Shown piece after piece: positions 1 through 64,000 of a DNA stretch of 64,000 nucleotides. The first letter of the stretch is position 1; each line of letters opens with the position of its first letter. Under the pieces are notes generated by a model. It saw nothing but the letters and a program-made list of their open reading frames with translations, made no database searches and had not been told where the DNA came from. This stretch comes from Halorhabdus amylolytica (GTDB lineage Archaea > Halobacteriota > Halobacteria > Halobacteriales > Haloarculaceae): the NCBI RefSeq assembly GCF_004944975.1, contig NZ_SPQG01000005.1, positions 126,030 to 190,029 of the forward strand, given 5' to 3'. A program made the translations under genes and the position numbers.

Positions 1-268
1 GGAACCGGATCAAGAGGGGCGCGAGCACATCCTCGAGATTCACACCCGCGAGATGAACCTCGCCGATGGCGTCGACCTCGGCGCGGTCGCCGACGGGACC
101 GACGGCCTGACCGGTGCCGAAATCGAGAGTCTGACCACCGAGGCAGGCATGTTCGCGATCCGCGACGGCCGAACCGAGGTCCGGCGCGAGGACTTCGAGG
201 ACGCTATCGAGAAGATCACCGAGGAGGACTCCGAGGCGAGCGTCGGGACGCCGGTCATGTTCCACTGA
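1..268 (+). CDS. Proteasome-activating nucleotidase (PAN), C-terminal part
   Basis: This is the 3' end of an AAA+ ATPase gene that starts before the window; the frame is open from base 2. The visible part reads EPDQEGREHILEIHTREMNL followed by a helical AAA lid (GADGLTGAEIES-like, then DGRTEVRREDFEDAIEKI), the usual end of archaeal PAN/Rpt-type unfoldases that feed the 20S proteasome. The last residues are V-M-F-H. Known PAN proteins end in an HbYX motif that opens the proteasome gate; here Phe occupies the Tyr position, a conservative variant. The assignment as PAN rather than another CDC48-like AAA protein rests on the lid and tail only. Confidence 0.8.
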   Translation, partial: EPDQEGREHILEIHTREMNLADGVDLGAVADGTDGLTGAEIESLTTEAGMFAIRDGRTEVRREDFEDAIEKITEEDSEASVGTPVMFH

Positions 269-307
269 GGACTCGTTTTCGCATCCGGAGCGCACTTCGG
301 GTGTCGC

Positions 308-922
308 TCAGCCGAACAGCCCTTCTACGTCTTCGTCCCTGGCCATCCGGCGCTCCACGTGTTCTCCGAGTCGTTGGCAGATGATCCCGCGAGCGTCAGG
401 TTGCCGGACGTAATCGAAGAGGAACGTCACGAACTGACTCCCCTCGTCGCCGGCTTCGAGATCGGCCTGTGCGTATTCGATCGCCTGCTCGATCAACTCC
501 TCGTCATCCTCGGTTTCGGCGATCGCGTCAGCCACGAGGAGCGTCCCATCGAAGTCCAGATCCTCCAGGCCCACGGCCTCGCCGTGACGGGTCAACGTCG
601 GCGGATCGCGACGGTCGACGACCGAAGGATCCTCCCGCAAGGCACCCAGATAGCTCCGGACGGGCGCGAGGTCCACGCCGGCGAACCCGTCACCGTAGCC
701 TTCGAGATAGGTCGGGGCCTTCTCGGCGAGACTTCGTGCGCCCGCCGCGTTGTCCACGGTCGCATGGTGAATCGCGACGGTGAACTGGATGAGTCCCTGC
801 AGGAAGTCCTTGCGCTCGTCGGCGCCGCTCATGCCGATCCAGGAGTGTTCCCAGGCGTCGTGGGCAATGCGGTACTGTCCCGCGTTGTACAGTGCGATCC
901 CGGCTCGCAACGCGGCTTCCAT
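308..922 (-). CDS. DUF309 family protein
   Basis: A 204-residue acidic protein. The N-terminal half carries the DUF309 signature: an amphipathic helix with LYNAGQYRIAHDAWEHSW followed by a second helix with LQGLIQFTVAIHHA. The conserved His, Trp and Glu lie on these helices. DUF309 proteins are small all-helical proteins of unknown biochemical role, widespread in archaea and bacteria. The rest (from about residue 100) is an acidic, helix-rich extension. The gene stands alone, convergent with PAN and divergent from the Nramp-like transporter. The ATG at 922 is the first Met and gives the expected start of the domain. Confidence 0.8.
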   Translation of the reverse strand: MEAALRAGIALYNAGQYRIAHDAWEHSWIGMSGADERKDFLQGLIQFTVAIHHATVDNAAGARSLAEKAPTYLEGYGDGFAGVDLAPVRSYLGALREDPSVVDRRDPPTLTRHGEAVGLEDLDFDGTLLVADAIAETEDDEELIEQAIEYAQADLEAGDEGSQFVTFLFDYVRQPDARGIICQRLGEHVERRMARDEDVEGLFG

Positions 923-1054
923 ATCACCCGATTGTCGACGACGGGCCTAAACGCTCCGGGATATCGACGTCACGCCCGGCGTCGCATGACCAGTCGTTTC
1001 CTCTATATTTCCCAACCCGGCAAGGTTTTCATTCTCTGGTGATACCACCCGAGT

Positions 1055-2380
1055 ATGAGCGAGACGACAACAGACGTTACCGCCGTCTCGGGCGGGACAG
1101 TCGGACGGTATCTCCGGGAGATGGGACCGTCGTGGGTCGCCGGGGCGATCGCCGCGGGACCGGCGTCGATGGCGAGTCTGATCACCGCTGGTGCAAGCTA
1201 TGACTACGCGCTTTTGTGGGTAGTCGTGCTCTCGGCAGTCGCCGGTGCGTTGGCCCAGTACCTCGCGATGCGGCTGGGACTGCTCACCGAACGAGGGATC
1301 GTCGGCGTCGTCGAGGACCACCTCGGCGAGTCCTGGGCGTGGATCCTGGTGGCCGACGCGGTGATCGCCGCGGGTGTCGCCCAACTGGTAATCATGAACA
1401 CTGTCGCTTCCGTGTCGGCGTCGATCACCGGGCTGGACGCCCGTCTCTGGGGTGTACTCTGGGCGTTCGTCCTCGCGGCCGGGCTGGCGGGTCGCGGATA
1501 TCGGTTCGTCGAACTGGTCGCGAAGCTACTCGTGACTGCGGTCGTGGTCGCGTTCGTCGCCTCGCTGTTCGTGGTTCCGATCGATCCCGGCGCCGCAGCC
1601 GGAGGGATCGTCCCGTCGCTGCCGGGTAGTGGGGCCCTCGTCGCAGCAGGCATCCTCGGCGGCGCGGTCCACATCACGCTGATCACGATGCACTCCTACA
1701 CGATGCGAGCCCGCGAGTGGACGGCCGAGGACTACGACCTGGCGACCGTCGACATCGGTGCGTCGATGCTGGTGGCCTTCGGGATCTACAGCGTCGCGAT
1801 CTTTCTGGTAGCCGCAAGCGTTCTCTCGGACCCGGGACTCTCGACGGTGGGCGCGGCCGAGGCGCTGGGGCCGCTGGTCGGCCCGAGCGCCGAGTGGCTG
1901 TTCCTGCTCGGCCTGGGCGGGGCTGCGATCTCGACGCTGGGCGGGAACACGATCGTCCCGCCGTTCCTGCTGGCGGACAAACTCGGCTGGGGTACGACCG
2001 TCGAGGACGATCGCTACCGTGCCCTCCTGGCCGGCTTCGCACTGCTGTCGGCGCCCGGGGCGTTCATCGGCGGGGACGTCCTCGGTCAACTCGTCCTCGT
2101 ACTCGCCCTGGGAACGGTCGGAACTCCCTTCGCCATCGCAGTCGTCCTCTACCTGTTGAACTCCGGGGCAGTCCCCGAAGCGAACTCGACGGTCGCGAAC
2201 GTCGGCGGACTCTCGTTGCTGGCCGTCGCGGGCACGCTGGCGGCCAATTTCGTCCGTGAACAGGTTAGCGCAGGCGTCGATCCTCTCTCGGGCGCGGTGC
2301 TGGCGTTCGCCGTCGTCCTTGGCCTCGCCACCGTCGGATTGCTCGGAAAGTACGTGCTCGAACGCCCGAACGCCGCATGA
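1055..2380 (+). CDS. Nramp-family membrane transporter with atypical metal site
   Basis: A 441-residue polytopic membrane protein with about 11 hydrophobic segments and the overall Nramp (SLC11) layout. The segment GPASMASLITAGASYDY corresponds to Nramp TM1, and ITMHSYTMRAREW to TM6. In true Mn/Fe transporters TM1 carries DPGN and TM6 carries MPH, which supply the Asp, Asn and Met metal ligands. Here they read GPAS and TMH, so the canonical ligands are missing. The substrate may therefore not be a transition metal; Nramp-related proteins with altered sites are known to move Mg2+ or have other roles. The gene overlaps the next one by four bases (ATGA) and is probably cotranscribed with it. Confidence 0.75.
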   Translation: MSETTTDVTAVSGGTVGRYLREMGPSWVAGAIAAGPASMASLITAGASYDYALLWVVVLSAVAGALAQYLAMRLGLLTERGIVGVVEDHLGESWAWILVADAVIAAGVAQLVIMNTVASVSASITGLDARLWGVLWAFVLAAGLAGRGYRFVELVAKLLVTAVVVAFVASLFVVPIDPGAAAGGIVPSLPGSGALVAAGILGGAVHITLITMHSYTMRAREWTAEDYDLATVDIGASMLVAFGIYSVAIFLVAASVLSDPGLSTVGAAEALGPLVGPSAEWLFLLGLGGAAISTLGGNTIVPPFLLADKLGWGTTVEDDRYRALLAGFALLSAPGAFIGGDVLGQLVLVLALGTVGTPFAIAVVLYLLNSGAVPEANSTVANVGGLSLLAVAGTLAANFVREQVSAGVDPLSGAVLAFAVVLGLATVGLLGKYVLERPNAA

Positions 2381-2934
2381 CTGCCGGGACGGTCCCGCTC
2401 GAGGGTACAACCCTGCTCGTAGGTCCCTCGGAAGTCGGCAAGACCCACCGGACCGCGCAGGCACTGGATGCCTGGATCGACAATCACGGAACCGACGGCG
2501 TGGTCGTGCTGGAGTTCGCACCCGAGATCGAACGGGACGGACGCCTCCTCGGCGGGCGACTAGAGCGGTTCAGAACGGTCCCGGACGGCGTCTGGCACGG
2601 CGTCCTGGACGCCCACGCTCCGCGGGCAGCCGCTGACTCCCAGGATGAAGCCCGCAATTTGGCCCGGGACAACGCCGAGCGGGCGAAAGAGATTCTCGAC
2701 GGCACCCCCGAACCCGTCGCGGTGTTCGTCAACGATGCGACGATCCCGTTCCAGCACGCGACCGGGAAACCCGAGCGACTCACCGACTACTGCGATCGTG
2801 CCGACTGTGCCGTCCTGAACGCTTTCGAGAGCGACGAACTGGGTACCGACGACCCGGTCTCCCGGCGGGAACGAGCAGTCCTCGATCGGCTCCAGGAATG
2901 GGCCGATCGGACGATCCCACTGTCCGAGCGATAG
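2377..2934 (+). CDS. P-loop NTPase-like protein of unknown function
   Basis: A 185-residue soluble acidic protein starting in the ATGA overlap with the Nramp-like gene. Near the N-terminus TTLLVGPSEVGKTHRTAQAL is a clear Walker A motif (GPSEVGKT). Further hydrophobic strands (GVVVLEFAPEI, PVAVFVNDATIP) fit a Rossmann-like P-loop core; the second ends in ND, a plausible Walker B variant. I do not recognise the family. Translational coupling suggests that it works with, or regulates, the transporter, but that is inference from position only. Confidence 0.65.
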   Translation: MTAGTVPLEGTTLLVGPSEVGKTHRTAQALDAWIDNHGTDGVVVLEFAPEIERDGRLLGGRLERFRTVPDGVWHGVLDAHAPRAAADSQDEARNLARDNAERAKEILDGTPEPVAVFVNDATIPFQHATGKPERLTDYCDRADCAVLNAFESDELGTDDPVSRRERAVLDRLQEWADRTIPLSER

Positions 2935-3055
2935 GAGGCGGGTCGGGGATATCGTCGGCCGAGCCAAAAACGGCCACTCACGTTTCGTCCCACACGTCGG
3001 CGATACGGGTATCGATCGAGAGAAAGATAACGCATGAGCCAGAGGGTCCGGGTAG

Positions 3056-4837
3056 ATGGTCCCCCTCCGTCGGCTGTACGGTCGAGCGAAGACGCGGCTG
3101 CTCGCCGACCTGCAGGAGGACCCCTACCTCCCCTGGATCCTTGCTGCAGCGGCGTTACTGTCGGGATTCTGGTTCTGGCACCGGCTCCCGAACGCCGCGA
3201 CCCGGGACGAGTGGAGTCGTGCGATCGACCCGCTGATGGCCGTCCGGTCGGTCGTCGCAGACCCCGGATTCGAGGGACTGCAGGACGGCGTCGCCTGGGG
3301 CCGCGTCCCGTTCGGGGCGACGTTCTACCTGTTCGGGTTCGCCCTGGTACCGGTGCTTTCGGTCGCCGTCCTCTCGGGAAACGTCGAGGCTGTCCTCGGA
3401 CCGTTTCCGCCCGAAGGCGAGTTCGGGTACTTCCCGCTGTGGAACGAGACGCCGGCCTGGTTCTGGAACGGTTATCTCGGCCTGGTACGGCTGTTCTCCG
3501 TCGCCTTTGCGGTCGGGAGCGTCTATCTCACCTATCGCATCGGGACCGCGATCGCTGACCGGGCGACGGGGCGACTGGCCGCTCTGTTGTTGACGCTGAC
3601 TTTCGGTTTCCTCACGATAGCCCACGAGGGCGGTGAGGATATGCCGGCGCTTTTCTTCCTCCTGCTCGCGCTGTATCTGCTGATCCGCTACGTCCAGGGC
3701 GGCGAGTGTCGGCTGTTCCTCGCTGCGAGCGCGATCGGCGGCGTCGCGATCGCGTTCAAACTCACCGCCGCGCCGGTGATCGGCGTGATCGGCGTCGCTC
3801 ACCTCCTGCGTACCCGCGGCCAGGAGAACTGGCCGCGGTCGCTGTACCGGCCGCGGCTGCTGGCGACCGGCGCGGCACTCGGCGGTCTGACGATCCTGCT
3901 GGGGTTCCCGACGGGACTGGTCGGCGAGTTCGGACTCGTCGCCGAGCGACTCTTCGGCGGCCCGGTCGGTCGGGCCACACACGCCACAGGGCCCGACGCA
4001 CCCACCTGGTGGTGGTTCCTTCGGCAGTATCTCACCGGACTCGGCTGGCCGCTGTTCGTCGGCGGCGTCGGAGGCGTCCTCACGACAGTCGCACTCACGG
4101 CGCGGCGGCGAGTCTCTGGCGGGATGGTTCTCGTATTGACTGCGCTCGCCGCGTTCGTCGCATTGTTTGTCCCCTGGCACGACTTTCGCGTCCACCACCT
4201 GTTGCCGACCTTCCCGCTCGTGGCGATACTGACCGCCTCGAGCCTCCTCGCACTGCGCGACCGGCGAGAAACCGTCGGACGGGTGGCGATCGGTCTGCTG
4301 CTCGTGAGTTCGGCCGTTTACGCTGGCGTCGGTGTCCTCGGCTACGCCGACATGCCCCGCGATCAGGCTGTCGACTGGCTGGAGGAGAACGCCGACGAGG
4401 GGGAGACGATCGAAGTGTATCGCCGACACTTCCAGGACACGGCGCTCCCTCATGGAGCGTCGGTCAATCATCTCTTCGGGTCCGAAGAGGCCTACGAACG
4501 GGCCGATCCGTGTCCGACCTACGTGCAACTCGGGTATCGCGATCTGCTGTACCTGTCCGAGGGGTCCTATTATCGGTCCGACCAGGATCGGGCCGAGTAC
4601 GTTCGGGCGCTATTCGACGGGGAATATGGCTACGAACTCGTCGCCGAGTTCGGTCCCAGACCACGGAACTTCGTCCCCGAGCGCCCGACGCCCGGGTCAC
4701 TCACAGACCTACTTTCACTGGGAGTTATTCCCCAGACCGGCCACTATGCCGACGAGCAGGAACTCCAGCCCAACCAGTACACGGCGATCCTGAAACTCAC
4801 GGGCGAATGCGACCAAGATCGCGATCCGCCGTTCTGA
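3056..4837 (+). CDS. GT-C fold membrane glycosyltransferase (GT39/ArnT-like)
   Basis: A 593-residue integral membrane protein. After one TM (about residues 26-45) an extracytoplasmic loop contains RDEW, in the place where GT-C enzymes carry their catalytic acidic residue. The motif EGGEDMPALFFLLLALYLL follows in the next helices, a pattern of PMT/ArnT-type transferases that use polyprenyl- or dolichyl-phosphate sugars. About ten more TM segments lead to a C-terminal soluble domain (about residues 450-593). The likely role is transfer of a lipid-linked sugar to protein or lipid at the outer membrane face. Substrate and acceptor cannot be read from sequence. It stands alone, convergent with the rhodanese gene. 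Confidence 0.65.
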   Translation: MVPLRRLYGRAKTRLLADLQEDPYLPWILAAAALLSGFWFWHRLPNAATRDEWSRAIDPLMAVRSVVADPGFEGLQDGVAWGRVPFGATFYLFGFALVPVLSVAVLSGNVEAVLGPFPPEGEFGYFPLWNETPAWFWNGYLGLVRLFSVAFAVGSVYLTYRIGTAIADRATGRLAALLLTLTFGFLTIAHEGGEDMPALFFLLLALYLLIRYVQGGECRLFLAASAIGGVAIAFKLTAAPVIGVIGVAHLLRTRGQENWPRSLYRPRLLATGAALGGLTILLGFPTGLVGEFGLVAERLFGGPVGRATHATGPDAPTWWWFLRQYLTGLGWPLFVGGVGGVLTTVALTARRRVSGGMVLVLTALAAFVALFVPWHDFRVHHLLPTFPLVAILTASSLLALRDRRETVGRVAIGLLLVSSAVYAGVGVLGYADMPRDQAVDWLEENADEGETIEVYRRHFQDTALPHGASVNHLFGSEEAYERADPCPTYVQLGYRDLLYLSEGSYYRSDQDRAEYVRALFDGEYGYELVAEFGPRPRNFVPERPTPGSLTDLLSLGVIPQTGHYADEQELQPNQYTAILKLTGECDQDRDPPF

Positions 4838-4847
4838 GAAGAAGGGG

Positions 4848-5168
4848 TCACTCCCTGCCGGCCTCGAGTTCGCCGTCCCAGCCTTCGAGTCCGGGGGCGA
4901 GACTCTCGACCGGACCGTCGACGCCCTCGTAGGCGGCGATGAGCCGGGCGGCCTGGACGCTGGCCTGTCCGTGCGGACAGACCGTCACGACCCGCTTTGC
5001 GCCCTCCAGTTCCCCGACCTCGTCAGTCAGCCTCGGCAACGGGACGTTCTCGCTACCCGGGATGTGTCCCCGTTCGAACGCGTCAGGTGAGCGCACGTCG
5101 ACAATCGTCACGTCAGTCCCGGATTCCAGCAAGTCCCGCAACTCTGCGGTGGAGACTTCGCCGTCCAT
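4848..5168 (-). CDS. Single-domain rhodanese-like sulfurtransferase
   Basis: A 106-residue protein consisting of one rhodanese domain. Visible signatures are VTIVDVRSPDAFERGHIPGS near the N-terminus (the CH2A-type motif with the conserved Asp and Arg) and the active-site loop CPHGQAS, whose Cys would carry the persulfide. Single-domain rhodaneses move sulfane sulfur in thiolation or detoxification. It has full domain length, and the start fits the family. It lies 60 bp from the NUDIX gene on the same strand. Confidence 0.88.
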   Translation of the reverse strand: MDGEVSTAELRDLLESGTDVTIVDVRSPDAFERGHIPGSENVPLPRLTDEVGELEGAKRVVTVCPHGQASVQAARLIAAYEGVDGPVESLAPGLEGWDGELEAGRE

Positions 5169-5228
5169 GTCGTCCTCTCGGGGAAGCGCCGGGAAAACGC
5201 CGACGGTTCCACAGCATGCTCCCGCCCC

Positions 5229-5768
5229 TTACAACAGCCCTTCCTCGCGGGCCAGTAGTAACCCCTCGATGGTGGCGTCGTTGGCGGGATCGGCCCGGGC
5301 TCGTTCGAACGCCTCCTCGACCGGAACGGTCGTGACTTCGAGGAACTCGTTTTCGTCTAAGTTCGTCTCGACCGGTTCGAGGCCCTCGGCGAAGACGATC
5401 CCGCGCTCGTGGCGCATCGCGCCCGTCGCGACCCAGAAGTCCTCCAGTAGGGAGACGCCAGCGGGGTCGAATCCGGTCTCCTCGCGGAGTTCTCGCGCCC
5501 CCGCCCGGGTGTAGGATTCGCCGTCCTCGACGATCCCCGCAGGAAATTCCAGGCAGTGCTCGCGGATCGGGGGGCGGTACTGCTCGACCATCACGAGTTC
5601 GTCACCTGCCAGGGGCACGACGACGACCGCGGGCGGGAGTTCGGCCCAGTAGTAGCGCTTCGTCGTTCCGTCGGGCTGTTCGACGCGGTCGTATCCCCCG
5701 TCGAACCAGCCCGTCTCGTACTCGACGCGCGATTCCAAAATCGGCCAGTCGTGGGAGTCGTCACTCAT
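5229..5768 (-). CDS. NUDIX hydrolase (ADP-ribose pyrophosphatase-like)
   Basis: A 179-residue NUDIX hydrolase. The NUDIX box GX5EX7REUXEEXGU is intact: the segment beginning GIVEDGE and ending RELREETGF supplies the catalytic Mg2+-binding glutamates. The upstream sequence VVVVPLAGDELVMVEQYRPP and the length resemble ADP-sugar pyrophosphatases of the NudF group that clean up ADP-ribose. The gene overlaps the preceding membrane-protein gene by 8 bp, so the two are probably one transcript. Confidence 0.88.
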   Translation of the reverse strand: MSDDSHDWPILESRVEYETGWFDGGYDRVEQPDGTTKRYYWAELPPAVVVVPLAGDELVMVEQYRPPIREHCLEFPAGIVEDGESYTRAGARELREETGFDPAGVSLLEDFWVATGAMRHERGIVFAEGLEPVETNLDENEFLEVTTVPVEEAFERARADPANDATIEGLLLAREEGLL

Positions 5769-6174
5769 CAGTTGTGCCTCCCGGATCCTGCGTTACCGTG
5801 AGTCGATAGTATCGGTTGTCGAGGCGAACGTAGATGGCCTCGCCGTCGTTCGCGTCAGGATTGCGTTGCCGTAAGGCGCTGAGCTCGTCGAACGGCGAAT
5901 GGGTGAACGCCTCCTTGAACCCGACGTAACCCCGCCAGTAGGGCTCGGAACGGCCAGCCCCGTCGCCGGTTGCATCCGCCACGGCAGCCGTCGTGTAGGG
6001 ATACCGGCGCTCGTCGAGGTCGCTCCCGTTGATCGCGGCGTGATCGTCGACGGGTGTCGCAGTCAAGTAATACGGATCGCCGGCCCGGATGTAGTTCGGC
6101 AGCGCGCCGAGGGCGAGCAGGGCGAAGACGACTCCGAGGATCACCAGCAGGGCGATCCGCGTCCGCCGTCGCAT
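5761..6174 (-). CDS. Haloarchaeal membrane-anchored protein of unknown function
   Basis: A 137-residue protein with a short basic N-terminus (MRRRTR), one TM helix (residues about 7-27) and an acidic outer domain containing DDHAAINGSDLDERRYPYT. The segment AIYVRLDNRYYRLTVTQ near the C-terminus looks like a beta hairpin. The topology predicts an extracellular domain tethered by the N-terminal helix. I do not recognise the family. It begins directly after the stop of the upstream gene and overlaps the NUDIX gene, so it is part of a compact minus-strand operon. Confidence 0.65.
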   Translation of the reverse strand: MRRRTRIALLVILGVVFALLALGALPNYIRAGDPYYLTATPVDDHAAINGSDLDERRYPYTTAAVADATGDGAGRSEPYWRGYVGFKEAFTHSPFDELSALRQRNPDANDGEAIYVRLDNRYYRLTVTQDPGGTTDE

Positions 6175-6651
6175 CTATTCGCCCTCCGTCGGTGGTTCGT
6201 CGGACGCCTCTGGGGCTTCCTGGGTTGCGTCCGTTTCGTGTAGTACGTCCCGGTATAGCCGTCCGAACGCCTGCCGTCGGAGCGTCGCGATCGCGGCTTC
6301 GCGGGCGTCAGCAAACGTGGTCGCGACGATCCGGTCAGTGAAGGCGGGCGCGTGCCAAACGATGCCGTCGACGTGTTCGGTTCCGGTCTGAACGACTTCG
6401 GCGTCCCGGTCCGCACAGAACGTCTCGAACTCCTCGCGCGTGCCGACGTGGACTGCAAGCAGCGAGGCGAACAGCGCGTCGTGACCGGTCGCGATCACGT
6501 CGTCGGTGATCAGCCGATCGTACTCTTTGCCGTCGAGTCCCATCGCCCGTCCGACCTCACGGACGACGGTCCCGGCGGCTGGATCGAGATCGGCGTACCG
6601 CTCGCGTACCTCGGCGACGGTCTCGGGCGCGAACAACCCCTCGGTGTCCAT
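6175..6651 (-). CDS. Haloarchaeal conserved protein (DUF5809-like)
   Basis: A 158-residue soluble, acidic protein with no membrane segment. It begins MDTEGLFAPETVAEVRERY and contains a helix-rich core ending ALFASLLAVHVGTREEFE. From memory this matches the haloarchaeal family labelled DUF5809, usually found beside the zinc-finger protein encoded next to it here and near rimI. No biochemical role is known to me. The C-terminal tail is low-complexity acidic. It abuts the membrane-protein gene with no gap, which points to an operon. Confidence 0.65.
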   Translation of the reverse strand: MDTEGLFAPETVAEVRERYADLDPAAGTVVREVGRAMGLDGKEYDRLITDDVIATGHDALFASLLAVHVGTREEFETFCADRDAEVVQTGTEHVDGIVWHAPAFTDRIVATTFADAREAAIATLRRQAFGRLYRDVLHETDATQEAPEASDEPPTEGE

Positions 6652-6675
6652 ATCCCGCCGTTGGACGGGGGCCCA

Positions 6676-7128
6676 CTATTCGGTTTCGCCCGCGTCCGCC
6701 GAGACGTCCCCGTCGTCACGTTGGCGTGCCGCACGCTCGCGGCGCTCCCTGGTGAGTTCGTAGGCCTCCCGGAGGGCTGCCTGGGCCTCGTCGTCCAAGG
6801 GCCGGTTTGCATTCGCCCGAACGCCTTCTCCCTCAGTCAATGCGTCGAAGGCGATGCCGGGTTCGTGACTGCTGTCCTGAAATGCGGTCGAATTTGGAAT
6901 CCCGGTGTGATCGTGATCGTCGCCAGCGACCGGAAGATCGACCTCCTCGGCCTCGCCGACGACGCGCTCGGCCAGGCCCGCGTCGTCCTCCTCGGCCCAG
7001 CCCGGAGCGTGTTCCTCGAGCCAGATCTCGTGCTCGTCGTCGCCCAGTAGCGCCGTGAAGGCCAGGTGGTCCGCCAGGTGTTTGGCATCGGCCTGGGGCG
7101 CCTCACAGACCGGGCACGCGTATCCCAT
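6676..7128 (-). CDS. Zinc-finger protein (DUF5810-like)
   Basis: A 150-residue protein starting MGYACPVCEAPQ, where CxxC plus two downstream His residues (KHLADHLAFTALL) form a C2H2-like zinc site. The rest is acidic and ends in a charged helix (ELTRERRERAARQR). The frame is open further upstream, but that extension is Arg-rich and unlike halophilic protein, and the start at 7128 places the zinc site at the N-terminus. It fits my memory of the DUF5810 family found next to DUF5809 in haloarchaea. Function unknown; nucleic-acid or protein binding is inference. Confidence 0.7.
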   Translation of the reverse strand: MGYACPVCEAPQADAKHLADHLAFTALLGDDEHEIWLEEHAPGWAEEDDAGLAERVVGEAEEVDLPVAGDDHDHTGIPNSTAFQDSSHEPGIAFDALTEGEGVRANANRPLDDEAQAALREAYELTRERRERAARQRDDGDVSADAGETE

Positions 7129-7165
7129 GTCCGAACGCAGGCGGGCCCGACGGAAAGACCTCTCG

Positions 7166-7657
7166 CTACCCCCAGGTCCGGAGCATGACCAGCGCGTCCT
7201 CGCCGTCGTCGTAGTACCGCGGGATCGTCCGGCGGTGGACGAACCCCGCCTGTCGATAAAGTCGCTTTGCCCCCTCGTTGCTCGCCCGGACCTCCAGCTT
7301 GATCGATCCCACGCCGGTCGACCGGAGTGTACAGACCGCCCGTTCGAGGAGCTGTCGACCGATCCCTCGTCGTCTTCGATCGGGGTGGACAGCCAGATCC
7401 TTGACGTGACCGAGCGCCTCGCCGTGGTTGGGGATGGCGTCGGCGACGACGTATCCGACGACGGTTCCGTCCGGGGGCGCATCACCACGGCCGACCGCCA
7501 CGAGGAACGCAGGCGCATCGAGGAACCCCTCGAAGGCCGCGACGGACCACGGTTGCGGAAACGACTGGCGCTCGATATCGGCGACGGCAAGCAGATCCGA
7601 GCGCCTGGCCGACCGGATGAACGGGAGCGTGGTATCTCCCGGAACGACTGTCGTCAC
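7166..7657 (-). CDS. rimI: Ribosomal-protein-alanine N-acetyltransferase (RimI-type GNAT)
   Basis: A 163-residue GNAT. Motif A, the acetyl-CoA pyrophosphate loop, reads VHPDRRRRGIGRQLL. N-terminal RQSFPQPW and C-terminal ASNEGAKRLYRQAGF followed by RRTIPRYY are typical of RimI/ArdA-type N-alpha-acetyltransferases, which in archaea acetylate protein N-termini. It has full length for the family. It probably heads the minus-strand operon continuing into the DUF5810- and DUF5809-like genes (37 bp gap). Confidence 0.85.
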   Translation of the reverse strand: MTTVVPGDTTLPFIRSARRSDLLAVADIERQSFPQPWSVAAFEGFLDAPAFLVAVGRGDAPPDGTVVGYVVADAIPNHGEALGHVKDLAVHPDRRRRGIGRQLLERAVCTLRSTGVGSIKLEVRASNEGAKRLYRQAGFVHRRTIPRYYDDGEDALVMLRTWG

Positions 7658-7955
7658 AGACAGAGCTACGACAGGGGACTACAAAGACGTGGCGCCGGGC
7701 CGACGACTCCCAAAAGACACTTACTACCCGACGGTCTACCTCGTTATGCACCCATTCGGGTGCCACCCCAACCCCCACCCCAACTTTTCGTCTTTCCGTC
7801 GACCCGTGACCGGTTGGTCCGTGACGGACGTTCCCGGTTCGGCGTGGACCGGAATAGACGGTGTGCCGACAGCCAGCGGACTCTCGATCGCTGTCACCTT
7901 ATCCCGGCGTCTCCAGCGAAAAGATCCTCAACGGTGCGTTTCGGAGGAGTGCCGA
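7658..7955. other. Intergenic region, no gene seen
   Basis: About 300 bp between rimI (leaving left) and the 3' end of aconitase. It contains pyrimidine-rich stretches (cacccccaccccaac-like, about 7765-7790) and short open frames with non-halophilic composition. The right part may serve as the aconitase terminator and the left part as the rimI promoter. I see no RNA gene. Confidence 0.5.
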
Positions 7956-9932
7956 TCAGTCGTCGGCCGGCGTCCCACCGGTCCCGGAGCCCTCGTACTG
8001 CATCTTGGTGTGGGGAAGTTTCCCGCCGTCGGCGAGGATCTCGCGTTCACGCTCGGAGGCGTCGAGATACCCGGTCGCCTCCCACTCGTCGTTGACGCGG
8101 ATGGTGAACTCCTCGGCGCCCGACCGGACGGCACCCGCCACGTCGTCGACGATCTCGATATCGTCGCCCTGGTCGATCCTCTCGTAGGTTTCCTCGTCGA
8201 TTTCTAAGGGCAGTAGGCCGAAGTTGAACAGGTTAGCCTTGTGGATGCGCGCGAAGCTCTGGGCGAGGACGCCCTCGACACCCAGGTACATCGGGCACAG
8301 CGCGGCGTGCTCCCGGGAGGAACCCTGACCGTAGTTCTCGCCAGCGACCAGGAATCCACCGTCGGCGTCCAGCGCGCGCTGGGCGAAGTCCTCGTCGACC
8401 CGCGAAAGGGTGAATTCCGAGAGTTTGGGGACGTTCGATCGGTACATCAGGATGTCCTGGGTTGCAGGGATGATGTGGTCGGTGGTGATGTCGTCGCCCA
8501 TCTTCAACAGCGTCGGGCCGCCGAGATCGGCGTCCATCGGATCTTTCAACGGTACGTCCGCGATGTTGGGTCCCTTGATGAGGTCGTCGTCGACGGCGTT
8601 CTCGGGCTCGATGATGTCCGTGTCTGCGCCGTAGTATTCGTCGGGTAGTTCCATGCCCGGAGCCTCCAGATCGCCGAGTTCGTCGGCCAAATCCCGTGGA
8701 TCGACGATCTCGCCGGCGATGGCCGACGCGGTCGCGACTTCCGGAGAGACCAGATAAACATTGTCGTCCTCGAGTCCGGAGCGACCCTCGAAGTTCCGGT
8801 TGAACGTCCGCAGGCTGACCGAATCGCTCGCGGGAACGTGGCCGATGCCGATACAGGCCCCGCAGGTCGCCTCCGAGAAGTTGACGCCGGCGGCCATCAT
8901 CTCCGAGGCCCAGCCTTCACGGGCGAGCATCTCGGATGCCTGCTTGGAGCCGGGCGCGACGATCATCTCGGTCGTCGGGTCGATCTCGCGGCCTTCGAGC
9001 ATCTTTGCCGACGGGAGGATGTCTTCGTAGGCACCGTTCGTACAGGAACCGATGATGACCTGCTCGACGTCCGTGCCTTCGACTTCACGGACCGGAACGA
9101 CGTTGTCGGGCATCGACGGCGTCGCGATCAACGGTTCGAGGTCCGAGAGGTCGACCGTGATCTGATCGTGGTACTCGGCGTCCTCGTCGGGGCCGATCTC
9201 GACGTACTCGTCTTCGCGATCGAGGCGTTCGAGGAAGTCCCGGGTCTCCTCGTCGGTCGGGAAGATCGAGGTGGTGGCGCCCAGTTCCGTGCCCATGTTC
9301 GTGATGGTCGTCCGCTCGGGCACCGTCAGCGTCTCGACGCCCGGCCCGGTGAACTCCAGCACCTTGCCGACGCCGCCCTTCACTGAGAGGCGTCGGAGGA
9401 GTTCGAGGATGACGTCCTTCGCGGTCGCCCACTCGGGAAGTTCGCCCTCCAGACGGACGTTGACGATCTCGGGCATCTCGATGTAGTACGCGCCACCACC
9501 CATTGCGACCGCGAGATCGAGTCCGCCCGCGCCGATCGCGAGTTCGCCCAGGCCGCCGGGCGTCGGCGTGTGACTGTCCGATCCGAGCATCGTCTTGCCC
9601 GGCGCGGCGAAATGCTCCTTGTGCACCTGATGGCAGATACCGTTGCCCGGCCGCGAGAAGTACGCACCGTACGTCCCGGCTGCCGAGCGCAGGAACCGAT
9701 GATCGTCGGTATTCTTGAAGTCAAACTGATATGTCTGGTGATCACAGTACTGGGCGGCCAGTTCCGTCTGTACCTCCTCAAGATCCAGCGCCTCGAACTG
9801 CAACCAGACGAGCGTCCCCGTCGTGTCCTGCGTGAGTGCTTGGTCGATCTCGATGCCGATCTCCTCGCCGGGTTCGAGTTCCCCCTCCACGAGGTGATCG
9901 TCGAGAATCTTCTCCGTGAGCGTCTGTCCCAT
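7956..9932 (-). CDS. acn: Aconitate hydratase
   Basis: A 658-residue enzyme of the aconitase/IPM-isomerase superfamily catalysing citrate-isocitrate isomerisation in the TCA cycle. The 4Fe-4S cysteines are visible in IIGSCTNGAYEDI and EATCGACIGIGHVP. The substrate motifs MLGSDSHTPTPGGLG and, in the C-terminal swivel domain, NYGQGSSREHAAL are intact. It is single-chain and of usual length for the haloarchaeal enzyme. The frame is open further upstream, but MGQTLTEKILDDH at 9932 is the natural start because the upstream sequence is Arg/His-rich. Monocistronic. Confidence 0.93.
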   Translation of the reverse strand: MGQTLTEKILDDHLVEGELEPGEEIGIEIDQALTQDTTGTLVWLQFEALDLEEVQTELAAQYCDHQTYQFDFKNTDDHRFLRSAAGTYGAYFSRPGNGICHQVHKEHFAAPGKTMLGSDSHTPTPGGLGELAIGAGGLDLAVAMGGGAYYIEMPEIVNVRLEGELPEWATAKDVILELLRRLSVKGGVGKVLEFTGPGVETLTVPERTTITNMGTELGATTSIFPTDEETRDFLERLDREDEYVEIGPDEDAEYHDQITVDLSDLEPLIATPSMPDNVVPVREVEGTDVEQVIIGSCTNGAYEDILPSAKMLEGREIDPTTEMIVAPGSKQASEMLAREGWASEMMAAGVNFSEATCGACIGIGHVPASDSVSLRTFNRNFEGRSGLEDDNVYLVSPEVATASAIAGEIVDPRDLADELGDLEAPGMELPDEYYGADTDIIEPENAVDDDLIKGPNIADVPLKDPMDADLGGPTLLKMGDDITTDHIIPATQDILMYRSNVPKLSEFTLSRVDEDFAQRALDADGGFLVAGENYGQGSSREHAALCPMYLGVEGVLAQSFARIHKANLFNFGLLPLEIDEETYERIDQGDDIEIVDDVAGAVRSGAEEFTIRVNDEWEATGYLDASEREREILADGGKLPHTKMQYEGSGTGGTPADD

Positions 9933-10196
9933 ATCGTCCGTGGAAACGCCGCGGACGGACATAAATCCCCGGTGTTGGCGCGAATGCTGCGGGTTTGCCC
10001 TCCTGTGGTTTTTCGAACCACGATGATCGACCATGTCGATCCTATCGGGCTGTTCCGACCCGAAGAGACAGCGGTGCGGGGCCACCGTATTGTGGGTAAC
10101 CGATCGTGTCGGACTCGGAGGCCGGACGACGAGGTGGGACGATCGACGTCACCCGACGTCGGAACGCTCTTGGTTCCCGTCGGCGATCCCTCGGCC

Positions 10197-10661
10197 ATGT
10201 TCAAGAGCGGTCACTTCGTCGCCGCACAGCTCGACGAGCTCCGGGACGATCAAATCCAGCCCAACGGTGTCGATCTGACACTCGATGCGGTGTTCGAACA
10301 GGTCGAGCCCGGACGCATCGGCCGCGACGGCAAGACAGTGGGCGATCGAGAGCGTGTCACGCCGACGGACGACGGCTTCAGTCTCTCGCCCGGCGGCTAC
10401 GTTGTCCGGTACGCCGAAGTCGTCCGGATCCCCGAAGACCACGTCGGATTCCTGTTGCCACGTTCCTCGCTCCTCCGGAACTCCTGTATGCTCGACACCG
10501 CCGTCTGGGACGCCGGCTACGAAGGACGTGGCGAGGGGCTGCTCGAAGTCCACCACGAAATCGAACTCGAACGTGGCGCCCGGATCGCCCAGCTTGTCCT
10601 CGCCGATGCTGCTCACCGGGACACCTATGAGGGGGAATACCAAGGCGAACACGTTGCCTGA
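10197..10661 (+). CDS. dut: dUTP diphosphatase / dCTP deaminase family protein
   Basis: A 154-residue trimeric dUTPase-fold protein. It begins MFKSGHFVAAQLDEL and contains IQPNGVDLTLD (motif 1), FLLPRSSLLRN (the motif with the conserved Arg-Ser) and a C-terminal LEVHHEIELERGARIAQLVL. The layout matches haloarchaeal deoxyuridine 5'-triphosphate nucleotidohydrolases, which remove dUTP and make dUMP. Dcd-type dCTP deaminases share this fold, so the substrate is slightly uncertain. The ATG at 10197 is chosen because the upstream open frame is not halophilic in composition. Confidence 0.85.
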   Translation: MFKSGHFVAAQLDELRDDQIQPNGVDLTLDAVFEQVEPGRIGRDGKTVGDRERVTPTDDGFSLSPGGYVVRYAEVVRIPEDHVGFLLPRSSLLRNSCMLDTAVWDAGYEGRGEGLLEVHHEIELERGARIAQLVLADAAHRDTYEGEYQGEHVA

Positions 10662-11003
10662 TCGTCGTTCACACCGGAACGTGACGGGGCCAGCTAATCA
10701 CCGTCGACAACTCACATATATACTACCTGAATATACAAGTGCTACCGTTATGTGGCCGGGCCCGGGATAATGGAGGTACGGTGTTGGCGCAACCCGCTGA
10801 CATCGGAGCCCGTGCCTCTGACATACCTGTGCTCCGGGTTGCCGACACCGTGCGTGGAACGGGGGGAGTTCCGCCCGATCCCGATTCTCGTAGCGTCCGT
10901 GTGTCGCGAAAACGATGATCTGTCCCGTCCAGTGAGACTGCGACGAGTATCGCGTACTTTATGCCATGACGACACATTTGTCCGAACAGACCAGCCACAG
11001 ACA
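10662..11003. other. Intergenic region with AT-rich promoter-like stretch
   Basis: About 340 bp before the HTH-10 gene. An AT-rich patch (catatatactacctg, about 10712-10726, then gaatatac) looks like a TATA region. The frame of the downstream gene stays open back to 10752, but that extension is rich in Arg, Pro and Cys and poor in acidic residues, so it is unlikely to be translated. A second TATA-like motif (tactttatg, about 10956-10964) sits about 40 bp before the chosen ATG. Confidence 0.45.
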
Positions 11004-11669
11004 ATGATTGCCTGTTGTCGTTTCGACGCCGAAGTTCTGGAAACCACCTTCGCGGAGCATCCGGATCTCAGTCTCGAAGTCGAGGGGCTTCACGCCGGGG
11101 AGTCGATACCGTTTCGTCTCGTTTTCTGGGCACGGGGCGCCCCGGCCGCTGATCTCGACGTGTCACTTGCGGCCGATCCGACCGTCGAAGACGTGCGACG
11201 ACTCGCGACGACCGACGATGCGGTGCTCTATCGGTCGATGCATCCGGGAGATCTACCGGCAGTGTCGATCTACAACGCCGCGATCGAACACGACGCGCTG
11301 TTGCTCGCGGCGATCAACGAGGGGGACGGGTGGAACGTCCGGTTCCGGATTCCGGATCGCGACGCACTCTCAACGCTCTGTGAACGGTGTCAAGACCTCG
11401 GGATCGGGGTCGACGTCACCTCGATCCACGACCGGGACGACGCGACCTGCTACGGGTTCGGTCTGACGCCCTCCCAGCGCGAGATCCTTACGCTCGCCTG
11501 GGAGCGGGGTTACTTTTCGGTCCCGCGGGAGACCACGCTCGCCTCGCTGGCCGACGAACTCGACATCTCACAGCAAGCGGCCTCGGAACGACTCCGGCGA
11601 GGGCTGTGGGTGCTCGTCTCGAACACCGTCTGTGAATGTGACGTGGACGGAAACACCGACATGGCGTGA
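11004..11669 (+). CDS. HTH-10 (Bat-like) transcriptional regulator
   Basis: A 221-residue protein. The C-terminal 55 residues are the HTH-10 domain of the bacterio-opsin activator family: LTPSQREILTLAWERGYFSV, then the recognition helix region ETTLASLADELDISQQAASERL. The N-terminal 150 residues form the sensor-like domain common to short Bat-like regulators, without PAS or GAF. Many such regulators occur per haloarchaeal genome and control diverse targets, so the target here is unknown. The start at 11004 (MIACCRF) gives the usual length. The 3' end has a tandem duplication running across the stop codon. Confidence 0.82.
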   Translation: MIACCRFDAEVLETTFAEHPDLSLEVEGLHAGESIPFRLVFWARGAPAADLDVSLAADPTVEDVRRLATTDDAVLYRSMHPGDLPAVSIYNAAIEHDALLLAAINEGDGWNVRFRIPDRDALSTLCERCQDLGIGVDVTSIHDRDDATCYGFGLTPSQREILTLAWERGYFSVPRETTLASLADELDISQQAASERLRRGLWVLVSNTVCECDVDGNTDMA

Positions 11670-11707
11670 GAATCTAATCTCTCCTGGCGTGAGAATCTAG
11701 TCGCTCC
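11662..11707. repeat. 23-bp tandem duplication across a stop codon
   Basis: Two adjacent 23-bp copies (11662-11684 and 11685-11707). The first 15 bases, tggcgtgagaatcta, are identical and two mismatches lie in the remaining eight. The first copy contains the TGA of the HTH-10 gene; the second repeats the same TGA outside the gene. Confidence 0.9.
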
Positions 11708-11843
11708 ACAGATCGAAGGACATCTATAGCTGCCCGGTTCCGGGACGATGGAGAGCGGTGCTCGGACACGCCGCGGTCGATACGCATCTCCAGAGAAATC
11801 CGGCGATCGTCGTTCTTTCACGGCGCGAAACTGGTGGGAGTTC

Positions 11844-11852
11844 CTATATATG
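11844..11852 (+). promoter_or_regulatory. TATA box for the HalOD1 gene
   Basis: ctatatatg is centred about 27 bp before the ATG at 11875, the spacing expected for a leaderless haloarchaeal transcript starting at the A of the start codon. Confidence 0.6.
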
Positions 11853-11874
11853 TCACGGCCATCGAATCAGGTAC

Positions 11875-12159
11875 ATGTGCCCTGAAGATCTATACGTGAT
11901 TCCTGACGAGGCCGAAGAAGGAGGAACCGGCGAAGTCTGGATTCAGCCCCGATCTGTCGACGAGATTGTCATCGACGCGATCCTCGAAGCGACCGAGTAC
12001 GACGCCGCGGACCTCGATCCGCTCGGCGAGTACGTCGATTACGACTCGCTCGGTTCGCTGTTCGACGACGCGGATCTGGAAACGCTCTCCTTCGAAGTCG
12101 ATACCTACGAGGTGACGGTCCACCAGTCTGGCGCGGTTGATGTCGTTGACGCCAAGTGA
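11875..12159 (+). CDS. HalOD1 domain protein
   Basis: A 94-residue very acidic protein. The core VDEIVIDAILEATEYDAADL, then DPLGEYVDYDSLGSLF, then a final beta pair (LSFEVDTYEVTVHQSGAVDV) is the HalOD1 output domain pattern. HalOD1 is a haloarchaea-specific domain found alone or fused to response regulators and thought to be a signalling output module. Here it is stand-alone. A TATA box 27 bp upstream fixes the leaderless ATG at 11875. The longer upstream frame is not supported. Confidence 0.78.
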   Translation: MCPEDLYVIPDEAEEGGTGEVWIQPRSVDEIVIDAILEATEYDAADLDPLGEYVDYDSLGSLFDDADLETLSFEVDTYEVTVHQSGAVDVVDAK

Positions 12160-12177
12160 CCGCCCGAATCACCTACA

Positions 12178-12195
12178 CCCGCCGTGAACGGCGGG
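12178..12195 (-). repeat. Right-end hairpin / probable 3' part of the TnpB guide (omega/reRNA) region
   Basis: cccgccgt and acggcggg form a perfect 8-bp stem with a 2-nt loop, 28 bp beyond the tnpB stop. In active TnpB systems the guide RNA is made from the 3' end of tnpB plus this end region, and the guide lies just past the element edge. The region about 12160-12330 (minus strand) is therefore a candidate omegaRNA; this is inferred from known TnpB biology. Confidence 0.5.
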
Positions 12196-12223
12196 GTTTG
12201 TCGGTGGACTCCCGGTCTATCCA

Positions 12224-13441
12224 CTATCCTGTGGAAGGCGAATATTCGCCATTCCCGTTCAACGTCCCCGACTTCAGGGCGAGGTGATGGGTCGCCCCTC
12301 CAGAACCAGACTTGAGCCGGTTCTGGATGTATCTGTGTGCGATATTGCGTGCCGCGTTGTAGTCGGCGTGTAGCTCTTTGCCGCACTTCTGGCAGCCAAA
12401 CTCGTCGCCGTCGCGGTTGTCCTCGTGGGTGAACCCACAGTCGGCGTGACTGCACCGCTGGCTGGTGTAGGCTGGATGGACTGACTCGACGGCGATTCCT
12501 TCGGCACGGGCTTTGTACGTGGTCTGGCGTTTCAACTCGCGGAACGCCCACTGCTGGAATTTCGAGGCGTTCGAGATACGTTCCCGTATCTGTTCTAAGT
12601 CCTCGAACACGATTACCGAACAGCCCTGCGACACGGCTTCTGCGACCAGCCGCTTCGAGGCTTGGTGTAAGAAGTCCTCGGACCACCGGGCGAACCTCTC
12701 CCCGATGGACTCGATGGTAAGGTGTGCGCTCCGCGTGCCCTGCTGTTGCAGGCGAGCGCGGCGGCGTTCGTACTCGCGGCGCTTGTGATTCAGCAGGTCG
12801 GCGTTGCCGATGAACGCCCCCGTGCTGGTGACAGCCAGATACCCGTCCACGTTCCGGTCCACGCCGAGAACTGTTCGGTTCTCGGCCTCTCCCGACGACT
12901 CGTCGCGTTCCTGCGTGACGGAAACGTGGAGGTAGTAAGTATCGGTCTGGCGGTCGTAGCGGAGTTTCGCGCCCTGCTTGGTCCACTCGTCGCTGTCCAT
13001 GTACTCGGCCTGCGGGGAGTCCTCGGGGTAGACGTACTCGGCGTGAACACGACCGTTGCCGTATGCCGCCAACGAACAGTAGCCGTCGAAGTAACTGATG
13101 GCGTTCGTATTGTAGACGGTCGTGTTCGAGGTGAACACGGGTTTCGAGGTACGTTCGCCGTTTTTCATCTTCTCGACGCACGTTGAGAGTGCGTCGGCGG
13201 CATGGTTGACGGCGGCCACAGTCAGGTCCGAGTGCAACCCGGTAGCGTCCCGTATCTCGTCGTAGACGAGCGGCTGTAGCCGAGAGCGCGACGTGATCAC
13301 GTAGCCGTCGTCGTCGCCCTCCCATCCCCGGTCGGCAAACCGCTGTGCGGCGTCCCGAAACGTGTTCATGGTGCGTTTCAGGTCGTCGCGGCGCTCGTCG
13401 GGGACAGAGAGTTTGACGACGGCGGTACGCTGAATCCCCAT
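12224..13441 (-). CDS. tnpB: TnpB RNA-guided endonuclease (IS1341-type)
   Basis: A 405-residue TnpB. RuvC motifs are intact: LGVDRNVDGYLAV (catalytic Asp), VIVFEDLEQIRERI (Glu) and HADYNAARNIAHRY (final Asp). The zinc ribbon lies between the last two as TSQRCSHADCGF with FGCQKCGKE (four Cys). The N-terminal HTH/OrfB segment (residues 1-130) begins MGIQRTAVVKLSVP. TnpB proteins are omegaRNA-guided nucleases that keep the element in place. With all catalytic residues kept, this copy is probably functional. A TATA-like tttatatg lies upstream on the minus strand (about 13468-13475). Confidence 0.9.
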   Translation of the reverse strand: MGIQRTAVVKLSVPDERRDDLKRTMNTFRDAAQRFADRGWEGDDDGYVITSRSRLQPLVYDEIRDATGLHSDLTVAAVNHAADALSTCVEKMKNGERTSKPVFTSNTTVYNTNAISYFDGYCSLAAYGNGRVHAEYVYPEDSPQAEYMDSDEWTKQGAKLRYDRQTDTYYLHVSVTQERDESSGEAENRTVLGVDRNVDGYLAVTSTGAFIGNADLLNHKRREYERRRARLQQQGTRSAHLTIESIGERFARWSEDFLHQASKRLVAEAVSQGCSVIVFEDLEQIRERISNASKFQQWAFRELKRQTTYKARAEGIAVESVHPAYTSQRCSHADCGFTHEDNRDGDEFGCQKCGKELHADYNAARNIAHRYIQNRLKSGSGGATHHLALKSGTLNGNGEYSPSTG

Positions 13442-13556
13442 CTACACTCCACATGTGGCACTATCTACATATAAAAGTCGGGGAGTTAGCTGTGCAGTGA
13501 CGTGGTAGATGTTCGTGGGAGCTTACGCGATTCCCGCCCGCCCTGTTCGGCGCTCG

Positions 13557-13579
13557 GTTCCGACAGCAAGTGTCGGAAC
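13557..13579. repeat. Left-end hairpin of the tnpB element
   Basis: gttccgaca and tgtcggaac form a perfect 9-bp stem with a 5-nt loop. It sits inside the arms tcccgccc (13532-13539) and gggcggga (13598-13605). The position about 115 bp upstream of tnpB fits a subterminal hairpin of an IS200/IS605-like end. Confidence 0.5.
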
Positions 13580-13682
13580 ACTCTCGCCTCACGGTAAGGG
13601 CGGGACTCCCTCGCTGTCTAAGGTGGTCGCCTGAAACAACTGAATCTCAACACCTTTACCCGCGGCCGCCCCTTCTGGAGGT

Positions 13683-14054
13683 ATGACTCGGATCGCGCTC
13701 ATCGCTCACGACGACGAAAAACCCGAGATGATCGACTTCGTCCGAACCCACGAAGACGTTCTCGAGGGGTTCGACCTCGTCGCCACCGGGACGACCGGCA
13801 AGCGAATCATGGACGAAACTGGTCTGGACGTCGAACGCAAACAGTCCGGGCCGCTTGGCGGTGACACCCAGATCGGCGCTGAAGTTGCCGACGAGGCACT
13901 TGACGGCATCGTGTTCCTCCGGGACCCACTGACTGCCCAGCCCCACGAACCCGACATCACGGCATTGCTTCGTATCTGTGACGTCCACGACACGCCCATG
14001 GCGACGACACGGACCTCCGCGGAGTTCCTGATCGAGGGACTGGCCGATCGGTGA
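13683..14054 (+). CDS. mgsA: Methylglyoxal synthase
   Basis: A 123-residue methylglyoxal synthase, converting dihydroxyacetone phosphate to methylglyoxal and phosphate. Visible landmarks are the N-terminal [13 protein letters not shown] (catalytic-site His-Asp), the phosphate-binding [21 protein letters not shown] and [17 protein letters not shown]. Length and motifs are complete. In haloarchaea the enzyme gives a bypass for triose phosphates. It is a single gene just upstream of tRNA-Phe. Confidence 0.92.
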
Positions 14055-14109
14055 GCCCCGCGCCCGCTATCGAAATCCTTTTGCTGTCGCTCACCGACCT
14101 TCCGAACGC

Positions 14110-14183
14110 GCCGCCTTAGCTCAGACTGGGAGAGCACTCGACTGAAGATCGAGCTGTCCCCGGTTCAAATCCGGGAGGCGGCA
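14110..14183 (+). tRNA. tRNA-Phe (GAA)
   Basis: A 74-nt cloverleaf. The acceptor arms gccgcct and aggcggc pair fully, the D-arm contains tagctcagactggg, the anticodon stem is ctcga/tcgag with the loop carrying GAA, and the T-arm contains ggttcaaat. The discriminator base is A, CCA is not encoded, and no intron is seen. Its 3' end serves as the integration site of the island that follows. Confidence 0.95.
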
Positions 14184-14194
14184 TACCCTTCTCG
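14170..14194. other. attL (tRNA-Phe 3' end)
   Basis: A 25-bp sequence whose left 14 bases are the 3' end of tRNA-Phe. It is repeated at 29048-29072 with a single mismatch (a/g at the 16th base). It marks the left junction of the integrated element. Confidence 0.85.
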
Positions 14195-14267
14195 GTTTAC
14201 ATGCCGGAAGGACAACCCCCCATGAGGGGCGTCTCCGCGCATCGACAAACTCCAGGGGTGAGGTGGC

Positions 14268-15902
14268 GTGCAGCTGATCGAGACTGCACCCCACGAGTTT
14301 GCCGCCCACTATCTCTTTACGCGGTACGGTATGGAGCCGTTCTTCGCCTTCGATAGTCGGATCAAAGAGGGAGATGGCAGTCAGCGCGGATCATTCGAGT
14401 ACCGTGGAGAGAAGTGGGACGTTTCACTCTCATATCGGGATTCAGGACTCGCGCACCCTGGGAGTCACCTTCCCTCTGGAACCGAGTTCCAACTCGAATC
14501 GATGCGGGAGTTCGATCTCCACGTCCAAAGCGCGGACGATCCGATCGGAGAGCGTTCATTTCATGCTCATATTGCTCCACGCTGGCAGGGCATGGAAAGC
14601 GAGAACGGACAAGAGATCTCGATCCCCGATGGTGTCGATGAAGGCGTAAACATCCACATCCAAGGCTCGAATATCGAGTTTGCGGAGTATCTGAGTCTCA
14701 TCAAATCCGCTGTTGAGTCTGTGGGAATCAGCCGTCATTACTTCCTCAGGGCGCACGAGTTTTCGACGATTCTGGATGCGGAACGCTATGTCCGCGTTCA
14801 TGAGGAAGACAGTGGGTCAGTACATGCTCGCGATGGTCCTCTCGCCCAATTAGGCCATCTACTTGAAAATGACCGCTCAGGCCGCCGTAAGTTGGTTCAA
14901 TTCGATAGTGACGAGAGAGGGAGAGACCAGCCTGGGTACTATCATACAGCGACTCTCGGACCAAAGCGAGTCCGTGAGGCGTTCCCTGATCATGAGCTTC
15001 CGAAAGAGGTCAAGCACTACTACGCACGAGAAGCAGTTAATCTCGACTCCGACCGCTCGGTAGCTCATCCGAAAGTTGGCGTATCGTATCAGCGATCGTT
15101 CTGGGATGAGCAACTGGGGGCATCGAAAGCGGATATCGACAAACTGAACGAAGAACTCGAGGAGACACTTCTCAGTGTTCTCTCGGAAGCAGGTCTCCCA
15201 GTCCGGCCTGGAATGGGAACCTACGTTGAAGACGCATATTTCCAACCTGCCGAGTCTGATCGAGAACGGAATCTCGTCGAGCTTGATTTCACTCAGATCA
15301 AGCACCGACAGGAATCAGTCGTCATCAAGCACCTTGCCGATGGAATTTCACCAACAGCTTGGGATACGTTGGAGGCTCTAGTCACTGATGGCGGTGAAGT
15401 AAGTCCAAAGGATATTGCGGAAGAAGCGGATCGTCATCCAGGTAGCGTTCGGCGAGCTCTTGATCAAATCCCCGAACTGGTAGAACACGAATATGGCAGT
15501 GTTTCGCTCCGATCGAAGTACATTGCTGATCTCGTACACGATGCCGTGAGAGAAGCCAAGGAGGCCACAAGACGAGCCGCTGAAGCGGGAGCCAAGGCGA
15601 TGGAAGCAGCTGAGAAGGGGCTCGACGAAACCACTAGTACGTTCATCGCTTGGGCAGCCAAGCATGATATTGACCTTCAAGACCGTGAGGGTGGTCCGCT
15701 CCGGTTAGATTTTGGGACGGTTGATGAGGTTCGGCGGCTGTTACGAGAAGGATACGAGCTGTGGACTGCTGCGGATATGCCCGCAGAACGATTTCGGATG
15801 GCGACGGTTCGGTACAAGCAGAAAAGGGATGCTGGCTACGAATCAGTCGACGCGACCGAGGTACAATCATACACTACGGAGGCATGGCGGTACTTAAGAT
15901 GA
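14268..15902 (+). CDS. Element-encoded protein with C-terminal winged-helix domain
   Basis: A 544-residue protein, the first gene inside attL. It starts at GTG 14268, preceded by a purine-rich aggggtgagg. The N-terminal about 350 residues (beginning QLIETAPHEFAAHYLFTRYG) do not match a domain I can name. Residues about 355-415 look like a winged helix (ISPTAWDTLEALVTDGGEVS, then DIAEEADRHPGSVRRALD). A charged coiled coil with EAKEATRRAAEAGAKAMEAA follows. Large winged-helix proteins in this position next to tRNA genes are common in haloarchaeal integrated elements, so a replication or regulatory role is plausible but unproven. Confidence 0.6.
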   Translation: MQLIETAPHEFAAHYLFTRYGMEPFFAFDSRIKEGDGSQRGSFEYRGEKWDVSLSYRDSGLAHPGSHLPSGTEFQLESMREFDLHVQSADDPIGERSFHAHIAPRWQGMESENGQEISIPDGVDEGVNIHIQGSNIEFAEYLSLIKSAVESVGISRHYFLRAHEFSTILDAERYVRVHEEDSGSVHARDGPLAQLGHLLENDRSGRRKLVQFDSDERGRDQPGYYHTATLGPKRVREAFPDHELPKEVKHYYAREAVNLDSDRSVAHPKVGVSYQRSFWDEQLGASKADIDKLNEELEETLLSVLSEAGLPVRPGMGTYVEDAYFQPAESDRERNLVELDFTQIKHRQESVVIKHLADGISPTAWDTLEALVTDGGEVSPKDIAEEADRHPGSVRRALDQIPELVEHEYGSVSLRSKYIADLVHDAVREAKEATRRAAEAGAKAMEAAEKGLDETTSTFIAWAAKHDIDLQDREGGPLRLDFGTVDEVRRLLREGYELWTAADMPAERFRMATVRYKQKRDAGYESVDATEVQSYTTEAWRYLR

Positions 15903-16177
15903 GATGCGACAGATCAGTGGCAACACTGTCTAAACAACGGGAATTGCGGTAGAAACCGACGTTTCTGAGCGGAAATTTGTACCAACACCCCCGAGGAGTT
16001 CTGTGAGAGAGTAGTATGTGTTTTGATGAAGTCCCCTTAGGGACACGCCTAATATGGAATACAACAAAGAGTACGGTTCTGATGGTCGGATCACTCTCTA
16101 TATTCAGATATTGAGGAGATATCCGAAGAGAAAGCAGAGGCCAAAGACTAATCACATCTCATTGTGTTGGGAATCCC

Positions 16178-19100
16178 ATGCCTTCCCCCTTTGAGTTCGG
16201 CGATGTCGAGATATCGAATTTCACCGCTGATGAAACAGCAAAGTTTCTCCGGAGTCTACTCTCGGCTGAAGCTACGTCCTGTGGTATGGGTCTAGAGAGT
16301 TATCACGTTCCTATAAAAGTCAATGTGCCAGATGGAGGGATAGACGCTTTAGCAGAAAACAAATCTGAGAACCGGACGTCATTGATCCCAACTGGAAAGA
16401 CGGGCTACCAATTGAAGCGTAGTGATCTCTCCCCAAAAGAATGTGAGAAAGAGGTTTTAGATGAAGATAGTGGAGAGGTAAAAGAAATGGTTCAGGAGGT
16501 TCTTAAAGAAAATGGAACGTATACTTTAGTCATATTTGATGATTTGACAGACAGGAAAATAAAAAATAGAAAAGAAAGACTAGAGAATACATTCGCTTCC
16601 CACGGTTTTGACTCAGCTGCTGTCGAGATATTCGACGTTAGTAAGTTAGTCACAGTCGCACAACAGTATCCAAGTCTTGCAGTCCGCTACCACCCCCAGA
16701 TTGATGTTGGTGTTGATATCGACACTTGGGCAGATCGTCAGTCAGTCTCATCAATCCACACCTACGTAGATGGTGGTGATAGAAAAAAGTATCAAGATAA
16801 TATAAAGAGAGGAATAACATCCTCGAATACCGCTTCAGTAACACGAATCACAGGCTTATCAGGAGTTGGTAAAACTAGATTTATATTTGAAATATTAGAT
16901 AAGGACGCTCTGCGAGGGCAAGTTATCCATACAAGTGAAAAATCACTAAGTCAAAGTCAATTAATACAATATTTAGAAATAAATGACAATGTAAAATGTA
17001 TCTTAGTTGTCGATGAATGTTCGCCGGAGTATCATGAATCGTTGGTGAATAAATTTAGAGAGCGGGGCAACCGGATTCATATAGTAACAATATCTGATAG
17101 TCTCAAGCAAGTTAGTGCGGATATTCAAGTAGAGTTGAAGCCCCTAAGTAAAGACATTATTGAAGAGTTGATTAAGAGAGAAAGACCAGATCTAAACCGA
17201 AATGCGATCTCTAAAATTGTTGAATTCTCTGATGGATTTCCGGGTATCACGGCTACTCTGCTGCCAACGATTGAATTCGGCGGATGGAACTCAGAATTAG
17301 ATCTCCCGGCGGGTACTTTGATGGACAAATTATTAGTTGGTAATGAGAAAAAAGAGGATCGCCCGAATCTCCGTGACATAAAGAAAACACTAGAAGCATT
17401 TGCGATGTTCGAAAGAGTTGGGTGGAAAAACCAAAATGGGGATTTAAGTGACGAATTTATTGAGGTTTATGAGTTATTTGGACTAGATTCCGTAGGAGAA
17501 GAATCAGAAGTCTCTGAAATAGTCTCATATGCTAAAAAAAGAGGACTACTTAACGGAGAATCTGCTCTGAGCCTTCAGCCGTTACCTCTCGCACTTCTAC
17601 TCATCAAATCACGTTTGGAAAGAGATCAGATCACTTCTGATCTTTTGGAGCTGCCCCCCGGATTAATTAGGCGTGCAGAGAGACGAATACCATACTTTAA
17701 TGCATTTGAATCGGGGCGTGATTGGGTTGCGGATGTTTTGAGTCGGAGAGGTTGGTTTAATAATACTGCTCTACTAGAAACTGAATCTGGAAGCCGGATT
17801 TTTAAAGCATTAGCTCAAGCCTCAGCTGAAGATGGAATAAAGGTTTTAGACCGATTCTTCCGGATGCGGTCACTTTCCGAGTTAAAAGATTTCAAAGAAG
17901 GACGAAGAGGAATGGTAAGGGCACTCAGGGGGATTGCAGTCTGGGACGCTACTTTTGATGATGCAGCGGGCTATCTTCGACGGTTAGCAATCGCTGAAAA
18001 TGAGAGGTTTGCGAACAATGCCACAGGTATCTACACAGGACTGTTTTCACCAGTACCGGGTCAACTATCTCCTACTGAACGTAGGCCAGCAGATAGATTG
18101 CATCACATTGAAGATGGTTTGAGAGCGGAGAACGATAGAGAGTTTGACTTGGCAGTTGATGCTAGCAAAAAAGCACTCAAAACTCGGAACTATCAAAAGA
18201 CAGGACATCCGGAGCGGCAAGGAGCAAGAGAATTTCCTAACTTTTGGTACCCAGATTCCCGAGAAGAGTGGGTCTCATATTTCAAATTAGTCTGGGAAAC
18301 TCTTGAAGAGTGCATATGTGAATTGGAAGAAGAGAGAAGAAACAGAATCCTAGAGATATTGTCCGATGCCGCTCGAGACTATGTATCTCTCTCCGATGAA
18401 CTGGATGAACTTGTGCGAAACTCATTTAAGGACCTCTACGAGGAAGACTGGGACAACTCACAACAGATAATTAGTTCGATCATATCAATAAATAAATTTG
18501 AAGCAGAAAACCTTGATGAAGAGGCGAGAGAAGCATGGGCTGAGATCGAGGGTTGGGCTGTTAATCACTCTTATCACTCAAGATTCATCAGATATGTATA
18601 CATATCTCAGGTATATAGATCAGAAGAAGAGAAAGAAACGAGAAGAAGGAACGTAAATGAATTAGCAGAGGAGGCATTCTCAAATATTCAACATCTTCGT
18701 CAAGAATATGACCTCCTGTTCCAAGACGATGTTACCAAAGGATATGAATTTGGTCAGGAGATCTCAAAGAGAGATTCGGAGAGTGAGTTAATTGACGAAA
18801 TATTGGATGAACTTGCTGAACGTCACCCAAAGCAACTTCCCTCATTCGTAATTGGATATTTGCTAATATTAGAAGAACGTGACTCTGATAGATATGATAA
18901 AGTTATTGAAGAGATGCAAGAAGGGGCACTACAAGATTACTATCCCACCGTTGTGCGGATGATAAGTCCAACCGACGAAAAAATTCAAGAAATTATTGAT
19001 GAGGTTGAAAGTGGCACCCTTGATGTAGAGGCCCTTCGAGAATTTGGTAGATTACCTAGTCCTCATAAAGCCATATCAGAAAAGCTTCTACAAGAGATAT

Positions 19101-19930
19101 CTCGACGCTTATTAGAGTCAGACAGTCAATCAGCCCATATAGCACTAGAACTGCTATATTCCTTCTACGTCTATCCAGATGATAGTCCAGATCCAGATGA
19201 GAGCTTTCTTTTAAATTCGGTCACACATCAAAACGTTCTGGTACTCCCAGAAAAGGGTCATACTCATACTCAATCTCATGAGTGGCAGAAAATCTCAGAG
19301 GAGATACTAGATGAGGATCCAAATCTTGCTGCTGATATTGTCGAAAACGTAATTGAAGCATCTGTTGAGGATGGTCATTTTGTGAGACTTACTAGTCATC
19401 ACAGCGGGGTTCTCTCAAAGTGTGTAGAGGTAAATCCAGACGGAGTCTGGGAAGTGGTAGCAAGCAAACTTAGTGAAGAAGATTTCAAGTCCTGGTGGAC
19501 GACACAATGGTTAAGCGGTAACCTTTCTTTAGGTGGTCCAATCTTCCATAGGTTTGATTGGGAAGATGTACGTGAATGGATCGAAGAGAACCGTGAGGAT
19601 CATGCGCCATTCGTTGCAAACTCCATGGGAATTCACCTTCCCGAGGGACCAACGGAAAACACCCTAACGCGGGAAATGTTAGTAGAATACGGTCACTTGA
19701 ATGATGTAAGGAGTTCTCTTCGAAGTACCTATCTGTCAGGACACTGGGCTGGCTCTTCAGAAGAACATTACAAACAGAAGCGCGACGAAATAGAAGAATT
19801 TCTCTCAATTGAAGAGGCGAGAGAAAATCCTTCAGAAAGTGTGTTTTCTTGGGGAGAATCTCTCCTAGATCTCCTTGAAGATCGTATCGCAAGAGCAGCA
19901 GTCAGGGAAGAACTGCTCGGAATGAATTAA
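16178..19930 (+). CDS. STAND-type NTPase with N-terminal Mrr-like nuclease domain (Avs-like)
   Basis: A 1250-residue protein in strongly AT-rich DNA. Residues about 1-170 look like an Mrr/PD-(D/E)XK nuclease: DGGIDA at 52-57 and YQLKRS at 77-82 mirror the DGGID...QCK catalytic pattern of Mrr. A P-loop NTPase follows, with Walker A GLSGVGKT at 226-233, Walker B CILVVDEC at 274-281 and a GFPG motif at about 353-356, as in STAND ATPases. Residues about 450-1250 are helical with many acidic amphipathic segments, consistent with a TPR/HEAT-like sensor. Nuclease-STAND-repeat order is the architecture of Avs (AVAST) antiviral sensors. Defence is inferred from architecture and island context. Intact, no frameshift. 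Confidence 0.72.
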   Translation: MPSPFEFGDVEISNFTADETAKFLRSLLSAEATSCGMGLESYHVPIKVNVPDGGIDALAENKSENRTSLIPTGKTGYQLKRSDLSPKECEKEVLDEDSGEVKEMVQEVLKENGTYTLVIFDDLTDRKIKNRKERLENTFASHGFDSAAVEIFDVSKLVTVAQQYPSLAVRYHPQIDVGVDIDTWADRQSVSSIHTYVDGGDRKKYQDNIKRGITSSNTASVTRITGLSGVGKTRFIFEILDKDALRGQVIHTSEKSLSQSQLIQYLEINDNVKCILVVDECSPEYHESLVNKFRERGNRIHIVTISDSLKQVSADIQVELKPLSKDIIEELIKRERPDLNRNAISKIVEFSDGFPGITATLLPTIEFGGWNSELDLPAGTLMDKLLVGNEKKEDRPNLRDIKKTLEAFAMFERVGWKNQNGDLSDEFIEVYELFGLDSVGEESEVSEIVSYAKKRGLLNGESALSLQPLPLALLLIKSRLERDQITSDLLELPPGLIRRAERRIPYFNAFESGRDWVADVLSRRGWFNNTALLETESGSRIFKALAQASAEDGIKVLDRFFRMRSLSELKDFKEGRRGMVRALRGIAVWDATFDDAAGYLRRLAIAENERFANNATGIYTGLFSPVPGQLSPTERRPADRLHHIEDGLRAENDREFDLAVDASKKALKTRNYQKTGHPERQGAREFPNFWYPDSREEWVSYFKLVWETLEECICELEEERRNRILEILSDAARDYVSLSDELDELVRNSFKDLYEEDWDNSQQIISSIISINKFEAENLDEEAREAWAEIEGWAVNHSYHSRFIRYVYISQVYRSEEEKETRRRNVNELAEEAFSNIQHLRQEYDLLFQDDVTKGYEFGQEISKRDSESELIDEILDELAERHPKQLPSFVIGYLLILEERDSDRYDKVIEEMQEGALQDYYPTVVRMISPTDEKIQEIIDEVESGTLDVEALREFGRLPSPHKAISEKLLQEISRRLLESDSQSAHIALELLYSFYVYPDDSPDPDESFLLNSVTHQNVLVLPEKGHTHTQSHEWQKISEEILDEDPNLAADIVENVIEASVEDGHFVRLTSHHSGVLSKCVEVNPDGVWEVVASKLSEEDFKSWWTTQWLSGNLSLGGPIFHRFDWEDVREWIEENREDHAPFVANSMGIHLPEGPTENTLTREMLVEYGHLNDVRSSLRSTYLSGHWAGSSEEHYKQKRDEIEEFLSIEEARENPSESVFSWGESLLDLLEDRIARAAVREELLGMN

Positions 19931-20057
19931 TTCCAAATATTCACTTCGTCACTGTTGACCAAGAACTACGACACGGAAGCCGCTATAGCAGGCTGATCCG
20001 CCCCAGTCCGAGCCAAACGGTGGTTTATGATGTCGCACTTGTCATTGAGAACTATCC

Positions 20058-20657
20058 ATGCGAATCGAGCGCAACGAGAACCACCACTCGTATCGCTGCT
20101 GGCTCACGCCGGACGAGTACAAGACCCTCAAGCAGAGCGCAGGGAGCTACCGCGACTCCCTGATTATCCAGCTCGGTGGTGAAGTCGGACTCCGTTCCTT
20201 CGAGATCCCGCAGATCCATCCGGAGCACATCAAGCACGTCGACGGCCACGCCAGGCTTCGGGTTCCCAAGGGGAAGGACACCGAAGGAAGCGGTGGGAAG
20301 CCTCGCGACGCCTACCTTCCCGAGCAGGTTGAGAGTGAGTTACTTCGCTACGCCAACGTCGAAGACATTGATCGAGATGAACCGATCGTCAATCTGAGCG
20401 AGCGTTCCGTGCAGCGCCGGGTCAAAGCGACCGCCGAGCGCGTCGCAGAGGAAACCGGAGACGCCGACTGGCAGAAAGTGTCGAGTCACGATCTCCGGCG
20501 CTACTATGCACAGACCTTGCTGGTACGCGAGCGGATGAATCCGCGTGTGGTGATGGAAGTCGGTGGGTGGTCGTCCTTCTCCGCGGTAGAGCCATACCTG
20601 AATGCGCCGACGGCTGAGGTTGTGAACCGGGAATTCGAAGACATAGTTTTCAGTTGA
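20058..20657 (+). CDS. Stand-alone tyrosine recombinase catalytic domain
   Basis: A 199-residue protein consisting only of a tyrosine-recombinase catalytic domain. Catalytic residues visible are Arg in GEVGLRSFE (about R46), His and Arg in SSHDLRRYY (H144, R147), Trp in GGWSS (W171) and the nucleophile Tyr in VEPYLN (Y180). The N-terminal core-binding domain found in XerC/D-like enzymes is absent apart from a short leader. Such short recombinases are frequent in haloarchaeal elements. It could resolve dimers, mediate an inversion, or belong to an earlier integration event. It is GC-rich, unlike its neighbours on both sides. Confidence 0.82.
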   Translation: MRIERNENHHSYRCWLTPDEYKTLKQSAGSYRDSLIIQLGGEVGLRSFEIPQIHPEHIKHVDGHARLRVPKGKDTEGSGGKPRDAYLPEQVESELLRYANVEDIDRDEPIVNLSERSVQRRVKATAERVAEETGDADWQKVSSHDLRRYYAQTLLVRERMNPRVVMEVGGWSSFSAVEPYLNAPTAEVVNREFEDIVFS

Positions 20658-20809
20658 TTCGTTTTGGAGCAGTTTGTGTGATTGCGTTCGAATGTTCAGT
20701 ACAGGACACTCACACAACGATCATTCTGCTGGTCACCCGCTATCTATCAAGAACGCCGTACAAGATACAGAGCGTGTATGCAGCAGAGCGCTACGGGCAA
20801 TTCCCCTAA

Positions 20810-20965
20810 TTAGCACCAAAACGGGTTGAATGGTGACGATGGATCCGGACATAGAACATCGTGGATCTCGAAAGCAACATCAATAATTTCACCAGCCGCG
20901 CCTGTACCTATGAGGACCACAATTATTATCAGGATCACGATGACTTGTAGGATTTTTCCAATCAT
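20810..20965 (-). CDS. Small single-span membrane protein
   Basis: A 51-residue protein starting MIGKILQVIVILIIIVVLIG, with one strongly hydrophobic helix (about residues 4-24) followed by a short acidic tail ending in two Cys-containing clusters (VLCPDPSS and FNPFWC). A longer reading to 21061 would overlap the divergent gene and adds sequence without membrane character, so the start at 20965 is preferred. No family recognised. It is divergent from the AT-rich 222-aa gene. Possible roles, all unproven, include a membrane-acting toxin or a superinfection protein. Confidence 0.5.
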   Translation of the reverse strand: MIGKILQVIVILIIIVVLIGTGAAGEIIDVAFEIHDVLCPDPSSPFNPFWC

Positions 20966-21043
20966 GGTTTGACTCCGGGTGTCATTACCGGGTGAAAAAA
21001 GAAAGTGATATTGAGCGTCAGCATATATGCTGAGTTTAATACA

Positions 21044-21712
21044 ATGGAAGATTCGTACCACAAGATCGTGGACAGCCGACGATATAGAGGGGTTTTAACT
21101 TCAGGTGATGTAGAATTTATTAATGATCCAATAAATAAAGAAAAAGGCAGACGAGATGCCAAATACAGAATCAGAGAGAGGATAACAAATTCAATTCGGG
21201 ATTTAGAATATTTACATTACCAACTCCCTCGTAGACAAAAGAGACGTCTTGGGAACAAACTTCACGATGATTTATCAAACGTAGATCGGGTTCTGAACTC
21301 TGCTATTGCATTATTGTACAGTATCCATGCAGGTGAAGAACACCCTGTCGAAGATTCCATTTTGGGAGAGAATATAATCCCGTTTGAAGATCGGACTACG
21401 AGGATGGTGGCAAATTCACTAGCCTTATTGGAGTTAGCAAAAGGGAAGAGACCAGATATTAATATAAAGATAGATATTAATTCTACAGAACCAGACCCAC
21501 AACAAGTTATCAATCGCGTTCTGTCGGGAGATGGAAAATGGATCGATATTCATTATCTGTCAAGAAGGAATTCACTTGTCCCTTTACTCGATAAAATCAT
21601 CGAGTCCGAAAAATCTGTTATAATAACTTCTGACTATCGGAATGACAGAGAATTAAGGATCGATTCTGATTACGCAAAGGAAATGAAAAAGAAGGCCAGG
21701 AGATTCGAATAA
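21044..21712 (+). CDS. Haloarchaeal element protein of unknown function
   Basis: A 222-residue charged protein in AT-rich DNA. The N-terminal stretch SRRYRGVLTSGDVEFIND, followed by a basic helix with RDAKYRIRERITNSIRDLEY, resembles a widespread family of haloarchaeal proteins of unknown function that begin with an RRG-LT-DREYL-like motif and an RIR-R helix. From residue 140 on the sequence is not recognisable. A TATA-like catatatg (about 21022-21029) lies just upstream. The Met at 21044 is preferred over the earlier in-frame start at 21005 because it places the motif at the N-terminus. Confidence 0.55.
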   Translation: MEDSYHKIVDSRRYRGVLTSGDVEFINDPINKEKGRRDAKYRIRERITNSIRDLEYLHYQLPRRQKRRLGNKLHDDLSNVDRVLNSAIALLYSIHAGEEHPVEDSILGENIIPFEDRTTRMVANSLALLELAKGKRPDINIKIDINSTEPDPQQVINRVLSGDGKWIDIHYLSRRNSLVPLLDKIIESEKSVIITSDYRNDRELRIDSDYAKEMKKKARRFE

Positions 21713-21998
21713 TATTCGGGCCCCAGCATAAAGGCGGATAATTCTTATTTCTCATTAGTTCTCGATTCGCATCATCCGCAGCGTATGTATCACCGTTTCC
21801 ATCGTGAAATAAGCACAAGATACGCGCCTTGTATCCAGCACGGCTATCAGAATAGCTCTATGAACTGGTAGATAATCCAGTCATTAATTATTCACTCCTA
21901 CTTATCAGCCGTTTCATCGATTCTTGGCTCGAATCAATACTGCGTGAGGAATTCTATGTTATTAGTTCGACTGGTTGATATGAGGTTTGTGGAAGTCT
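21713..21998. other. Intergenic region, no gene seen
   Basis: About 285 bp of AT-rich sequence between the convergent 222-aa gene and the PD-(D/E)XK-like gene. All frames are broken by frequent stops. I see no clear RNA or repeat. Confidence 0.4.
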
Positions 21999-22607
21999 TC
22001 AATCACCAGAGAGAAGCCAGATGATAACCGCACCGTGCTGATGGTGTGGGTGCTGAAGGCCGTCAAAAGGCTCGATAGCGGCGATCTCAACGTCGATGTC
22101 GTACCAGTACGAAACATCACGCTGGAACTTCTCGGCGATCGTTTCCGCCCGTAATTGTTCGTACTCCTCATTGTTCTTCTCGTAGTAGAGCCCGAGGAGT
22201 CCGGTCGGTTGGTCGAAGCCGGAGTCGACTAACTTTCGAGCGTCGGTGAGCATCGACGACAAGCTGCGCTCAGGGAACGGGCTGAAGACGCTCTTGTACA
22301 TGTTGGGATCGATGTTCCCATTGTCCAGCCGGAACCGGAGTAATTTGGCCTCGATCGGGAGACGAACGCCGTCGGTCTCGACGAGCAGGTCACACCGCTG
22401 CTGGCTACCTGGATATGGAACCTCAGTCTGGATATCGCCAGCGCGATCCGCTTCCAATTCGTCGAGGATCATCTCAATCTGGTTCTCCTCCTCAAAGGGA
22501 CCGATACCAGCCTTCCATCGACTGTGCTGTGCGTCGGCATCAGCTTGTGGGATCACGTCGGCAAAGTGTCGAGCGACTCGTTGGAGGATCACTGAGGGAT
22601 TTGACAT
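21999..22607 (-). CDS. PD-(D/E)XK nuclease-like protein
   Basis: A 202-residue protein. The middle part, TEVPYPGSQQRCDLL then VRLPIEAKLLRFR, fits the PD-(D/E)XK core: Asp of RCDLL, a beta-strand spacer, then Glu-x-Lys of IEAK. An upstream acidic helix (EEENQIEMILDELEADR) could supply the Glu of helix 1. The C-terminal half ends with a hydrophobic strand (HGAVIIWLLSGD). Family not recognised; restriction-like or repair nuclease functions are possible. The frame is open 120 bp upstream, but MSNPSVILQ at 22607 is the better start. Its 5' end faces the 191-bp tandem repeat array 125 bp away. Confidence 0.58.
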   Translation of the reverse strand: MSNPSVILQRVARHFADVIPQADADAQHSRWKAGIGPFEEENQIEMILDELEADRAGDIQTEVPYPGSQQRCDLLVETDGVRLPIEAKLLRFRLDNGNIDPNMYKSVFSPFPERSLSSMLTDARKLVDSGFDQPTGLLGLYYEKNNEEYEQLRAETIAEKFQRDVSYWYDIDVEIAAIEPFDGLQHPHHQHGAVIIWLLSGD

Positions 22608-22732
22608 GCATTCCAATGACTTCGGGTAGCAGATAGCGCTTTCCCAATCATCTCGAAGAAGGGGAAGACAGGTGCTCAAGGCCTCACTCGTCGCAGTGAG
22701 CCAATTCGAGCGGTAGAGCGATCTCAAGTAGC

Positions 22733-23720
22733 GCTAAAGCGGCGGTATCGGGGGTAAAATCCCTCCCCTCATTCCGGTGATCGTTCGCCCCGTCCCAACA
22801 CAGAGCAAGAACAGGGGATACAGGGACCTTAAGCAGCGCTCAAGCGAAAGAACAGCCGGCGGGCAAGCACCCCTTTGAGCGGTGGTCGTTCCCGGTCAGT
22901 CCGAAACGAACGGGAGAGACCACCCAGAGAAGGGCGCTCAAGGGGTGGTTTACCCCCGCTGAAGCGGTGGTCTCAGGATCCGGTATCGAAGAGCACCGAG
23001 AATAGCGGAGCGAAAGTGCTCAAGCGGCGCTCAAGCGAAAGAACGACCGGCGGGCAAGCGCCCCCTTGAGCGGTGGTCGCTCCCGGTCGTTTTGAGAGAA
23101 GGGAGAAAGACCACCCAGTAAGAGGGTGGTCAGCGGGTGATTCACCCCCGCTGAAGGGGTGGTCTAAGGGGCCGATATCGAAGACCACCGAGAATAGGGG
23201 AAAGAGGGTGCTCAAGCAGCGCTCAAGCGAAAGAACGACCACCACCGAGGCACCCCTTGGAGGGGTGGTCGTAGCCGGTCGATCTGAAACAAAGGGGAGA
23301 GACCAACCGGAAAGGGGGTGCTCAAGGGGTGGTTTGGCCCCCTGAATGGGTGGTCGTATTGGCCGCTATCGAAGAGCACCGAGAATAGCGGAAAGAGGGG
23401 CCTCAACCAGCGATAAAGCCAGAGAACGACCAGCGGCGAAACACCCCTTGATCGGTGGTCGTTGCCGGTCGACCTGAAACGAAGGGGCAAGACCAACGAG
23501 AAAGTGGTTACTCAAGGGGTGGTTTGCCGCTCCTTCAGGGGCGATCTCGGTGGTAGGAATTGAAGACCAGCAAGATCAGCGGATAGAGGGCAATCAAGCA
23601 GCGAAATACTTCGCTTGAGCGAGGGCGGATAGTTGGCTGATAGCAGCAATGTTTGCTGCTTCCCGATTTCGACGGAATTGAAGACCAGCAAGACCAGCGG
23701 ATAGAGGGCAATCAAGCAGC
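22733..23720. repeat. Long tandem repeat array, 191-192 bp units
   Basis: Four consecutive units begin at 22838, 23029, 23221 and 23412 (lengths 191, 192, 191, 191). A degenerate short unit of 105 bp (22733-22837) precedes them and a 118-bp unit (23603-23720) follows. Most units open with gctcaagcgaaagaac and end with ctcaagcagc. Each full unit contains several ggtggtc and gaccacc blocks in opposite orientations, plus cccctt-gag and ctcaagggg complements, so units can fold. The period is not a multiple of three and the short open frames on both strands give Arg-rich, non-halophilic peptides, so the array is not coding. Function unknown. Confidence 0.9.
23642..23660. repeat. Perfect hairpin inside the last repeat unit
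   Basis: agcagcaa and ttgctgct form an 8-bp stem with a 3-nt loop. It lies in the part of the 118-bp unit that differs from the four full units. Confidence 0.6.
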
Positions 23721-24032
23721 GAAAAACAGGCCGTACGAGCAGCGGTCGAAATGGGTAATTGGTCGTTGGTCGTCGATCAATCGACAACCATCCAGGCAAC
23801 GATCAAAGGCCGAAGGAAAACGGGTTACTCGGACTTACCCGGTTATTGATTCGGGTGTTGCGACTTCCGTTCGAAGACCATCGTCGTCGTCAAAATTGGC
23901 GAATAATGTCCCTCATAGCATCATACACTGATCACGCATGCAGCATATGGATTACTAGAGGACGGTTTCACGATCTCATGATCAAGAGTTATACCCACAC
24001 TATTTTCTAGCCGTAGTCTATTGGTTTGGTCG
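23721..24032. other. Non-coding stretch after the repeat array
   Basis: About 310 bp with no convincing gene. It contains an inverted repeat at 23768-23789 (arms ggtcgtcgat and atcgacaacc, one mismatch, 2-nt spacer). The right part becomes AT-rich and probably holds the promoter of the small acidic protein at 24033. Confidence 0.45.
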
Positions 24033-24287
24033 ATGACCGATAGAATTATTGATGTTACACGTTGGGAAGAATCTAATGGACCAGACTACGACGAGGAAGA
24101 CGTTGATCACATAGTAGCTGATGAGGATGTCGATGAAGTCGTCTACGGCGGATCTCTTGACGGTGAAGAACTCGTTCGAGTGCTTACTACGGTTGAGGAA
24201 GACGGTAGAGAGGTAGACTACACCGTCGATCTTTCTGAATCGGTGATTAGAGAGGCAGCAAATAGGCTTGATGACATTGACGAGTGA
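24033..24287 (+). CDS. Small acidic protein of unknown function
   Basis: An 84-residue protein, MTDRIIDVTRWEESNG at the start, with nearly a third Asp plus Glu. The predicted layout is a short strand, an acidic helix (DEEDVDHIVADEDVDEV), two strands (YGGSLDGEELVRVLTTVEED) and a final helix (SESVIREAANRLDDID). I do not recognise it. The ATG at 24033 is chosen over the TTG at 24021. It follows the repeat array on the plus strand and could be an antitoxin-like or regulatory protein, but nothing in the sequence proves that. Confidence 0.5.
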   Translation: MTDRIIDVTRWEESNGPDYDEEDVDHIVADEDVDEVVYGGSLDGEELVRVLTTVEEDGREVDYTVDLSESVIREAANRLDDIDE

Positions 24288-24330
24288 ACAGACTCAGAAT
24301 TTTATAAGTAATACGATCCGGATGGACTAA

Positions 24331-24531
24331 TCAAAATTGTGCTGACTGACCACACCACTTTCGGACAGACCGAGTTGTTGTGTAAGATAACCGCCCTGTA
24401 TCTTGCACGAGGTTTTCTACCAATTCTAATATAGGTACTACTTCACTATCTTCGGCAAGAGCCCTACAGAAATCCGCATCAGCAGATTTCACATCAGGAT
24501 GGATATCGCCGTTCCGGGAATCCCTGACAAG
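24331..24531 (-). pseudogene. C-terminal remnant of an unrecognised protein
   Basis: On the minus strand a stop-to-stop frame of 66 codons reads as coherent protein: RDSRNGDIHPDVKSADADF, then LAEDSEVVPILELVENL, then GRLSYTTTRSVRKWCGQSAQ before TGA. There is no in-frame ATG; only one GTG (24490-24492) could start it. Composition and secondary structure look like a real helical C-terminus, so this is most likely the tail of a larger gene lost by deletion or rearrangement. Confidence 0.45.
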
Positions 24532-24555
24532 TTAAGACGAACTCAGTATTAATTT

Positions 24556-24565
24556 TTTTAATATA
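24556..24565 (+). promoter_or_regulatory. TATA box for the tandem GIY-YIG gene
   Basis: ttttaatata inside an AT-rich block is centred about 26 bp before the ATG at 24586, consistent with a leaderless transcript. Confidence 0.55.
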
Positions 24566-24585
24566 CGACTGTTGATAACTGACGC

Positions 24586-25974
24586 ATGTCAGCCTCGGAA
24601 TCAAAAGCAGCGGTGTGGGACGAGTGGGTGACAAAGACCATTCTGTCGGATGTCCGTTCCGAGGAGACGCCTGATCCTGTCCCGATGATCGACGAGTCGG
24701 GGTCTCAATTGGAGATGACTGACGCATATGACTCCTATCGATTGGGCCGTGGAAGTGGCGATTATCTATATTTGCTCTATCTTCTTGCGGAGCCTGTCGA
24801 CGGACCGTCTGCTGTCATCCCTGTCTATATCGGCGAAACAAGCCAGATCGCAACCCGGCTCATGGACCATTTCAGAAAGTTACGGGATGCCCTCCCCATC
24901 AAAGACTGGGAAGACGATGGCTCGTGGGGTAGTTACGGGAAGTACGATCACATTGCGACAGTCTACGACCGCGCGGACTCTCCTCTCTACGCCTGGGTAG
25001 TCGACGTTACCGAAATCGACACTGGTCCGTATGGATATCCCACGTATCGACAGGAACTTGAAGCCAAGACAGTCGGACTCGTCCATTCCCACCCGCGGTT
25101 CAACCGCGTTTTTGCAAACCGGGATTTTGTGCCGAACAGAGTTCCCCACGAGATGGGGAAGGTCGGACCCGACTGGGTTGATCTCGACCACAATGACTCA
25201 AACGAAGAAGCAAAAATGGTTGCTGATATCGAGGCACGCGAGTTGAGCGGCAAAAGCAAAACATCGCTGTGGCACGACTGGGTTGAACAGACAATCTGTC
25301 GTGAGATTCACGATTCCGATTCAGAAGACCCGATTCCGCTGTTCGAGACGGACGACGATCTTCTCGTTGAACTTACGGAAGTGGGATCGTCGTCGGTACT
25401 CAAGCGTAGTGACGAAATCGATGCTCGAATCCGCAAAGAAGGGAAACGTTGTGTCCACAGCGATGGCGTGACAGACGGCCCCGATGGATTGCTCTATGTC
25501 ATGTACCAGCTCGCCTCTGACGGCTCATCGCCAGAAGATATTATTCCACGATATATTGGTAAGGCAGAGGCCTACGGGAAGAAGAACGAACTGAGTGCCA
25601 ACTTCGAAGAAATCGCATATGATCGGACTGGGACTCGGAGTTTCGCTCGTTGGGGTGATGGCAGCTACTGGCACGTCGGTGAGTTGTCAGAGACCGTGTT
25701 TGGCGTCGATTCCAAGAAGCTCAGTTGGGCTAGCGAACTCTTTGAGCAGGGAACTCGTCGGTTGAAAGACCAGACGTATCTCTGGATCAGGGCCTGGGAC
25801 CCTCACCACTATCCGGGACCGTACGGGTATCCGGCGTACCTGGCCGAGGTGGAAGCCCTGTTGATCGGGCTGGTTTACGAGGCCTACCCTGAGCACCTCC
25901 TCAATCACGCAGAGGTGCCAGACATGGCGCCTGCCAACCGGACCGACTACCAGTTCCGACCCGCTACTGAGTAA
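24586..25974 (+). CDS. Protein with two tandem GIY-YIG-like nuclease domains
   Basis: A 462-residue protein made of two homologous halves (about residues 9-225 and 229-462). Each half opens with a WxxWV motif (WDEWVTKTIL; WHDWVEQTIC) and a DPVPM/DPIPL turn. Each then has a hydrophobic strand (YLYLLYLLA; LLYVMYQLA), a YIG motif (PVYIGETSQIATRL with Arg at about 91; PRYIGKAEAYGKK) and GPYGYP with an Asp/Glu-rich metal-site helix (RQELEAKTVGLV; LAEVEALLIGLV). Half 1 keeps the YIG-x-T and following Arg expected of an active GIY-YIG nuclease; half 2 lacks the Thr and has a longer insertion. A DNA-cleaving role in defence or element biology is inference. Confidence 0.68.
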   Translation: MSASESKAAVWDEWVTKTILSDVRSEETPDPVPMIDESGSQLEMTDAYDSYRLGRGSGDYLYLLYLLAEPVDGPSAVIPVYIGETSQIATRLMDHFRKLRDALPIKDWEDDGSWGSYGKYDHIATVYDRADSPLYAWVVDVTEIDTGPYGYPTYRQELEAKTVGLVHSHPRFNRVFANRDFVPNRVPHEMGKVGPDWVDLDHNDSNEEAKMVADIEARELSGKSKTSLWHDWVEQTICREIHDSDSEDPIPLFETDDDLLVELTEVGSSSVLKRSDEIDARIRKEGKRCVHSDGVTDGPDGLLYVMYQLASDGSSPEDIIPRYIGKAEAYGKKNELSANFEEIAYDRTGTRSFARWGDGSYWHVGELSETVFGVDSKKLSWASELFEQGTRRLKDQTYLWIRAWDPHHYPGPYGYPAYLAEVEALLIGLVYEAYPEHLLNHAEVPDMAPANRTDYQFRPATE

Positions 25975-26120
25975 GGTGTGAAGTTTTCTATGACACGCTG
26001 GAATACGTAACTAAGTGTTTCTTGCCAAAGCAAATGCCCGACCACTAGCCGCGAGGTCTAAGTGGGTTACTTTCACTGCAGCCGTCTCGCTTCCCACAAT
26101 CGTTTCAAATAGAGAGTCCA

Positions 26121-26375
26121 CTACTCTGAGACAATCCAGATGAGCGAGTTCCCGACTTCACGGCTCTCGATATCTCCTTTCTCGTCGATCGACTTGAGAC
26201 GAGTGTAGGCAGTCCGGCGGGTACAGCCGACTTCATCGGCGATTTCAGAAGTACCCGCCATGCCATCGAGGTGGCGAATTGCGTTGACGAAATCAGAGTC
26301 CGAGTAGCTGGTCGTGTACTTCCCGGACTCCTCGTCACGATCTTTCCCTGGCACTGTTTTCCCCTTCGAGTACAT
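26121..26375 (-). CDS. Small winged-helix transcriptional regulator
   Basis: An 84-residue protein starting MYSKGKTVPGKDRDEESG. The core SDSDFVNAIRHLDGMAGTSE, then IADEVGCTRRTAYTRLKSID, then a beta wing (GDIESREVGNSLIWIV) is a compact winged helix like those of PhiH1-repressor-type haloarchaeal element regulators. A GTG one codon earlier (26378) is an alternative start. It is divergent from the 126-aa gene with about 185 bp between, so it may repress that operon. Confidence 0.78.
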   Translation of the reverse strand: MYSKGKTVPGKDRDEESGKYTTSYSDSDFVNAIRHLDGMAGTSEIADEVGCTRRTAYTRLKSIDEKGDIESREVGNSLIWIVSE

Positions 26376-26512
26376 CACGTATGTAAATAGTGAATCCTCC
26401 TACAGCATGAGTCCCTTTTCCTCAGTGTGTGATGGGGAAGCTTTATCACCATTACACAGAATAGGAGATGGTAAGAGAAACCGGTCCCTCGGGGCACAAC
26501 CAATCGAGAAGT

Positions 26513-26561
26513 GCCCGCCTGTTAGGCCCAGGCGGGCCGGGTTCTCGGAGACCAAGAACCC
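26513..26561 (+). promoter_or_regulatory. Structured 5' leader with two adjacent hairpins
   Basis: Hairpin 1: gcccgcct (26513-26520) pairs with aggcgggc (26530-26537). Hairpin 2: gggttct (26539-26545) pairs with agaaccc (26555-26561). Both stems are perfect, and the second ends on the base before the ATG at 26562. A TATA-like gctttatc (about 26439-26446) would put transcription start near 26470. Confidence 0.55.
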
Positions 26562-26942
26562 ATGACGACAAACGACCCATCGACGCAAGAATGCACCGAC
26601 TCGGAAAGTGACTTAGACGACCTAAACGTTCATTCTGACGTTCTCGCGGTCAAACTCACGGCACAGGCGACGATCGAGGACACATTACCCGAGTCTGTTA
26701 CCGAAGAGGAGGCTGCAACAATCGTTTCCGAGCACGTCGAGCCAGCCCGGCGTGCGCTCATCAAGCCCGGTCGTGATCGTACGAAGGCGCTTCGAGAACT
26801 ACAAGCGGCGCTCCTACAGCTCCAGACGGCGCTGTTCGGTGAGGAAACAGATAGCGAGGGATGTGAGCCACCAGCAACCGTTGAAGTATCGGTTCAGGTG
26901 CCGAGAGATGTCGCTCGCACAGTAGGCGCGGGCCAGCGGTAG
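26562..26942 (+). CDS. Element protein of unknown function
   Basis: A 126-residue acidic protein starting MTTNDPSTQECTDSESD. A helical middle region (TEEEAATIVSEHVEPARRAL, then RDRTKALRELQAALLQLQTAL) could form a small helical bundle. No family recognised. The start codon directly follows a double hairpin leader. It lies between the winged-helix regulator (divergent) and three small genes read in the same direction. Confidence 0.55.
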   Translation: MTTNDPSTQECTDSESDLDDLNVHSDVLAVKLTAQATIEDTLPESVTEEEAATIVSEHVEPARRALIKPGRDRTKALRELQAALLQLQTALFGEETDSEGCEPPATVEVSVQVPRDVARTVGAGQR

Positions 26943-27053
26943 ATAGCGGGGTAGCTTGTCCGAAGTAATATAGAATGTGAGATATTTACGATGCTTCCAA
27001 CCTGTGTGATATCTGAGTCTCTCATCGCTGTAATGCGGTACCTTCGAGGGTTA

Positions 27054-27074
27054 GTAAATAACTTAATTATTTGC
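27054..27074. promoter_or_regulatory. AT-rich dyad, possible operator
   Basis: gtaaataa and ttatttgc are inverted with a 5-nt spacer (one mismatch in eight). It lies in the 200-bp gap upstream of the gene at 27144, so it is a candidate binding site for the element's winged-helix protein. Confidence 0.4.
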
Positions 27075-27143
27075 TTAACAACAGGTTTGAAGTATGACAA
27101 TCAGGAATATCTGCACTGTACAATCGGAGGCGACACGAAAACG

Positions 27144-27359
27144 ATGACTCTCGACAATTGGAAGGTGCGAACGGCAGGCCGGTCGAAGCTCACCAGGCTT
27201 CGGCCCGCCGTTCTGAAACGAATGGACCGGGAAGCGATCTTCCCGTCTCTAGTTACTAGCGCTAGATACTTAGATCTTCGGGACGACGGCTTCCTGGTCC
27301 GGTTTCGCCGGCCTTACCGGCGCTTCATCGGATCATGGATTCACAGCACGATGAACTAG
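27144..27359 (+). CDS. Small basic protein of unknown function
   Basis: A 71-residue protein starting MTLDNWKVRTAGRSKLTRL. It is unusually basic for a haloarchaeon (many Arg) and contains YLDLRDDGFLVRFRRPYRRF. The open frame extends back to 26991 but without coding character. The basic nature would suit nucleic-acid binding, though it could also mean that this frame is not a real gene. Confidence 0.4.
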   Translation: MTLDNWKVRTAGRSKLTRLRPAVLKRMDREAIFPSLVTSARYLDLRDDGFLVRFRRPYRRFIGSWIHSTMN

Positions 27360-27410
27360 CGACTGGTAGTATCGTCCTCGAGGAACACCGCCACACCGGG
27401 GGTGGGCGGG

Positions 27411-27557
27411 ATGATTGAGCGGTTCGGCCACGACAAGATTCGTCTGGTTGAGTGTCCTGCCTGTGGGACCGATCTACGCGACAAGCGCGTCTCACACCAC
27501 GTCGCATCCCACACACCAAGCGAGTTCGGTCTGTCGCCGAAGGGGGTGATTCGGTGA
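27411..27557 (+). CDS. Small C2H2 zinc-finger protein
   Basis: A 48-residue protein starting MIERFGHDKIRLVECPACG. CPAC followed by VSHHVASH gives a C2H2-type zinc site. Tiny zinc-finger proteins of this kind are typical of haloarchaeal viruses and integrative elements and often precede the integrase. Its TGA overlaps the GTG of the next gene by GTGA, so the two are translationally coupled. Confidence 0.65.
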   Translation: MIERFGHDKIRLVECPACGTDLRDKRVSHHVASHTPSEFGLSPKGVIR

Positions 27558-27742
27558 CGGCGAAAAGCACAGACGGGGACCAGTTCGTTCAAGAAAACAA
27601 GGACACCCTCGTCCGCATCCTCAAGCACGGAGACGACGAGTTTGTCCGTGCTCTCGCGCTGAGTGCGCTCGTTCGGTACGGGAGCGAGCCGACGTTGCAC
27701 GACGTAGAAAGCGAGATCGAGCGGGCTAAGGAGGAGGTGTAG
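27554..27742 (+). CDS. Small element protein downstream of the zinc finger
   Basis: A 62-residue protein starting at GTG 27554, coupled to the zinc-finger gene by a GTGA overlap. The sequence contains DQFVQENKDTLVRILKHGDD, then FVRALALSALVRYG, and ends in an acidic helix (DVESEIERAKEEV). No known family. It is convergent with the integrase, whose stop is only 12 bp away. Confidence 0.6.
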   Translation: MTAKSTDGDQFVQENKDTLVRILKHGDDEFVRALALSALVRYGSEPTLHDVESEIERAKEEV

Positions 27743-27754
27743 ACGGTGACTGCC

Positions 27755-29002
27755 TCAGCTCTCGCCAGCACTGGCGAACTCTCGAGCTTCGCGGAGGATT
27801 TCAGTGTTCTCGTCAGCAAGTTCGATGAACCGCTCGACACGCTCGATGTCGTCGAGCAGCTCGGGATCGTCGCGAGCGATCCGGAGCAGTTCGGTTCGCG
27901 TCTTTCGTTGGTCCTTTTCGAGTTCCTCCATCGCCGCGGCGTCGAGCGCCTGGTGGCACCAGACACAGGTAGGTTCGTCTCGTGGCGTCTCGTTCCCACA
28001 CCGAGGGCATGTGACCGGTGCGATCGGATCGGACTCGTCTTCCTCAACGTCGACGCCGTGGGCCTGGGCAATGGCGCGATCGTTGGCATCACCGAAGACA
28101 GCCACGTATCGGGAAGCGACTTTCGACCCACGGTCCCAGCCGTGGTGATCCTCGATGTGAGCCTGATTCACACCGTCCGACGCGAGATACGAGGCGGAGG
28201 ACTTCCGCATTCGGGTAAACGTCACGTCTGTGTGGGTGATACTGGCCTTCCGGGCGTGCTTCTTGAGGATCTTGAGCTTCATCTGGTAGCTGATGTCCTC
28301 CGGTTTGTTCAGCTTCGACCAGAGGGGCGCATCCGGCTGTTCCGGGGCGGGATGAACGTTCAGCCACTGCTTGAGATAGGGTACAGCAGTCGTCAGGACA
28401 ACCGACCGCTCACCCTTCTTTCCATCGACGGAGATTCGCAGGCCGTACTTGTGGTCAGAAACGTCGCCGACGGTCAGATTTCGGATCTCCCCGCTCCGGG
28501 CACCCGAGTCCCACGCAACAGCGATGAGTGCCTTGTCACGGGCGTGTCGGCACTCGTTGAGCATCGGCTGAATGTGGTCGTCCCACCAGAGCATCTTCGC
28601 CGGGTTCGGCATCGGGTTATAGTCCTTCGATGTGGTCGCCGAGACCCACGAAATGCTGTCGGGGATCTCGTCGCTGTCGCTGACGTGCTTCCCAAACATC
28701 CGAAGAGCAACTCGGTAATCCCGATTCGACTCCTCGTTGTCGTAGGTGTCGTGAATCCAGCGGACGATGTCCTCGGCAGCTCGCTTGTCTTCGAGGGCGT
28801 TAGCCAGCCCACCGACTTCCTCGGCGATACGCACACAGTGTCTGAGGAGCTTCTCACGGCGCTCTTTTCCGTACTGGCTACCGAGCAGGGCAAGCCGACT
28901 GTCGAAGGCCTGGAGTACCTCCTGATCGTCTCCACTCATCTCCTCGCCGCGCTCGATTCGGTCCTGCAGATTCTCGATTCGGCGATCTGCGTTCCTCGTC
29001 AT
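27755..29002 (-). CDS. Tyrosine integrase with C-terminal zinc ribbon
   Basis: A 415-residue site-specific recombinase, the likely integrase of the island. An N-terminal SAM-like domain is followed by the catalytic domain: Arg in DSGARSGEIR (about R169), Lys in DGKKGERS, Arg in TFTRMRKSSA (about R266), HHGWD (about H287) and the nucleophile Tyr in ASRYVAVF (about Y299). The His of the usual HxxR box is replaced by Thr (TRMR). After the domain comes a zinc ribbon, CPRCGNE and CVWCHQAL, then a helical tail. It starts 46 bp from attR and reads into the element, the usual position for integrases that do not split their own gene. Confidence 0.88.
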   Translation of the reverse strand: MTRNADRRIENLQDRIERGEEMSGDDQEVLQAFDSRLALLGSQYGKERREKLLRHCVRIAEEVGGLANALEDKRAAEDIVRWIHDTYDNEESNRDYRVALRMFGKHVSDSDEIPDSISWVSATTSKDYNPMPNPAKMLWWDDHIQPMLNECRHARDKALIAVAWDSGARSGEIRNLTVGDVSDHKYGLRISVDGKKGERSVVLTTAVPYLKQWLNVHPAPEQPDAPLWSKLNKPEDISYQMKLKILKKHARKASITHTDVTFTRMRKSSASYLASDGVNQAHIEDHHGWDRGSKVASRYVAVFGDANDRAIAQAHGVDVEEDESDPIAPVTCPRCGNETPRDEPTCVWCHQALDAAAMEELEKDQRKTRTELLRIARDDPELLDDIERVERFIELADENTEILREAREFASAGES

Positions 29003-29047
29003 CTAGACGGGGGGATGTCATGTGGGCATGTAAACCACCAGTTGAGG

Positions 29048-29072
29048 TCCGGGAGGCGGCATGCCCTTCTCG
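29048..29072. other. attR (copy of the tRNA-Phe 3' end)
   Basis: A 25-bp near copy of attL with one mismatch. The bases just upstream (ccagttgagg) also resemble the tRNA T-arm (ccggttcaaa), so more than the crossover core is conserved. Confidence 0.85.
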
Positions 29073-29163
29073 CAGCGAACAAATTCGTGAGGCATGAGAG
29101 TGGTATCTGACCGGATTTGAAATAGACCAGAAAGGCACAGTGAATCGAGAATTTCTGGGCGTG

Positions 29164-29188
29164 GTTCACAATTCGGGAGGCGGCATGG
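29164..29188. other. Second tRNA-Phe 3'-like sequence (older att remnant)
   Basis: ggttcacaattcgggaggcg and the bases after it match the tRNA-Phe T-arm and acceptor 3' end, with one inserted base and one substitution. It lies 116 bp outside attR with no gene between. Confidence 0.65.
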
Positions 29189-29266
29189 AATCCCGAGGGA
29201 GCTCCGTCGTGTCGAACCAGCGACTCGTCGCTGGGTTTTTCACGGGGCCTGCTCAACAGTCACCCG

Positions 29267-30475
29267 ATGCAACGTCGCGCGGCTGCCCTCATCGCCCTCT
29301 CGGTCCTCGGCTCGGTCTCTGTCATCGCGGTCGCCACTGGCACGACCCCGGCGATGGCCCTCATAGTGGAGTCACAGAACGGAACCGTCAGTCAACTGGA
29401 TATCCCCGCCGAAAACGTCTCCGCGGACGAGCGGGTACTGGTCAATGCTGACCTCTCAAGTGCGCTTGCAACCGATCGTGAACGGCTTCGAGCGACAGTC
29501 GATTCCGGCGCCTTCGGACGTGCTTTCGAGGCGAGTCCCAATCGAACGAGTCGGATCGAGACCATCCAGCGAACCCTCGACGCGATCGTTAGTGAGAGTA
29601 AACAACTACGCGAACAGCGGAATGAAGCTGTCCGGGCGTACAACCGTGGCGAGTACAGTTCCGAGGAGCTGTTCCGGGAACTCGCCCGAATCAGCGCGTC
29701 TGCTGGCGGCATCCGTGACCGGGTGACCACCATCGAGACGACGGTAGAGCGTAGCGAGTTCTCGATGCCGCCAGATGTCGCCGCTCGCCTCTCCAGCGTC
29801 GAGGCGGAGGTTGTCTCCCTCGACGGGCCACTGACCCAACGCCTCGTCCGGACGACCCGTGCCGAACGTCCCGCAGGACGACTCTCGCTCCGAAGTAGTG
29901 AGGACGGCATCGTCATGGGAGCGGTCGACGGCGAGACTTACCTCCGGGAGGCGACAGTCTGGACTGCCAGAGCAGAGACAGGCGAGAACGTGTTCGGGTC
30001 CGACGGCACGTCCCCGCTGGTATCGGTCCACGAGCGGGCTCAATCCGTCTATCCGTGGGCGTTCGAGAATCTGGTGTCGAACCCGAGCATCAGCGGGTTC
30101 GGCGACTCGCCGGTCTACCCAGTCAGCCTCAATCACGCTCACGGCGAACTCGAGACGTATTTCGACGGACGAACGACGGACGTTTTTTTCGAAGTCCAGC
30201 GTCTCAGTCTGTCGTCGCTACCGACGACGACGGTCGCGACCGAGCGGGCCGAGTTCTTCTCGATCGAGGTTAACGAGACGACGAGCCGTGGACTGCTGTC
30301 AGTCAGCGTCTTCGATGCGGACTCCGGCGACCCGGTCTCTGCGACTGTCTCCGTCGGCAACGAAACGGTCGGAACGACCGGATCCGACGGCCGGCTGTGG
30401 ATGCTTCCGGTGTCGGATTCGGAGACGATCACCGCGCACAACGGTGAAGGATCCGTCTCGGTCACTGTGTCGTAG
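29267..30475 (+). CDS. Secreted haloarchaeal protein with C-terminal beta-sandwich-like domain
   Basis: A 402-residue protein with an N-terminal signal-like segment (RRAAALIALSVLGSVSVIAV, probably cleaved near ATAGT/TPAMA). A helical region follows (residues about 95-160, with SESKQLREQRNEAVRAYNRG). The C-terminal 70 residues, LLSVSVFDADSGDPVSATVS then NETVGTTGSDGRLWMLPV, look like a carboxypeptidase-regulatory or Ig-like fold. Several N-x-T/S sites could be glycosylated. It precedes a pilin-like gene. The 3' end carries a tandem duplication across the stop codon. Function unknown. Confidence 0.65.
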   Translation: MQRRAAALIALSVLGSVSVIAVATGTTPAMALIVESQNGTVSQLDIPAENVSADERVLVNADLSSALATDRERLRATVDSGAFGRAFEASPNRTSRIETIQRTLDAIVSESKQLREQRNEAVRAYNRGEYSSEELFRELARISASAGGIRDRVTTIETTVERSEFSMPPDVAARLSSVEAEVVSLDGPLTQRLVRTTRAERPAGRLSLRSSEDGIVMGAVDGETYLREATVWTARAETGENVFGSDGTSPLVSVHERAQSVYPWAFENLVSNPSISGFGDSPVYPVSLNHAHGELETYFDGRTTDVFFEVQRLSLSSLPTTTVATERAEFFSIEVNETTSRGLLSVSVFDADSGDPVSATVSVGNETVGTTGSDGRLWMLPVSDSETITAHNGEGSVSVTVS

Positions 30476-30575
30476 CTCGAAGAGTCACTCGTCATCTTGG
30501 TCGTAGCTCGAAGAGTCACTCGTCATCTTGGTCGTAGCTCGAAAAGTTAGTCGTCATCTCCCTGGTTGTAGCTCG
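30470..30575. repeat. 31-34 bp tandem repeats across a stop codon
   Basis: The unit tcgtagctcgaagagtcact (first 20 bases) is repeated perfectly at 30470-30500 and 30501-30531. A diverged 34-bp copy follows (30532-30565), then the start of a fourth (ttgtagctcg). The first unit contains the TAG of the secreted-protein gene. Confidence 0.92.
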
Positions 30576-30626
30576 GGGGGCGGTCGTTCCCCCAGTTCAA
30601 GTACTGGAACGCGCCCACGGCCATCA

Positions 30627-31094
30627 ATGGACGGACGTGGCATCAGTCCGGTCGTCGGTACGTGTGTAATCGTCGTGCTGACGGTCCTCCTCGTGGCCGC
30701 CACTGGGACGATCATGCTCGGTGCGGACCACCATCAAAAGCCGGCGACGACGACACGATTGAGCGCCAGTGTCGACGCCTCGGACGATCGGATCGCCCTC
30801 ACTCACGAGGGTGGAGACACGTTGGCTCCCGAATCACTCGCGCTTCGGGTCAGGATCAACGGCACGCCCCTCGATCGACAGCCGCCAATCCCGTTCTTCG
30901 CCGCGAAGGGGTTTCGCGCCGGCCCGACGGGACCGTTCAATGCGGCGACGACCGGCAAGTGGACGGCCGGCGAGACCGGATCGATCCGCCTGGCGAGCAC
31001 GAACGCGCCGAACCTGACTGCCGGCGCCCGCGTCGAACTCACCCTGCTGGAGGGCGAGGACGTCCTCGCCACCGTCGAGACGACGGCCGGATAG
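30627..31094 (+). CDS. Type IV pilin-like protein (DUF1628/Pilin_N type)
   Basis: A 155-residue protein starting MDGRGISPVVGTCVIVVLTV, the N-terminal motif of archaeal type IV pilins: a short charged leader, G-I-S-P-V-V-G and a hydrophobic helix used for assembly. The remaining 115 residues form a beta-rich outer domain (RIALTHEGGDTLAPESLALR and following) as in other haloarchaeal minor pilins. Processing by PibD-type peptidase before the hydrophobic stretch is expected. The in-frame upstream sequence is repetitive DNA, so 30627 is the start. Confidence 0.8.
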   Translation: MDGRGISPVVGTCVIVVLTVLLVAATGTIMLGADHHQKPATTTRLSASVDASDDRIALTHEGGDTLAPESLALRVRINGTPLDRQPPIPFFAAKGFRAGPTGPFNAATTGKWTAGETGSIRLASTNAPNLTAGARVELTLLEGEDVLATVETTAG

Positions 31095-31136
31095 AACGGG
31101 GACGGGCCATCGAAGCATACCGGAAGGAGCGACGGA

Positions 31137-31757
31137 TCAGCGCGGGACGCGAGCGACAGTCGTGATGGCGATGTCCGGATCGTACGACGGTCCCATCGTC
31201 ACGTGTTCGATCGACTCGAAGCCCGCGGCCTCGAACATCCGGTCGGCCTCCTCGGCGTCGTAGAATAGCATGATTGCGTCGGCGAGTTTCTGGAAGATAG
31301 TCGAAGCGGGATAGTTCGGGCCGACGACGAGCACCTGCCCGCCCGGACGGGCGACACGGCGACACTCCTCGAGGGCCTCGACGGGATTGGGCCAGTACTC
31401 GATCGATCCCGACGACCAGACGATGTCGAACGTGTCCTCGGCGAAGGGGAGGCGTTCGGCGTCGCCCAGACAGAACTGGACCGGGCCACGGGTACCGAAC
31501 TTCTCGAAGGCCTGCTCGAGCTGATGGGGACTCTGATCGAGGCCATAGACGTTTTCGGAGTGTTCGAGGATCCCTTCGGTCCCGAATCCCGTTCCACACC
31601 CGACGTCCAGGACCCGGTCACTCTCGTCGATCTCGAGCAGTTCCAGGGCCTCGCCACGCATCTCCTCGTTCCAGATGAACGGGTTGATCCGGTCGTAGAT
31701 TGTCGAGAGGTACTTGTAGAACAGCCGCGCACGCGACTTGTCTTCCAGAAAGCCCAT
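31137..31757 (-). CDS. MPBQ/MSBQ-type SAM methyltransferase, likely quinone methylation
   Basis: A 206-residue class I methyltransferase. The SAM motif VLDVGCGTGFGTEGI is clear, followed by DAERLPFAEDTFDIVWSSGS and RPGGQVLVVGP. The N-terminus FYKYLSTIYDRINPFIWNEE resembles the start of the plant MPBQ/MSBQ methyltransferases (VTE3), which methylate prenylated benzoquinols and have archaeal-like relatives. By analogy it may methylate a menaquinone precursor. The frame stays open far upstream, but that extension is Ser/Arg-rich shadow sequence of ahaH. Divergent from the ATP synthase operon. Confidence 0.75.
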   Translation of the reverse strand: MGFLEDKSRARLFYKYLSTIYDRINPFIWNEEMRGEALELLEIDESDRVLDVGCGTGFGTEGILEHSENVYGLDQSPHQLEQAFEKFGTRGPVQFCLGDAERLPFAEDTFDIVWSSGSIEYWPNPVEALEECRRVARPGGQVLVVGPNYPASTIFQKLADAIMLFYDAEEADRMFEAAGFESIEHVTMGPSYDPDIAITTVARVPR

Positions 31758-31926
31758 CGTGGCCCCGTTGGGTCTTCGGGGGCATAATTCCATGGATCGA
31801 ACGGATGTCACCGGGACCCGGTCGAGAGACCGACCGGATCGGGCAACGGTTGCCGGATCAGAGGGTTCGGAGGCGCGAACACTTCGCAACGCCCAAATAG
31901 GCGCTCTCACAACCGACGTGTGATAG

Positions 31927-32259
31927 ATGCCCAGGCCCGAGGTTCTCGACCGTATCAAGGAGGCCGAGCAGGAGGCGGCGGAGATCGTCGAAGAGGCCAA
32001 GGAGGAACGCGACGGGCGCCTCGAGGAAGCCCGGAAAGAGGCCGAAGCGATCCGCGATCGGGCCCACGAGGAGGCCGAGGAGACGGCCCAGGAGCGTCTC
32101 GAGAGGGCTCGCGAGGAGATCGAGGCCGAGCGCGAGGAGATCCTGGCCGAGGGGCGCGAGACGCGCGAGCGTTTGGAATCCCAGGCCGAGGAACGCATCG
32201 AGCCGGTCGTCGAATACGTCCTCGAAGCGTTCGAGGAGGCGGTACATGCTCAGACCTGA
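31927..32259 (+). CDS. ahaH: A-type ATP synthase subunit H
   Basis: A 110-residue highly charged helical protein of Glu/Arg heptads (VLDRIKEAEQEAAEIVEEAK at the start). Subunit H pairs with subunit E in the peripheral stalk of archaeal ATP synthases; the parallel coiled coil is visible over almost the full length. It is the first gene of the ATP synthase operon and overlaps atpI by 14 bp. Confidence 0.9.
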   Translation: MPRPEVLDRIKEAEQEAAEIVEEAKEERDGRLEEARKEAEAIRDRAHEEAEETAQERLERAREEIEAEREEILAEGRETRERLESQAEERIEPVVEYVLEAFEEAVHAQT

Positions 32260-34444
32260 GCGGATGAGCCGGGTCTCGGTGACCGGCTCGAAGGCTGTCA
32301 TGGCCGACGTGATCGAGACCGTCCATAGTCTCGACCTGCTTCACATCACCGAGTACGACGGCTCCTTCGAAGGGTTCGATCCCGGCGATCCGGGCGAGGG
32401 CGCCGACGAGGCCTCGAACAGGCTCGTGACAGTCCGGGCGCTGAAGTCGACGCTCGGCGTCGAACCCGAGGACGCGGGGCCGACGCGACTGGTCACCGAC
32501 GAGGCACTGGAGGACGAACTCGAAGACATCCGCAGGGAGGTAAACGACCTCGACGACAGACGTGACGAACTCGAACGCGATCTCCGGGACGTCGAAGAGG
32601 GGATCGAGCGCATGGAGTTTTTCGTCCGACTCGGCATCGATCTGGACCTCCTCTCGGGGTACGACTCTCTGTCGGTTGCGGTCGGCGAAGGGGATCCCGG
32701 GGAAGTACAAAACGTACTCGACGGGACCGACGCGATCGAGGCCGCCGAAGTGTTCTCCGAAGGGACTGCACTGGCTGCCTTCGCCAACCCGGCCGACGAC
32801 CAGGTGCTCGAGGACGCTCTGGTCGGGACTGACTTCGAGGCCGTCGAGATTCCGGACGGCGACGGCGACCCGGAAACGTACCTCGAGGAACTCAGACACC
32901 GTCGCCAGCGGCTGGAATCCCAGCTCACGACGGTCGAGAACGAACTCGAGGAACTGAAACTCGACGTCGCCAGCTTCCTGCTGGCGGCCGAGGAGAAGCT
33001 CACGATCGAAGTCCAAAAGAGCGAGGCGCCGCTGACCTTCGCGACCACCGAGAACGCCTTCCTCGCCGAGGGCTGGATCCCGACCGACGAGGTCGACCGC
33101 TTCGAGGACGCACTCGGAAAAGCCGTCGGCGACCACGTCGCCGTCGACGAACTCGAACGCGCCGACTACGACGAGGACGGCCAGCCGACAGATCGCGAGG
33201 CCGTCGACACCGAAGGCGGGATCGACGCCGACGGGAGCGAGACTGCCGAGGTGGCGCCGGACGGTGGCACACCGGACGGGACGGTCGCCGACGGGACGAG
33301 CGGAATCCTGCCGATGAGTACGGGGATGCCGCCCGTGGTACAGGAGAACCCCGGCCCGGCCCGACCCTTCGAGTCACTGGTCGAGGTCATCAACCGGCCG
33401 AAGTACTCGGAACTGGACCCGACGGTCGCGCTGTTCCTGACGTTCCCGCTTTTCTTCGGATTCATGATCGGCGACCTTGGATACGGACTCCTGTACGTCC
33501 TGCTGGGCTACGTGATCTATTCGCGGCTGGAGAGTGACGTCCTCCGGAGTCTCGGCGGCGTCGGCATGTGGGCCGGCGGCTTCACCGCACTCTTTGGCGT
33601 CCTTTACGGCGAAGTGTTCGGCCTCCACCAACTCGGGGAAATCGTCTGGAACGGTCATCCACCGATCCACAAGGGGCTGCAACCACACTACATCGCCTTC
33701 GCCCAGGCGTGGCTACTGGTCAGTATTATCGCTGGCGTCGCTCACCTGGCCGGCGGACGAGCACTGGATTTCGTCAACAACGCTGGACACGGCCTCGGGG
33801 AGGCGTTCGTCGAGAGTGGCTCGTGGATCATGCTCACAGTGGGACTCTGGTTGTGGGTCTTCAGCACGCACGTCAGTGGTCCCAAGCCGGACTTCATGTT
33901 CGAAGTCCTCGATAGCGGTGGTGCTCTGCCGCTTGGATTCGCCGGCTTCTCCCCAACGGTCGGGCTGGCTGGTCTCGCCGTGGCCGGCGCCGGGTTGGCC
34001 CTGGCGGTGTACGCGGAAGGTGGCATCGCCCTGATCGAAAGCATCACGCAGGCGTTCGGGCACGTGGTTTCTTACACTCGACTGGCAGCCGTTCTGCTCG
34101 CGAAGGCCGGGATGGCCCTCGCAGTGAACCTGCTGGTGTTCGGTGCGTACATCCACGAGGGGGAGTTTCACCTCATCTTCTTCAATGGCTTTCCCGAACA
34201 CGGGACCGTCATTTTCGCGGGCCTGGTCAATGGGAGCGATCCTGTGATGATCGCGCTGGGCTGGCTCGGCGGAATCGTCGTGCTTTTGCTCGGCCATCTG
34301 CTCGTGCTGGTACTGGGCATCTCGTCGGCGGGCCTGCAGGCGGTTCGCCTGGAGTACGTCGAGTTCTTCAGCAAGTTCTACGAGGGTGGCGGCAAGCGAT
34401 ACAGTCCCTTCGGGCACGATCGGGAATACACAGCTGAAGGCTGA
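32246..34444 (+). CDS. atpI: A-type ATP synthase subunit I (a)
   Basis: A 732-residue subunit a. The soluble N-terminal half (residues 1-370) contains two coiled coils (for example DDRRDELERDLRDVEEGIER) that bind the peripheral stalks. The C-terminal half has about eight TM helices and forms the ion half-channels; SYTRLAAVLLAKAGM carries the essential Arg facing the rotor ring. An acidic Gly-rich insert near residues 330-360 separates the parts. Length and layout are normal for haloarchaea. It overlaps ahaH and is followed by a 199-bp gap before atpK. Confidence 0.93.
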   Translation: MLRPERMSRVSVTGSKAVMADVIETVHSLDLLHITEYDGSFEGFDPGDPGEGADEASNRLVTVRALKSTLGVEPEDAGPTRLVTDEALEDELEDIRREVNDLDDRRDELERDLRDVEEGIERMEFFVRLGIDLDLLSGYDSLSVAVGEGDPGEVQNVLDGTDAIEAAEVFSEGTALAAFANPADDQVLEDALVGTDFEAVEIPDGDGDPETYLEELRHRRQRLESQLTTVENELEELKLDVASFLLAAEEKLTIEVQKSEAPLTFATTENAFLAEGWIPTDEVDRFEDALGKAVGDHVAVDELERADYDEDGQPTDREAVDTEGGIDADGSETAEVAPDGGTPDGTVADGTSGILPMSTGMPPVVQENPGPARPFESLVEVINRPKYSELDPTVALFLTFPLFFGFMIGDLGYGLLYVLLGYVIYSRLESDVLRSLGGVGMWAGGFTALFGVLYGEVFGLHQLGEIVWNGHPPIHKGLQPHYIAFAQAWLLVSIIAGVAHLAGGRALDFVNNAGHGLGEAFVESGSWIMLTVGLWLWVFSTHVSGPKPDFMFEVLDSGGALPLGFAGFSPTVGLAGLAVAGAGLALAVYAEGGIALIESITQAFGHVVSYTRLAAVLLAKAGMALAVNLLVFGAYIHEGEFHLIFFNGFPEHGTVIFAGLVNGSDPVMIALGWLGGIVVLLLGHLLVLVLGISSAGLQAVRLEYVEFFSKFYEGGGKRYSPFGHDREYTAEG

Positions 34445-34582
34445 TTTGGCGTGTTGACTGCGATAGGAGTCGGTCTCGTGGGCTGTTCGGGAAGGGGTCG
34501 GTCGGATCGAACTGGGTACATTTGATCGACCGGTAGCGACGATGAAAGCGGCAAAATCCGAGATAGCGGAGCGGTTTGAGAA

Positions 34583-34590
34583 GTTTTATG
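34583..34590 (+). promoter_or_regulatory. Possible internal promoter before atpK
   Basis: gttttatg in the 199-bp gap between atpI and atpK lies about 55 bp before the atpK ATG. All other atp genes overlap or nearly touch, so this gap with a TATA-like motif suggests separate extra transcription of the proteolipid and downstream subunits. Confidence 0.35.
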
Positions 34591-34643
34591 AACGTGCTGG
34601 AGCGAAGTGACGTCTGTTCGGATACACCATACGGAATCCAATC

Positions 34644-34904
34644 ATGAGCGTACTACCAACCCTGACGGACGTCATACTCCAGACGTACGAATCGGATCCT
34701 GCAATCCCGGCCCTGGCTGCGGCGGCACTCGCCGTCGGGCTAGCATCGTTCGGTGCAGGGTATGCCGAGCGTGGAATCGGCTCGGCGGCTGTCGGTGCCA
34801 TCGCCGAGGACGAGAGTCTGTTCGGCCGTGTCCTCATCCTGACGGTCATTCCCGAAACGATCGTCATCCTGGCACTGGTCGTCGTCTTCCTGACACTGTC
34901 GTAG
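34644..34904 (+). CDS. atpK: A-type ATP synthase proteolipid subunit K (c)
   Basis: An 86-residue rotor-ring subunit with two TM hairpin helices. Helix 1 contains ALAVGLASFGAGYAERGIGS and helix 2 contains TVIPETIVILALVVVF, whose Glu (about residue 71) is the ion-carrying carboxylate. It is a simple two-helix proteolipid with no duplication. The c-ring needs many copies per enzyme, which fits the possible internal promoter upstream. Confidence 0.93.
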   Translation: MSVLPTLTDVILQTYESDPAIPALAAAALAVGLASFGAGYAERGIGSAAVGAIAEDESLFGRVLILTVIPETIVILALVVVFLTLS

Positions 34905-34923
34905 TAACGAGGTTCTCGAAGGT

Positions 34924-35526
34924 ATGAGCCTCGAAACGGTCGTCGAAGACATCCGCGAGGAAGCACGCGCGCGTGCGGAGGAGATTCGCACCGAGGCCGA
35001 TTCGGAGGCCGAGGAGATCGTCGGCGAGGCCGAGGCTGAAGCCGAGGAGATCCGCGCGCAACGCGAACGGGAGGTAGAGCGCCGGATCGAACAGGAGCGC
35101 GAGCGGCGGCTCTCCAGTGCAACCCTCGAGGCCAAACAGGAACGTCTCAAGGCTCGTCGGACGGCCCTTTCGACGGTCCGCGAACGCGTCGAAGAGCGTC
35201 TCGCGGAGCTAGAAGAGGACCGTCGCAAGCGCCTCACCCGCGAAACGCTCGAGGCAGCCCTCGCAGAGTTCGATGGGGGCGAGATCGAAGTGTACTGTCG
35301 GCCGGCCGACGAGGAGTTGGTCGAGGGCATTCTCACCGAGTACGACGCGACGTTGGCCGGCGAGGTCGAGTGCCTCGGCGGCGTCGTCGTCGAGAGCACC
35401 GCCTCGCGGGTCCGGGTGAACAACACGTTCGACTCGCTGCTCGAGGACGTCTGGGACGACGAGATCCGGGAGATCAGTGACCGTCTGTTCGCGGACGAGG
35501 ACCTCGAAATCGAACCCGAGAAATGA
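34924..35526 (+). CDS. atpE: A-type ATP synthase subunit E
   Basis: A 200-residue peripheral stalk subunit: an N-terminal coiled coil rich in Glu/Arg/Ala (residues about 5-110) and a C-terminal globular domain (EVECLGGVVVESTASRVRVN) that binds the catalytic head. It pairs with subunit H. It ends in an ATGA overlap with atpC. Confidence 0.92.
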   Translation: MSLETVVEDIREEARARAEEIRTEADSEAEEIVGEAEAEAEEIRAQREREVERRIEQERERRLSSATLEAKQERLKARRTALSTVRERVEERLAELEEDRRKRLTRETLEAALAEFDGGEIEVYCRPADEELVEGILTEYDATLAGEVECLGGVVVESTASRVRVNNTFDSLLEDVWDDEIREISDRLFADEDLEIEPEK

Positions 35527-36596
35527 GTCCACGAACGAGAAGTTCCGGCGGTTCGAGCAATTACGAGTACGTGGTCGCGCGGGTCCGGGCCCGCCGGGCC
35601 GCGCTGTTCGACGAGGACGATTACCGCAAGTTGGTCCGGATGGGAACGGGCGAGATCGCTCGCTTCATGGAGGAGACCGAGTACGAGCGGGAGATGAACG
35701 CCCTCGGCGCTCGCTACTCGGGGGTCGACCTCATCGAGTACGCGCTGACACGGAACATGGCCAAACACTTCGAGGACTTACTGGCCTGGGCCGAGGGCGA
35801 ACTGTACGAGAACGTCGCCCGGTACCTCCGGCGCTTCGACGCCTGGAACGTCAAGACGGTCTTGCGCGGGATCTACTCGGGCGCCGACGCCGAGGCGATC
35901 GAATCAGACCTGATCCGGGCCGGCGAACTCACCGATGAGACGCTGGATCGACTGGCGAGTGCGGAGTCGATCGAGGGCGTCATCGAGGGACTCGAAGGGA
36001 CGATTTTCTACGAGCCGTTGCTCGGATCCTTCGAGGACTTCGAGGCCGAAGAGTTGCTCGTCCCCCTCGAGAACGCGGTCGACCGGACGTTCTACGAACA
36101 GTTGATCGAGGACCTGCCGGACGAGCAATACGCCGACAGGGCGACACAGTTGTACCTGGAGTTCCTCCGGGCGGAGATCGACTTCCGGAATCTCCGGAAC
36201 GCGCTGCGGATCGCACGCAGCGGTGCCGACATCGACCCCTCGGAGTACTACATCGATGGCGGCAGTCTCTTCGATGCCGAAGAGGTCCGGCGACTGGCCG
36301 GCGACAAGGACCTGCTCGTCGAACACGTCCGGGAGAGCGGGTACGGCGATGACCTCGAGACCGCCCTGGAGGAACTGGCGGCGGCCGAGGACCTGATCGG
36401 GTTCGAGCACGCCCTGGACGCGGCGTTGCTCGAATATGCCGATACACTGTCCTACCGATATCCCGTATCGATCACGGCCGTGCTGTCGTACATTCTGGCG
36501 AAGGAACGCGAGATAGACAACATCCGTGCGATCGCCCGCGGCCGCGAGAGCGGGCTACAGCCGGACGAGATCGAACGGGACCTGGTGATGCTATGA
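35523..36596 (+). CDS. atpC: A-type ATP synthase subunit C
   Basis: A 357-residue all-helical subunit of the V-type d/archaeal C family, which forms the socket joining the central stalk to the c-ring. The three-fold helical repeat is visible, with motifs such as NYEYVVARVRARRAALF near the N-terminus and FLRAEIDFRNLRNALRIARS in the middle. It overlaps both atpE and atpF by four bases, so translation is coupled. Confidence 0.9.
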   Translation: MSPRTRSSGGSSNYEYVVARVRARRAALFDEDDYRKLVRMGTGEIARFMEETEYEREMNALGARYSGVDLIEYALTRNMAKHFEDLLAWAEGELYENVARYLRRFDAWNVKTVLRGIYSGADAEAIESDLIRAGELTDETLDRLASAESIEGVIEGLEGTIFYEPLLGSFEDFEAEELLVPLENAVDRTFYEQLIEDLPDEQYADRATQLYLEFLRAEIDFRNLRNALRIARSGADIDPSEYYIDGGSLFDAEEVRRLAGDKDLLVEHVRESGYGDDLETALEELAAAEDLIGFEHALDAALLEYADTLSYRYPVSITAVLSYILAKEREIDNIRAIARGRESGLQPDEIERDLVML

Positions 36597-36916
36597 GCAA
36601 GGAGATCGCGGTCATCGGCAGTGCGGACTTCACGACTGGCTTCCGGCTGGCCGGCGTCCGGAAGTTCGCCAACGTCCCGTCCGAGCCGAACCGCGAGGAG
36701 ATGGACGAGGCCGTCACGGGGATGCTCGAGGACGACGAGGTGGGGATCATCGTCATGCACGAGTCGGACCTTGAGCACCTCTCGCGTGACGTCCGCGAGC
36801 GGGTCGAGACGAGCGTCGACCCCGTCCTGGTGACGTTGGGCGGCGGCGCCGGCAGCGGCGGGTTGCGCGATCAGATCAAACGTGCCATCGGTATCGACCT
36901 GATGGAGGAGGAGTAA
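36593..36916 (+). CDS. atpF: A-type ATP synthase subunit F
   Basis: A 107-residue central-stalk subunit. The Rossmann-like start KEIAVIGSADFTTGFRLAGV and the following VGIIVMHESDLEHL are characteristic. It sits with subunit D inside the A3B3 head and affects coupling. It overlaps atpC by four bases and lies 3 bp from atpA. Confidence 0.93.
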   Translation: MSKEIAVIGSADFTTGFRLAGVRKFANVPSEPNREEMDEAVTGMLEDDEVGIIVMHESDLEHLSRDVRERVETSVDPVLVTLGGGAGSGGLRDQIKRAIGIDLMEEE

Positions 36917-36919
36917 ACT

Positions 36920-38683
36920 ATGAGTCAAGCTACGAGTACAGACGTCCGTGAGGACGGCGTCATCGAGAGCGTGAGCGGTCCCGTCGTCACGGCGACGGGC
37001 CTGCAGGCCCGGATGAACGACGTGGTCTACGTCGGCGAGGAGGGCCTGATGGGCGAGATCATCGAGATCGAAGGCGACCTGACGACGATCCAGGTCTACG
37101 AGGAGACCTCGGACGTCGCACCCGGCGAACCCGTCGAGAGTACGGGTGCGCCACTCAGCGTCGACCTCGGCCCGGGGATCCTGGACAACATCTACGACGG
37201 TGTCCAGCGTCCCCTCGAAGGCCTAGAGGAAAAGATGGATTCGGCGTTCCTCGATCGCGGGGTCGACGCTCCCGGGATCGACGTCGAGAAGACATGGGAG
37301 TTCACGCCCACCGTCGAGCAAGGAGACGAAGTCACCGCCGGCGACATCGTCGGGACCGTTCCCGAGACCGAAAGCATCGAACACAAGGTGATGGTGCCGC
37401 CCGATTACGAGGGGGGCGAAGTCGTCGAGACCAACAAGGGCAACTTCACCGTCGACGAGACGGTCGTTTCGCTGGACAATGGCGAGGAGATCACCATGCA
37501 CCAGGAGTGGCCGGTCCGCCAGTCCCGACCCGCCGGTGACAAGGAGACTCCAACTGACCCATTGGTGACAGGTCAGCGCATCCTGGATGGGCTATTTCCG
37601 GTAGCCAAGGGCGGAACAGCCGCAATTCCGGGCCCCTTTGGTAGCGGGAAAACTGTCACCCAGCACCAATTAGCCAAGTGGGCCGACGCAGACATCGTCG
37701 TCTACGTCGGTTGTGGCGAGCGGGGCAACGAGATGACCGAGGTGATCGAGGACTTCCCGGACCTGGAGGACCCAAAGACCGGCAAGCCCCTCATGTCTCG
37801 GACGAGCCTCATCGCCAACACGTCGAACATGCCCGTCGCGGCGCGTGAATCGTCGGTCTATACCGGTATCACGATCGCGGAGTACTACCGAGACATGGGC
37901 TACGACGTGGCGCTGATGGCCGACTCCACCTCGCGGTGGGCCGAAGCCCTCCGAGAGATCTCCTCGCGCCTGGAGGAGATGCCCGGCGAGGAGGGCTATC
38001 CCGCCTATCTGGGCGCTCGCCTCAGCGAGTTCTACGAGCGGGCTGGTTACTACCAGAACGCAAACGGCACCGAGGGATCGGTCACGGTCGTCGGGGCAGT
38101 CTCGCCGCCGGGTGGTGACTTCTCCGAGCCAGTGACCCAGAACACGCTGCGGATCGTCAAGACGTTCTGGGCACTGGACGCCGACCTCGCCGAGCGTCGA
38201 CATTTCCCGGCGATCAACTGGGACGAGTCGTATTCGCTGTACCGTGATCAGTTGGACCCGTGGTTCCAGTCCGAGGTCGCCGATGACTGGCCGGAGATCC
38301 GCCAGTGGGTCATCGACACGTTGGACGAGGAGAGCGAGCTGCAGGAGATCGTCCAGCTGGTCGGCCAGGACGCACTGCCGGCCGACCAGCAGCTCACCCT
38401 GGAGGTCGCCCGTTATATCCGGGAGTCCTACCTCCAGCAGAACGCCCTCCACGATGTCGACACGTACTGCGAACCGGAGAAGACCTATCGGATGATGCAG
38501 GCCATCAAGAGCTTCAACGACGAGGCCTTCGACGCGCTGGACGCAGGCGTCCCGGTCGACGAGATCACGGATATCGACGCAGCACCACGGCTCAACCGGA
38601 TCGGAACGACGGAGGGCTACGAGGAGTTCGTCGGGGAGATCGAAGAGGACATCGAGGAGCAACTGCGGGGGATGTACCAATGA
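36920..38683 (+). CDS. atpA: A-type ATP synthase catalytic subunit A
   Basis: A 587-residue catalytic subunit. The P-loop [17 protein letters not shown] and the following [15 protein letters not shown] (catalytic Glu) are intact. The archaeal/vacuolar-type non-homologous insert lies before them (residues about 110-200). No intein is present. It drives ATP synthesis from the proton gradient, or hydrolysis in reverse. It ends with TGA inside the ATG of atpB. Confidence 0.96.
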
Positions 38684-40095
38684 AAGAGTACAAGACGATC
38701 ACGGAAGTCAGCGGCCCACTCGTGTTCGTCGAGACGGACGAACCGGTCGGCTACGACGAGATCGTCGAGATCGAGACCGGCGACGGCGAGACCCGCCGTG
38801 GTCAGGTACTCGAATCGACGAGTGACCACGTCGCGGTCCAGGTCTTCGAGAGCACGCAGGGGATCGACCGGGAGTGCTCGGTCCGGTTCCTGGGCGAGAC
38901 GATGAAGATGCCCGTCACCGAGGAACTGCTCGGGCGGGTACTGGACGGCACCGGCCGGCCGATCGACGGCGGACCGGACATCGTCCCGGACGAGCGCCAG
39001 GACATCGTCGGGAAAGCGATTAACCCCGTCTCCCGGGAGTACCCGCGGGAGTTCATCCAGACCGGAATCAGCGCCATCGACGGCATGAACACGCTGGTCC
39101 GGGGCCAGAAGCTTCCGCTGTTCTCGGCGTCGGGGCTGCCCCACAACGACCTGGCGCTGCAGATCGCCCGCCAGGCGGAAGTGCCCGAGGAGGACGAGGG
39201 CGAGGACAGCGAGTTCGCCGTGGTCTTCGCGGCGATGGGGATCACCGCCGAGGAGGCCAACGAGTTCATGGACGACTTCGAGCGCACCGGTGCGCTGGAA
39301 CGCTCGGTCGTCTTCCTCAACCTCGCGGACGACCCCGCGGTCGAGCGGACGATCACGCCGCGGCTGGCGCTGACCACCGCGGAGTATCTGGCCTTCGAGA
39401 AGGGGTATCACGTCCTGACGATCATGACGGACATGACCAACTACTGTGAGGCCCTCCGGGAGATCGGGGCCGCCCGCGAGGAGGTCCCGGGTCGCCGGGG
39501 CTATCCCGGATACATGTACACCGACCTGGCAGGATTGTACGAGCGGGCCGGTCGGATCGAGGGCGTCGAGGGGTCGATCACCCAGATTCCGATCCTCACG
39601 ATGCCCAGCGACGACGACACCCATCCGATCCCGGACCTCACCGGGTACATCACCGAGGGTCAGATCTACGTCGACCGGGACCTCAACAGCCAGGGGACCC
39701 GGCCGCCGATCTACGTCCTGCCCTCGCTATCGCGGCTCATGGACGAAGGGATCGGCGAGGGGCTGACCCGCGAGGACCACGGAGACGTCTCCGACCAGCT
39801 CTATGCCGCCTATGCGGAGGGCGAGGACCTGCGAGACCTCGTGAATATCGTCGGTCGCGAAGCGCTCTCCGAGCGTGACAACAAGTATCTGGACTTCGCC
39901 GATCGCTTCGAGAGCGAGTTCGTCGACCAGGGCTACGACACCGACCGGACGATCGAAGAGACCCTCTCGATCGGCTGGGACCTGCTCTCGATGCTGCCCG
40001 AGGAGGAACTCAACCGTATCGACGAGGAGTTCATCGAGACTTACTACGACGCGGGTTCGGACGCGACGATCGAGGCCGCCGAGGCCGACGACTGA
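38680..40095 (+). CDS. atpB: A-type ATP synthase regulatory subunit B
   Basis: A 471-residue non-catalytic subunit. The P-loop is replaced by SASGLPHND, the hallmark of B subunits. [16 protein letters not shown] and [16 protein letters not shown] are typical. The frame is open upstream through the atpA shadow, but the start [16 protein letters not shown] at 38680 in the TGA overlap is clear. It alternates with A in the hexameric head. Confidence 0.96.
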
Positions 40096-40140
40096 CGCGC
40101 GATCCCAGGCGGTAAGTGACGCCCCCTCGAACTGCCGCCC

Positions 40141-40353
40141 ATGGTCGAAGCCGATCCGGTCACGCGCGGCGCGCGCAACGGGTTTCTCGTCACCATCGTC
40201 GCCTTGATCGTGGTCGGTGGGTACCAGTTCGTCACGATCGGCACTGTACGGACACCGATCGCGGCGACCTGGCTCATCGCCGCACTCACGTATTACGGCT
40301 CGCAGTATTACTATCGCCATACAGACGACCCAGCGGGTGACACCGAAAACTAA
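40141..40353 (+). CDS. Small two-TM membrane protein
   Basis: A 70-residue protein starting MVEADPVTRGARNGF, with two hydrophobic helices (FLVTIVALIVVGGYQFV and ATWLIAALTYYGSQYYY) and a polar tail. No named family. It lies in the ATP synthase operon direction, 45 bp after atpB and 60 bp before brp/blh, so it may be cotranscribed with them. Confidence 0.6.
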   Translation: MVEADPVTRGARNGFLVTIVALIVVGGYQFVTIGTVRTPIAATWLIAALTYYGSQYYYRHTDDPAGDTEN

Positions 40354-40413
40354 GCGGCAAGTCGCGCCTTCGCCGCCGAAACCTTCCTCCGGGGCGACCG
40401 CCAATCGTGAGCC

Positions 40414-41463
40414 GTGTCTCTGCTCGAACGCGATCCGAGCGCGACCCGGGTCGACGATCCGCGTCGGCTGGCCAGCCTGCTCCAGTGGCTCGGGTGGCTC
40501 CCGCTCGTCGGACTCGCAGTTGTCTATCCTCTGGTCGCGCCTGTTTCGGACTTCGTCCGGTATCTACCACTGCTCGCGAGCGTCGTGGTGTTCGGAATGC
40601 CACACGGTGCGCTGGACTACGTGGCACTGCCGCGGGCGCTGGACGACCGGGTGACGTTGCGGGGACTGGGAATCGTGACCTGCCTCTATGCGGCCCTTGG
40701 CGTCGGCTACCTGGCGCTGTGGTGGATCGCGCCGCTTCCGGCCGCGATCGTGTTCATCGCGTTGACATGGTTCCACTGGGGGCAGGGAGAGCTGTACGTC
40801 CTCCGGGACGTCTTTGGGGCGACCTATCTCGATCGATCCCAGCAGGTTCTGACGGTCCTCGTCCGCGGTGGCTTGCCAATGCTCGTCCCGCTGGTGTCCT
40901 TTCCGGACCGCTATCAGGCCGTCCTCGGGACGTTCGTCGCACCGTTCGGCGGGACCGTTGGGGAGTGGTCGGTGTTCGATCCCGGCGTTCGCCTCGCGCT
41001 GGCGGTGACTTTTGGCGTGGTAACGGTCACAACGCTCCTGCGCGGACGGCGACTCACAGAGGACAGCGGAACCGACGCCTGGCGGCTCGACGTCGGCGAG
41101 ACCGCGCTGCTGTGGGTCGTCTTCCTCGTCGTCGAGCCGGTTCTGGCGATCGGGGTGTACTTCTGTCTGTGGCACTCGGTCCGTCATCTCGTCCGGGTCG
41201 GCTGGCTCGACGGACGCGTCCGAGAAGCAGTCAGAGAGAGGCGATGGCCGCGGGCGATCGGCCGGGTCGCTCTGGAGGCCGCGCCGCCGACGGTCGCTGC
41301 CCTGGCACTGATCGGGGGGCTGTTCGCGCTGGTACCGGCGACGATCGCCGCGGGAGCGACCGGTGACGCCGTGGGACTGTATCTCGTCGGGATCGCGGCC
41401 CTGACCCTCCCACATACGGTGATCGTCACGTGGATCGATCGCCGGCAGGGGCTGTGGCTGTGA
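40414..41463 (+). CDS. blh: Brp/Blh family beta-carotene 15,15'-dioxygenase
   Basis: A 349-residue membrane protein of the Brp/Blh family, which cleaves beta-carotene into two retinals for rhodopsins. The conserved His sites are present: FGMPHGALDYVAL, LTWFHWGQGELYV, LWHSVRHLVRVGW and LTLPHTVIVTWID. About nine TM segments. It starts at GTG 40414. It sits between atpB and atpD, interrupting the ATP synthase gene order. No opsin gene is seen in this window. Its 3' end carries a 70-bp-period tandem duplication across the TGA. Confidence 0.88.
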   Translation: MSLLERDPSATRVDDPRRLASLLQWLGWLPLVGLAVVYPLVAPVSDFVRYLPLLASVVVFGMPHGALDYVALPRALDDRVTLRGLGIVTCLYAALGVGYLALWWIAPLPAAIVFIALTWFHWGQGELYVLRDVFGATYLDRSQQVLTVLVRGGLPMLVPLVSFPDRYQAVLGTFVAPFGGTVGEWSVFDPGVRLALAVTFGVVTVTTLLRGRRLTEDSGTDAWRLDVGETALLWVVFLVVEPVLAIGVYFCLWHSVRHLVRVGWLDGRVREAVRERRWPRAIGRVALEAAPPTVAALALIGGLFALVPATIAAGATGDAVGLYLVGIAALTLPHTVIVTWIDRRQGLWL

Positions 41464-41550
41464 CCGCTGATCGATGCTCGCTGAACTATCGATCGCACGT
41501 GTGGACGATCCGGTCGGCAGGGCTGGGCTGTGACCGGCAATCGATGCCGG
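41430..41550. repeat. 70-bp-period imperfect tandem duplication across the brp/blh stop codon
   Basis: The segment from gtggatcgatcgccggcagg (41430) through ggctgtgaccg is repeated, diverged, from gtggacgatccggtcggcag (41501) through ggctgtgaccgg. The TGA at 41461 of the gene reappears as a TGA at 41531. Confidence 0.75.
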
Positions 41551-41620
41551 GATCGGCTTCCTCCGGCGCTGGCTCGCCGACTGAAAAGGATTAACTGGAT
41601 GGATCGGATAGACTCGGATA

Positions 41621-42304
41621 ATGGCACAGGACGTCAAACCGACCCGGAAGAACCTCATGCAGATCGAGGACCGGATCGAACTCTCCGAACGGGGCCACGA
41701 CACCTTAGAGAAAAAGCGGGACGGCCTCATCATGGAGTTCATGGACATCCTCGATCAGGCCCAGGACGTCCGGGCGGACCTAGAAGAGACTTACGACCGC
41801 GCCCAGGATCGCATCGACATGGCGCGGGCGATGGAGGGGGACGTGGCCGTCCGGGGGGCGGCCGCCGCCCTGAAGGAACATCCCGAGATTACCACCCAGT
41901 CGAAGAACATCATGGGCGTGGTCGTCCCACAGATCGAGTCGACGAAGGTCCGCAAGAGTCTCGACGAGCGGGGCTACGGCGTTCTCGGGACGAGTGCCCG
42001 GATCGACGAGGTCGCCGAAGCCTACGAGGAACTGTTAGAGCAGATCATCCTCGCAGCAGAGGTCGAGACAGCGATGAAGGAACTGCTCGACGAGATCGAG
42101 ACGACCAAACGCCGCGTCAACGCGCTGGAGTTCACGTTGCTGCCCCAGCTCAACGAGAACAAGGAGTACATCGAGCAGAAACTCGAAGAGCAGGAACGCG
42201 AGGAGATATTCCGGATGAAAAAGATCAAGGCCAACAAAGAGGCCGCCGAGAAGGCCGAACGCGAGGCCGAGCGCGAGGGAGGCGAAGCGGCCGGGTCCGC
42301 CTGA
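41621..42304 (+). CDS. atpD: A-type ATP synthase subunit D
   Basis: A 227-residue central rotor shaft. The N-terminal helix [20 protein letters not shown] and the C-terminal helix ([20 protein letters not shown]) form the long antiparallel coiled coil that turns inside A3B3. A charged Glu/Lys tail is typical of haloarchaea. It is separated from atpB by 1.5 kb holding two other genes. Confidence 0.93.
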
Positions 42305-42379
42305 ACGGCGTCGAACGGATCGGGCGTGTGTCGATTGCGGACGGGACCATTGACACTGACGAAACTGCGTTCTCCGTGG

Positions 42380-43651
42380 TCAGTCCGGCGGTTCGGAAGC
42401 GGTCGATGAGCTGTTGCTGTCTCCGGGAACGTCGACGTTCCGGATCGGTGGCGCAAGCCAGAACAGCGAGAGTGCACAGACGACGAAGATCCCTCCGAGG
42501 ACGGCGACAGCGCCAACTGGCGAAAACAGGTCGGCGAACATACCACTCCCGACGCGGAACGGGATACCCGCGAGCGCACGGATCATTGCGATGGCTGAAA
42601 TGACAGTCGCCCGTCCCACCGAGGCGATATGGTCGTTGATGTACCGGCTGGAGATCGGGAAGACGAGACTGTTCGATCCTTTCATCGCGAAAAACATGGG
42701 GAAGACAGCGACGGGGACCAGGGGCGGAACGAGGTACAACAGGGCGATCCCCATTGGCAACAGGAATATCGCGCGTTTGACCCCCAGGACGGACTCGACC
42801 GTGGCGGCGTAGTCGCTTCCGACGGCCGAGACGGCCATGAACGACGCATAGAGGAAGCCAAGCGTCGCAGCCTCCGGAATCCCGTAGCTCGCAAGGACCG
42901 CGCCGTAGGTCTGTTCTAACGTATCACGGACGATCGGCTGAATGTACATGTCCGCGGTCAACAGTGCGCCGGAGAACAGCGCCATGTAGACGACGAACCA
43001 CCGGAGTTCGCGGGAGGTGATCCGCTCCCGGATGGTCGGGAGGGCCTCAAGCAGTGGAAGCGACCCGTCGTCGTCCCCGCGGTCCTCGGCATATGCAGCG
43101 TTTTTCGGGAGCAAGAACACCGCGGCGACGTTGACCAGACTGAGCGCAACCGCCGCGTAAAACGGGTACAACGGGTCCAGAACGTACAGGAGACCGCCGA
43201 CGATCATAGTAACCGCCCGGACGGCCTTGCTGACCGCGCTGGCCCGGCCGCTGATGCGCGTGAACTCGTCGGTGATGTCGTGCTCGTCGAGAGTGTCGTA
43301 CAGCCAGGCGCTCCCGCTTCCCGAGACGAACGTGTGGCCAAACGAGAGAGTGCCGAAGACGAACAGAAAGCCCCAGATGTCCGTCGCCACGAGATAGCCG
43401 GCGTTCGAGATCACGAACAGCACGGCTGCGATGGCGAGGCTGTTGCGCCGACCGATCCGGTCACCGATCCAGCCGGTCGGAATCTCCCCGCCGACCACGA
43501 CGATGGACTGGACCGTCGCGATGATCCCGATCTCGGTGAACGTCAGGCCGTTCAACAGCAAGAAAAGCGTGTAGATCGGGTACGTAAATCCCGGGCCACT
43601 CGTCGCCCGATAGACGTAGTACTTCAGGATGGTTCGGGACGCATCGACCAT
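42380..43651 (-). CDS. MFS transporter
   Basis: A 423-residue transporter with about 12 TM helices. Between TM2 and TM3 the MFS signature appears as GWIGDRIGRRNSLAIAA. The N-terminal part (LLLNGLTFTEIGIIATVQSI) is typical of drug/unknown-substrate MFS proteins. A charged cytoplasmic loop (EDRGDDDGSLPLLEALP) separates the two halves. Substrate unknown. It is convergent with atpD and transcribed away from the GNAT pair's end. Confidence 0.85.
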   Translation of the reverse strand: MVDASRTILKYYVYRATSGPGFTYPIYTLFLLLNGLTFTEIGIIATVQSIVVVGGEIPTGWIGDRIGRRNSLAIAAVLFVISNAGYLVATDIWGFLFVFGTLSFGHTFVSGSGSAWLYDTLDEHDITDEFTRISGRASAVSKAVRAVTMIVGGLLYVLDPLYPFYAAVALSLVNVAAVFLLPKNAAYAEDRGDDDGSLPLLEALPTIRERITSRELRWFVVYMALFSGALLTADMYIQPIVRDTLEQTYGAVLASYGIPEAATLGFLYASFMAVSAVGSDYAATVESVLGVKRAIFLLPMGIALLYLVPPLVPVAVFPMFFAMKGSNSLVFPISSRYINDHIASVGRATVISAIAMIRALAGIPFRVGSGMFADLFSPVGAVAVLGGIFVVCALSLFWLAPPIRNVDVPGDSNSSSTASEPPD

Positions 43652-43766
43652 AGGGAAGGCGAGTACCCGATTCCAGTGCCCGCCTTTTCAATATGTCGAG
43701 AGCGTCGCGCTCGCCGTCGCGTGCGGGCGTCCAGAAGCGGTGGCGATGGCCGCGACCGCGACGTCG

Positions 43767-44348
43767 TCAGGCCCCGTCCAGCCACTCCTCGGCGAGGATA
43801 GCGTACCGACGGGCGTCGACGTACCGTCCCTCGTAGAAGGTCTCCTCGCGGTAATGTCCCTCCTGCTCGAATCCGAGTTTCTCGAGGACGGCCCGGGAGG
43901 CGTCGTTGGGTTCGACGACCATCGCCCACACCTTATGAAGGCGCCGCTCGCCGAAGGCGTGATCGAGCAACAGTCGGGTCGCTTCGGTGACGTAGCCGTT
44001 GCCCTGCTCGGCCGGGGCACTCCAGTACATCAGCATCCCGACGTCGTGGGGACGATTGATCCACGGGATGGCGACCTGGCCGACGCGCGTCACCGCGTCA
44101 GCATCACCCGTCCGCAACGCCTCGGCCGGCCCCGTACAGACGAGAAAGTCCATCTCGTCGTCACCGTCGTCGTAGATTCCCTCCTCGAAATGTTCGGTTA
44201 CCTGATGGCGGGTCCGCGGGCTGACGTCAGTGAGCGGGCGACGAACCGCCGCACTGTTGCGGTGTTGGTGGTAGAAGTCGGCGTCTTCGTCCTCCCAGGG
44301 GTGCAAGGCGACGGTCTCTCCCATGCGGAACGCGGGTCCCGGCATCAC
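43767..44348 (-). CDS. GNAT acetyltransferase (RimJ/RimL-like), second of a pair
   Basis: A 193-residue acetyltransferase. AEQGNGYVTEATRLLLDHAF is the acetyl-CoA binding motif A, and ASRAVLEKLGFEQEGHYREE is the motif common to RimJ/RimL enzymes that acetylate protein N-termini or small amines. It overlaps the upstream paralogue by four bases, and the two proteins share the same N-terminal pattern (MPGPAF / MPGPVF), so they are a tandem duplication with divergence. Confidence 0.85.
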   Translation of the reverse strand: MMPGPAFRMGETVALHPWEDEDADFYHQHRNSAAVRRPLTDVSPRTRHQVTEHFEEGIYDDGDDEMDFLVCTGPAEALRTGDADAVTRVGQVAIPWINRPHDVGMLMYWSAPAEQGNGYVTEATRLLLDHAFGERRLHKVWAMVVEPNDASRAVLEKLGFEQEGHYREETFYEGRYVDARRYAILAEEWLDGA

Positions 44349-44878
44349 TCAACCCTCCACTCGGTCGCGAGCAGGCCGTACCGCACGACATCGACGTGGT
44401 CCCCCTCCAGGAACGCGGCGTCGCGCATCCGACCCTCCTCGGTGAAGCCGAGCGACGCCAACAGCCCCCGCGAGGAATCGTTGGTGGCGTAACTGTCCGC
44501 CTGGACACGATGGAGCCGGAGTTCCTCGAATCCGTACTCCAGCAGGAGCGAGACTGCCTCGCGGCCGTACCCTTCGCGCCGGTGTTTCGGCAGGATCCAG
44601 TAGGAGAGGTCGGCCACGCCGGGCGTTCGATCCACCTCGGGGAAGGTGACGGCACCCACGAGATCACCGTCCACGCCGGCGGTGAACCAGTAACTGTCGT
44701 CACCGGAGATTGACTCCTCGTAGAACTCCTCGACCGTGTCGCTGTTTCCGGGCGTGTCGATGCCGAGCGGAACCCGGACGTCCGGGTCGTTTCGGGCGCG
44801 CGTGAACGCGTCGAGATCCGACTCCGCGACGACGTGGAGGTCGACGCGATCGCCCGACTGGAAGACGGGACCAGGCAT
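44345..44878 (-). CDS. GNAT acetyltransferase (RimJ/RimL-like), first of a pair
   Basis: A 177-residue paralogue of the next gene. The motif HRREGYGREAVSLLLEYGF binds acetyl-CoA, and SSRGLLASLGFTEEGRMRDA completes the domain. The start MPGPVFQSGDRVDLHVV at 44878 aligns with the start of its neighbour. The frame is open much further upstream, but that part is low-complexity shadow. The ATGA overlap indicates a two-gene operon. Confidence 0.85.
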   Translation of the reverse strand: MPGPVFQSGDRVDLHVVAESDLDAFTRARNDPDVRVPLGIDTPGNSDTVEEFYEESISGDDSYWFTAGVDGDLVGAVTFPEVDRTPGVADLSYWILPKHRREGYGREAVSLLLEYGFEELRLHRVQADSYATNDSSRGLLASLGFTEEGRMRDAAFLEGDHVDVVRYGLLATEWRVE

Positions 44879-45135
44879 ACCACTTCCTTCTAAGGGTCCC
44901 GTCAAATCGTTTGTGTAATGGGCGTGTATCTCGCTGATGGCCCTCGGCTGCTGAAGGCCTCCGGGCCCACCGACGACAGGTTGACCCGGGCGAGTCCGAT
45001 CGCTGCGGGTGAATCTCGCCCTCCCGAAGTGTCGGGCAGTCCGTCTTCCAGCTCGGCCCCGTCGTTCCATCACTGCGCCGATCTCCCGATTCGATCGCAC
45101 GGGAACTTTTTGTACGTCGGCGATCCAGATCGGCC

Positions 45136-45528
45136 ATGGACTGTCCGGACTGCGACAATGGGTTGCTCGCCTTCCGGGTGCCGGCCGGCCAGCGGGAGTA
45201 CCTTCCCGGCGAGGAGCCGGGGGCGGCGATCTGCCCGCGGTGTCTCCGGCTGGTCCCGGTCGCCGACCCGCCCGCGGACCTCCCCGACTTTCGGGCCATC
45301 GACGACGCCTTCCCGGCCGAACCCGAGGCCGCGATCCCGATGGCGCTCGCCCTGGGACTGCTGTCCTCTCTCGCGGTCTACCGCCAGGAGATCTCGGTAC
45401 TCCTCTCGGACGTCGAACGGGCCGGCGTCGATCCGCTGCTGGTGGTCGACCGGCTGGCATTCGCCGACGGTGTCGAGACGCCCATCGATCTGGAGGGCAG
45501 GCGCCGACAACTCGAACAACTGCTGTGA
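45136..45528 (+). CDS. Zinc-binding haloarchaeal protein (DUF6276-like)
   Basis: A 130-residue acidic protein starting MDCPDCDNGLLAFRVPAG. CPDC and CPRC (ICPRCLRLVPV) form a probable four-Cys zinc site in the first 45 residues. A helical domain follows (PMALALGLLSSLAVYRQEIS). From memory this matches the haloarchaeal family DUF6276. No function known. A TATA-like actttttgta (about 45101-45110) lies upstream. It is convergent with aRF1. Confidence 0.72.
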   Translation: MDCPDCDNGLLAFRVPAGQREYLPGEEPGAAICPRCLRLVPVADPPADLPDFRAIDDAFPAEPEAAIPMALALGLLSSLAVYRQEISVLLSDVERAGVDPLLVVDRLAFADGVETPIDLEGRRRQLEQLL

Positions 45529-45585
45529 GGAAGGACGGCTCCCGAGCGGGAACCGCCCGCCGAGAACCGTCGACGACCGGCAGCA

Positions 45586-45601
45586 ACCCAACTGGTTGGG
45601 T
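45586..45601. terminator. Possible bidirectional terminator hairpin
   Basis: acccaac and gttgggt form a perfect 7-bp stem with a 2-nt loop in the 301-bp gap between convergent genes (45136-45528 plus, 45830-47083 minus). The rest of the gap shows no gene. Confidence 0.35.
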
Positions 45602-45802
45602 ATCGTTGCTAAGACTGTCGCATCCAATTGAACAAATGCAGTGGCTGTGCCACTGCCGACCATCGAACGTCCGGAGACCACTCGGTGTACCCCCAACGTT
45701 CCACTGGCGTTTCGATTGCCGGTCGCCGGGATTCCGGCGGCCTACCTCCGTTTCTGCGGCGAGGGCCGATCGAACCGATCGGCGTCCACGGGCGCGGCGA
45801 GG

Positions 45803-45846
45803 GTCGATCACACGCCTGTCGAATGTCGATCACACGCCTGTCGAAT
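45803..45846. repeat. Perfect 22-bp tandem duplication across the aRF1 stop codon
   Basis: gtcgatcacacgcctgtcga plus at is present at 45803-45824 and, identical, at 45825-45846. The copy nearer the gene contains the TGA of aRF1 (minus strand, 45830-45832). Confidence 0.95.
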
Positions 45847-47083
45847 AACGCAGGATCCCCGCGATGCCACCGAAAGCCGTCAATAGCTGTTCGCCCTTCT
45901 CGAAGTCCGTCGAGACGAACACCGTCTCCGTGCCGCGTTGTCCAGCCAGTTCCATGAGGTGTTCGATGGCGTCCTCGCGTTTCTCTAGATCCACCTCTTC
46001 CCCGCAGGTCTCGCAAGTGATCTCGGGCGTCTCCGCGTTCCGATCGAGCAGTTCGTACTCCGTGTGACCGTTCGGACAGTCGTACGTGGCGACGTCCTTC
46101 CGAAGATCCTCGCTGATGAGCAACTGTTCGACCGATCCCATGTTGAGGTTCTGTCTGGTCTGGTCGAACCCATAGGTCGCCTTCTTGCCGTCGTGCAGTT
46201 CCGAGAAGAACTCCTCCATGACCTGCTTGTCCTGGAGGATCTCGTGTTCGGCCAGGACATCTTCGGCGGCGTCGACGAGATCGTGGAGCCCGGACTCGTC
46301 GGTGTAGGCCACGTCGAACTTCCCCAACACCATGTCCTGGAGTTCGTGGTGGAGATAGTCGCCGTCCAAGAACTCGTCCTTGGTCGGGGAAGGACCGCCG
46401 ACGAGGATCCCGTCGAGGTCGTGACGTTCCGGAACAAAGAGGTCGTTGGCCATCCCGGCGACCTCCTGATAGAAGTTGTCGATGGCTTCCAGACGCAGGC
46501 GGGCGAACCGCTGGGCGGACTGGCCACCTTTCCGTTGTTTGCCGGGGACGAGCGAGGAGGCGGATTTGACGGGTTCGACACGCTTGCCTTTGAGCCAACC
46601 GACGTTGGCCTCCCGGCGATCGAGGACGATCAGCCCGAACAGACCCTTGTCGGCGAGCATCCCCTCCAGTGGTTCAGTGAGAAACTCCGAATCGCAGTGA
46701 TACCGGAAGGACTGGATCGGGTCGGGCGGGCTCTCTAAGACGCGGGTAATCATGTCGCTGCGGCCGCCGCCGGTGTCGATCGCGCCGGAGAACAACACCA
46801 TGCCGTTCTCGGGCGGTTCGTTGTCGTAATAGCGGAGGCGATCTTTGATCGACTTCAGGGCGTCCTGGACGTTCGTCCGGGTCTCTTTGGACTTGATGTT
46901 GCTGGCCTCGCTGTGTTCCTGGGTAACGTGGGCGACGACGTCGCTGATCAGGGTGTCCTCGGGGACGTAGATACTCACGAGTTGCGTACCCGACCCTCGG
47001 TAGTCCTCCAGCTCCTCGATGACCTTCCGGAACTCGTATTTCTGCCGGTCGGTCTGGCCCCCGTCCTGTTCCTGACTACTCAT
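45830..47083 (-). CDS. prf1: Peptide chain release factor aRF1
   Basis: A 417-residue class 1 release factor. It has the codon-recognition motif NIKS (62-65, in EASNIKSKETR) with the YxCxxxF motif (YHCDSEF, about 128-134), and the catalytic GGQ at 186-188 (GKQRKGGQSAQRFARLR). The C-terminal domain carries a zinc-like CPNGH...CETCG pair. It reads all three stop codons and triggers peptide release. Full length. Its own stop codon lies in a perfect 22-bp tandem duplication. Confidence 0.96.
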   Translation of the reverse strand: MSSQEQDGGQTDRQKYEFRKVIEELEDYRGSGTQLVSIYVPEDTLISDVVAHVTQEHSEASNIKSKETRTNVQDALKSIKDRLRYYDNEPPENGMVLFSGAIDTGGGRSDMITRVLESPPDPIQSFRYHCDSEFLTEPLEGMLADKGLFGLIVLDRREANVGWLKGKRVEPVKSASSLVPGKQRKGGQSAQRFARLRLEAIDNFYQEVAGMANDLFVPERHDLDGILVGGPSPTKDEFLDGDYLHHELQDMVLGKFDVAYTDESGLHDLVDAAEDVLAEHEILQDKQVMEEFFSELHDGKKATYGFDQTRQNLNMGSVEQLLISEDLRKDVATYDCPNGHTEYELLDRNAETPEITCETCGEEVDLEKREDAIEHLMELAGQRGTETVFVSTDFEKGEQLLTAFGGIAGILRYSTGV

Positions 47084-47233
47084 TACTACTGTGTAGCCGG
47101 ATGACGGGTAAGTATGCTTTGACCGCGGGGTTCCCTACGGCCCGTTATAGCACGAAGAGTCCGGAAGCCCGCCTTCAGGGCCGACCCGACAGCCGAACAT
47201 CGATGACCTGCGAGAGTTACAGCGGGGCGAAAG

Positions 47234-47251
47234 CCCACCTTCAGGGGTGGG
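47234..47251. repeat. Hairpin resembling an IS1341-type element end
   Basis: cccacc and ggtggg pair around a 6-nt loop, within aaagcccaccttcagggg and followed by tgggtagctgac. This is the pattern of haloarchaeal IS1341/TnpB element termini. A related sequence (gaagcccgccttcagggc) lies about 65 bp upstream. No tnpB is attached, so this would be a solo end or MITE remnant in the aRF1-MinD intergenic region. Confidence 0.4.
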
Positions 47252-47321
47252 TAGCTGACACTGGGATCTGATGGACAAACGGCTTTATATGGGAGCCATG
47301 TGAGTGTTCGAACATCGAGGG

Positions 47322-48137
47322 ATGACGGGACACGTCTTCACTATCGCAGGCGGCAAGGGCGGGGTCGGGAAGACCACGACGGCCGTCAACGTCGGCACGG
47401 CCTTACAGGAGGCCGACTACGACGTCGTGACCGTCGACGCTGACCTCGGCATGGCGAACATGGCGGCCATGCTCGGCGTCGAGTTCGACAACAGTCTCCA
47501 CGAGGTGTTGGCCGAGGAATCGGCGATCAGCGACACACTCACCGAGGGGCCGGGCGGACTGACAGTTGTCCCGGGTGAACAGAGCCTCGAAGCCTTCGCC
47601 GACGCGGATCCGGCCAAACTCAGGAAGGTAGTTAAGACGCTGGTCAACGCCTACGACGTGGTGTTGATCGACACCGGCGCCGGCCTGAGCCACGAGGCGA
47701 CAGTCCCGCTGGGGCTGGCCGACAGTGTCCTGCTCGTGACCACGCCCGACGAAGTCGCCGTCGGCGACGCGAACAAGACCGCCGGGCTCGCAAAGCGTGT
47801 CGACGGCAAGGTCATCGGCTCGATCCTGACGCGGGCGACCGGCCCCGAGGACATCGAGGCCGTCACTGCCGACCTCGAACACGATCTCCTGGCCGTGATT
47901 CCGGAAGATGCCGAGGCGACCGCGGACGAACCGCTGGTGTTGAACTTCCCCGATAGTCCGGCCGCGAAGGCCTACCGTCGGCTGGCGGCGTCGCTGGTCC
48001 GCATCCTCGAAGGCGAGTCGGCCGAGACCGTCACCGACGAGGGGACCGAGTGGTTCCCCAGTGAGGAGGAAGCGACCGAAGACGAGGAAGACGACGAAGA
48101 GGGATCCGGCGGTGTCTTCGGCGTCTTCGGTCGATGA
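47322..48137 (+). CDS. minD: MinD/ParA family ATPase
   Basis: A 271-residue deviant Walker A ATPase: GKGGVGKTTTAVNV (residues 11-24), DVVTVDADLGMANM (switch I) and DVVLIDTGAGLSHEA (Walker B). The tail after residue 240 is a run of Glu/Asp followed by GVFGVFGR, a possible amphipathic end rather than the usual MinD membrane helix. Haloarchaea have several MinD homologues; they affect motility and chemoreceptor placement rather than division. The ATG at 47322 is preferred over the GTG at 47304. A TATA-like tttatatg lies at about 47284. Confidence 0.85.
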   Translation: MTGHVFTIAGGKGGVGKTTTAVNVGTALQEADYDVVTVDADLGMANMAAMLGVEFDNSLHEVLAEESAISDTLTEGPGGLTVVPGEQSLEAFADADPAKLRKVVKTLVNAYDVVLIDTGAGLSHEATVPLGLADSVLLVTTPDEVAVGDANKTAGLAKRVDGKVIGSILTRATGPEDIEAVTADLEHDLLAVIPEDAEATADEPLVLNFPDSPAAKAYRRLAASLVRILEGESAETVTDEGTEWFPSEEEATEDEEDDEEGSGGVFGVFGR

Positions 48138-48240
48138 CTCGACTGTCCTGTCCTGGCAGATCCCGTCATCCTGCGTTCTCCTAGCCACCGGCCGCCGTGT
48201 CGTTTCTCGGCCAGTATCGTCGCCACGACGGTCAGACTGA

Positions 48241-48256
48241 CACGGCTTCAGCCGTG
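48241..48256. repeat. Hairpin resembling an IS1341-type right end
   Basis: cacggct and agccgtg pair with a 2-nt loop, followed by agaggatgtcaag. This is the pattern seen at the right ends of haloarchaeal IS1341-type elements. No tnpB is adjacent. It could also serve as a terminator between the convergent minD and argS. Confidence 0.4.
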
Positions 48257-48284
48257 AGAGGATGTCAAGAGTTGCTGTCCGACA

Positions 48285-50036
48285 CTACATCGACTCCGGA
48301 GCGGCGACGCCGAGGACGTCCAGCGAGTTAGCGATGGTCGTCCGCGCGGCGGCGACCAGCGCCAGTCGGGCTGGCCGCGTCTCCCCGTCCGCGTCGAGCA
48401 CCGGGCATTCCCGGTAGAAGACGTTGAACGCCTCCGCGAGGTCGCGCGTGTACGTCGCGACGACGTGGGGCCGGAGTTCGTCGGCCGCCTGCTCGATCAC
48501 GGCCGGGAACCGGGCGATCTCCCGAAGCAGGTCGCGTTCCGCGGCGGTCGTGAGGGCGTCGGCGTCGACCGCATCGGGTACCTCCTGACCGGCCCCACGA
48601 CCTTCCTCGATGATGCCACAACAACGGGCGTGGACGTACTGGACGTACGGCGCCGACTGGGCCTCGAAGTCCAAGGCGCGTTCCCATTCGAAGGTGATCC
48701 CCTTCGTGGGTTGTTTGGCGACGACATCGTACCGGACCGCCCCGATCCCGACCTGGTGGGCGATGCGTTCGACGTCGTCAGAATCGAGGTCGTCGCTCCG
48801 TTGGCGGTCTTCGAGGCGATTTTCGACCTCGTCGCGGGCGCGATCGATCGCCTCGTCGAGCAGGTCGTCGAGGTCGACGCCCGTCCCCTCGCGGGTGCTC
48901 ATCCCGCCCTCCGGTAAGTTGACCCACGAGTAGAAGACTTGCTGGAGCCGATCAGTGTCGTGACCGAGGAGGTCGAGGGTCGCCGAGAGCTGATCGGCCT
49001 GGAGCTTGTGATCTTCGCCGAGTACCGTCACCGCACGGTCGAAGTTGTCGAACTTCCACTCGTGGTGGGCCAGATCCCGGGTCGTGTACAGCGAGGTGCC
49101 GTCCGAGCGAAGAAAGACGAGGTTCTTCTCGAAGTCGGGCAAGTCGAGTTGCCAGGCGTCGTCCTCGAAGACAGCCGCGTCGAGGTCCTTAAGGCGGTCG
49201 ACGACGTCGTCGGTCGACCCGTCGCGCATGAACCGCGTCTCCTTGACGAACTCGTCGAACTCGGCGGGCAACCGCCCGAGAGTCCCACACATTCCTCCCA
49301 GCACAGTGTCGACGACCTCGCTCACGCGCTCGTAGGTCTCCTCGTCGCCCTCTTCGAGTCCCTGGAGGATCGCCTGGATCGCCTCCTCGGCGGCCTCGCG
49401 GTCGCTTTCGCTGGCTTCCTCGAGGTAGTCGTTGCCCTTCCGGTAGTACCGGACCATCTCGTACTCCGGGGAGTCCCGTTCCGGTTCGGGCAAGGCGCTC
49501 TCCTCGAAGGTCTCGTAGGCCCAGGTGAAGACGGCGATCTGGCGGCCGGCGTCGTTGACGTAGTAGTGGCGTTCGACATCGTTACCGGCGTATTCGAGGA
49601 CACGAGCCAGCGCGTCCCCCACGATGGGGTTGCGCGCCCGACCGACGTGGACCGGGCCGGTCGGATTGGCGCTGGTGTGTTCGACGACGACCGACTCGCC
49701 GGTGTCGGGAAGCGTCCCGTAGTCGTCGGCCTGTGCGGCCTCGAGCGTTTCGTCGAAGTACCGGTCACTCGGCAGGAAGTTGACGTAGGGACCCCGCGTT
49801 TCGACATCCTCCAGGTATGCATAGACGTCCGGGTCGATCTCGGCTGCAAGGTCGGCGGCGATCTCCGGTGGTGGAGCGCCCGCCACGTCGGCGAGTCGAT
49901 AGGCGACGCTCGAGGCCAGGACGGCCGGTACGTCTTCCGGGGGGCGTTCGATCCCCAGATCGTCGGTCGGAAAATCGAGCGCAGAGAGCGCGTCGCCCAT
50001 CGCCGCGACGACCGCCGAACGAAATGACAGGTACAT
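48285..50036 (-). CDS. argS: Arginyl-tRNA synthetase
   Basis: A 583-residue class I synthetase. [20 protein letters not shown] holds the HIGH-type signature (HVGR) and [13 protein letters not shown] the KMSKS-type loop (MSTREG). The N-terminal add-1 domain (residues 1-110) and the C-terminal DALR anticodon-binding domain ([20 protein letters not shown]) are complete. The start [17 protein letters not shown] at 50036 fits the family. The upstream open frame is not used because it is Arg-rich. It charges tRNA-Arg. Confidence 0.96.
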
Positions 50037-50224
50037 ACCTTCGCTTTTCCAGCGCCGGATATAGGGATGACGGACTCGGCCGGTCGAGCCGTCGAGTCGT
50101 GAGCACAAGGCCGTTGTCCCATCGTCGAACGTGCGTCACCAGTCTGGGTGTCGGTCGCCACACCGGCCCAGACGGGCGCGACCTGCGGGGGATTTATAGC
50201 GTTCGGTACCGGAGTTCCTATCTG

Positions 50225-51259
50225 ATGCAGACAGCAGTTCTCACCGAGGATCTGGCGTTCGAGTTCGAGGATCGTGAGCGACCGACTCCCGACAGCGACG
50301 AGGTACTCGTCGAGATGACCGACGTCGGGATCTGCAAGTCCGACGTCCACTACTGGGAGCACGGCAAGATCGGCGACTATGTCGTCGAGGACCCGCTGAT
50401 CCTCGGGCACGAGAGTGCGGGCGTCATCGCTGCGGTCGGCGACGATGTCGAGGGACTCGAAGCCGGCGACCGCGTCGCGCTCGAACCGGGCATCGTCTGT
50501 GGCCGGTGTGAGCACTGTCGCCGCGGGGAGTACAATCTCTGTCCGAACGTCGATTACATGGCGACGCCGCCCTTCGACGGTGCCTTTGCTGAGTATCTGG
50601 CCTGGCCGGCCGACCTCGTCCACCCGCTGCCCGATAACGTCTCGCTGGTCGAAGGTGCATTGTGCGAACCGTTCGGCATCGGCCTGCACGCAACGAACCG
50701 TGGCGACGTGGGCCACGGCGACACCGTCGCGATCCTGGGCGGCGGGACGGTCGGCTCGCTCACGATGGAAGCTGCAAAGACCGCGGGCGCGACTGACATC
50801 ATCGTGGGTGACATCGTCGACAGCAAACTCGAGCGCGCGAAGGAACACGGCGCGGACGCGACGGTCAACGTTCGCGAGGGTGACTTCGCCGCGACTGTCG
50901 AGGCGTACACCGATGGCCGGGGAGCCGACGTCGTCTTCGAGGCGACCGACTCCGAACCCGACGTCGAAGCGTTGATCGACGCCGCACGGCGCGGCGGGAC
51001 GGTCGTCATGATCGGGCTTGCCGACGAGGCGACCGTCGAGGTCGACGCCTTAGAGATCATCACCAACGAACTGGACGTGCTGGGTTCCTTCCGGGACGCG
51101 AACCGCTATCCGCCGGCGATCGACCTGCTGGAAGACGGTACCGCCGACATCGAGTGGATCGCCGACTTCACCGAACCGCTGGGCAACGTTAAGGAAGCCT
51201 TCGAACGCGCCCGCGATGACGACGACGCGATCAAGGGTATGATCTCGATCGGCGATTGA
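50225..51259 (+). CDS. Zinc-dependent MDR dehydrogenase, sorbitol/xylitol dehydrogenase-like
   Basis: A 344-residue medium-chain dehydrogenase. The catalytic zinc site is VGICKSDVHYWEHGKIGDYV, then GHESAG. The structural zinc has four Cys in CGRCEHCRRGEYNLCPN. The NAD(P)-binding motif is ILGGGTVGSLTMEAA. The SDVHYWEHG segment is characteristic of polyol (sorbitol, xylitol, arabitol) dehydrogenases rather than alcohol or threonine dehydrogenases. It probably oxidises a polyol to a ketose. A TATA-like tttatag (about 50193) lies upstream, and the start is ATG 50225. Monocistronic. Confidence 0.85.
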   Translation: MQTAVLTEDLAFEFEDRERPTPDSDEVLVEMTDVGICKSDVHYWEHGKIGDYVVEDPLILGHESAGVIAAVGDDVEGLEAGDRVALEPGIVCGRCEHCRRGEYNLCPNVDYMATPPFDGAFAEYLAWPADLVHPLPDNVSLVEGALCEPFGIGLHATNRGDVGHGDTVAILGGGTVGSLTMEAAKTAGATDIIVGDIVDSKLERAKEHGADATVNVREGDFAATVEAYTDGRGADVVFEATDSEPDVEALIDAARRGGTVVMIGLADEATVEVDALEIITNELDVLGSFRDANRYPPAIDLLEDGTADIEWIADFTEPLGNVKEAFERARDDDDAIKGMISIGD

Positions 51260-51328
51260 GACGTCGACAGCCCACAGGCACCGCCGGGGTCGTGGGTCTT
51301 TTCTCCGTCGATCCCGGAGGCAGTTGCG

Positions 51329-52318
51329 ATGACAGAGGACGCCCGCCAGGTCACCGATCCCGACTACCACAGCGAGGGCCACACTGCCGCCCAGACCTGC
51401 GGGTGGACCGACAACGCACTCCAGGGCGAGGGGCGGTGCTATAAGTACGCGTTCTACGGCATTCGCTCGCATCGTTGTATCCAGATGACACCCGTCGTCC
51501 GGTGTAACGAGCGCTGTGTCTTCTGCTGGCGCGATCACGCCGGCCACACCTACGAACTCGACGACGTCGAGTGGGACGACCCCGAGGCGGTCGTCGACGC
51601 CTCGATTTCCCTCCAGCGGAAACTCCTCTCGGGATACGGTGGCAACGACGCGGTCCCACGCGAGCGTTTCGAGGAGGCGATGGAGCCGCGTCACGTCGCC
51701 ATCTCGCTGGACGGCGAGCCCACGCTGTACCCCTACCTGCCGGAACTGATCGAGGCCTTCCACGACCGGGGAATCACGACGTTTCTCGTCTCGAACGGGA
51801 CCGATCCGGAGATGCTCGCCGAGTGCGACCCGACACAACTGTACGTCTCCGTCGACGCCGCCGACCGCCGGACGTTCGACGACGTCGTCAAGGCGGTCGA
51901 CGAGGACGCCTGGGATCGCCTGATCGACACGCTGGACGTCCTCGCCGAGAAGGACGACACCCGGACCGTCCTCCGGACGACGCTGATTGACGGCGATAAC
52001 ATGTCCCGGCCGGCGTGGTACGCCGGGATGGCCGCCCGTGCTGACGTCGATTTCTACGAGTTGAAAGCCTACATGCACGTCGGCCACTCCCGGGGACGGC
52101 TGGATCGATCGGCGATGCCGGATCACGACGCCGTCCTGTCTTTCACCGAGGCTGTCGGGGAGTTCCTGCCAGAGCACGACGTACTCAAGGAGTCGGCCGA
52201 CTCCCGGGTCGCGATGCTCGCCAGGGAGGAAAACACCTGGGTCGAGAAACTCGCGCCCGACAGCGATTTCTGGGAGCAGGAGGCAGCCGAGTGGACGCCG
52301 AAGGGCGGCCGGCCCTGA
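51329..52318 (+). CDS. twy1: tRNA 4-demethylwyosine synthase (TYW1)
   Basis: A 329-residue radical SAM enzyme that makes 4-demethylwyosine at G37 of tRNA-Phe from N1-methylguanosine and pyruvate. The radical SAM cluster motif is CNERCVFC (Cys 59, 63, 66). Three N-terminal cysteines (24, 37, 50) would hold the second 4Fe-4S cluster that binds pyruvate, in the same spacing as in known archaeal TYW1. AISLDGEPTLYPYLPELI is the conserved core. The target, tRNA-Phe, is encoded in this window at 14110. Confidence 0.94.
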   Translation: MTEDARQVTDPDYHSEGHTAAQTCGWTDNALQGEGRCYKYAFYGIRSHRCIQMTPVVRCNERCVFCWRDHAGHTYELDDVEWDDPEAVVDASISLQRKLLSGYGGNDAVPRERFEEAMEPRHVAISLDGEPTLYPYLPELIEAFHDRGITTFLVSNGTDPEMLAECDPTQLYVSVDAADRRTFDDVVKAVDEDAWDRLIDTLDVLAEKDDTRTVLRTTLIDGDNMSRPAWYAGMAARADVDFYELKAYMHVGHSRGRLDRSAMPDHDAVLSFTEAVGEFLPEHDVLKESADSRVAMLAREENTWVEKLAPDSDFWEQEAAEWTPKGGRP

Positions 52319-52334
52319 GACCGACGAAGCTCTC

Positions 52335-53426
52335 TCAGACCCGTTCCGCGATTTCGTCGACGGTTTTCAGCGCGTCCCGGACCATCGGCGCAGTGACTTC
52401 GAACGGCTGGTTGTGGATCGTTTCCGCCTCGTCACAGGCGGCAGCGGCGACCGTCTCGAGTTGGTCGTCGGTCGGATCGTCCAGCCCAATGTCCGATAGT
52501 GCGACCGGCAGCCCGATCTCCCGGGAGAACGCGACGTAGTCCTCGAGGAAGGAGTCCTCGCGTCCTTCCAGGACGAGCTGTGTGATCGTGCCGATATTGA
52601 CCTTCTCGCCGTGAGTCGCGTCGTGGGTGGCCTCCAGTTGGGTCAGCCCGTTGTGGACCGAGTGGGCCGCCGCGAGCCCGCCGCTCTCGAAGCCGAGCCC
52701 GCTCAGTAGCGTGTTCGCCTCGGTAACGGCCTCGACGCTCTCGGTGACGGCGTCGCGTTCGACCGCATCGAGTGCGGAGCGGCCGTGTTCGCGCAGCGTT
52801 TCGTAGCAGAGTCGCGCTATGCGATGGCCGGCGCGCGTGGGTTTGCCGCCGACGACGTTGTCGCTGTCCGACCGGTAGGTCGCGTCGGCCTCGAACCAGG
52901 TGGCAAGTCCGTCTGCGATCCCCGACCGGAAGAAGCGCACAGGGGCGTCCGAGACGGTGTCGGTATCGACAAGTACGAGATCCGGGTGTTCGTCGTAGAA
53001 CCAGTAGTCCTCGAACTCGCCGCGTTCGCTGTAGATGACCGACAGGGCACTCGTCGGCGCGTCCGTCGAGGCGATGGTCGGCATCGAGACCATTGCTCCG
53101 CCGTCGATGTTCTCCCGGACGGCCTTGGCAGTGTCCAGGACCTTGCCACCGCCCGCGCCGATGACGACATCGGCGTCACGATCACGAGTGAATTCAGTGA
53201 TCCGATCGACCTCCGATTCGGAGGCTTCGCCCCGGAACTCGACGGAACTCGCTGCAAGTCCCGCCTTGTCCAGGCTGGTCGACACAGAGTCTTCGACGAG
53301 ATCGAGGACGACCTCGTCGGCGATCAATACCGCTCTTTCGCCCAAAGAAGCCGTATGCTCGCCAATCTCGTCGGCGACACCGCGTCCCTGGACGTACGCT
53401 GCTGGTGATTTGAAAATCTTGGACAT
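52335..53426 (-). CDS. gldA: Glycerol dehydrogenase (NAD+, GldA family)
   Basis: A 363-residue iron-type polyol dehydrogenase. It has the dinucleotide site VVIGAGGGKVLDTAKAV, the substrate region MPTIASTDAPTSALSVIY, and zinc ligands in FRSGIADGLATWFEA (Asp), AAAHSVHNGL (His) and THGEKVNIGT (His). The order and length match glycerol dehydrogenase rather than glycerol-1-phosphate dehydrogenase. It oxidises glycerol to dihydroxyacetone, a common substrate in halophile habitats. Convergent with twy1. Confidence 0.9.
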   Translation of the reverse strand: MSKIFKSPAAYVQGRGVADEIGEHTASLGERAVLIADEVVLDLVEDSVSTSLDKAGLAASSVEFRGEASESEVDRITEFTRDRDADVVIGAGGGKVLDTAKAVRENIDGGAMVSMPTIASTDAPTSALSVIYSERGEFEDYWFYDEHPDLVLVDTDTVSDAPVRFFRSGIADGLATWFEADATYRSDSDNVVGGKPTRAGHRIARLCYETLREHGRSALDAVERDAVTESVEAVTEANTLLSGLGFESGGLAAAHSVHNGLTQLEATHDATHGEKVNIGTITQLVLEGREDSFLEDYVAFSREIGLPVALSDIGLDDPTDDQLETVAAAACDEAETIHNQPFEVTAPMVRDALKTVDEIAERV

Positions 53427-53636
53427 GCTCGTTCGAAAGATACCCGGCTCGAATATATAAGCCCGACGCGAGACCCTTCCATCGTGACCGATACGCGTCG
53501 TATCCCCACGGAATTCCGGACTGTATCGGACACGTAGAGCGAATATACGGAACCTCTTCGGAGGGAGACCATCTGACAGGACGGTCCTCGCACGGTCCCG
53601 GTGTGCTTATCCGTCACCCGGGCCAACCCCGGATTG

Positions 53637-54338
53637 ATGGTCGAACTCCCGGGCGAGGACATCGGATACGCCGAACTGGCGACACTGAAGTTGCTGGCGC
53701 TTGCTGGCGCGGTCGACGGCGACGCCAAGATATCCTGTGCCGGGCTGGCGTCGAAACTCGACGCCTCCAATCAGACGGCATCTCGGCGATTGCAACGGCT
53801 GGAGGACGGCGATCTGCTGGCACGCGAGATCGTCAGCGACGGCCAGTGGGTTCGGATCACCGACGACGGCGAACGCCTCCTCCAGGAAGAGTACGCCGAG
53901 TACCAGCGCATCTTCGAACACGGCATCGGTGTGACGCTGTCCGGCGACGTGTCCAGCGGCATGGGCGAGGGCCGTCACTACGTCTCGCTGTCGGGCTATC
54001 ACGACCAGTTCGTCGAGAAGCTCGGCTACGAACCCTACCCCGGTACGTTCAACCTCGACCTCGATGAGCGGAGTACGCGAGCGCGAGCGCGAATGAACGC
54101 CCTGGACCCGATCGAGATCGACGGCTGGGAGGATGGCGATCGGACCTACGGCCCCGCCTACTGTTATCCGATCACGCTCGAAAGCGACGACGGAATCTAC
54201 GAGAACGCTCACGTCATCTCGCCCGAGCGGACCCACTACGGCGACTCGGAACTGGAAATCATCGCGCCCGACGAACTCCGGGACGAACTCGCTGTCGCAG
54301 ACAGCGACGTGGTGACAGTGCACGTCCACGAGCACTGA
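53637..54338 (+). CDS. ribK: CTP-dependent riboflavin kinase with N-terminal winged helix
   Basis: A 233-residue fusion. Residues 1-95 are a winged-helix DNA-binding domain ([20 protein letters not shown], then [14 protein letters not shown]). Residues about 96-233 are the archaeal CTP-dependent riboflavin kinase ([20 protein letters not shown], then [14 protein letters not shown]). It converts riboflavin to FMN using CTP. The winged helix suggests an autoregulatory or flavin-sensing role. The riboflavin operon lies 6 kb downstream. The start at 53637 is chosen because the upstream extension lacks domain homology. Confidence 0.93.
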
Positions 54339-54408
54339 CGGGTGCCGGGGCTCCCGCAGGACGCCGGAACCGTGAAGACTCTTAACGGAGGGGTGCTTTG
54401 AAGCGGGT

Positions 54409-55332
54409 ATGAGTTTCGACGACATGGACGTCGGGACAATCTGGATGGACGGCGAATTCGTCGACTGGGAGGACGCCCAGGTGCACGTCCTCACGCACGG
54501 CCTGCACTACGGGACAGGCGTCTTCGAGGGCGTGCGGTGTTACGACACCGAAAACGGCCCGGCGATCTTTCGGTGGGAGGAACACCTCGATCGGCTCTAT
54601 CAGTCGGCCAAACCCTACGGGATGGATATCCCCTTCGAGAAGGACGAACTCACCGAGGCGACGATCGAGTTGATCGATCGCGAGGAGTTGCCCTCGTGTT
54701 ACATCCGTCCGATCGCCTTCTACGGCTACGACATGCTCGGGTTGAACCCCGGCGATGCACCGGTCAGGGTGTCGATCGCCGTCTGGCCGTGGGGAGCCTA
54801 CCTCGGCGAGGAAGCTCTGGAGGACGGCGTCGAGGTGGCGATCTCCTCCTGGCGGAAGTACGCCTCCAGCCAGATCCCGACCAACGCCAAAACCACGGGG
54901 CCGTACGTCAACAGCGTCCTGGCGAGTCTAGAGGCGGAAGAGAACGGCTACACCGAGGCGATCCTCCTCAACAAGGACGGGCAGGTCGCCGAGGGGCCCG
55001 GCGAGAACCTGTTTCTCGTCCGGGACGGCGAGATCTACACCCCCGGCCTCGCCGAGTCGAACCTCGACGGCATCACCCGCCGGACGGTTATCGACCTCGC
55101 GGAGGAACGGGGATACACGGTCCACGACGACGCGACGATCTCGCGTGGTGAACTTTACACCGCCGACGAACTGTTCTTCTCGGGGACGGCGGCGGAAGTG
55201 ACGCCGATCCGGAGCGTCGACGACGTCGAGATCGGTCCGGGCACGAAGGGGCCCGTCACCGACGAGATCCAGACCGCGTTCTTCGAGGTCGTGGAGTCGG
55301 GCGACCGCGAGGAGTGGTTCACGTACGTTTGA
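54409..55332 (+). CDS. ilvE: Branched-chain amino acid aminotransferase
   Basis: A 307-residue fold-type IV PLP aminotransferase. The motif HGLHYGTGVFEGVRCYDT near the N-terminus, the PLP lysine in QIPTNAKTTGPYVNSV (K161) and EGPGENLFLVRDG are those of IlvE. It performs the last step of valine, leucine and isoleucine synthesis. Full length. A TATA-like ctcttaac (about 54379) lies about 30 bp upstream of the ATG. Confidence 0.95.
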   Translation: MSFDDMDVGTIWMDGEFVDWEDAQVHVLTHGLHYGTGVFEGVRCYDTENGPAIFRWEEHLDRLYQSAKPYGMDIPFEKDELTEATIELIDREELPSCYIRPIAFYGYDMLGLNPGDAPVRVSIAVWPWGAYLGEEALEDGVEVAISSWRKYASSQIPTNAKTTGPYVNSVLASLEAEENGYTEAILLNKDGQVAEGPGENLFLVRDGEIYTPGLAESNLDGITRRTVIDLAEERGYTVHDDATISRGELYTADELFFSGTAAEVTPIRSVDDVEIGPGTKGPVTDEIQTAFFEVVESGDREEWFTYV

Positions 55333-55359
55333 GCGCCCGAGCACCGGAGTGGGTGGCGT

Positions 55360-55977
55360 TCAGTTCGATTCCGTCCCGGTCGCGTCCTCCTCGTCGGCGA
55401 TGTCCTCGACATCGACTTGGATGACACTCTCCTCGCTCTCGCCGAACCCGGCGCTGAGAATCCGCGTCAGCGCGTCCTCGACGCGCTCGTCGGTTTTGGT
55501 GTAATCCTCCGGTTCGACCTCGACGACGAACCCGGTCGTGATGTTCGGAGCCGTCGGGAGAAAAAGAACATCTCGGCCGTCGTCGGTCGACTTCCCGGTC
55601 AGAAATGCAGTCATGCGCATCCCGTTCCAGGTTTCGAGTTTCACGGGGGCCTGGAGTTCGTCGGTCCCGGTCAGGGCGGTCTCGGCAGCCATCTTCGAGG
55701 CGTTGTAGACGACACGTAGCCCCGGCAACTGGTTCATCAGGTCGTCGATCGCGTCCTCCAGGAGCGCACCCAGTGCCGTCCGCATCAGATACCCGACTGC
55801 GAACACCAGCAGGATGAAGACGACGATCGTCACTGCGACCCGTAGTGGCTCCGGTTCGATCGCGATCGGCACGGCCTTCAGACGGTTGTACAACCACAGG
55901 AGGACGATGACAGTGACCAGCAAGGGCGCCAGTACGATCAGGCCGCTCGCGAAGTCGCGTTTCCACGTCGAGGCCAT
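55360..55977 (-). CDS. DUF502 family membrane protein
   Basis: A 205-residue protein with two TM helices (FASGLIVLAPLLVTVIVLLW and VAVTIVVFILLVFAVGYLM) and a soluble C-terminal part with the DUF502 landmarks LPGLRVVYNASKMAAE and VLFLPTAPNITTGFVVEV. The family is found in bacteria, plants (COV proteins) and archaea; its role is membrane-related but not defined. Convergent with ilvE. A long acidic tail is normal for haloarchaea. Confidence 0.88.
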   Translation of the reverse strand: MASTWKRDFASGLIVLAPLLVTVIVLLWLYNRLKAVPIAIEPEPLRVAVTIVVFILLVFAVGYLMRTALGALLEDAIDDLMNQLPGLRVVYNASKMAAETALTGTDELQAPVKLETWNGMRMTAFLTGKSTDDGRDVLFLPTAPNITTGFVVEVEPEDYTKTDERVEDALTRILSAGFGESEESVIQVDVEDIADEEDATGTESN

Positions 55978-56169
55978 TGATAAAAACCTGTAGTGCAGTC
56001 GTAATCAGCCTTCCTTTCGGATCGAACTTCGCCATCGACATGGAAACCGGTAGATGCCGTCGTAGCGAACCCGAGCGCGCTACCGCTACTCCCTGTTTTT
56101 CGTGAGTCCGGTGGCGATCTGGAGCAGCGCGTTCGTGACGATCAGGGCGGCGGTGGATCGCCGATCCGG

Positions 56170-56424
56170 TCAGCGGCGGTGGGCGTGGCCGACGTACAGC
56201 GCGAAGACGTTGACCGCGAGGAGGGCGAGGAAGGCGAGAGCGGTCGTCGGGCGCTGGAGGCCGGAGACGAGCAACGGCAACTGGACGAACGGCAGCGCGA
56301 TCGCGGTCCAGAAGGCGACGCCTCTGACCGGCTCCAGCAACAGGCGTCGGCTGGTCGCGGAGTTGGTTGACTGTGCGTCAGCGGGCGGTCCAGTTTCGGC
56401 GATCGAGGGCGTCGAGCTTGACAT
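56170..56424 (-). CDS. Small two-TM membrane protein
   Basis: An 84-residue protein starting MSSSTPSIAETGPPADAQ. It has a polar N-terminus and two hydrophobic helices (VAFWTAIALPFVQLPLLVSG and TALAFLALLAVNVFALYVGH). Unknown family. The ATG at 56424 is preferred over the GTG at 56433. A TATA-like ttatatgg on the minus strand (about 56466-56473) lies upstream. Confidence 0.55.
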   Translation of the reverse strand: MSSSTPSIAETGPPADAQSTNSATSRRLLLEPVRGVAFWTAIALPFVQLPLLVSGLQRPTTALAFLALLAVNVFALYVGHAHRR

Positions 56425-56652
56425 TGGGGACACCGTCTGTTACATACGATCCATAGACTGGACAGACCATATAACCTCCAGAGCCTTCGTCTCGTTTCGA
56501 CCCGTTTCACCCCGTCTGACGTGAGTCAGATACGTTTTACTACGGTTTTAGAGGCCCCAATACATTTTATATGGAGCTCTCAGAGCGTTTCATCGGGACC
56601 GGATGAAAAACGGACTGACAGTCGGTTTCGGGGACAGTCCCGGCCGAGTGCC
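56425..56652. other. Intergenic region with promoter-like AT patches
   Basis: About 230 bp between the 84-aa gene and the DtxR gene end. It holds the promoter of the former, a small dyad (ctgac/gtcag, 56516-56529) and a plus-strand TATA-like ttttatatgg (about 56564-56573) with no obvious plus-strand gene after it; only an 11-codon frame follows. A small RNA is possible but unproven. Confidence 0.35.
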
Positions 56653-57126
56653 TCAGGTCGAGGAGATCGTCAGACGGGGACAGTCAGATGCCTCTGTCGC
56701 CTGACACAGTCGATCGCAGGGGTGGTCAACGAGGGAGGCGAGTCGGTCGGTCCCGGCCTGGGGTAGTTCGAAGCCGATCCGGTAGGCTGTCTCGGCGTCG
56801 AGGCCCACGTCTACCTCGTCCGCGAAGAACCGCTCAGTGACACAACGGCGCCACTGGAGGTGTCGGGCCAGGGATTCGCCGTCGTCGGTCAGCGTCGCCC
56901 CTTTGTAGCGTTCGTGATCGACGAAGCCTTCCTCGCCAAACTTCGCGACCATCTCGGTTACGCTGGCGCGACTCACGCCCAGACGTCTCGCCAGGTCGCC
57001 GGTAGCGACGCGTTCGCGATCGGCCAACGCACACCGCAGGAGCCCACAGAGGTACTTACCGCCGGTGCGCGTGACCGGTTGGTCCTCGAGCGAAACGTCC
57101 GCACAATCCGATCGAGTGTTGGTCAT
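56653..57126 (-). CDS. DtxR-family metal-dependent regulator (short form)
   Basis: A 157-residue regulator. The winged helix is VATGDLARRLGVSRASVTEM and the dimerisation/metal domain follows (LQWRRCVTERFFADEVDVG, then a helix with AYRIGFELPQAGTDRL, then DHPCDRLCQATEASDC). It lacks the C-terminal SH3-like domain. C and H/E residues in the second domain are likely Mn/Fe ligands. It sits downstream of the GDT1-type transporter gene on the same strand and probably responds to the same metal. Confidence 0.8.
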   Translation of the reverse strand: MTNTRSDCADVSLEDQPVTRTGGKYLCGLLRCALADRERVATGDLARRLGVSRASVTEMVAKFGEEGFVDHERYKGATLTDDGESLARHLQWRRCVTERFFADEVDVGLDAETAYRIGFELPQAGTDRLASLVDHPCDRLCQATEASDCPRLTISST

Positions 57127-57246
57127 GGGTTCGGGTCCCCCCACTGCCGGTCCGACCGAGCGGTGTAACGCGGCAGCTAGCGATCACTACAACGAGCCCC
57201 GGAATAACCTTTCGGACGATGTTCAACGAGTTAGAACGTGGTCGTC

Positions 57247-57942
57247 TCAGACGAACGCGAGGAAGGCATTCGAAAGTCCCTCCACGATGGTCTCCCAGAC
57301 GGAGACGTCGGCCGTGATCGCGAGAACCGTGTCGGCTGCGAAGAAGGTGAAGATGGCCGCGCCGGCGAAGTGGGCCTTCCGGAGGTTCACGAGGTGGGCG
57401 AACCGGTGGAAGAAGTAGGCATTGAGCAGGCTCACGGGGATGATCGCCAGCATTTCGCCGACCCAGATGGCCGAAGTCGCGCCGTAGTCGGCCGCCAGGC
57501 CGATCGTCACCAGCTGGGTCTTATCGCCGAACTCGCCCGCAGCCATCATCGCGAAGATCGGCAGCCAGCCACCCAGGAGCGCCGGCACCCGGTAGCCGAG
57601 AACCGACACGTCGAGATCACTCATCGCAGTGACGCCGCCGTCTGTCGTCGCCGTCTCCGCGTTCGGCTCCGGCGCCGATCGGATCATCAGAGCCGCGAAC
57701 AGCAGGAACAGGCCGGCAGTGAACGCGTCGAGGTACAGTTCCGGGAGCGCGTTCTTGATCGCCTCGCCGAAGACGATCTCCAGAGCGGTCCAGCCTGCGA
57801 AGGCGCTGCCGGCCGCCGAGACGACGACCAGCGGATGGTACCGTGTCGAGAGCCCGGCGATGATGAACTGAACCTTCTCGCCGGGTAAGACGGCCAGCTG
57901 GAAAGCGAACGCGACGACGACGATCTCCAGGAACTCGCTCAC
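57247..57942 (-). CDS. TMEM165/GDT1 (UPF0016) family cation transporter
   Basis: A 231-residue membrane protein with two homologous three-helix halves. The second half has the family motif E-x-G-D-K-[TS] intact (AAGEFGDKTQLVTIGLAA). In the first half the motif is degenerate (LPGEKVQFIIAGLS), losing the first acidic residue and the Asp. Family members export Mn2+ or Ca2+ in exchange for protons. The gene lies between two DtxR-type regulators, which supports a Mn2+ role. Confidence 0.82.
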   Translation of the reverse strand: MSEFLEIVVVAFAFQLAVLPGEKVQFIIAGLSTRYHPLVVVSAAGSAFAGWTALEIVFGEAIKNALPELYLDAFTAGLFLLFAALMIRSAPEPNAETATTDGGVTAMSDLDVSVLGYRVPALLGGWLPIFAMMAAGEFGDKTQLVTIGLAADYGATSAIWVGEMLAIIPVSLLNAYFFHRFAHLVNLRKAHFAGAAIFTFFAADTVLAITADVSVWETIVEGLSNAFLAFV

Positions 57943-58038
57943 TGTCCAAACACCCCCTGTGCCCGGGATGTACTCATCGAACCGTCACTTCGACGGACTG
58001 CAGTCATCACCACGTCACCTCCCGTTCACGGGACGCAC

Positions 58039-58737
58039 TCATAGGCCGGGCACCTCCTCAGTGGCGGCGTCGCTCCTGGCCGCGGCCGAGCGCACGTAGA
58101 TGCGATCGGCACTCGACTCCGGAAGCTGTCGGCTATCGCACTCGCACTCCATGACGTAGGTCCCAACAGGCGTGATCTCGACGATCGTCAGCTCCCGACC
58201 GGGCACGATCCCCTCCTCCTCGAGATACCGGAGTGTCTCGGCATCGCGCTCGCGGACGCTGGCGATAACGACCGTCTCGCCCGCCTTATGGGCCGAAAGC
58301 GGCTCGACATCCTCCTCGACGGGTGCCTCCAGGTCCGCACTCGGGATCGGCTCGCCGTGCGGATCTACGGGTGGATGGTCGAGTTCGCTGGCGATCCGCT
58401 CCTCGAAGTCCTCGCTGATGTGGTGTTCGAGCCGTTCGGCTTCGTCATGGACCTCCTCCCACTCGTAGTCGAGATGTTCGACGAGATAGGCCTCGAGCAA
58501 CCGGTGGTGGCGGATCGTCTCCAGGGCGATCGCCCGACCGTGTTCGGTCAGCTCGACGCCGCTGTACTTCTCACGTTCGAGCAAGTCCTCCTCGGCCAAC
58601 TTCTCCAGCATCCGCGTGGCCGTCGGTGCAGTCACGGAGAGCGCGTCGGCGATCGCCGACGTCCCCACTGGCGGCCCGCGCTCACGTTCGAGTTCATAGA
58701 TCGTCTTGAGATAGTCTTCCATGATAGCCGTATCCAT
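58039..58737 (-). CDS. DtxR/MntR-family metal-dependent regulator with FeoA-like domain
   Basis: A 232-residue regulator. It has an N-terminal winged helix (MEDYLKTIYELERERGPPVG, then SVTAPTATRMLEKLAEEDLL), a metal-binding dimer domain with HHRLLEAYLVEHLDY and DEAERLEHHISEDFEERI (His/Glu ligands), and a C-terminal SH3/FeoA-like domain (GETVVIASVRERDAETLRYL). It is the first gene of a minus-strand group with the GDT1 transporter and the short DtxR. A dyad just upstream of its ATG may be its own operator. Confidence 0.88.
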   Translation of the reverse strand: MDTAIMEDYLKTIYELERERGPPVGTSAIADALSVTAPTATRMLEKLAEEDLLEREKYSGVELTEHGRAIALETIRHHRLLEAYLVEHLDYEWEEVHDEAERLEHHISEDFEERIASELDHPPVDPHGEPIPSADLEAPVEEDVEPLSAHKAGETVVIASVRERDAETLRYLEEEGIVPGRELTIVEITPVGTYVMECECDSRQLPESSADRIYVRSAAARSDAATEEVPGL

Positions 58738-58748
58738 GTTGACCGGAT

Positions 58749-58762
58749 TTAGATACGTCTAA
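58749..58762. promoter_or_regulatory. Dyad operator candidate upstream of the DtxR gene
   Basis: ttaga-tacg-tctaa is a perfect 5-bp inverted repeat 12 bp upstream of the ATG at 58737, overlapping the expected start of transcription. The TTAG...CTAA form resembles known DtxR/IdeR-type operators. Autoregulation is inferred. Confidence 0.45.
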
Positions 58763-58810
58763 CTCTTAAGTCTGCCGACTGCAAAATGGAGTTTGCAGAG
58801 ACAGTGAAAC

Positions 58811-59632
58811 TCAGCGCTCGCCCGGACTACCCACGCGATCGAGGAAGGTCTCGCCGTCGAGATCGAACCGCATGGCCGGTTTGCGCGTCAGCGCCACCGG
58901 ATCGGCGTCGGGGTCGGTCAGGTTCCACTCGTCGGTGATCCGATCTGTGAGATAGTAGCCGGCACGCTCGTTGCCGGGTTTGACGTACTTCTCGCTGAGC
59001 CTGATCGGATCGCGTTCGAACAGCCCGCCGGGTTCGCGGCCCGCGACGATGGCGACGTACTTCCCGTCGGCGCCGACCCGATCGTAGTGGAGTTCGCCGT
59101 CAGTGGCGCGTTTCGCGTGGGCGTTGTCAGCGTGGTCGGCCAGCAGTCGCCGCTGCCCGTTGGGATCGAGACCCTCGGTACTGACGACGGTGTCGACGGT
59201 CCAATAGCCGATCAGGTAGCGGTGTGGGTCCCCACCGTCGACGGGCGCCAGTCCGGCGTAGAAGGCCACGATGTCGCCCGACTCCAGGGACTCCAACAGT
59301 GGGACGTAGCGCTGTCTCCGGTCGACGCTGCCGCGGTGCTCGCCGTAGGTCAGCGCGTCGAAGTTGGGATCCCAGTGGAGCGGCCAGCCGGCAATCCGGT
59401 CGGGATCGGTGATCCAGGCGTCGTCGCGGCCGGGTACAGGTCTGATCCGCGAGAGCAGGTCGGCGGCGACGCCGCCGCTTCTCAACTTCCAGGAGCCGAA
59501 GGTCTCGGTCTCGTCGGTCTCGGCGGTCTTCTCGGGGATCGGGATATACTCGAACGTGCCGTCGGGATACAGCGGGAGGTTCCGGCCGACGTTTGACTGG
59601 TCGACACCGACGCCGGCGAGGATGACAGTCAT
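58811..59632 (-). CDS. Nmad3-like putative nucleotide modification protein
   Basis: A 273-residue protein. The N-terminus MTVILAGVGVDQSNVGRNLP, then LYPDGTFEYIPIPE, matches the start of the Nmad3 family (nucleotide modification associated domain 3), predicted from phage and bacterial gene neighbourhoods to act in DNA base hypermodification. Central hydrophobic strands (GDIVAFYAGLAPVDGG, HRYLIGYWTVDTVV) are conserved-looking. No modification-enzyme partner is next to it, so its role here is open. Monocistronic. Confidence 0.65.
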   Translation of the reverse strand: MTVILAGVGVDQSNVGRNLPLYPDGTFEYIPIPEKTAETDETETFGSWKLRSGGVAADLLSRIRPVPGRDDAWITDPDRIAGWPLHWDPNFDALTYGEHRGSVDRRQRYVPLLESLESGDIVAFYAGLAPVDGGDPHRYLIGYWTVDTVVSTEGLDPNGQRRLLADHADNAHAKRATDGELHYDRVGADGKYVAIVAGREPGGLFERDPIRLSEKYVKPGNERAGYYLTDRITDEWNLTDPDADPVALTRKPAMRFDLDGETFLDRVGSPGER

Positions 59633-59713
59633 GACCAGTTTATAGCAGCGGCCCGGAAAAACGCCCGCGTCATCGGCAGGACGACGATACGACCCCGGAA
59701 AAACGGGGCCGAC

Positions 59714-60190
59714 TCAGAATTGACCGAGCAGGTCGGCCATCTCGATGGCGCTCTCGGCGGCCTCGCTGCCCTTGTTGCCCTGTTTGACGCCTGCGCGATC
59801 GATGGCCTGTTCGGTCGTATCGGTCGTCAGAATGCCAAAGGCGATGGGGACGTCAGTGTCCAGGGTCGTCTTCGCAACGCCCTTGGTCGCCTCCGAAGAG
59901 ACGTACTCGAAGTGGGGAGTCTCCCCGCGGATGACCGCGCCCAGCGCGATCACCGCGTCGTACTCGCCACTTTCGGCCATGCGCTGAGTCGTGAGTGGGA
60001 TCTCCCAGGAACCAGGCACGCGAGCCACATCGATGTCGTCCTCGCTGGCGCCGTGGCGCGTCAGCGTGTCCAGCGCGCCGTCAAGTAGTTTGCCGGTAAT
60101 GAGGTCGTTGAAGCGGCTGACCACGATGCCGAACTCGCGGCCGCTCGCGTCCAGTTCGCCTTCCAGTTCCGTCACGTCGTAATCTGTCAT
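59714..60190 (-). CDS. ribH: 6,7-dimethyl-8-ribityllumazine synthase
   Basis: A 158-residue lumazine synthase. [49 protein letters not shown] (catalytic His) and [16 protein letters not shown] are the known active-site segments. It makes lumazine from ArP and DHBP. It is the last gene of the riboflavin operon, 20 bp after ribBA. Confidence 0.95.
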
Positions 60191-60210
60191 TGATGGTATC
60201 TCCGTTGGCG

Positions 60211-61449
60211 TCAGTCGGTGTTGAACACATCGAGTTGGTGGCCGAGCTTCTCGGCTTTCGTCTCGAGATACGATTCGTTCTCCGGATTGGGTTCGATCTC
60301 GAGGGAGTCGGTCTCGACGTCGAAGTCGAAGCGTTGCAGGGCCTCGACTTTCCGAGGGTTGTTCGTCAGCAGCCGTACGCGGTCGAGACCGATGTCCCGA
60401 AGCATCTGGGCGGCGGCGTCGAAGCGACGTTCGTCGGGCTCGAACCCGAGTTCGCGATTGGCCTCGACGGTGTCGTAGCCCTCTTCCTGAAGCTGATAAG
60501 CCTTGAGCTTGTTCAACAGGCCGATGCCCCGACCCTCCTGGTCGAGGTACAGCAAGACGCCGCCTTCCTCACTGATGCGGGCCATGGTCTCCTCAAGTTG
60601 GAACCCACAGTCACACTTCAACGAGTGCAGCGCATCGCCGGTCAGACACTTCGAGTGGATTCGCACGAGCGGCCGGTCCGTCTCGAGGTTCACATCGTCG
60701 AGATTGACCAGGGCGACGTGGGTCTCGCCCATATAGTCGTACCCGTAGAGATCGAACTCGCCGAACTCCGTCGGCAGACGCGTCTCGACCTCGCGGGAGA
60801 CGAGTTTCTCCCTCAGGTAGCGGTATTCCAGCACGTCCGCGACGGTCACGATCGGCATGTCGTACTCGTTGGCCAATTCCAACAGGCGATCCTCGCGAGC
60901 CATCGTCCCGTCATCGTCGACGACCTCGCAGATGACCCCCGCAGGACGGTGGCCGGCGATCCGCACGAGATCGACCGCGGCCTCCGTGTGTCCCTCGCGG
61001 TCGAGGACGCCGTCGGCCCGGGCCTCCAGAGGGAAGACGTGACCGGGCTTCTCGAAGTCAGCGGGCTCGGCGTCCGGATCCACGAGCGTTCGGATCGTCT
61101 CCGCGCGGTCGTATGCGGAGATCCCCGTCCCCGTCGAGACGGCGTCGACCGAGACAGTGAAGCGCGTGCTCATCTCCTCGGTGTTCTCAGAGAGAGGAAC
61201 CATCTGTTCGAGGCCGAGCGCGTCGGTCAGTTCGGGAGCCATCGGCGCACACACCAGCCCGCGCCCGTCGGTGAGCATGAAATTGATCTGCTCGGGCGTG
61301 ACGGTCTCGGCAGGGACGACCAGATCGCCCTCGTTCTCCCGCCCCTTCTCGTCGACGAGCATGATCATCTCGCCGGCCTCGAGGGCCTCGATGGCGTCCT
61401 CGACGTCGTCGAACCGCGAGCGATCGCGGTCGGACTCGACGATACTCAT
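60211..61449 (-). CDS. ribBA: Bifunctional DHBP synthase / GTP cyclohydrolase II
   Basis: A 412-residue fusion. The RibB half has [17 protein letters not shown] and [14 protein letters not shown]. The RibA half has the zinc site [20 protein letters not shown] and [19 protein letters not shown] cyclohydrolase II opens GTP to start riboflavin synthesis and the other half makes the four-carbon unit. This bacterial-type fusion contrasts with the archaeal GTP cyclohydrolase III route. Its ATG overlaps ribE by four bases. Confidence 0.94.
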
Positions 61450-62099
61450 CCCGATCCCTCCATGGCCCCTAACTTCTCCATGAGCTCGGCTCCTTCGGCG
61501 GCATCGCCGTCACCGAAGGCCGCGAGGCGTTCGACGTACCGGGCGAGGACATCGACCTCGAGGTTTACCTCGTCGCCGACCCTCGTCTCCCGCAAGGTCG
61601 TCTCGTCCTCGGTAAAGTCGGTGATCGAGACGCTGAACGTCCGGTCGACATCGACGATCGTCAGGCTCACGCCGTCGACGGCGATCGATCCCTTCGGCGC
61701 GAGATAGGGAAGCAAGTCCTCCGGGGGTCGGATCGAGTAGATCCGGGCTTTCTCCTCGCGCCGGAGGTCCGTGACGACGCCCGTCCCGTCGACGTGACCC
61801 GTCACGAGGTGGCCGCCGAGGTCGTCAGTCAACTGGAGGGCAGACTCCAGATTGATCGGACTGTCCGGCCCGAGTCCCCGTAGTGTCGTCCGTCGATAGG
61901 TCTCGGGTGTCACCTCGACGGTGAACGTCCTCGCCTCGCGATCGGTCTCGACGACTGTCAGACAGGGGCCACCGACGGCGACGCTGTCGCCCGGCTCGAC
62001 GTCCGTCAGAACGTCGCTATGAACCGTCAACACGAGCGCGTTCGCTCGCCGGTCGACCTCTCTGATCGTCCCGACGTCTTCGACTATCCCCGTGAACAT
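61446..62099 (-). CDS. ribE: Riboflavin synthase, bacterial type
   Basis: A 217-residue riboflavin synthase alpha chain with two tandem lumazine-binding barrels. Repeat 1 starts MFTGIVEDVGTIREVDR; repeat 2 starts HLVTGHVDGTGVVTDLRRE, each followed by GDSVAVGGPCLTVV or GSIAVDGVSLTIVD. It dismutates two lumazines to riboflavin. It is unrelated to the archaeal RibC enzyme. First gene of the ribE-ribBA-ribH operon. Confidence 0.94.
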   Translation of the reverse strand: MFTGIVEDVGTIREVDRRANALVLTVHSDVLTDVEPGDSVAVGGPCLTVVETDREARTFTVEVTPETYRRTTLRGLGPDSPINLESALQLTDDLGGHLVTGHVDGTGVVTDLRREEKARIYSIRPPEDLLPYLAPKGSIAVDGVSLTIVDVDRTFSVSITDFTEDETTLRETRVGDEVNLEVDVLARYVERLAAFGDGDAAEGAELMEKLGAMEGSG

Positions 62100-62421
62100 C
62101 TGTCCGTCCTCCCGGTTCGGGAACCCCCCGGGTCGATCCGCCGGTCGTCACCACGGGTCGTCGGGCCCGCCGTTGGCGTCGACTCGTTTCCGTCTTGTCG
62201 CTCCATTCACGTGGCTCTTCGTCGCTCACCTGTATAAAATAATTGGAATCGATCCCAATTGTGTATAGCGCCGACCACGACGGCGATATCCGGGTGTCGT
62301 GACACTCCCCGACCCTGAAGGACAGGACTTTCGGCTCACATGCCGTGAGAGGCTCCACGTCGGTGGTCCCGGTCCGCCGATCGCACGATCGGCGGCACTG
62401 TCGGTTCCCTAAGTGGAGTGT
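62100..62421. other. Intergenic region with IS1341-end-like remnant
   Basis: About 320 bp between ribE and the small Cys-rich protein gene. It contains an AT-rich promoter-like stretch (tataaaataattgg, about 62232-62245) for the rib operon. At 62298-62340 it has gtgacactccccgaccctga and ctttcggctcac, resembling a degenerate end of an IS1341-type element. A perfect dyad ccgccgatcg/cgatcggcgg lies near 62376-62397. No FMN-riboswitch-like sequence was recognised. Confidence 0.4.
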
Positions 62422-62586
62422 TCACCCGAACGGCCCGCGATCGCCGCCGAAACCCTCCTCCATGACCGCACACTCGCCGTTCTGGTCGATCAGGACGCGA
62501 CCCTGATAGCCGCAACTACCGTTGTTGTTGTACTGACAGCGGGTGCAGCGACATTCGAGGTTCTTCGAGGAGTTGCCGATCGACAT
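62422..62586 (-). CDS. Small Cys-rich protein (DUF1540-like)
   Basis: A 54-residue protein starting MSIGNSSKNLECRCTRCQYN. Cysteines occur as CRCTRCQYNNNGSC and a later GECAVM, close to the DUF1540 pattern of small metal-binding proteins. Function unknown; a zinc or redox role is inferred from the cysteines. It is conserved-looking, full length, and too short to be found easily. On the same strand as the helicase gene, 48 bp after its end. Confidence 0.6.
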   Translation of the reverse strand: MSIGNSSKNLECRCTRCQYNNNGSCGYQGRVLIDQNGECAVMEEGFGGDRGPFG

Positions 62587-62634
62587 ACAGTGTGGTTTGT
62601 GACCCAGCCACTTGGAACCTTAGCCGCCCCACAG

Positions 62635-64000
62635 TCACTCCCGGTCGAGCAACGCTTCCAGCAACTGGATCGAGAGGGTCTTGTCCAGCGGGTCGTTTGC
62701 GTTCCCGCAGTGGGGTGACTGGACGCAGGCCGGACAACCGCCGTTGCAGTCACAGTCAGCAACCAGTTCGTGGGTCGTCGCCGCCAGTTCGCCAATCGAC
62801 TCGTAGCCAGCCCCCGCGATCCCGACCCCACCGGGATAGCCGTCGTAGATAAATATCGTACTCCGGTCGGTGTGGGGGTGGTGTGGCGTCGAGAGTCCAC
62901 CGATATCGCGTCGATCACACAGAAAGGAGAGGAGCATTGTGGCGATCATGGCGTGCTCGGCGGCGTGGATCCCGCCCGGGAAGTCGCCGGACGCCCGTAA
63001 TTCCCTCTCCAAATCCGATGGCAACGCATAGTACAGCGCCCGCGTCCGAAGTGTCGTCTCGGGAAGCGACAGGGGCTCGCGAGTGATCGCCTCGCCCGAA
63101 CGGGCGTCGTGGCGCTCGAAACCGGTGATCTGCTTGTGCATAGTCACGTCCGCAAACCGGACCGGCACGTCCGCCCGATCGGGGAACGACTTCTCACGTA
63201 AGTCCTCCTCGACGGTGATCGTCTTCTCGTGGAGGACGCGGGTATACTGGTCGGCGTGGGTCCGATCGAGCGTCGCGACGTCGTGATCCAGGTCGATATC
63301 CACGACTTCGTATTTCGTCCCCTGGTGGTGGTAGATCGCCCCCGGGTGGGCGTCCCGCAACGCATCGCCGAAGGGGAGCGACGCGATCACGTCGTTCGAA
63401 CCTCGCTCGCGGAGGCGGATATCGCGATCGTCTGCCGTCCGCAGGCTGGTTTCGTGCTGGGGACTGCCGCCGCCGTCGTAGAGCCATCGCGTCCCGGCAT
63501 CTGTGGTTCGTCGGTCGAGATCGCCACGATCGACGAGTTCGCGTACGACATCCGGGAAGGTTTCGCCGAAGTGGCGGTCGTCGTCCGGCGACAGCCAGTT
63601 CTCCCGGGCAGCCGACCGGACGTGATCCGGGAGGATCTGGTCGTTCCCGGGATTGGTCAGAGCCTGCTCGGGTTCGCGGTCGAACAGCGCTTCCGGGTGG
63701 CGGGCGACGTACTGGTCGAGTTGGTCCTCGCCGGTCACCAGCGCGACCAGGGCGGGGTCTTCGCCTCGTCCCGCCCGGCCCGCCCGCTGGAAGGTCTCCA
63801 TTCGCGTCCCCGGGTAGCCGTCGAGGACGACCGCGTCCAGTCCCCCGACATCGACCCCGAGTTCGAGCGCGTTCGTGCTCCAGACTCCACGGATCGACCC
63901 ATCGTGTAGGCCTGCTTCCAGTTCCCGGCGTCGATCGCTCGTCAGCGCTGCCTGGTACGCCCCGACCTTCGTCGCCAGCTTCCCCTCGCCACGCTCCCGG
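62635..64000 (-). CDS. DEAD/DEAH helicase with DUF1998 domain (MrfA/Hrq1-like), C-terminal part
   Basis: The C-terminal 455 residues of a large superfamily 2 helicase that continues past the window end. Motif V (STNALELGVDVGGLDAVVL) and motif VI (QRAGRAGRG) are seen near the right edge. The C-terminal DUF1998 domain has a four-Cys site (CDCNGGCPACVQSPHC) after IHAAEHAMIATMLLSFLCDR. This architecture is that of MrfA/Hrq1-like helicases linked to DNA crosslink or mitomycin repair. The first Met in view (63801) is internal, inside the helicase core. Confidence 0.88.
   Translation of the reverse strand, partial: RERGEGKLATKVGAYQAALTSDRRRELEAGLHDGSIRGVWSTNALELGVDVGGLDAVVLDGYPGTRMETFQRAGRAGRGEDPALVALVTGEDQLDQYVARHPEALFDREPEQALTNPGNDQILPDHVRSAARENWLSPDDDRHFGETFPDVVRELVDRGDLDRRTTDAGTRWLYDGGGSPQHETSLRTADDRDIRLRERGSNDVIASLPFGDALRDAHPGAIYHHQGTKYEVVDIDLDHDVATLDRTHADQYTRVLHEKTITVEEDLREKSFPDRADVPVRFADVTMHKQITGFERHDARSGEAITREPLSLPETTLRTRALYYALPSDLERELRASGDFPGGIHAAEHAMIATMLLSFLCDRRDIGGLSTPHHPHTDRSTIFIYDGYPGGVGIAGAGYESIGELAATTHELVADCDCNGGCPACVQSPHCGNANDPLDKTLSIQLLEALLDRE

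Follow-up and report, generated by a model that had tools for sequence, protein, structure and literature searches.

PD-lambda-4 of E. coli was found through selection for resistance to lambda-vir, and its protection against phage has been shown (Vassallo et al. 2022, PMC9519451). A P-loop NTPase is the sole domain assigned to the system in PMC10952713. Where E. coli loci carry a full-length A gene, gene B follows immediately. The Avs proteins, another reference point for the locus described here, are built from an N-terminal effector, a STAND NTPase and a long C-terminal helical arm, as in the deposited structures of Avs3 (8dgc) and Avs4 (8dgf). The window analysed in this study, a stretch of 64,000 nucleotides of Halorhabdus amylolytica DNA, contains at 16178-19930 (+) a single gene for a 1250-aa protein with a predicted nuclease-STAND-solenoid layout. 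This protein is a distant homologue of PD-lambda-4_A.

Domain architecture of the 1250-aa protein

The open reading frame comprised 1250 intact codons free of internal stops and was present in one copy in the genome. Its start was backed by a 51%-identical relative, whose own N-terminus reads MPSPFDFGDVEI, and comparison with this closest relative indicated purifying selection (pN 0.315, pS 0.807). Plain Pfam and NCBIfam scans of the protein returned no confident domain, and phmmer against the PDB sequences was uninformative. The motifs named in a sequence-only reading of the window (DGGID, YQLK, Walker A, Walker B and GFPG) all lay at the places given for them, and of 20,000 shuffled versions of the protein, 2 combined a DGGxD...[QE]xK motif with a P-loop. 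Structures were predicted by AlphaFold2 from alignments of 65 and 68 relatives, with mean pLDDT values of 91.0 for residues 1-600 and 89.8 for residues 395-1250.

Residues 1-175 (16178-16702, +) are predicted to form an Mrr-like PD-(D/E)XK nuclease domain capable of DNA cleavage. Its active-site motifs are DGGID at residues 52-56 (16331-16345, +) and YQLK at residues 77-80 (16406-16417, +). D52, D56, Q78 and K80 were each conserved in 64 of 67 non-redundant relatives, the nuclease domain of the other three being truncated or replaced, and the catalytic D...D...[QE]xK was invariant in alignment A5. In the AlphaFold2 model, helices and strands followed the order expected for a restriction endonuclease, and D52 and D56 directly preceded one strand, Q78-x-K80 lying on the strand after it. 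An hhalign comparison with a profile of Mrr brought the motifs into register and scored 35.3 over 118 columns, above all of 100 column-shuffled controls (24.6 at most), at an hhalign probability of only 63%. The Mrr rows were haloarchaeal proteins fetched by PF04471 and trimmed to the surroundings of their own motif; such trimming does not impose the alignment but is a caveat to it. Topology and profile comparison thus bear out the Mrr-like pattern proposed earlier, and a nuclease-like fold was predicted where its absence would have spoken against the proposal (residues 1-170). The domain shares with Mrr_cat (PF04471) the DxGxD...QxK active site, the order of secondary structure elements and the profile similarity, but it is fused to a STAND switch and too divergent for Pfam, in which plain HMM searches named no nuclease in the protein. 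DUF4365 was considered as the parent family and rejected, since its Pfam model matched 2 of 67 nuclease domains and its hhalign score barely exceeded the shuffles; Mrr was the better match. The Cap4 nuclease model had no match anywhere and hence gave no basis for comparison.

Residues from about 189 to 482 were assigned, from the sequence and the model, to a STAND NTPase switch. The nucleotide-binding domain (about residues 189-335; 16742-17182, +) carries the Walker A motif GLSGVGKTR at residues 226-234 (16853-16879, +) and the Walker B motif ILVVDEC at residues 275-281 (17000-17020, +). It is followed by a helical and winged-helix part (about residues 336-482; 17183-17623, +) containing GFPG at residues 353-356, of which G353 was invariant. 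Among the 67 relatives, D279 and C281 of Walker B were invariant, as were G226, G229, G231, K232 and R234 of Walker A, whose conservation is partly by construction because this motif served as the pattern of the collection scan. The AlphaFold2 secondary structure placed nucleotide-binding, helical and winged-helix domains in that order.

A Foldseek search of the PDB ranked Avs3 first (E=3.8e-9), followed by an archaeal STAND-TPR protein, SAMD9, Avs4, CED-4, Apaf-1 and plant NRC proteins. The TM-scores were low (0.2-0.3), probably owing to differing domain arrangements, so that this ranking identifies the class of protein without implying close kinship. With VIA-align, NRC4, NRC2 and Apaf-1 were matched at Z 12.8-13.7 over 255-291 residues; Apaf-1 (Z 12.8 over 291 residues) and NRC4 (Z 13.7 over 272) both aligned with a high rmsd, spanning several domains. 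Clamp loaders reached similar Z values over about 180 residues, covering the nucleotide-binding domain alone. A family profile run against the PDB sequences matched plant NB-ARC proteins weakly (E=0.01). The protein therefore resembles NLRs, Apaf-1, CED-4 and SAMD9 in its nucleotide-binding, helical and winged-helix switch and in this weak NB-ARC profile similarity, and differs from them in its effector and sensor domains. The conserved Walker motifs, the domain order and the STAND matches agree with the P-loop STAND NTPase of the sequence-only reading, and the best structural matches were immune and death STAND proteins, not a non-defence ATPase.

The remainder of the protein (about residues 483-1250; 17624-19927, +) was modelled as a HEAT-like helical solenoid of about 770 residues, the presumed sensor, in agreement with the helical sequence noted after the switch. 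The arm resembled the solenoids of SF3B1, karyopherins and CAND1 with scores ordinary for solenoids; such matches are generic, and a sensing role is suggested by the position of the arm. Of the TPR or HEAT repeats anticipated for residues 450-1250, a HEAT-like solenoid was thus predicted.

The AlphaFold2 model, the Foldseek matches and the effector exchange described below all conform to the Avs-type arrangement of effector, STAND NTPase and C-terminal repeats. Avs3 and Avs4, the first and fourth Foldseek matches, share with the 1250-aa protein an N-terminal effector, the STAND NTPase and the long helical arm. However, their deposited chains are 2028 and 1534 aa long, no significant sequence similarity connects them with the protein, and the solenoid here matches HEAT repeats. 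At E<=1, neither PADLOC nor NCBIfam gave a match to an Avs model, the presence of Avs models in either set being assumed, and the family profile retrieved plant NLRs from the PDB sequences at E<=1, but neither 8dgc nor 8dgf. The protein would thus be Avs-like in its working, but by sequence it is no recognisable member of Avs1-5: the proposed Avs-type architecture stood, and membership of Avs1-5 gave way to PD-lambda-4_A as the nearest known family.

Relatives, exchanged effectors and split genes

PADLOC returned PD-Lambda-4_A as the sole match (E=2.3e-28, 96 bits, best stretch residues 5-360); the same model scored 2518 bits over the full length of the E. coli A protein, with B alongside. Homology to PD-Lambda-4_A extended over nearly the full length through intermediates, and direct identity to the E. 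coli A protein was about 25%, over 365 residues only. The two proteins agree in length class, in their nuclease residues, in Walker A and in having a D[NE]C Walker B. They differ in that PD-lambda-4 is an E. coli system that includes a gene B and whose A protein lies on a separate deep branch, whereas the present locus is archaeal and consists of one gene. In a tree of 89 proteins, built by a quick method and rooted at the midpoint, the window protein belonged, with full support, to a haloarchaeal clade of 8, and E. coli A lay on another deep branch; the one family member found to have been tested is this two-gene system, away from the haloarchaeal clade. Gene B was absent from the window and from all other fetched loci in tblastn searches with two E. 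coli B proteins, so as a PD-lambda-4 system the locus is incomplete by its sequence. Across 96 loci, no gene family was found repeatedly next to A, the exceptions being recombinases, components of type I restriction systems and contigs that were nearly identical. The earlier remark that the gene stands alone was thereby confirmed. In one E. coli strain (L028, 8001-13613), PD-lambda-4_A was followed by a reverse transcriptase gene (RVT_1) and not by B.

Relatives were found by an alignment-based scan, whereas a single-sequence query against the genome contigs had retrieved none. They occurred on plasmids and genomes of Haloarcula, Halorubrum, Natrinema, Cyanobacteriota, Pseudomonadota, Bacillota, Chloroflexota, Acidobacteriota, Leptospira and others, and the complete ones were mostly 1,230-1,300 aa long. 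Within haloarchaea they were rare and patchy, being present in 9 of 392 genomes of the order. A collection of deposited phage genomes contained no relative, and 11 were found on viral contigs of IMG/VR. GiPD474 of Salmonella (PMC12724215) was also considered and rejected as an unrelated ParA-like ATPase.

Some gamma-proteobacterial members carry an esterase in place of the nuclease on the same STAND-solenoid body. A protein of Photobacterium kishitanii (L086, 7044-11153) matched PADLOC PD-Lambda-4_A at E=2e-228 from residue 263 onward, and its first 260 residues corresponded to an alpha/beta-hydrolase serine esterase (Pfam DUF676, E=5e-5; PADLOC DUF626_VIII, E=3e-23). Nuclease-bearing relatives aligned to this protein only from its residue 214-265 on. 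The esterase form was also found in Vibrio halioticoli, Lelliottia and Enterobacter roggenkampii. Plasmid records bearing such relatives are AP024877.1, NZ_CP141607.1 and NZ_MT468575.1. Exchange of N-terminal effector domains on a conserved sensor and switch is known for Avs and other NLR-like proteins. The replacement of nuclease by esterase accordingly marks residues 1-175 as an exchangeable effector, and it is the strongest evidence in this study for assigning them that role.

In two haloarchaea the gene was divided. Haloarcula marina carried it as two overlapping open reading frames (L012, 7989-9029 and 9022-11766), and a second genome (G293) did likewise on the reverse strand (L006). The overlap was ATGCCTGA in both, with the break at the identical codon, ahead of the GxP motif, separating nuclease and nucleotide-binding domain from switch and solenoid. 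Between the two species the reading frames were only 53% identical, and pN of about 0.3 stood against pS above 0.8; both halves are thus under purifying selection and have long been retained. From these sequences, the halves are probably made as two subunits; frameshifting may be an alternative route.

Proposed function

We consider it likely that the gene encodes a one-protein STAND, NLR-like antiviral sensor, which would represent a haloarchaeal branch of the family of PD-lambda-4_A and travel as cargo of a tRNA-Phe-integrated element. The proposed mechanism follows that of Avs and NLR proteins. The solenoid would recognise a viral protein during infection, whereupon the NTPase would bind ATP and the protein would oligomerise. 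Oligomerisation would bring the Mrr-like nuclease domains together and switch on DNA cleavage, which would stop the virus, probably harming or killing the cell. The interpretation given in the sequence-only reading was on the whole largely right, and the antiviral function is one that we infer by analogy.

Alternatively, the protein might recognise and cut foreign or modified DNA directly, as Mrr, McrBC and other type IV restriction enzymes do, its NTPase and solenoid acting on DNA instead of sensing a viral protein. The Mrr-like catalytic residues fit such an activity, as does the resemblance of the NTPase domain, taken alone, to clamp loaders and to Cdc6/Orc1, which act on DNA; several DNA-cleaving PD systems also gave direct immunity (PMC9519451). 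Nevertheless, the whole switch has STAND immune and death proteins as its top structural matches, and replacement of the nuclease by an esterase would be odd if the body itself delivered the nuclease to DNA. Direct restriction is therefore regarded as rather unlikely.

If the antiviral sensor reading is carried over to the relatives, PD-lambda-4_A and the 1250-aa protein could together constitute a separate family of STAND immune sensors alongside Avs1-5. Such a family would be single-gene in Bacteria and Archaea, recognise viral proteins, exchange nuclease and esterase effectors, and exist in some haloarchaea in a stable two-subunit form, with effector and nucleotide-binding domain in one subunit and switch and sensor in the other. 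This grouping is put forward tentatively, with a little less than even confidence. What the analysis adds is a place for the PD-lambda-4 A protein among nuclease-STAND-solenoid sensors whose effector can be exchanged, and a wide single-gene family behind it that reaches the haloarchaea. The 1250-aa protein is an archaeal NLR-like candidate with defined catalytic residues and, if the reading is true, would offer a good opportunity to ask whether the NLR-like sensing of viral proteins operates in the same manner in archaea.

The integrative element and its surroundings

An integrative element, as proposed in the sequence-only reading, was delimited by a tRNA-Phe(GAA) gene at 14110-14183 (+), the left attachment site, and by a 35-nt repeat at 29038-29072 (+), the probable right attachment site, which matches 14160-14194, the 3' end of the tRNA-Phe gene and the bases after it, at 86%. 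About 14.9 kb lie between them, including two tyrosine recombinase genes. The first, directly downstream of the 1250-aa protein gene at 20058-20657 (+), encodes 199 aa with an integrase catalytic domain, and the second, at the right end of the element (27755-29002, -), encodes a 415-aa recombinase/integrase. The next gene upstream (14268-15902, +) lies beside the tRNA gene and encodes a DUF7845 protein about 52% identical to a regulator of the pleolipoviruses HRPV-3 and HGPV-1; by this homology, a pleolipo-like provirus may have been the ancestor of the element.

Six genomes of the same genus gave no clean empty site, their counterpart of the right flank being located elsewhere. DNA resembling 29099-29181 of the window was found in one congener about 390 bp after its tRNA-Phe gene. 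One congener had several tRNA-Phe remnants after its tRNA-Phe; such remnants suggest that the attachment site has probably served more than once. Beyond the right attachment repeat, at 29170-29186 of the window, lies a further short remnant of the 3' end of the tRNA-Phe gene.

The gene has a GC content of 41.9% (GC3 34.5%), whereas most of the flanking chromosome lies at about 61-68%. This confirms the low GC pointed out before, but not the recent transfer read from it, since the haloarchaeal relatives are likewise AT-rich (45-55% GC) and the composition thus reflects circulation on mobile elements. The closest relative (51%) also adjoins integrases, and relatives in general were carried on mobile elements and plasmids beside recombinases. 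That the gene is mainly an addiction or inter-element conflict module, directed against rival plasmids or proviruses or securing its own maintenance, would suit the tRNA-integrated element with its adjacent recombinase, the plasmids elsewhere and the patchy haloarchaeal occurrence, but it is unlikely given that the 96 loci held no antitoxin-like or other conserved partner gene, that the E. coli relative was found by phage resistance (PMC9519451), and that anti-plasmid and anti-virus roles are compatible.

Directly upstream of the closest relative, a gene for a 1377-aa P-loop protein (L136, 4160-8293) gave a weak nSTAND3 match and possibly encodes a second STAND sensor. Within the element of the window, four to five tandem units of about 191 bp (22808-23727), about 63-96% alike and noncoding by appearance, separate the gene for a 242-aa protein (22002-22727, -), with relatives annotated as transcriptional regulators, from that for a 462-aa GIY-YIG-like protein (24586-25971, +). 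Relatives of these two proteins are direct neighbours on the haloarchaeal plasmids NZ_CP084473.1 and NZ_CP100458.1. Elsewhere in the window, a 405-aa open reading frame at 12224-13441 (-) appeared by eye to be TnpB-like, of the IS200/IS605 type.
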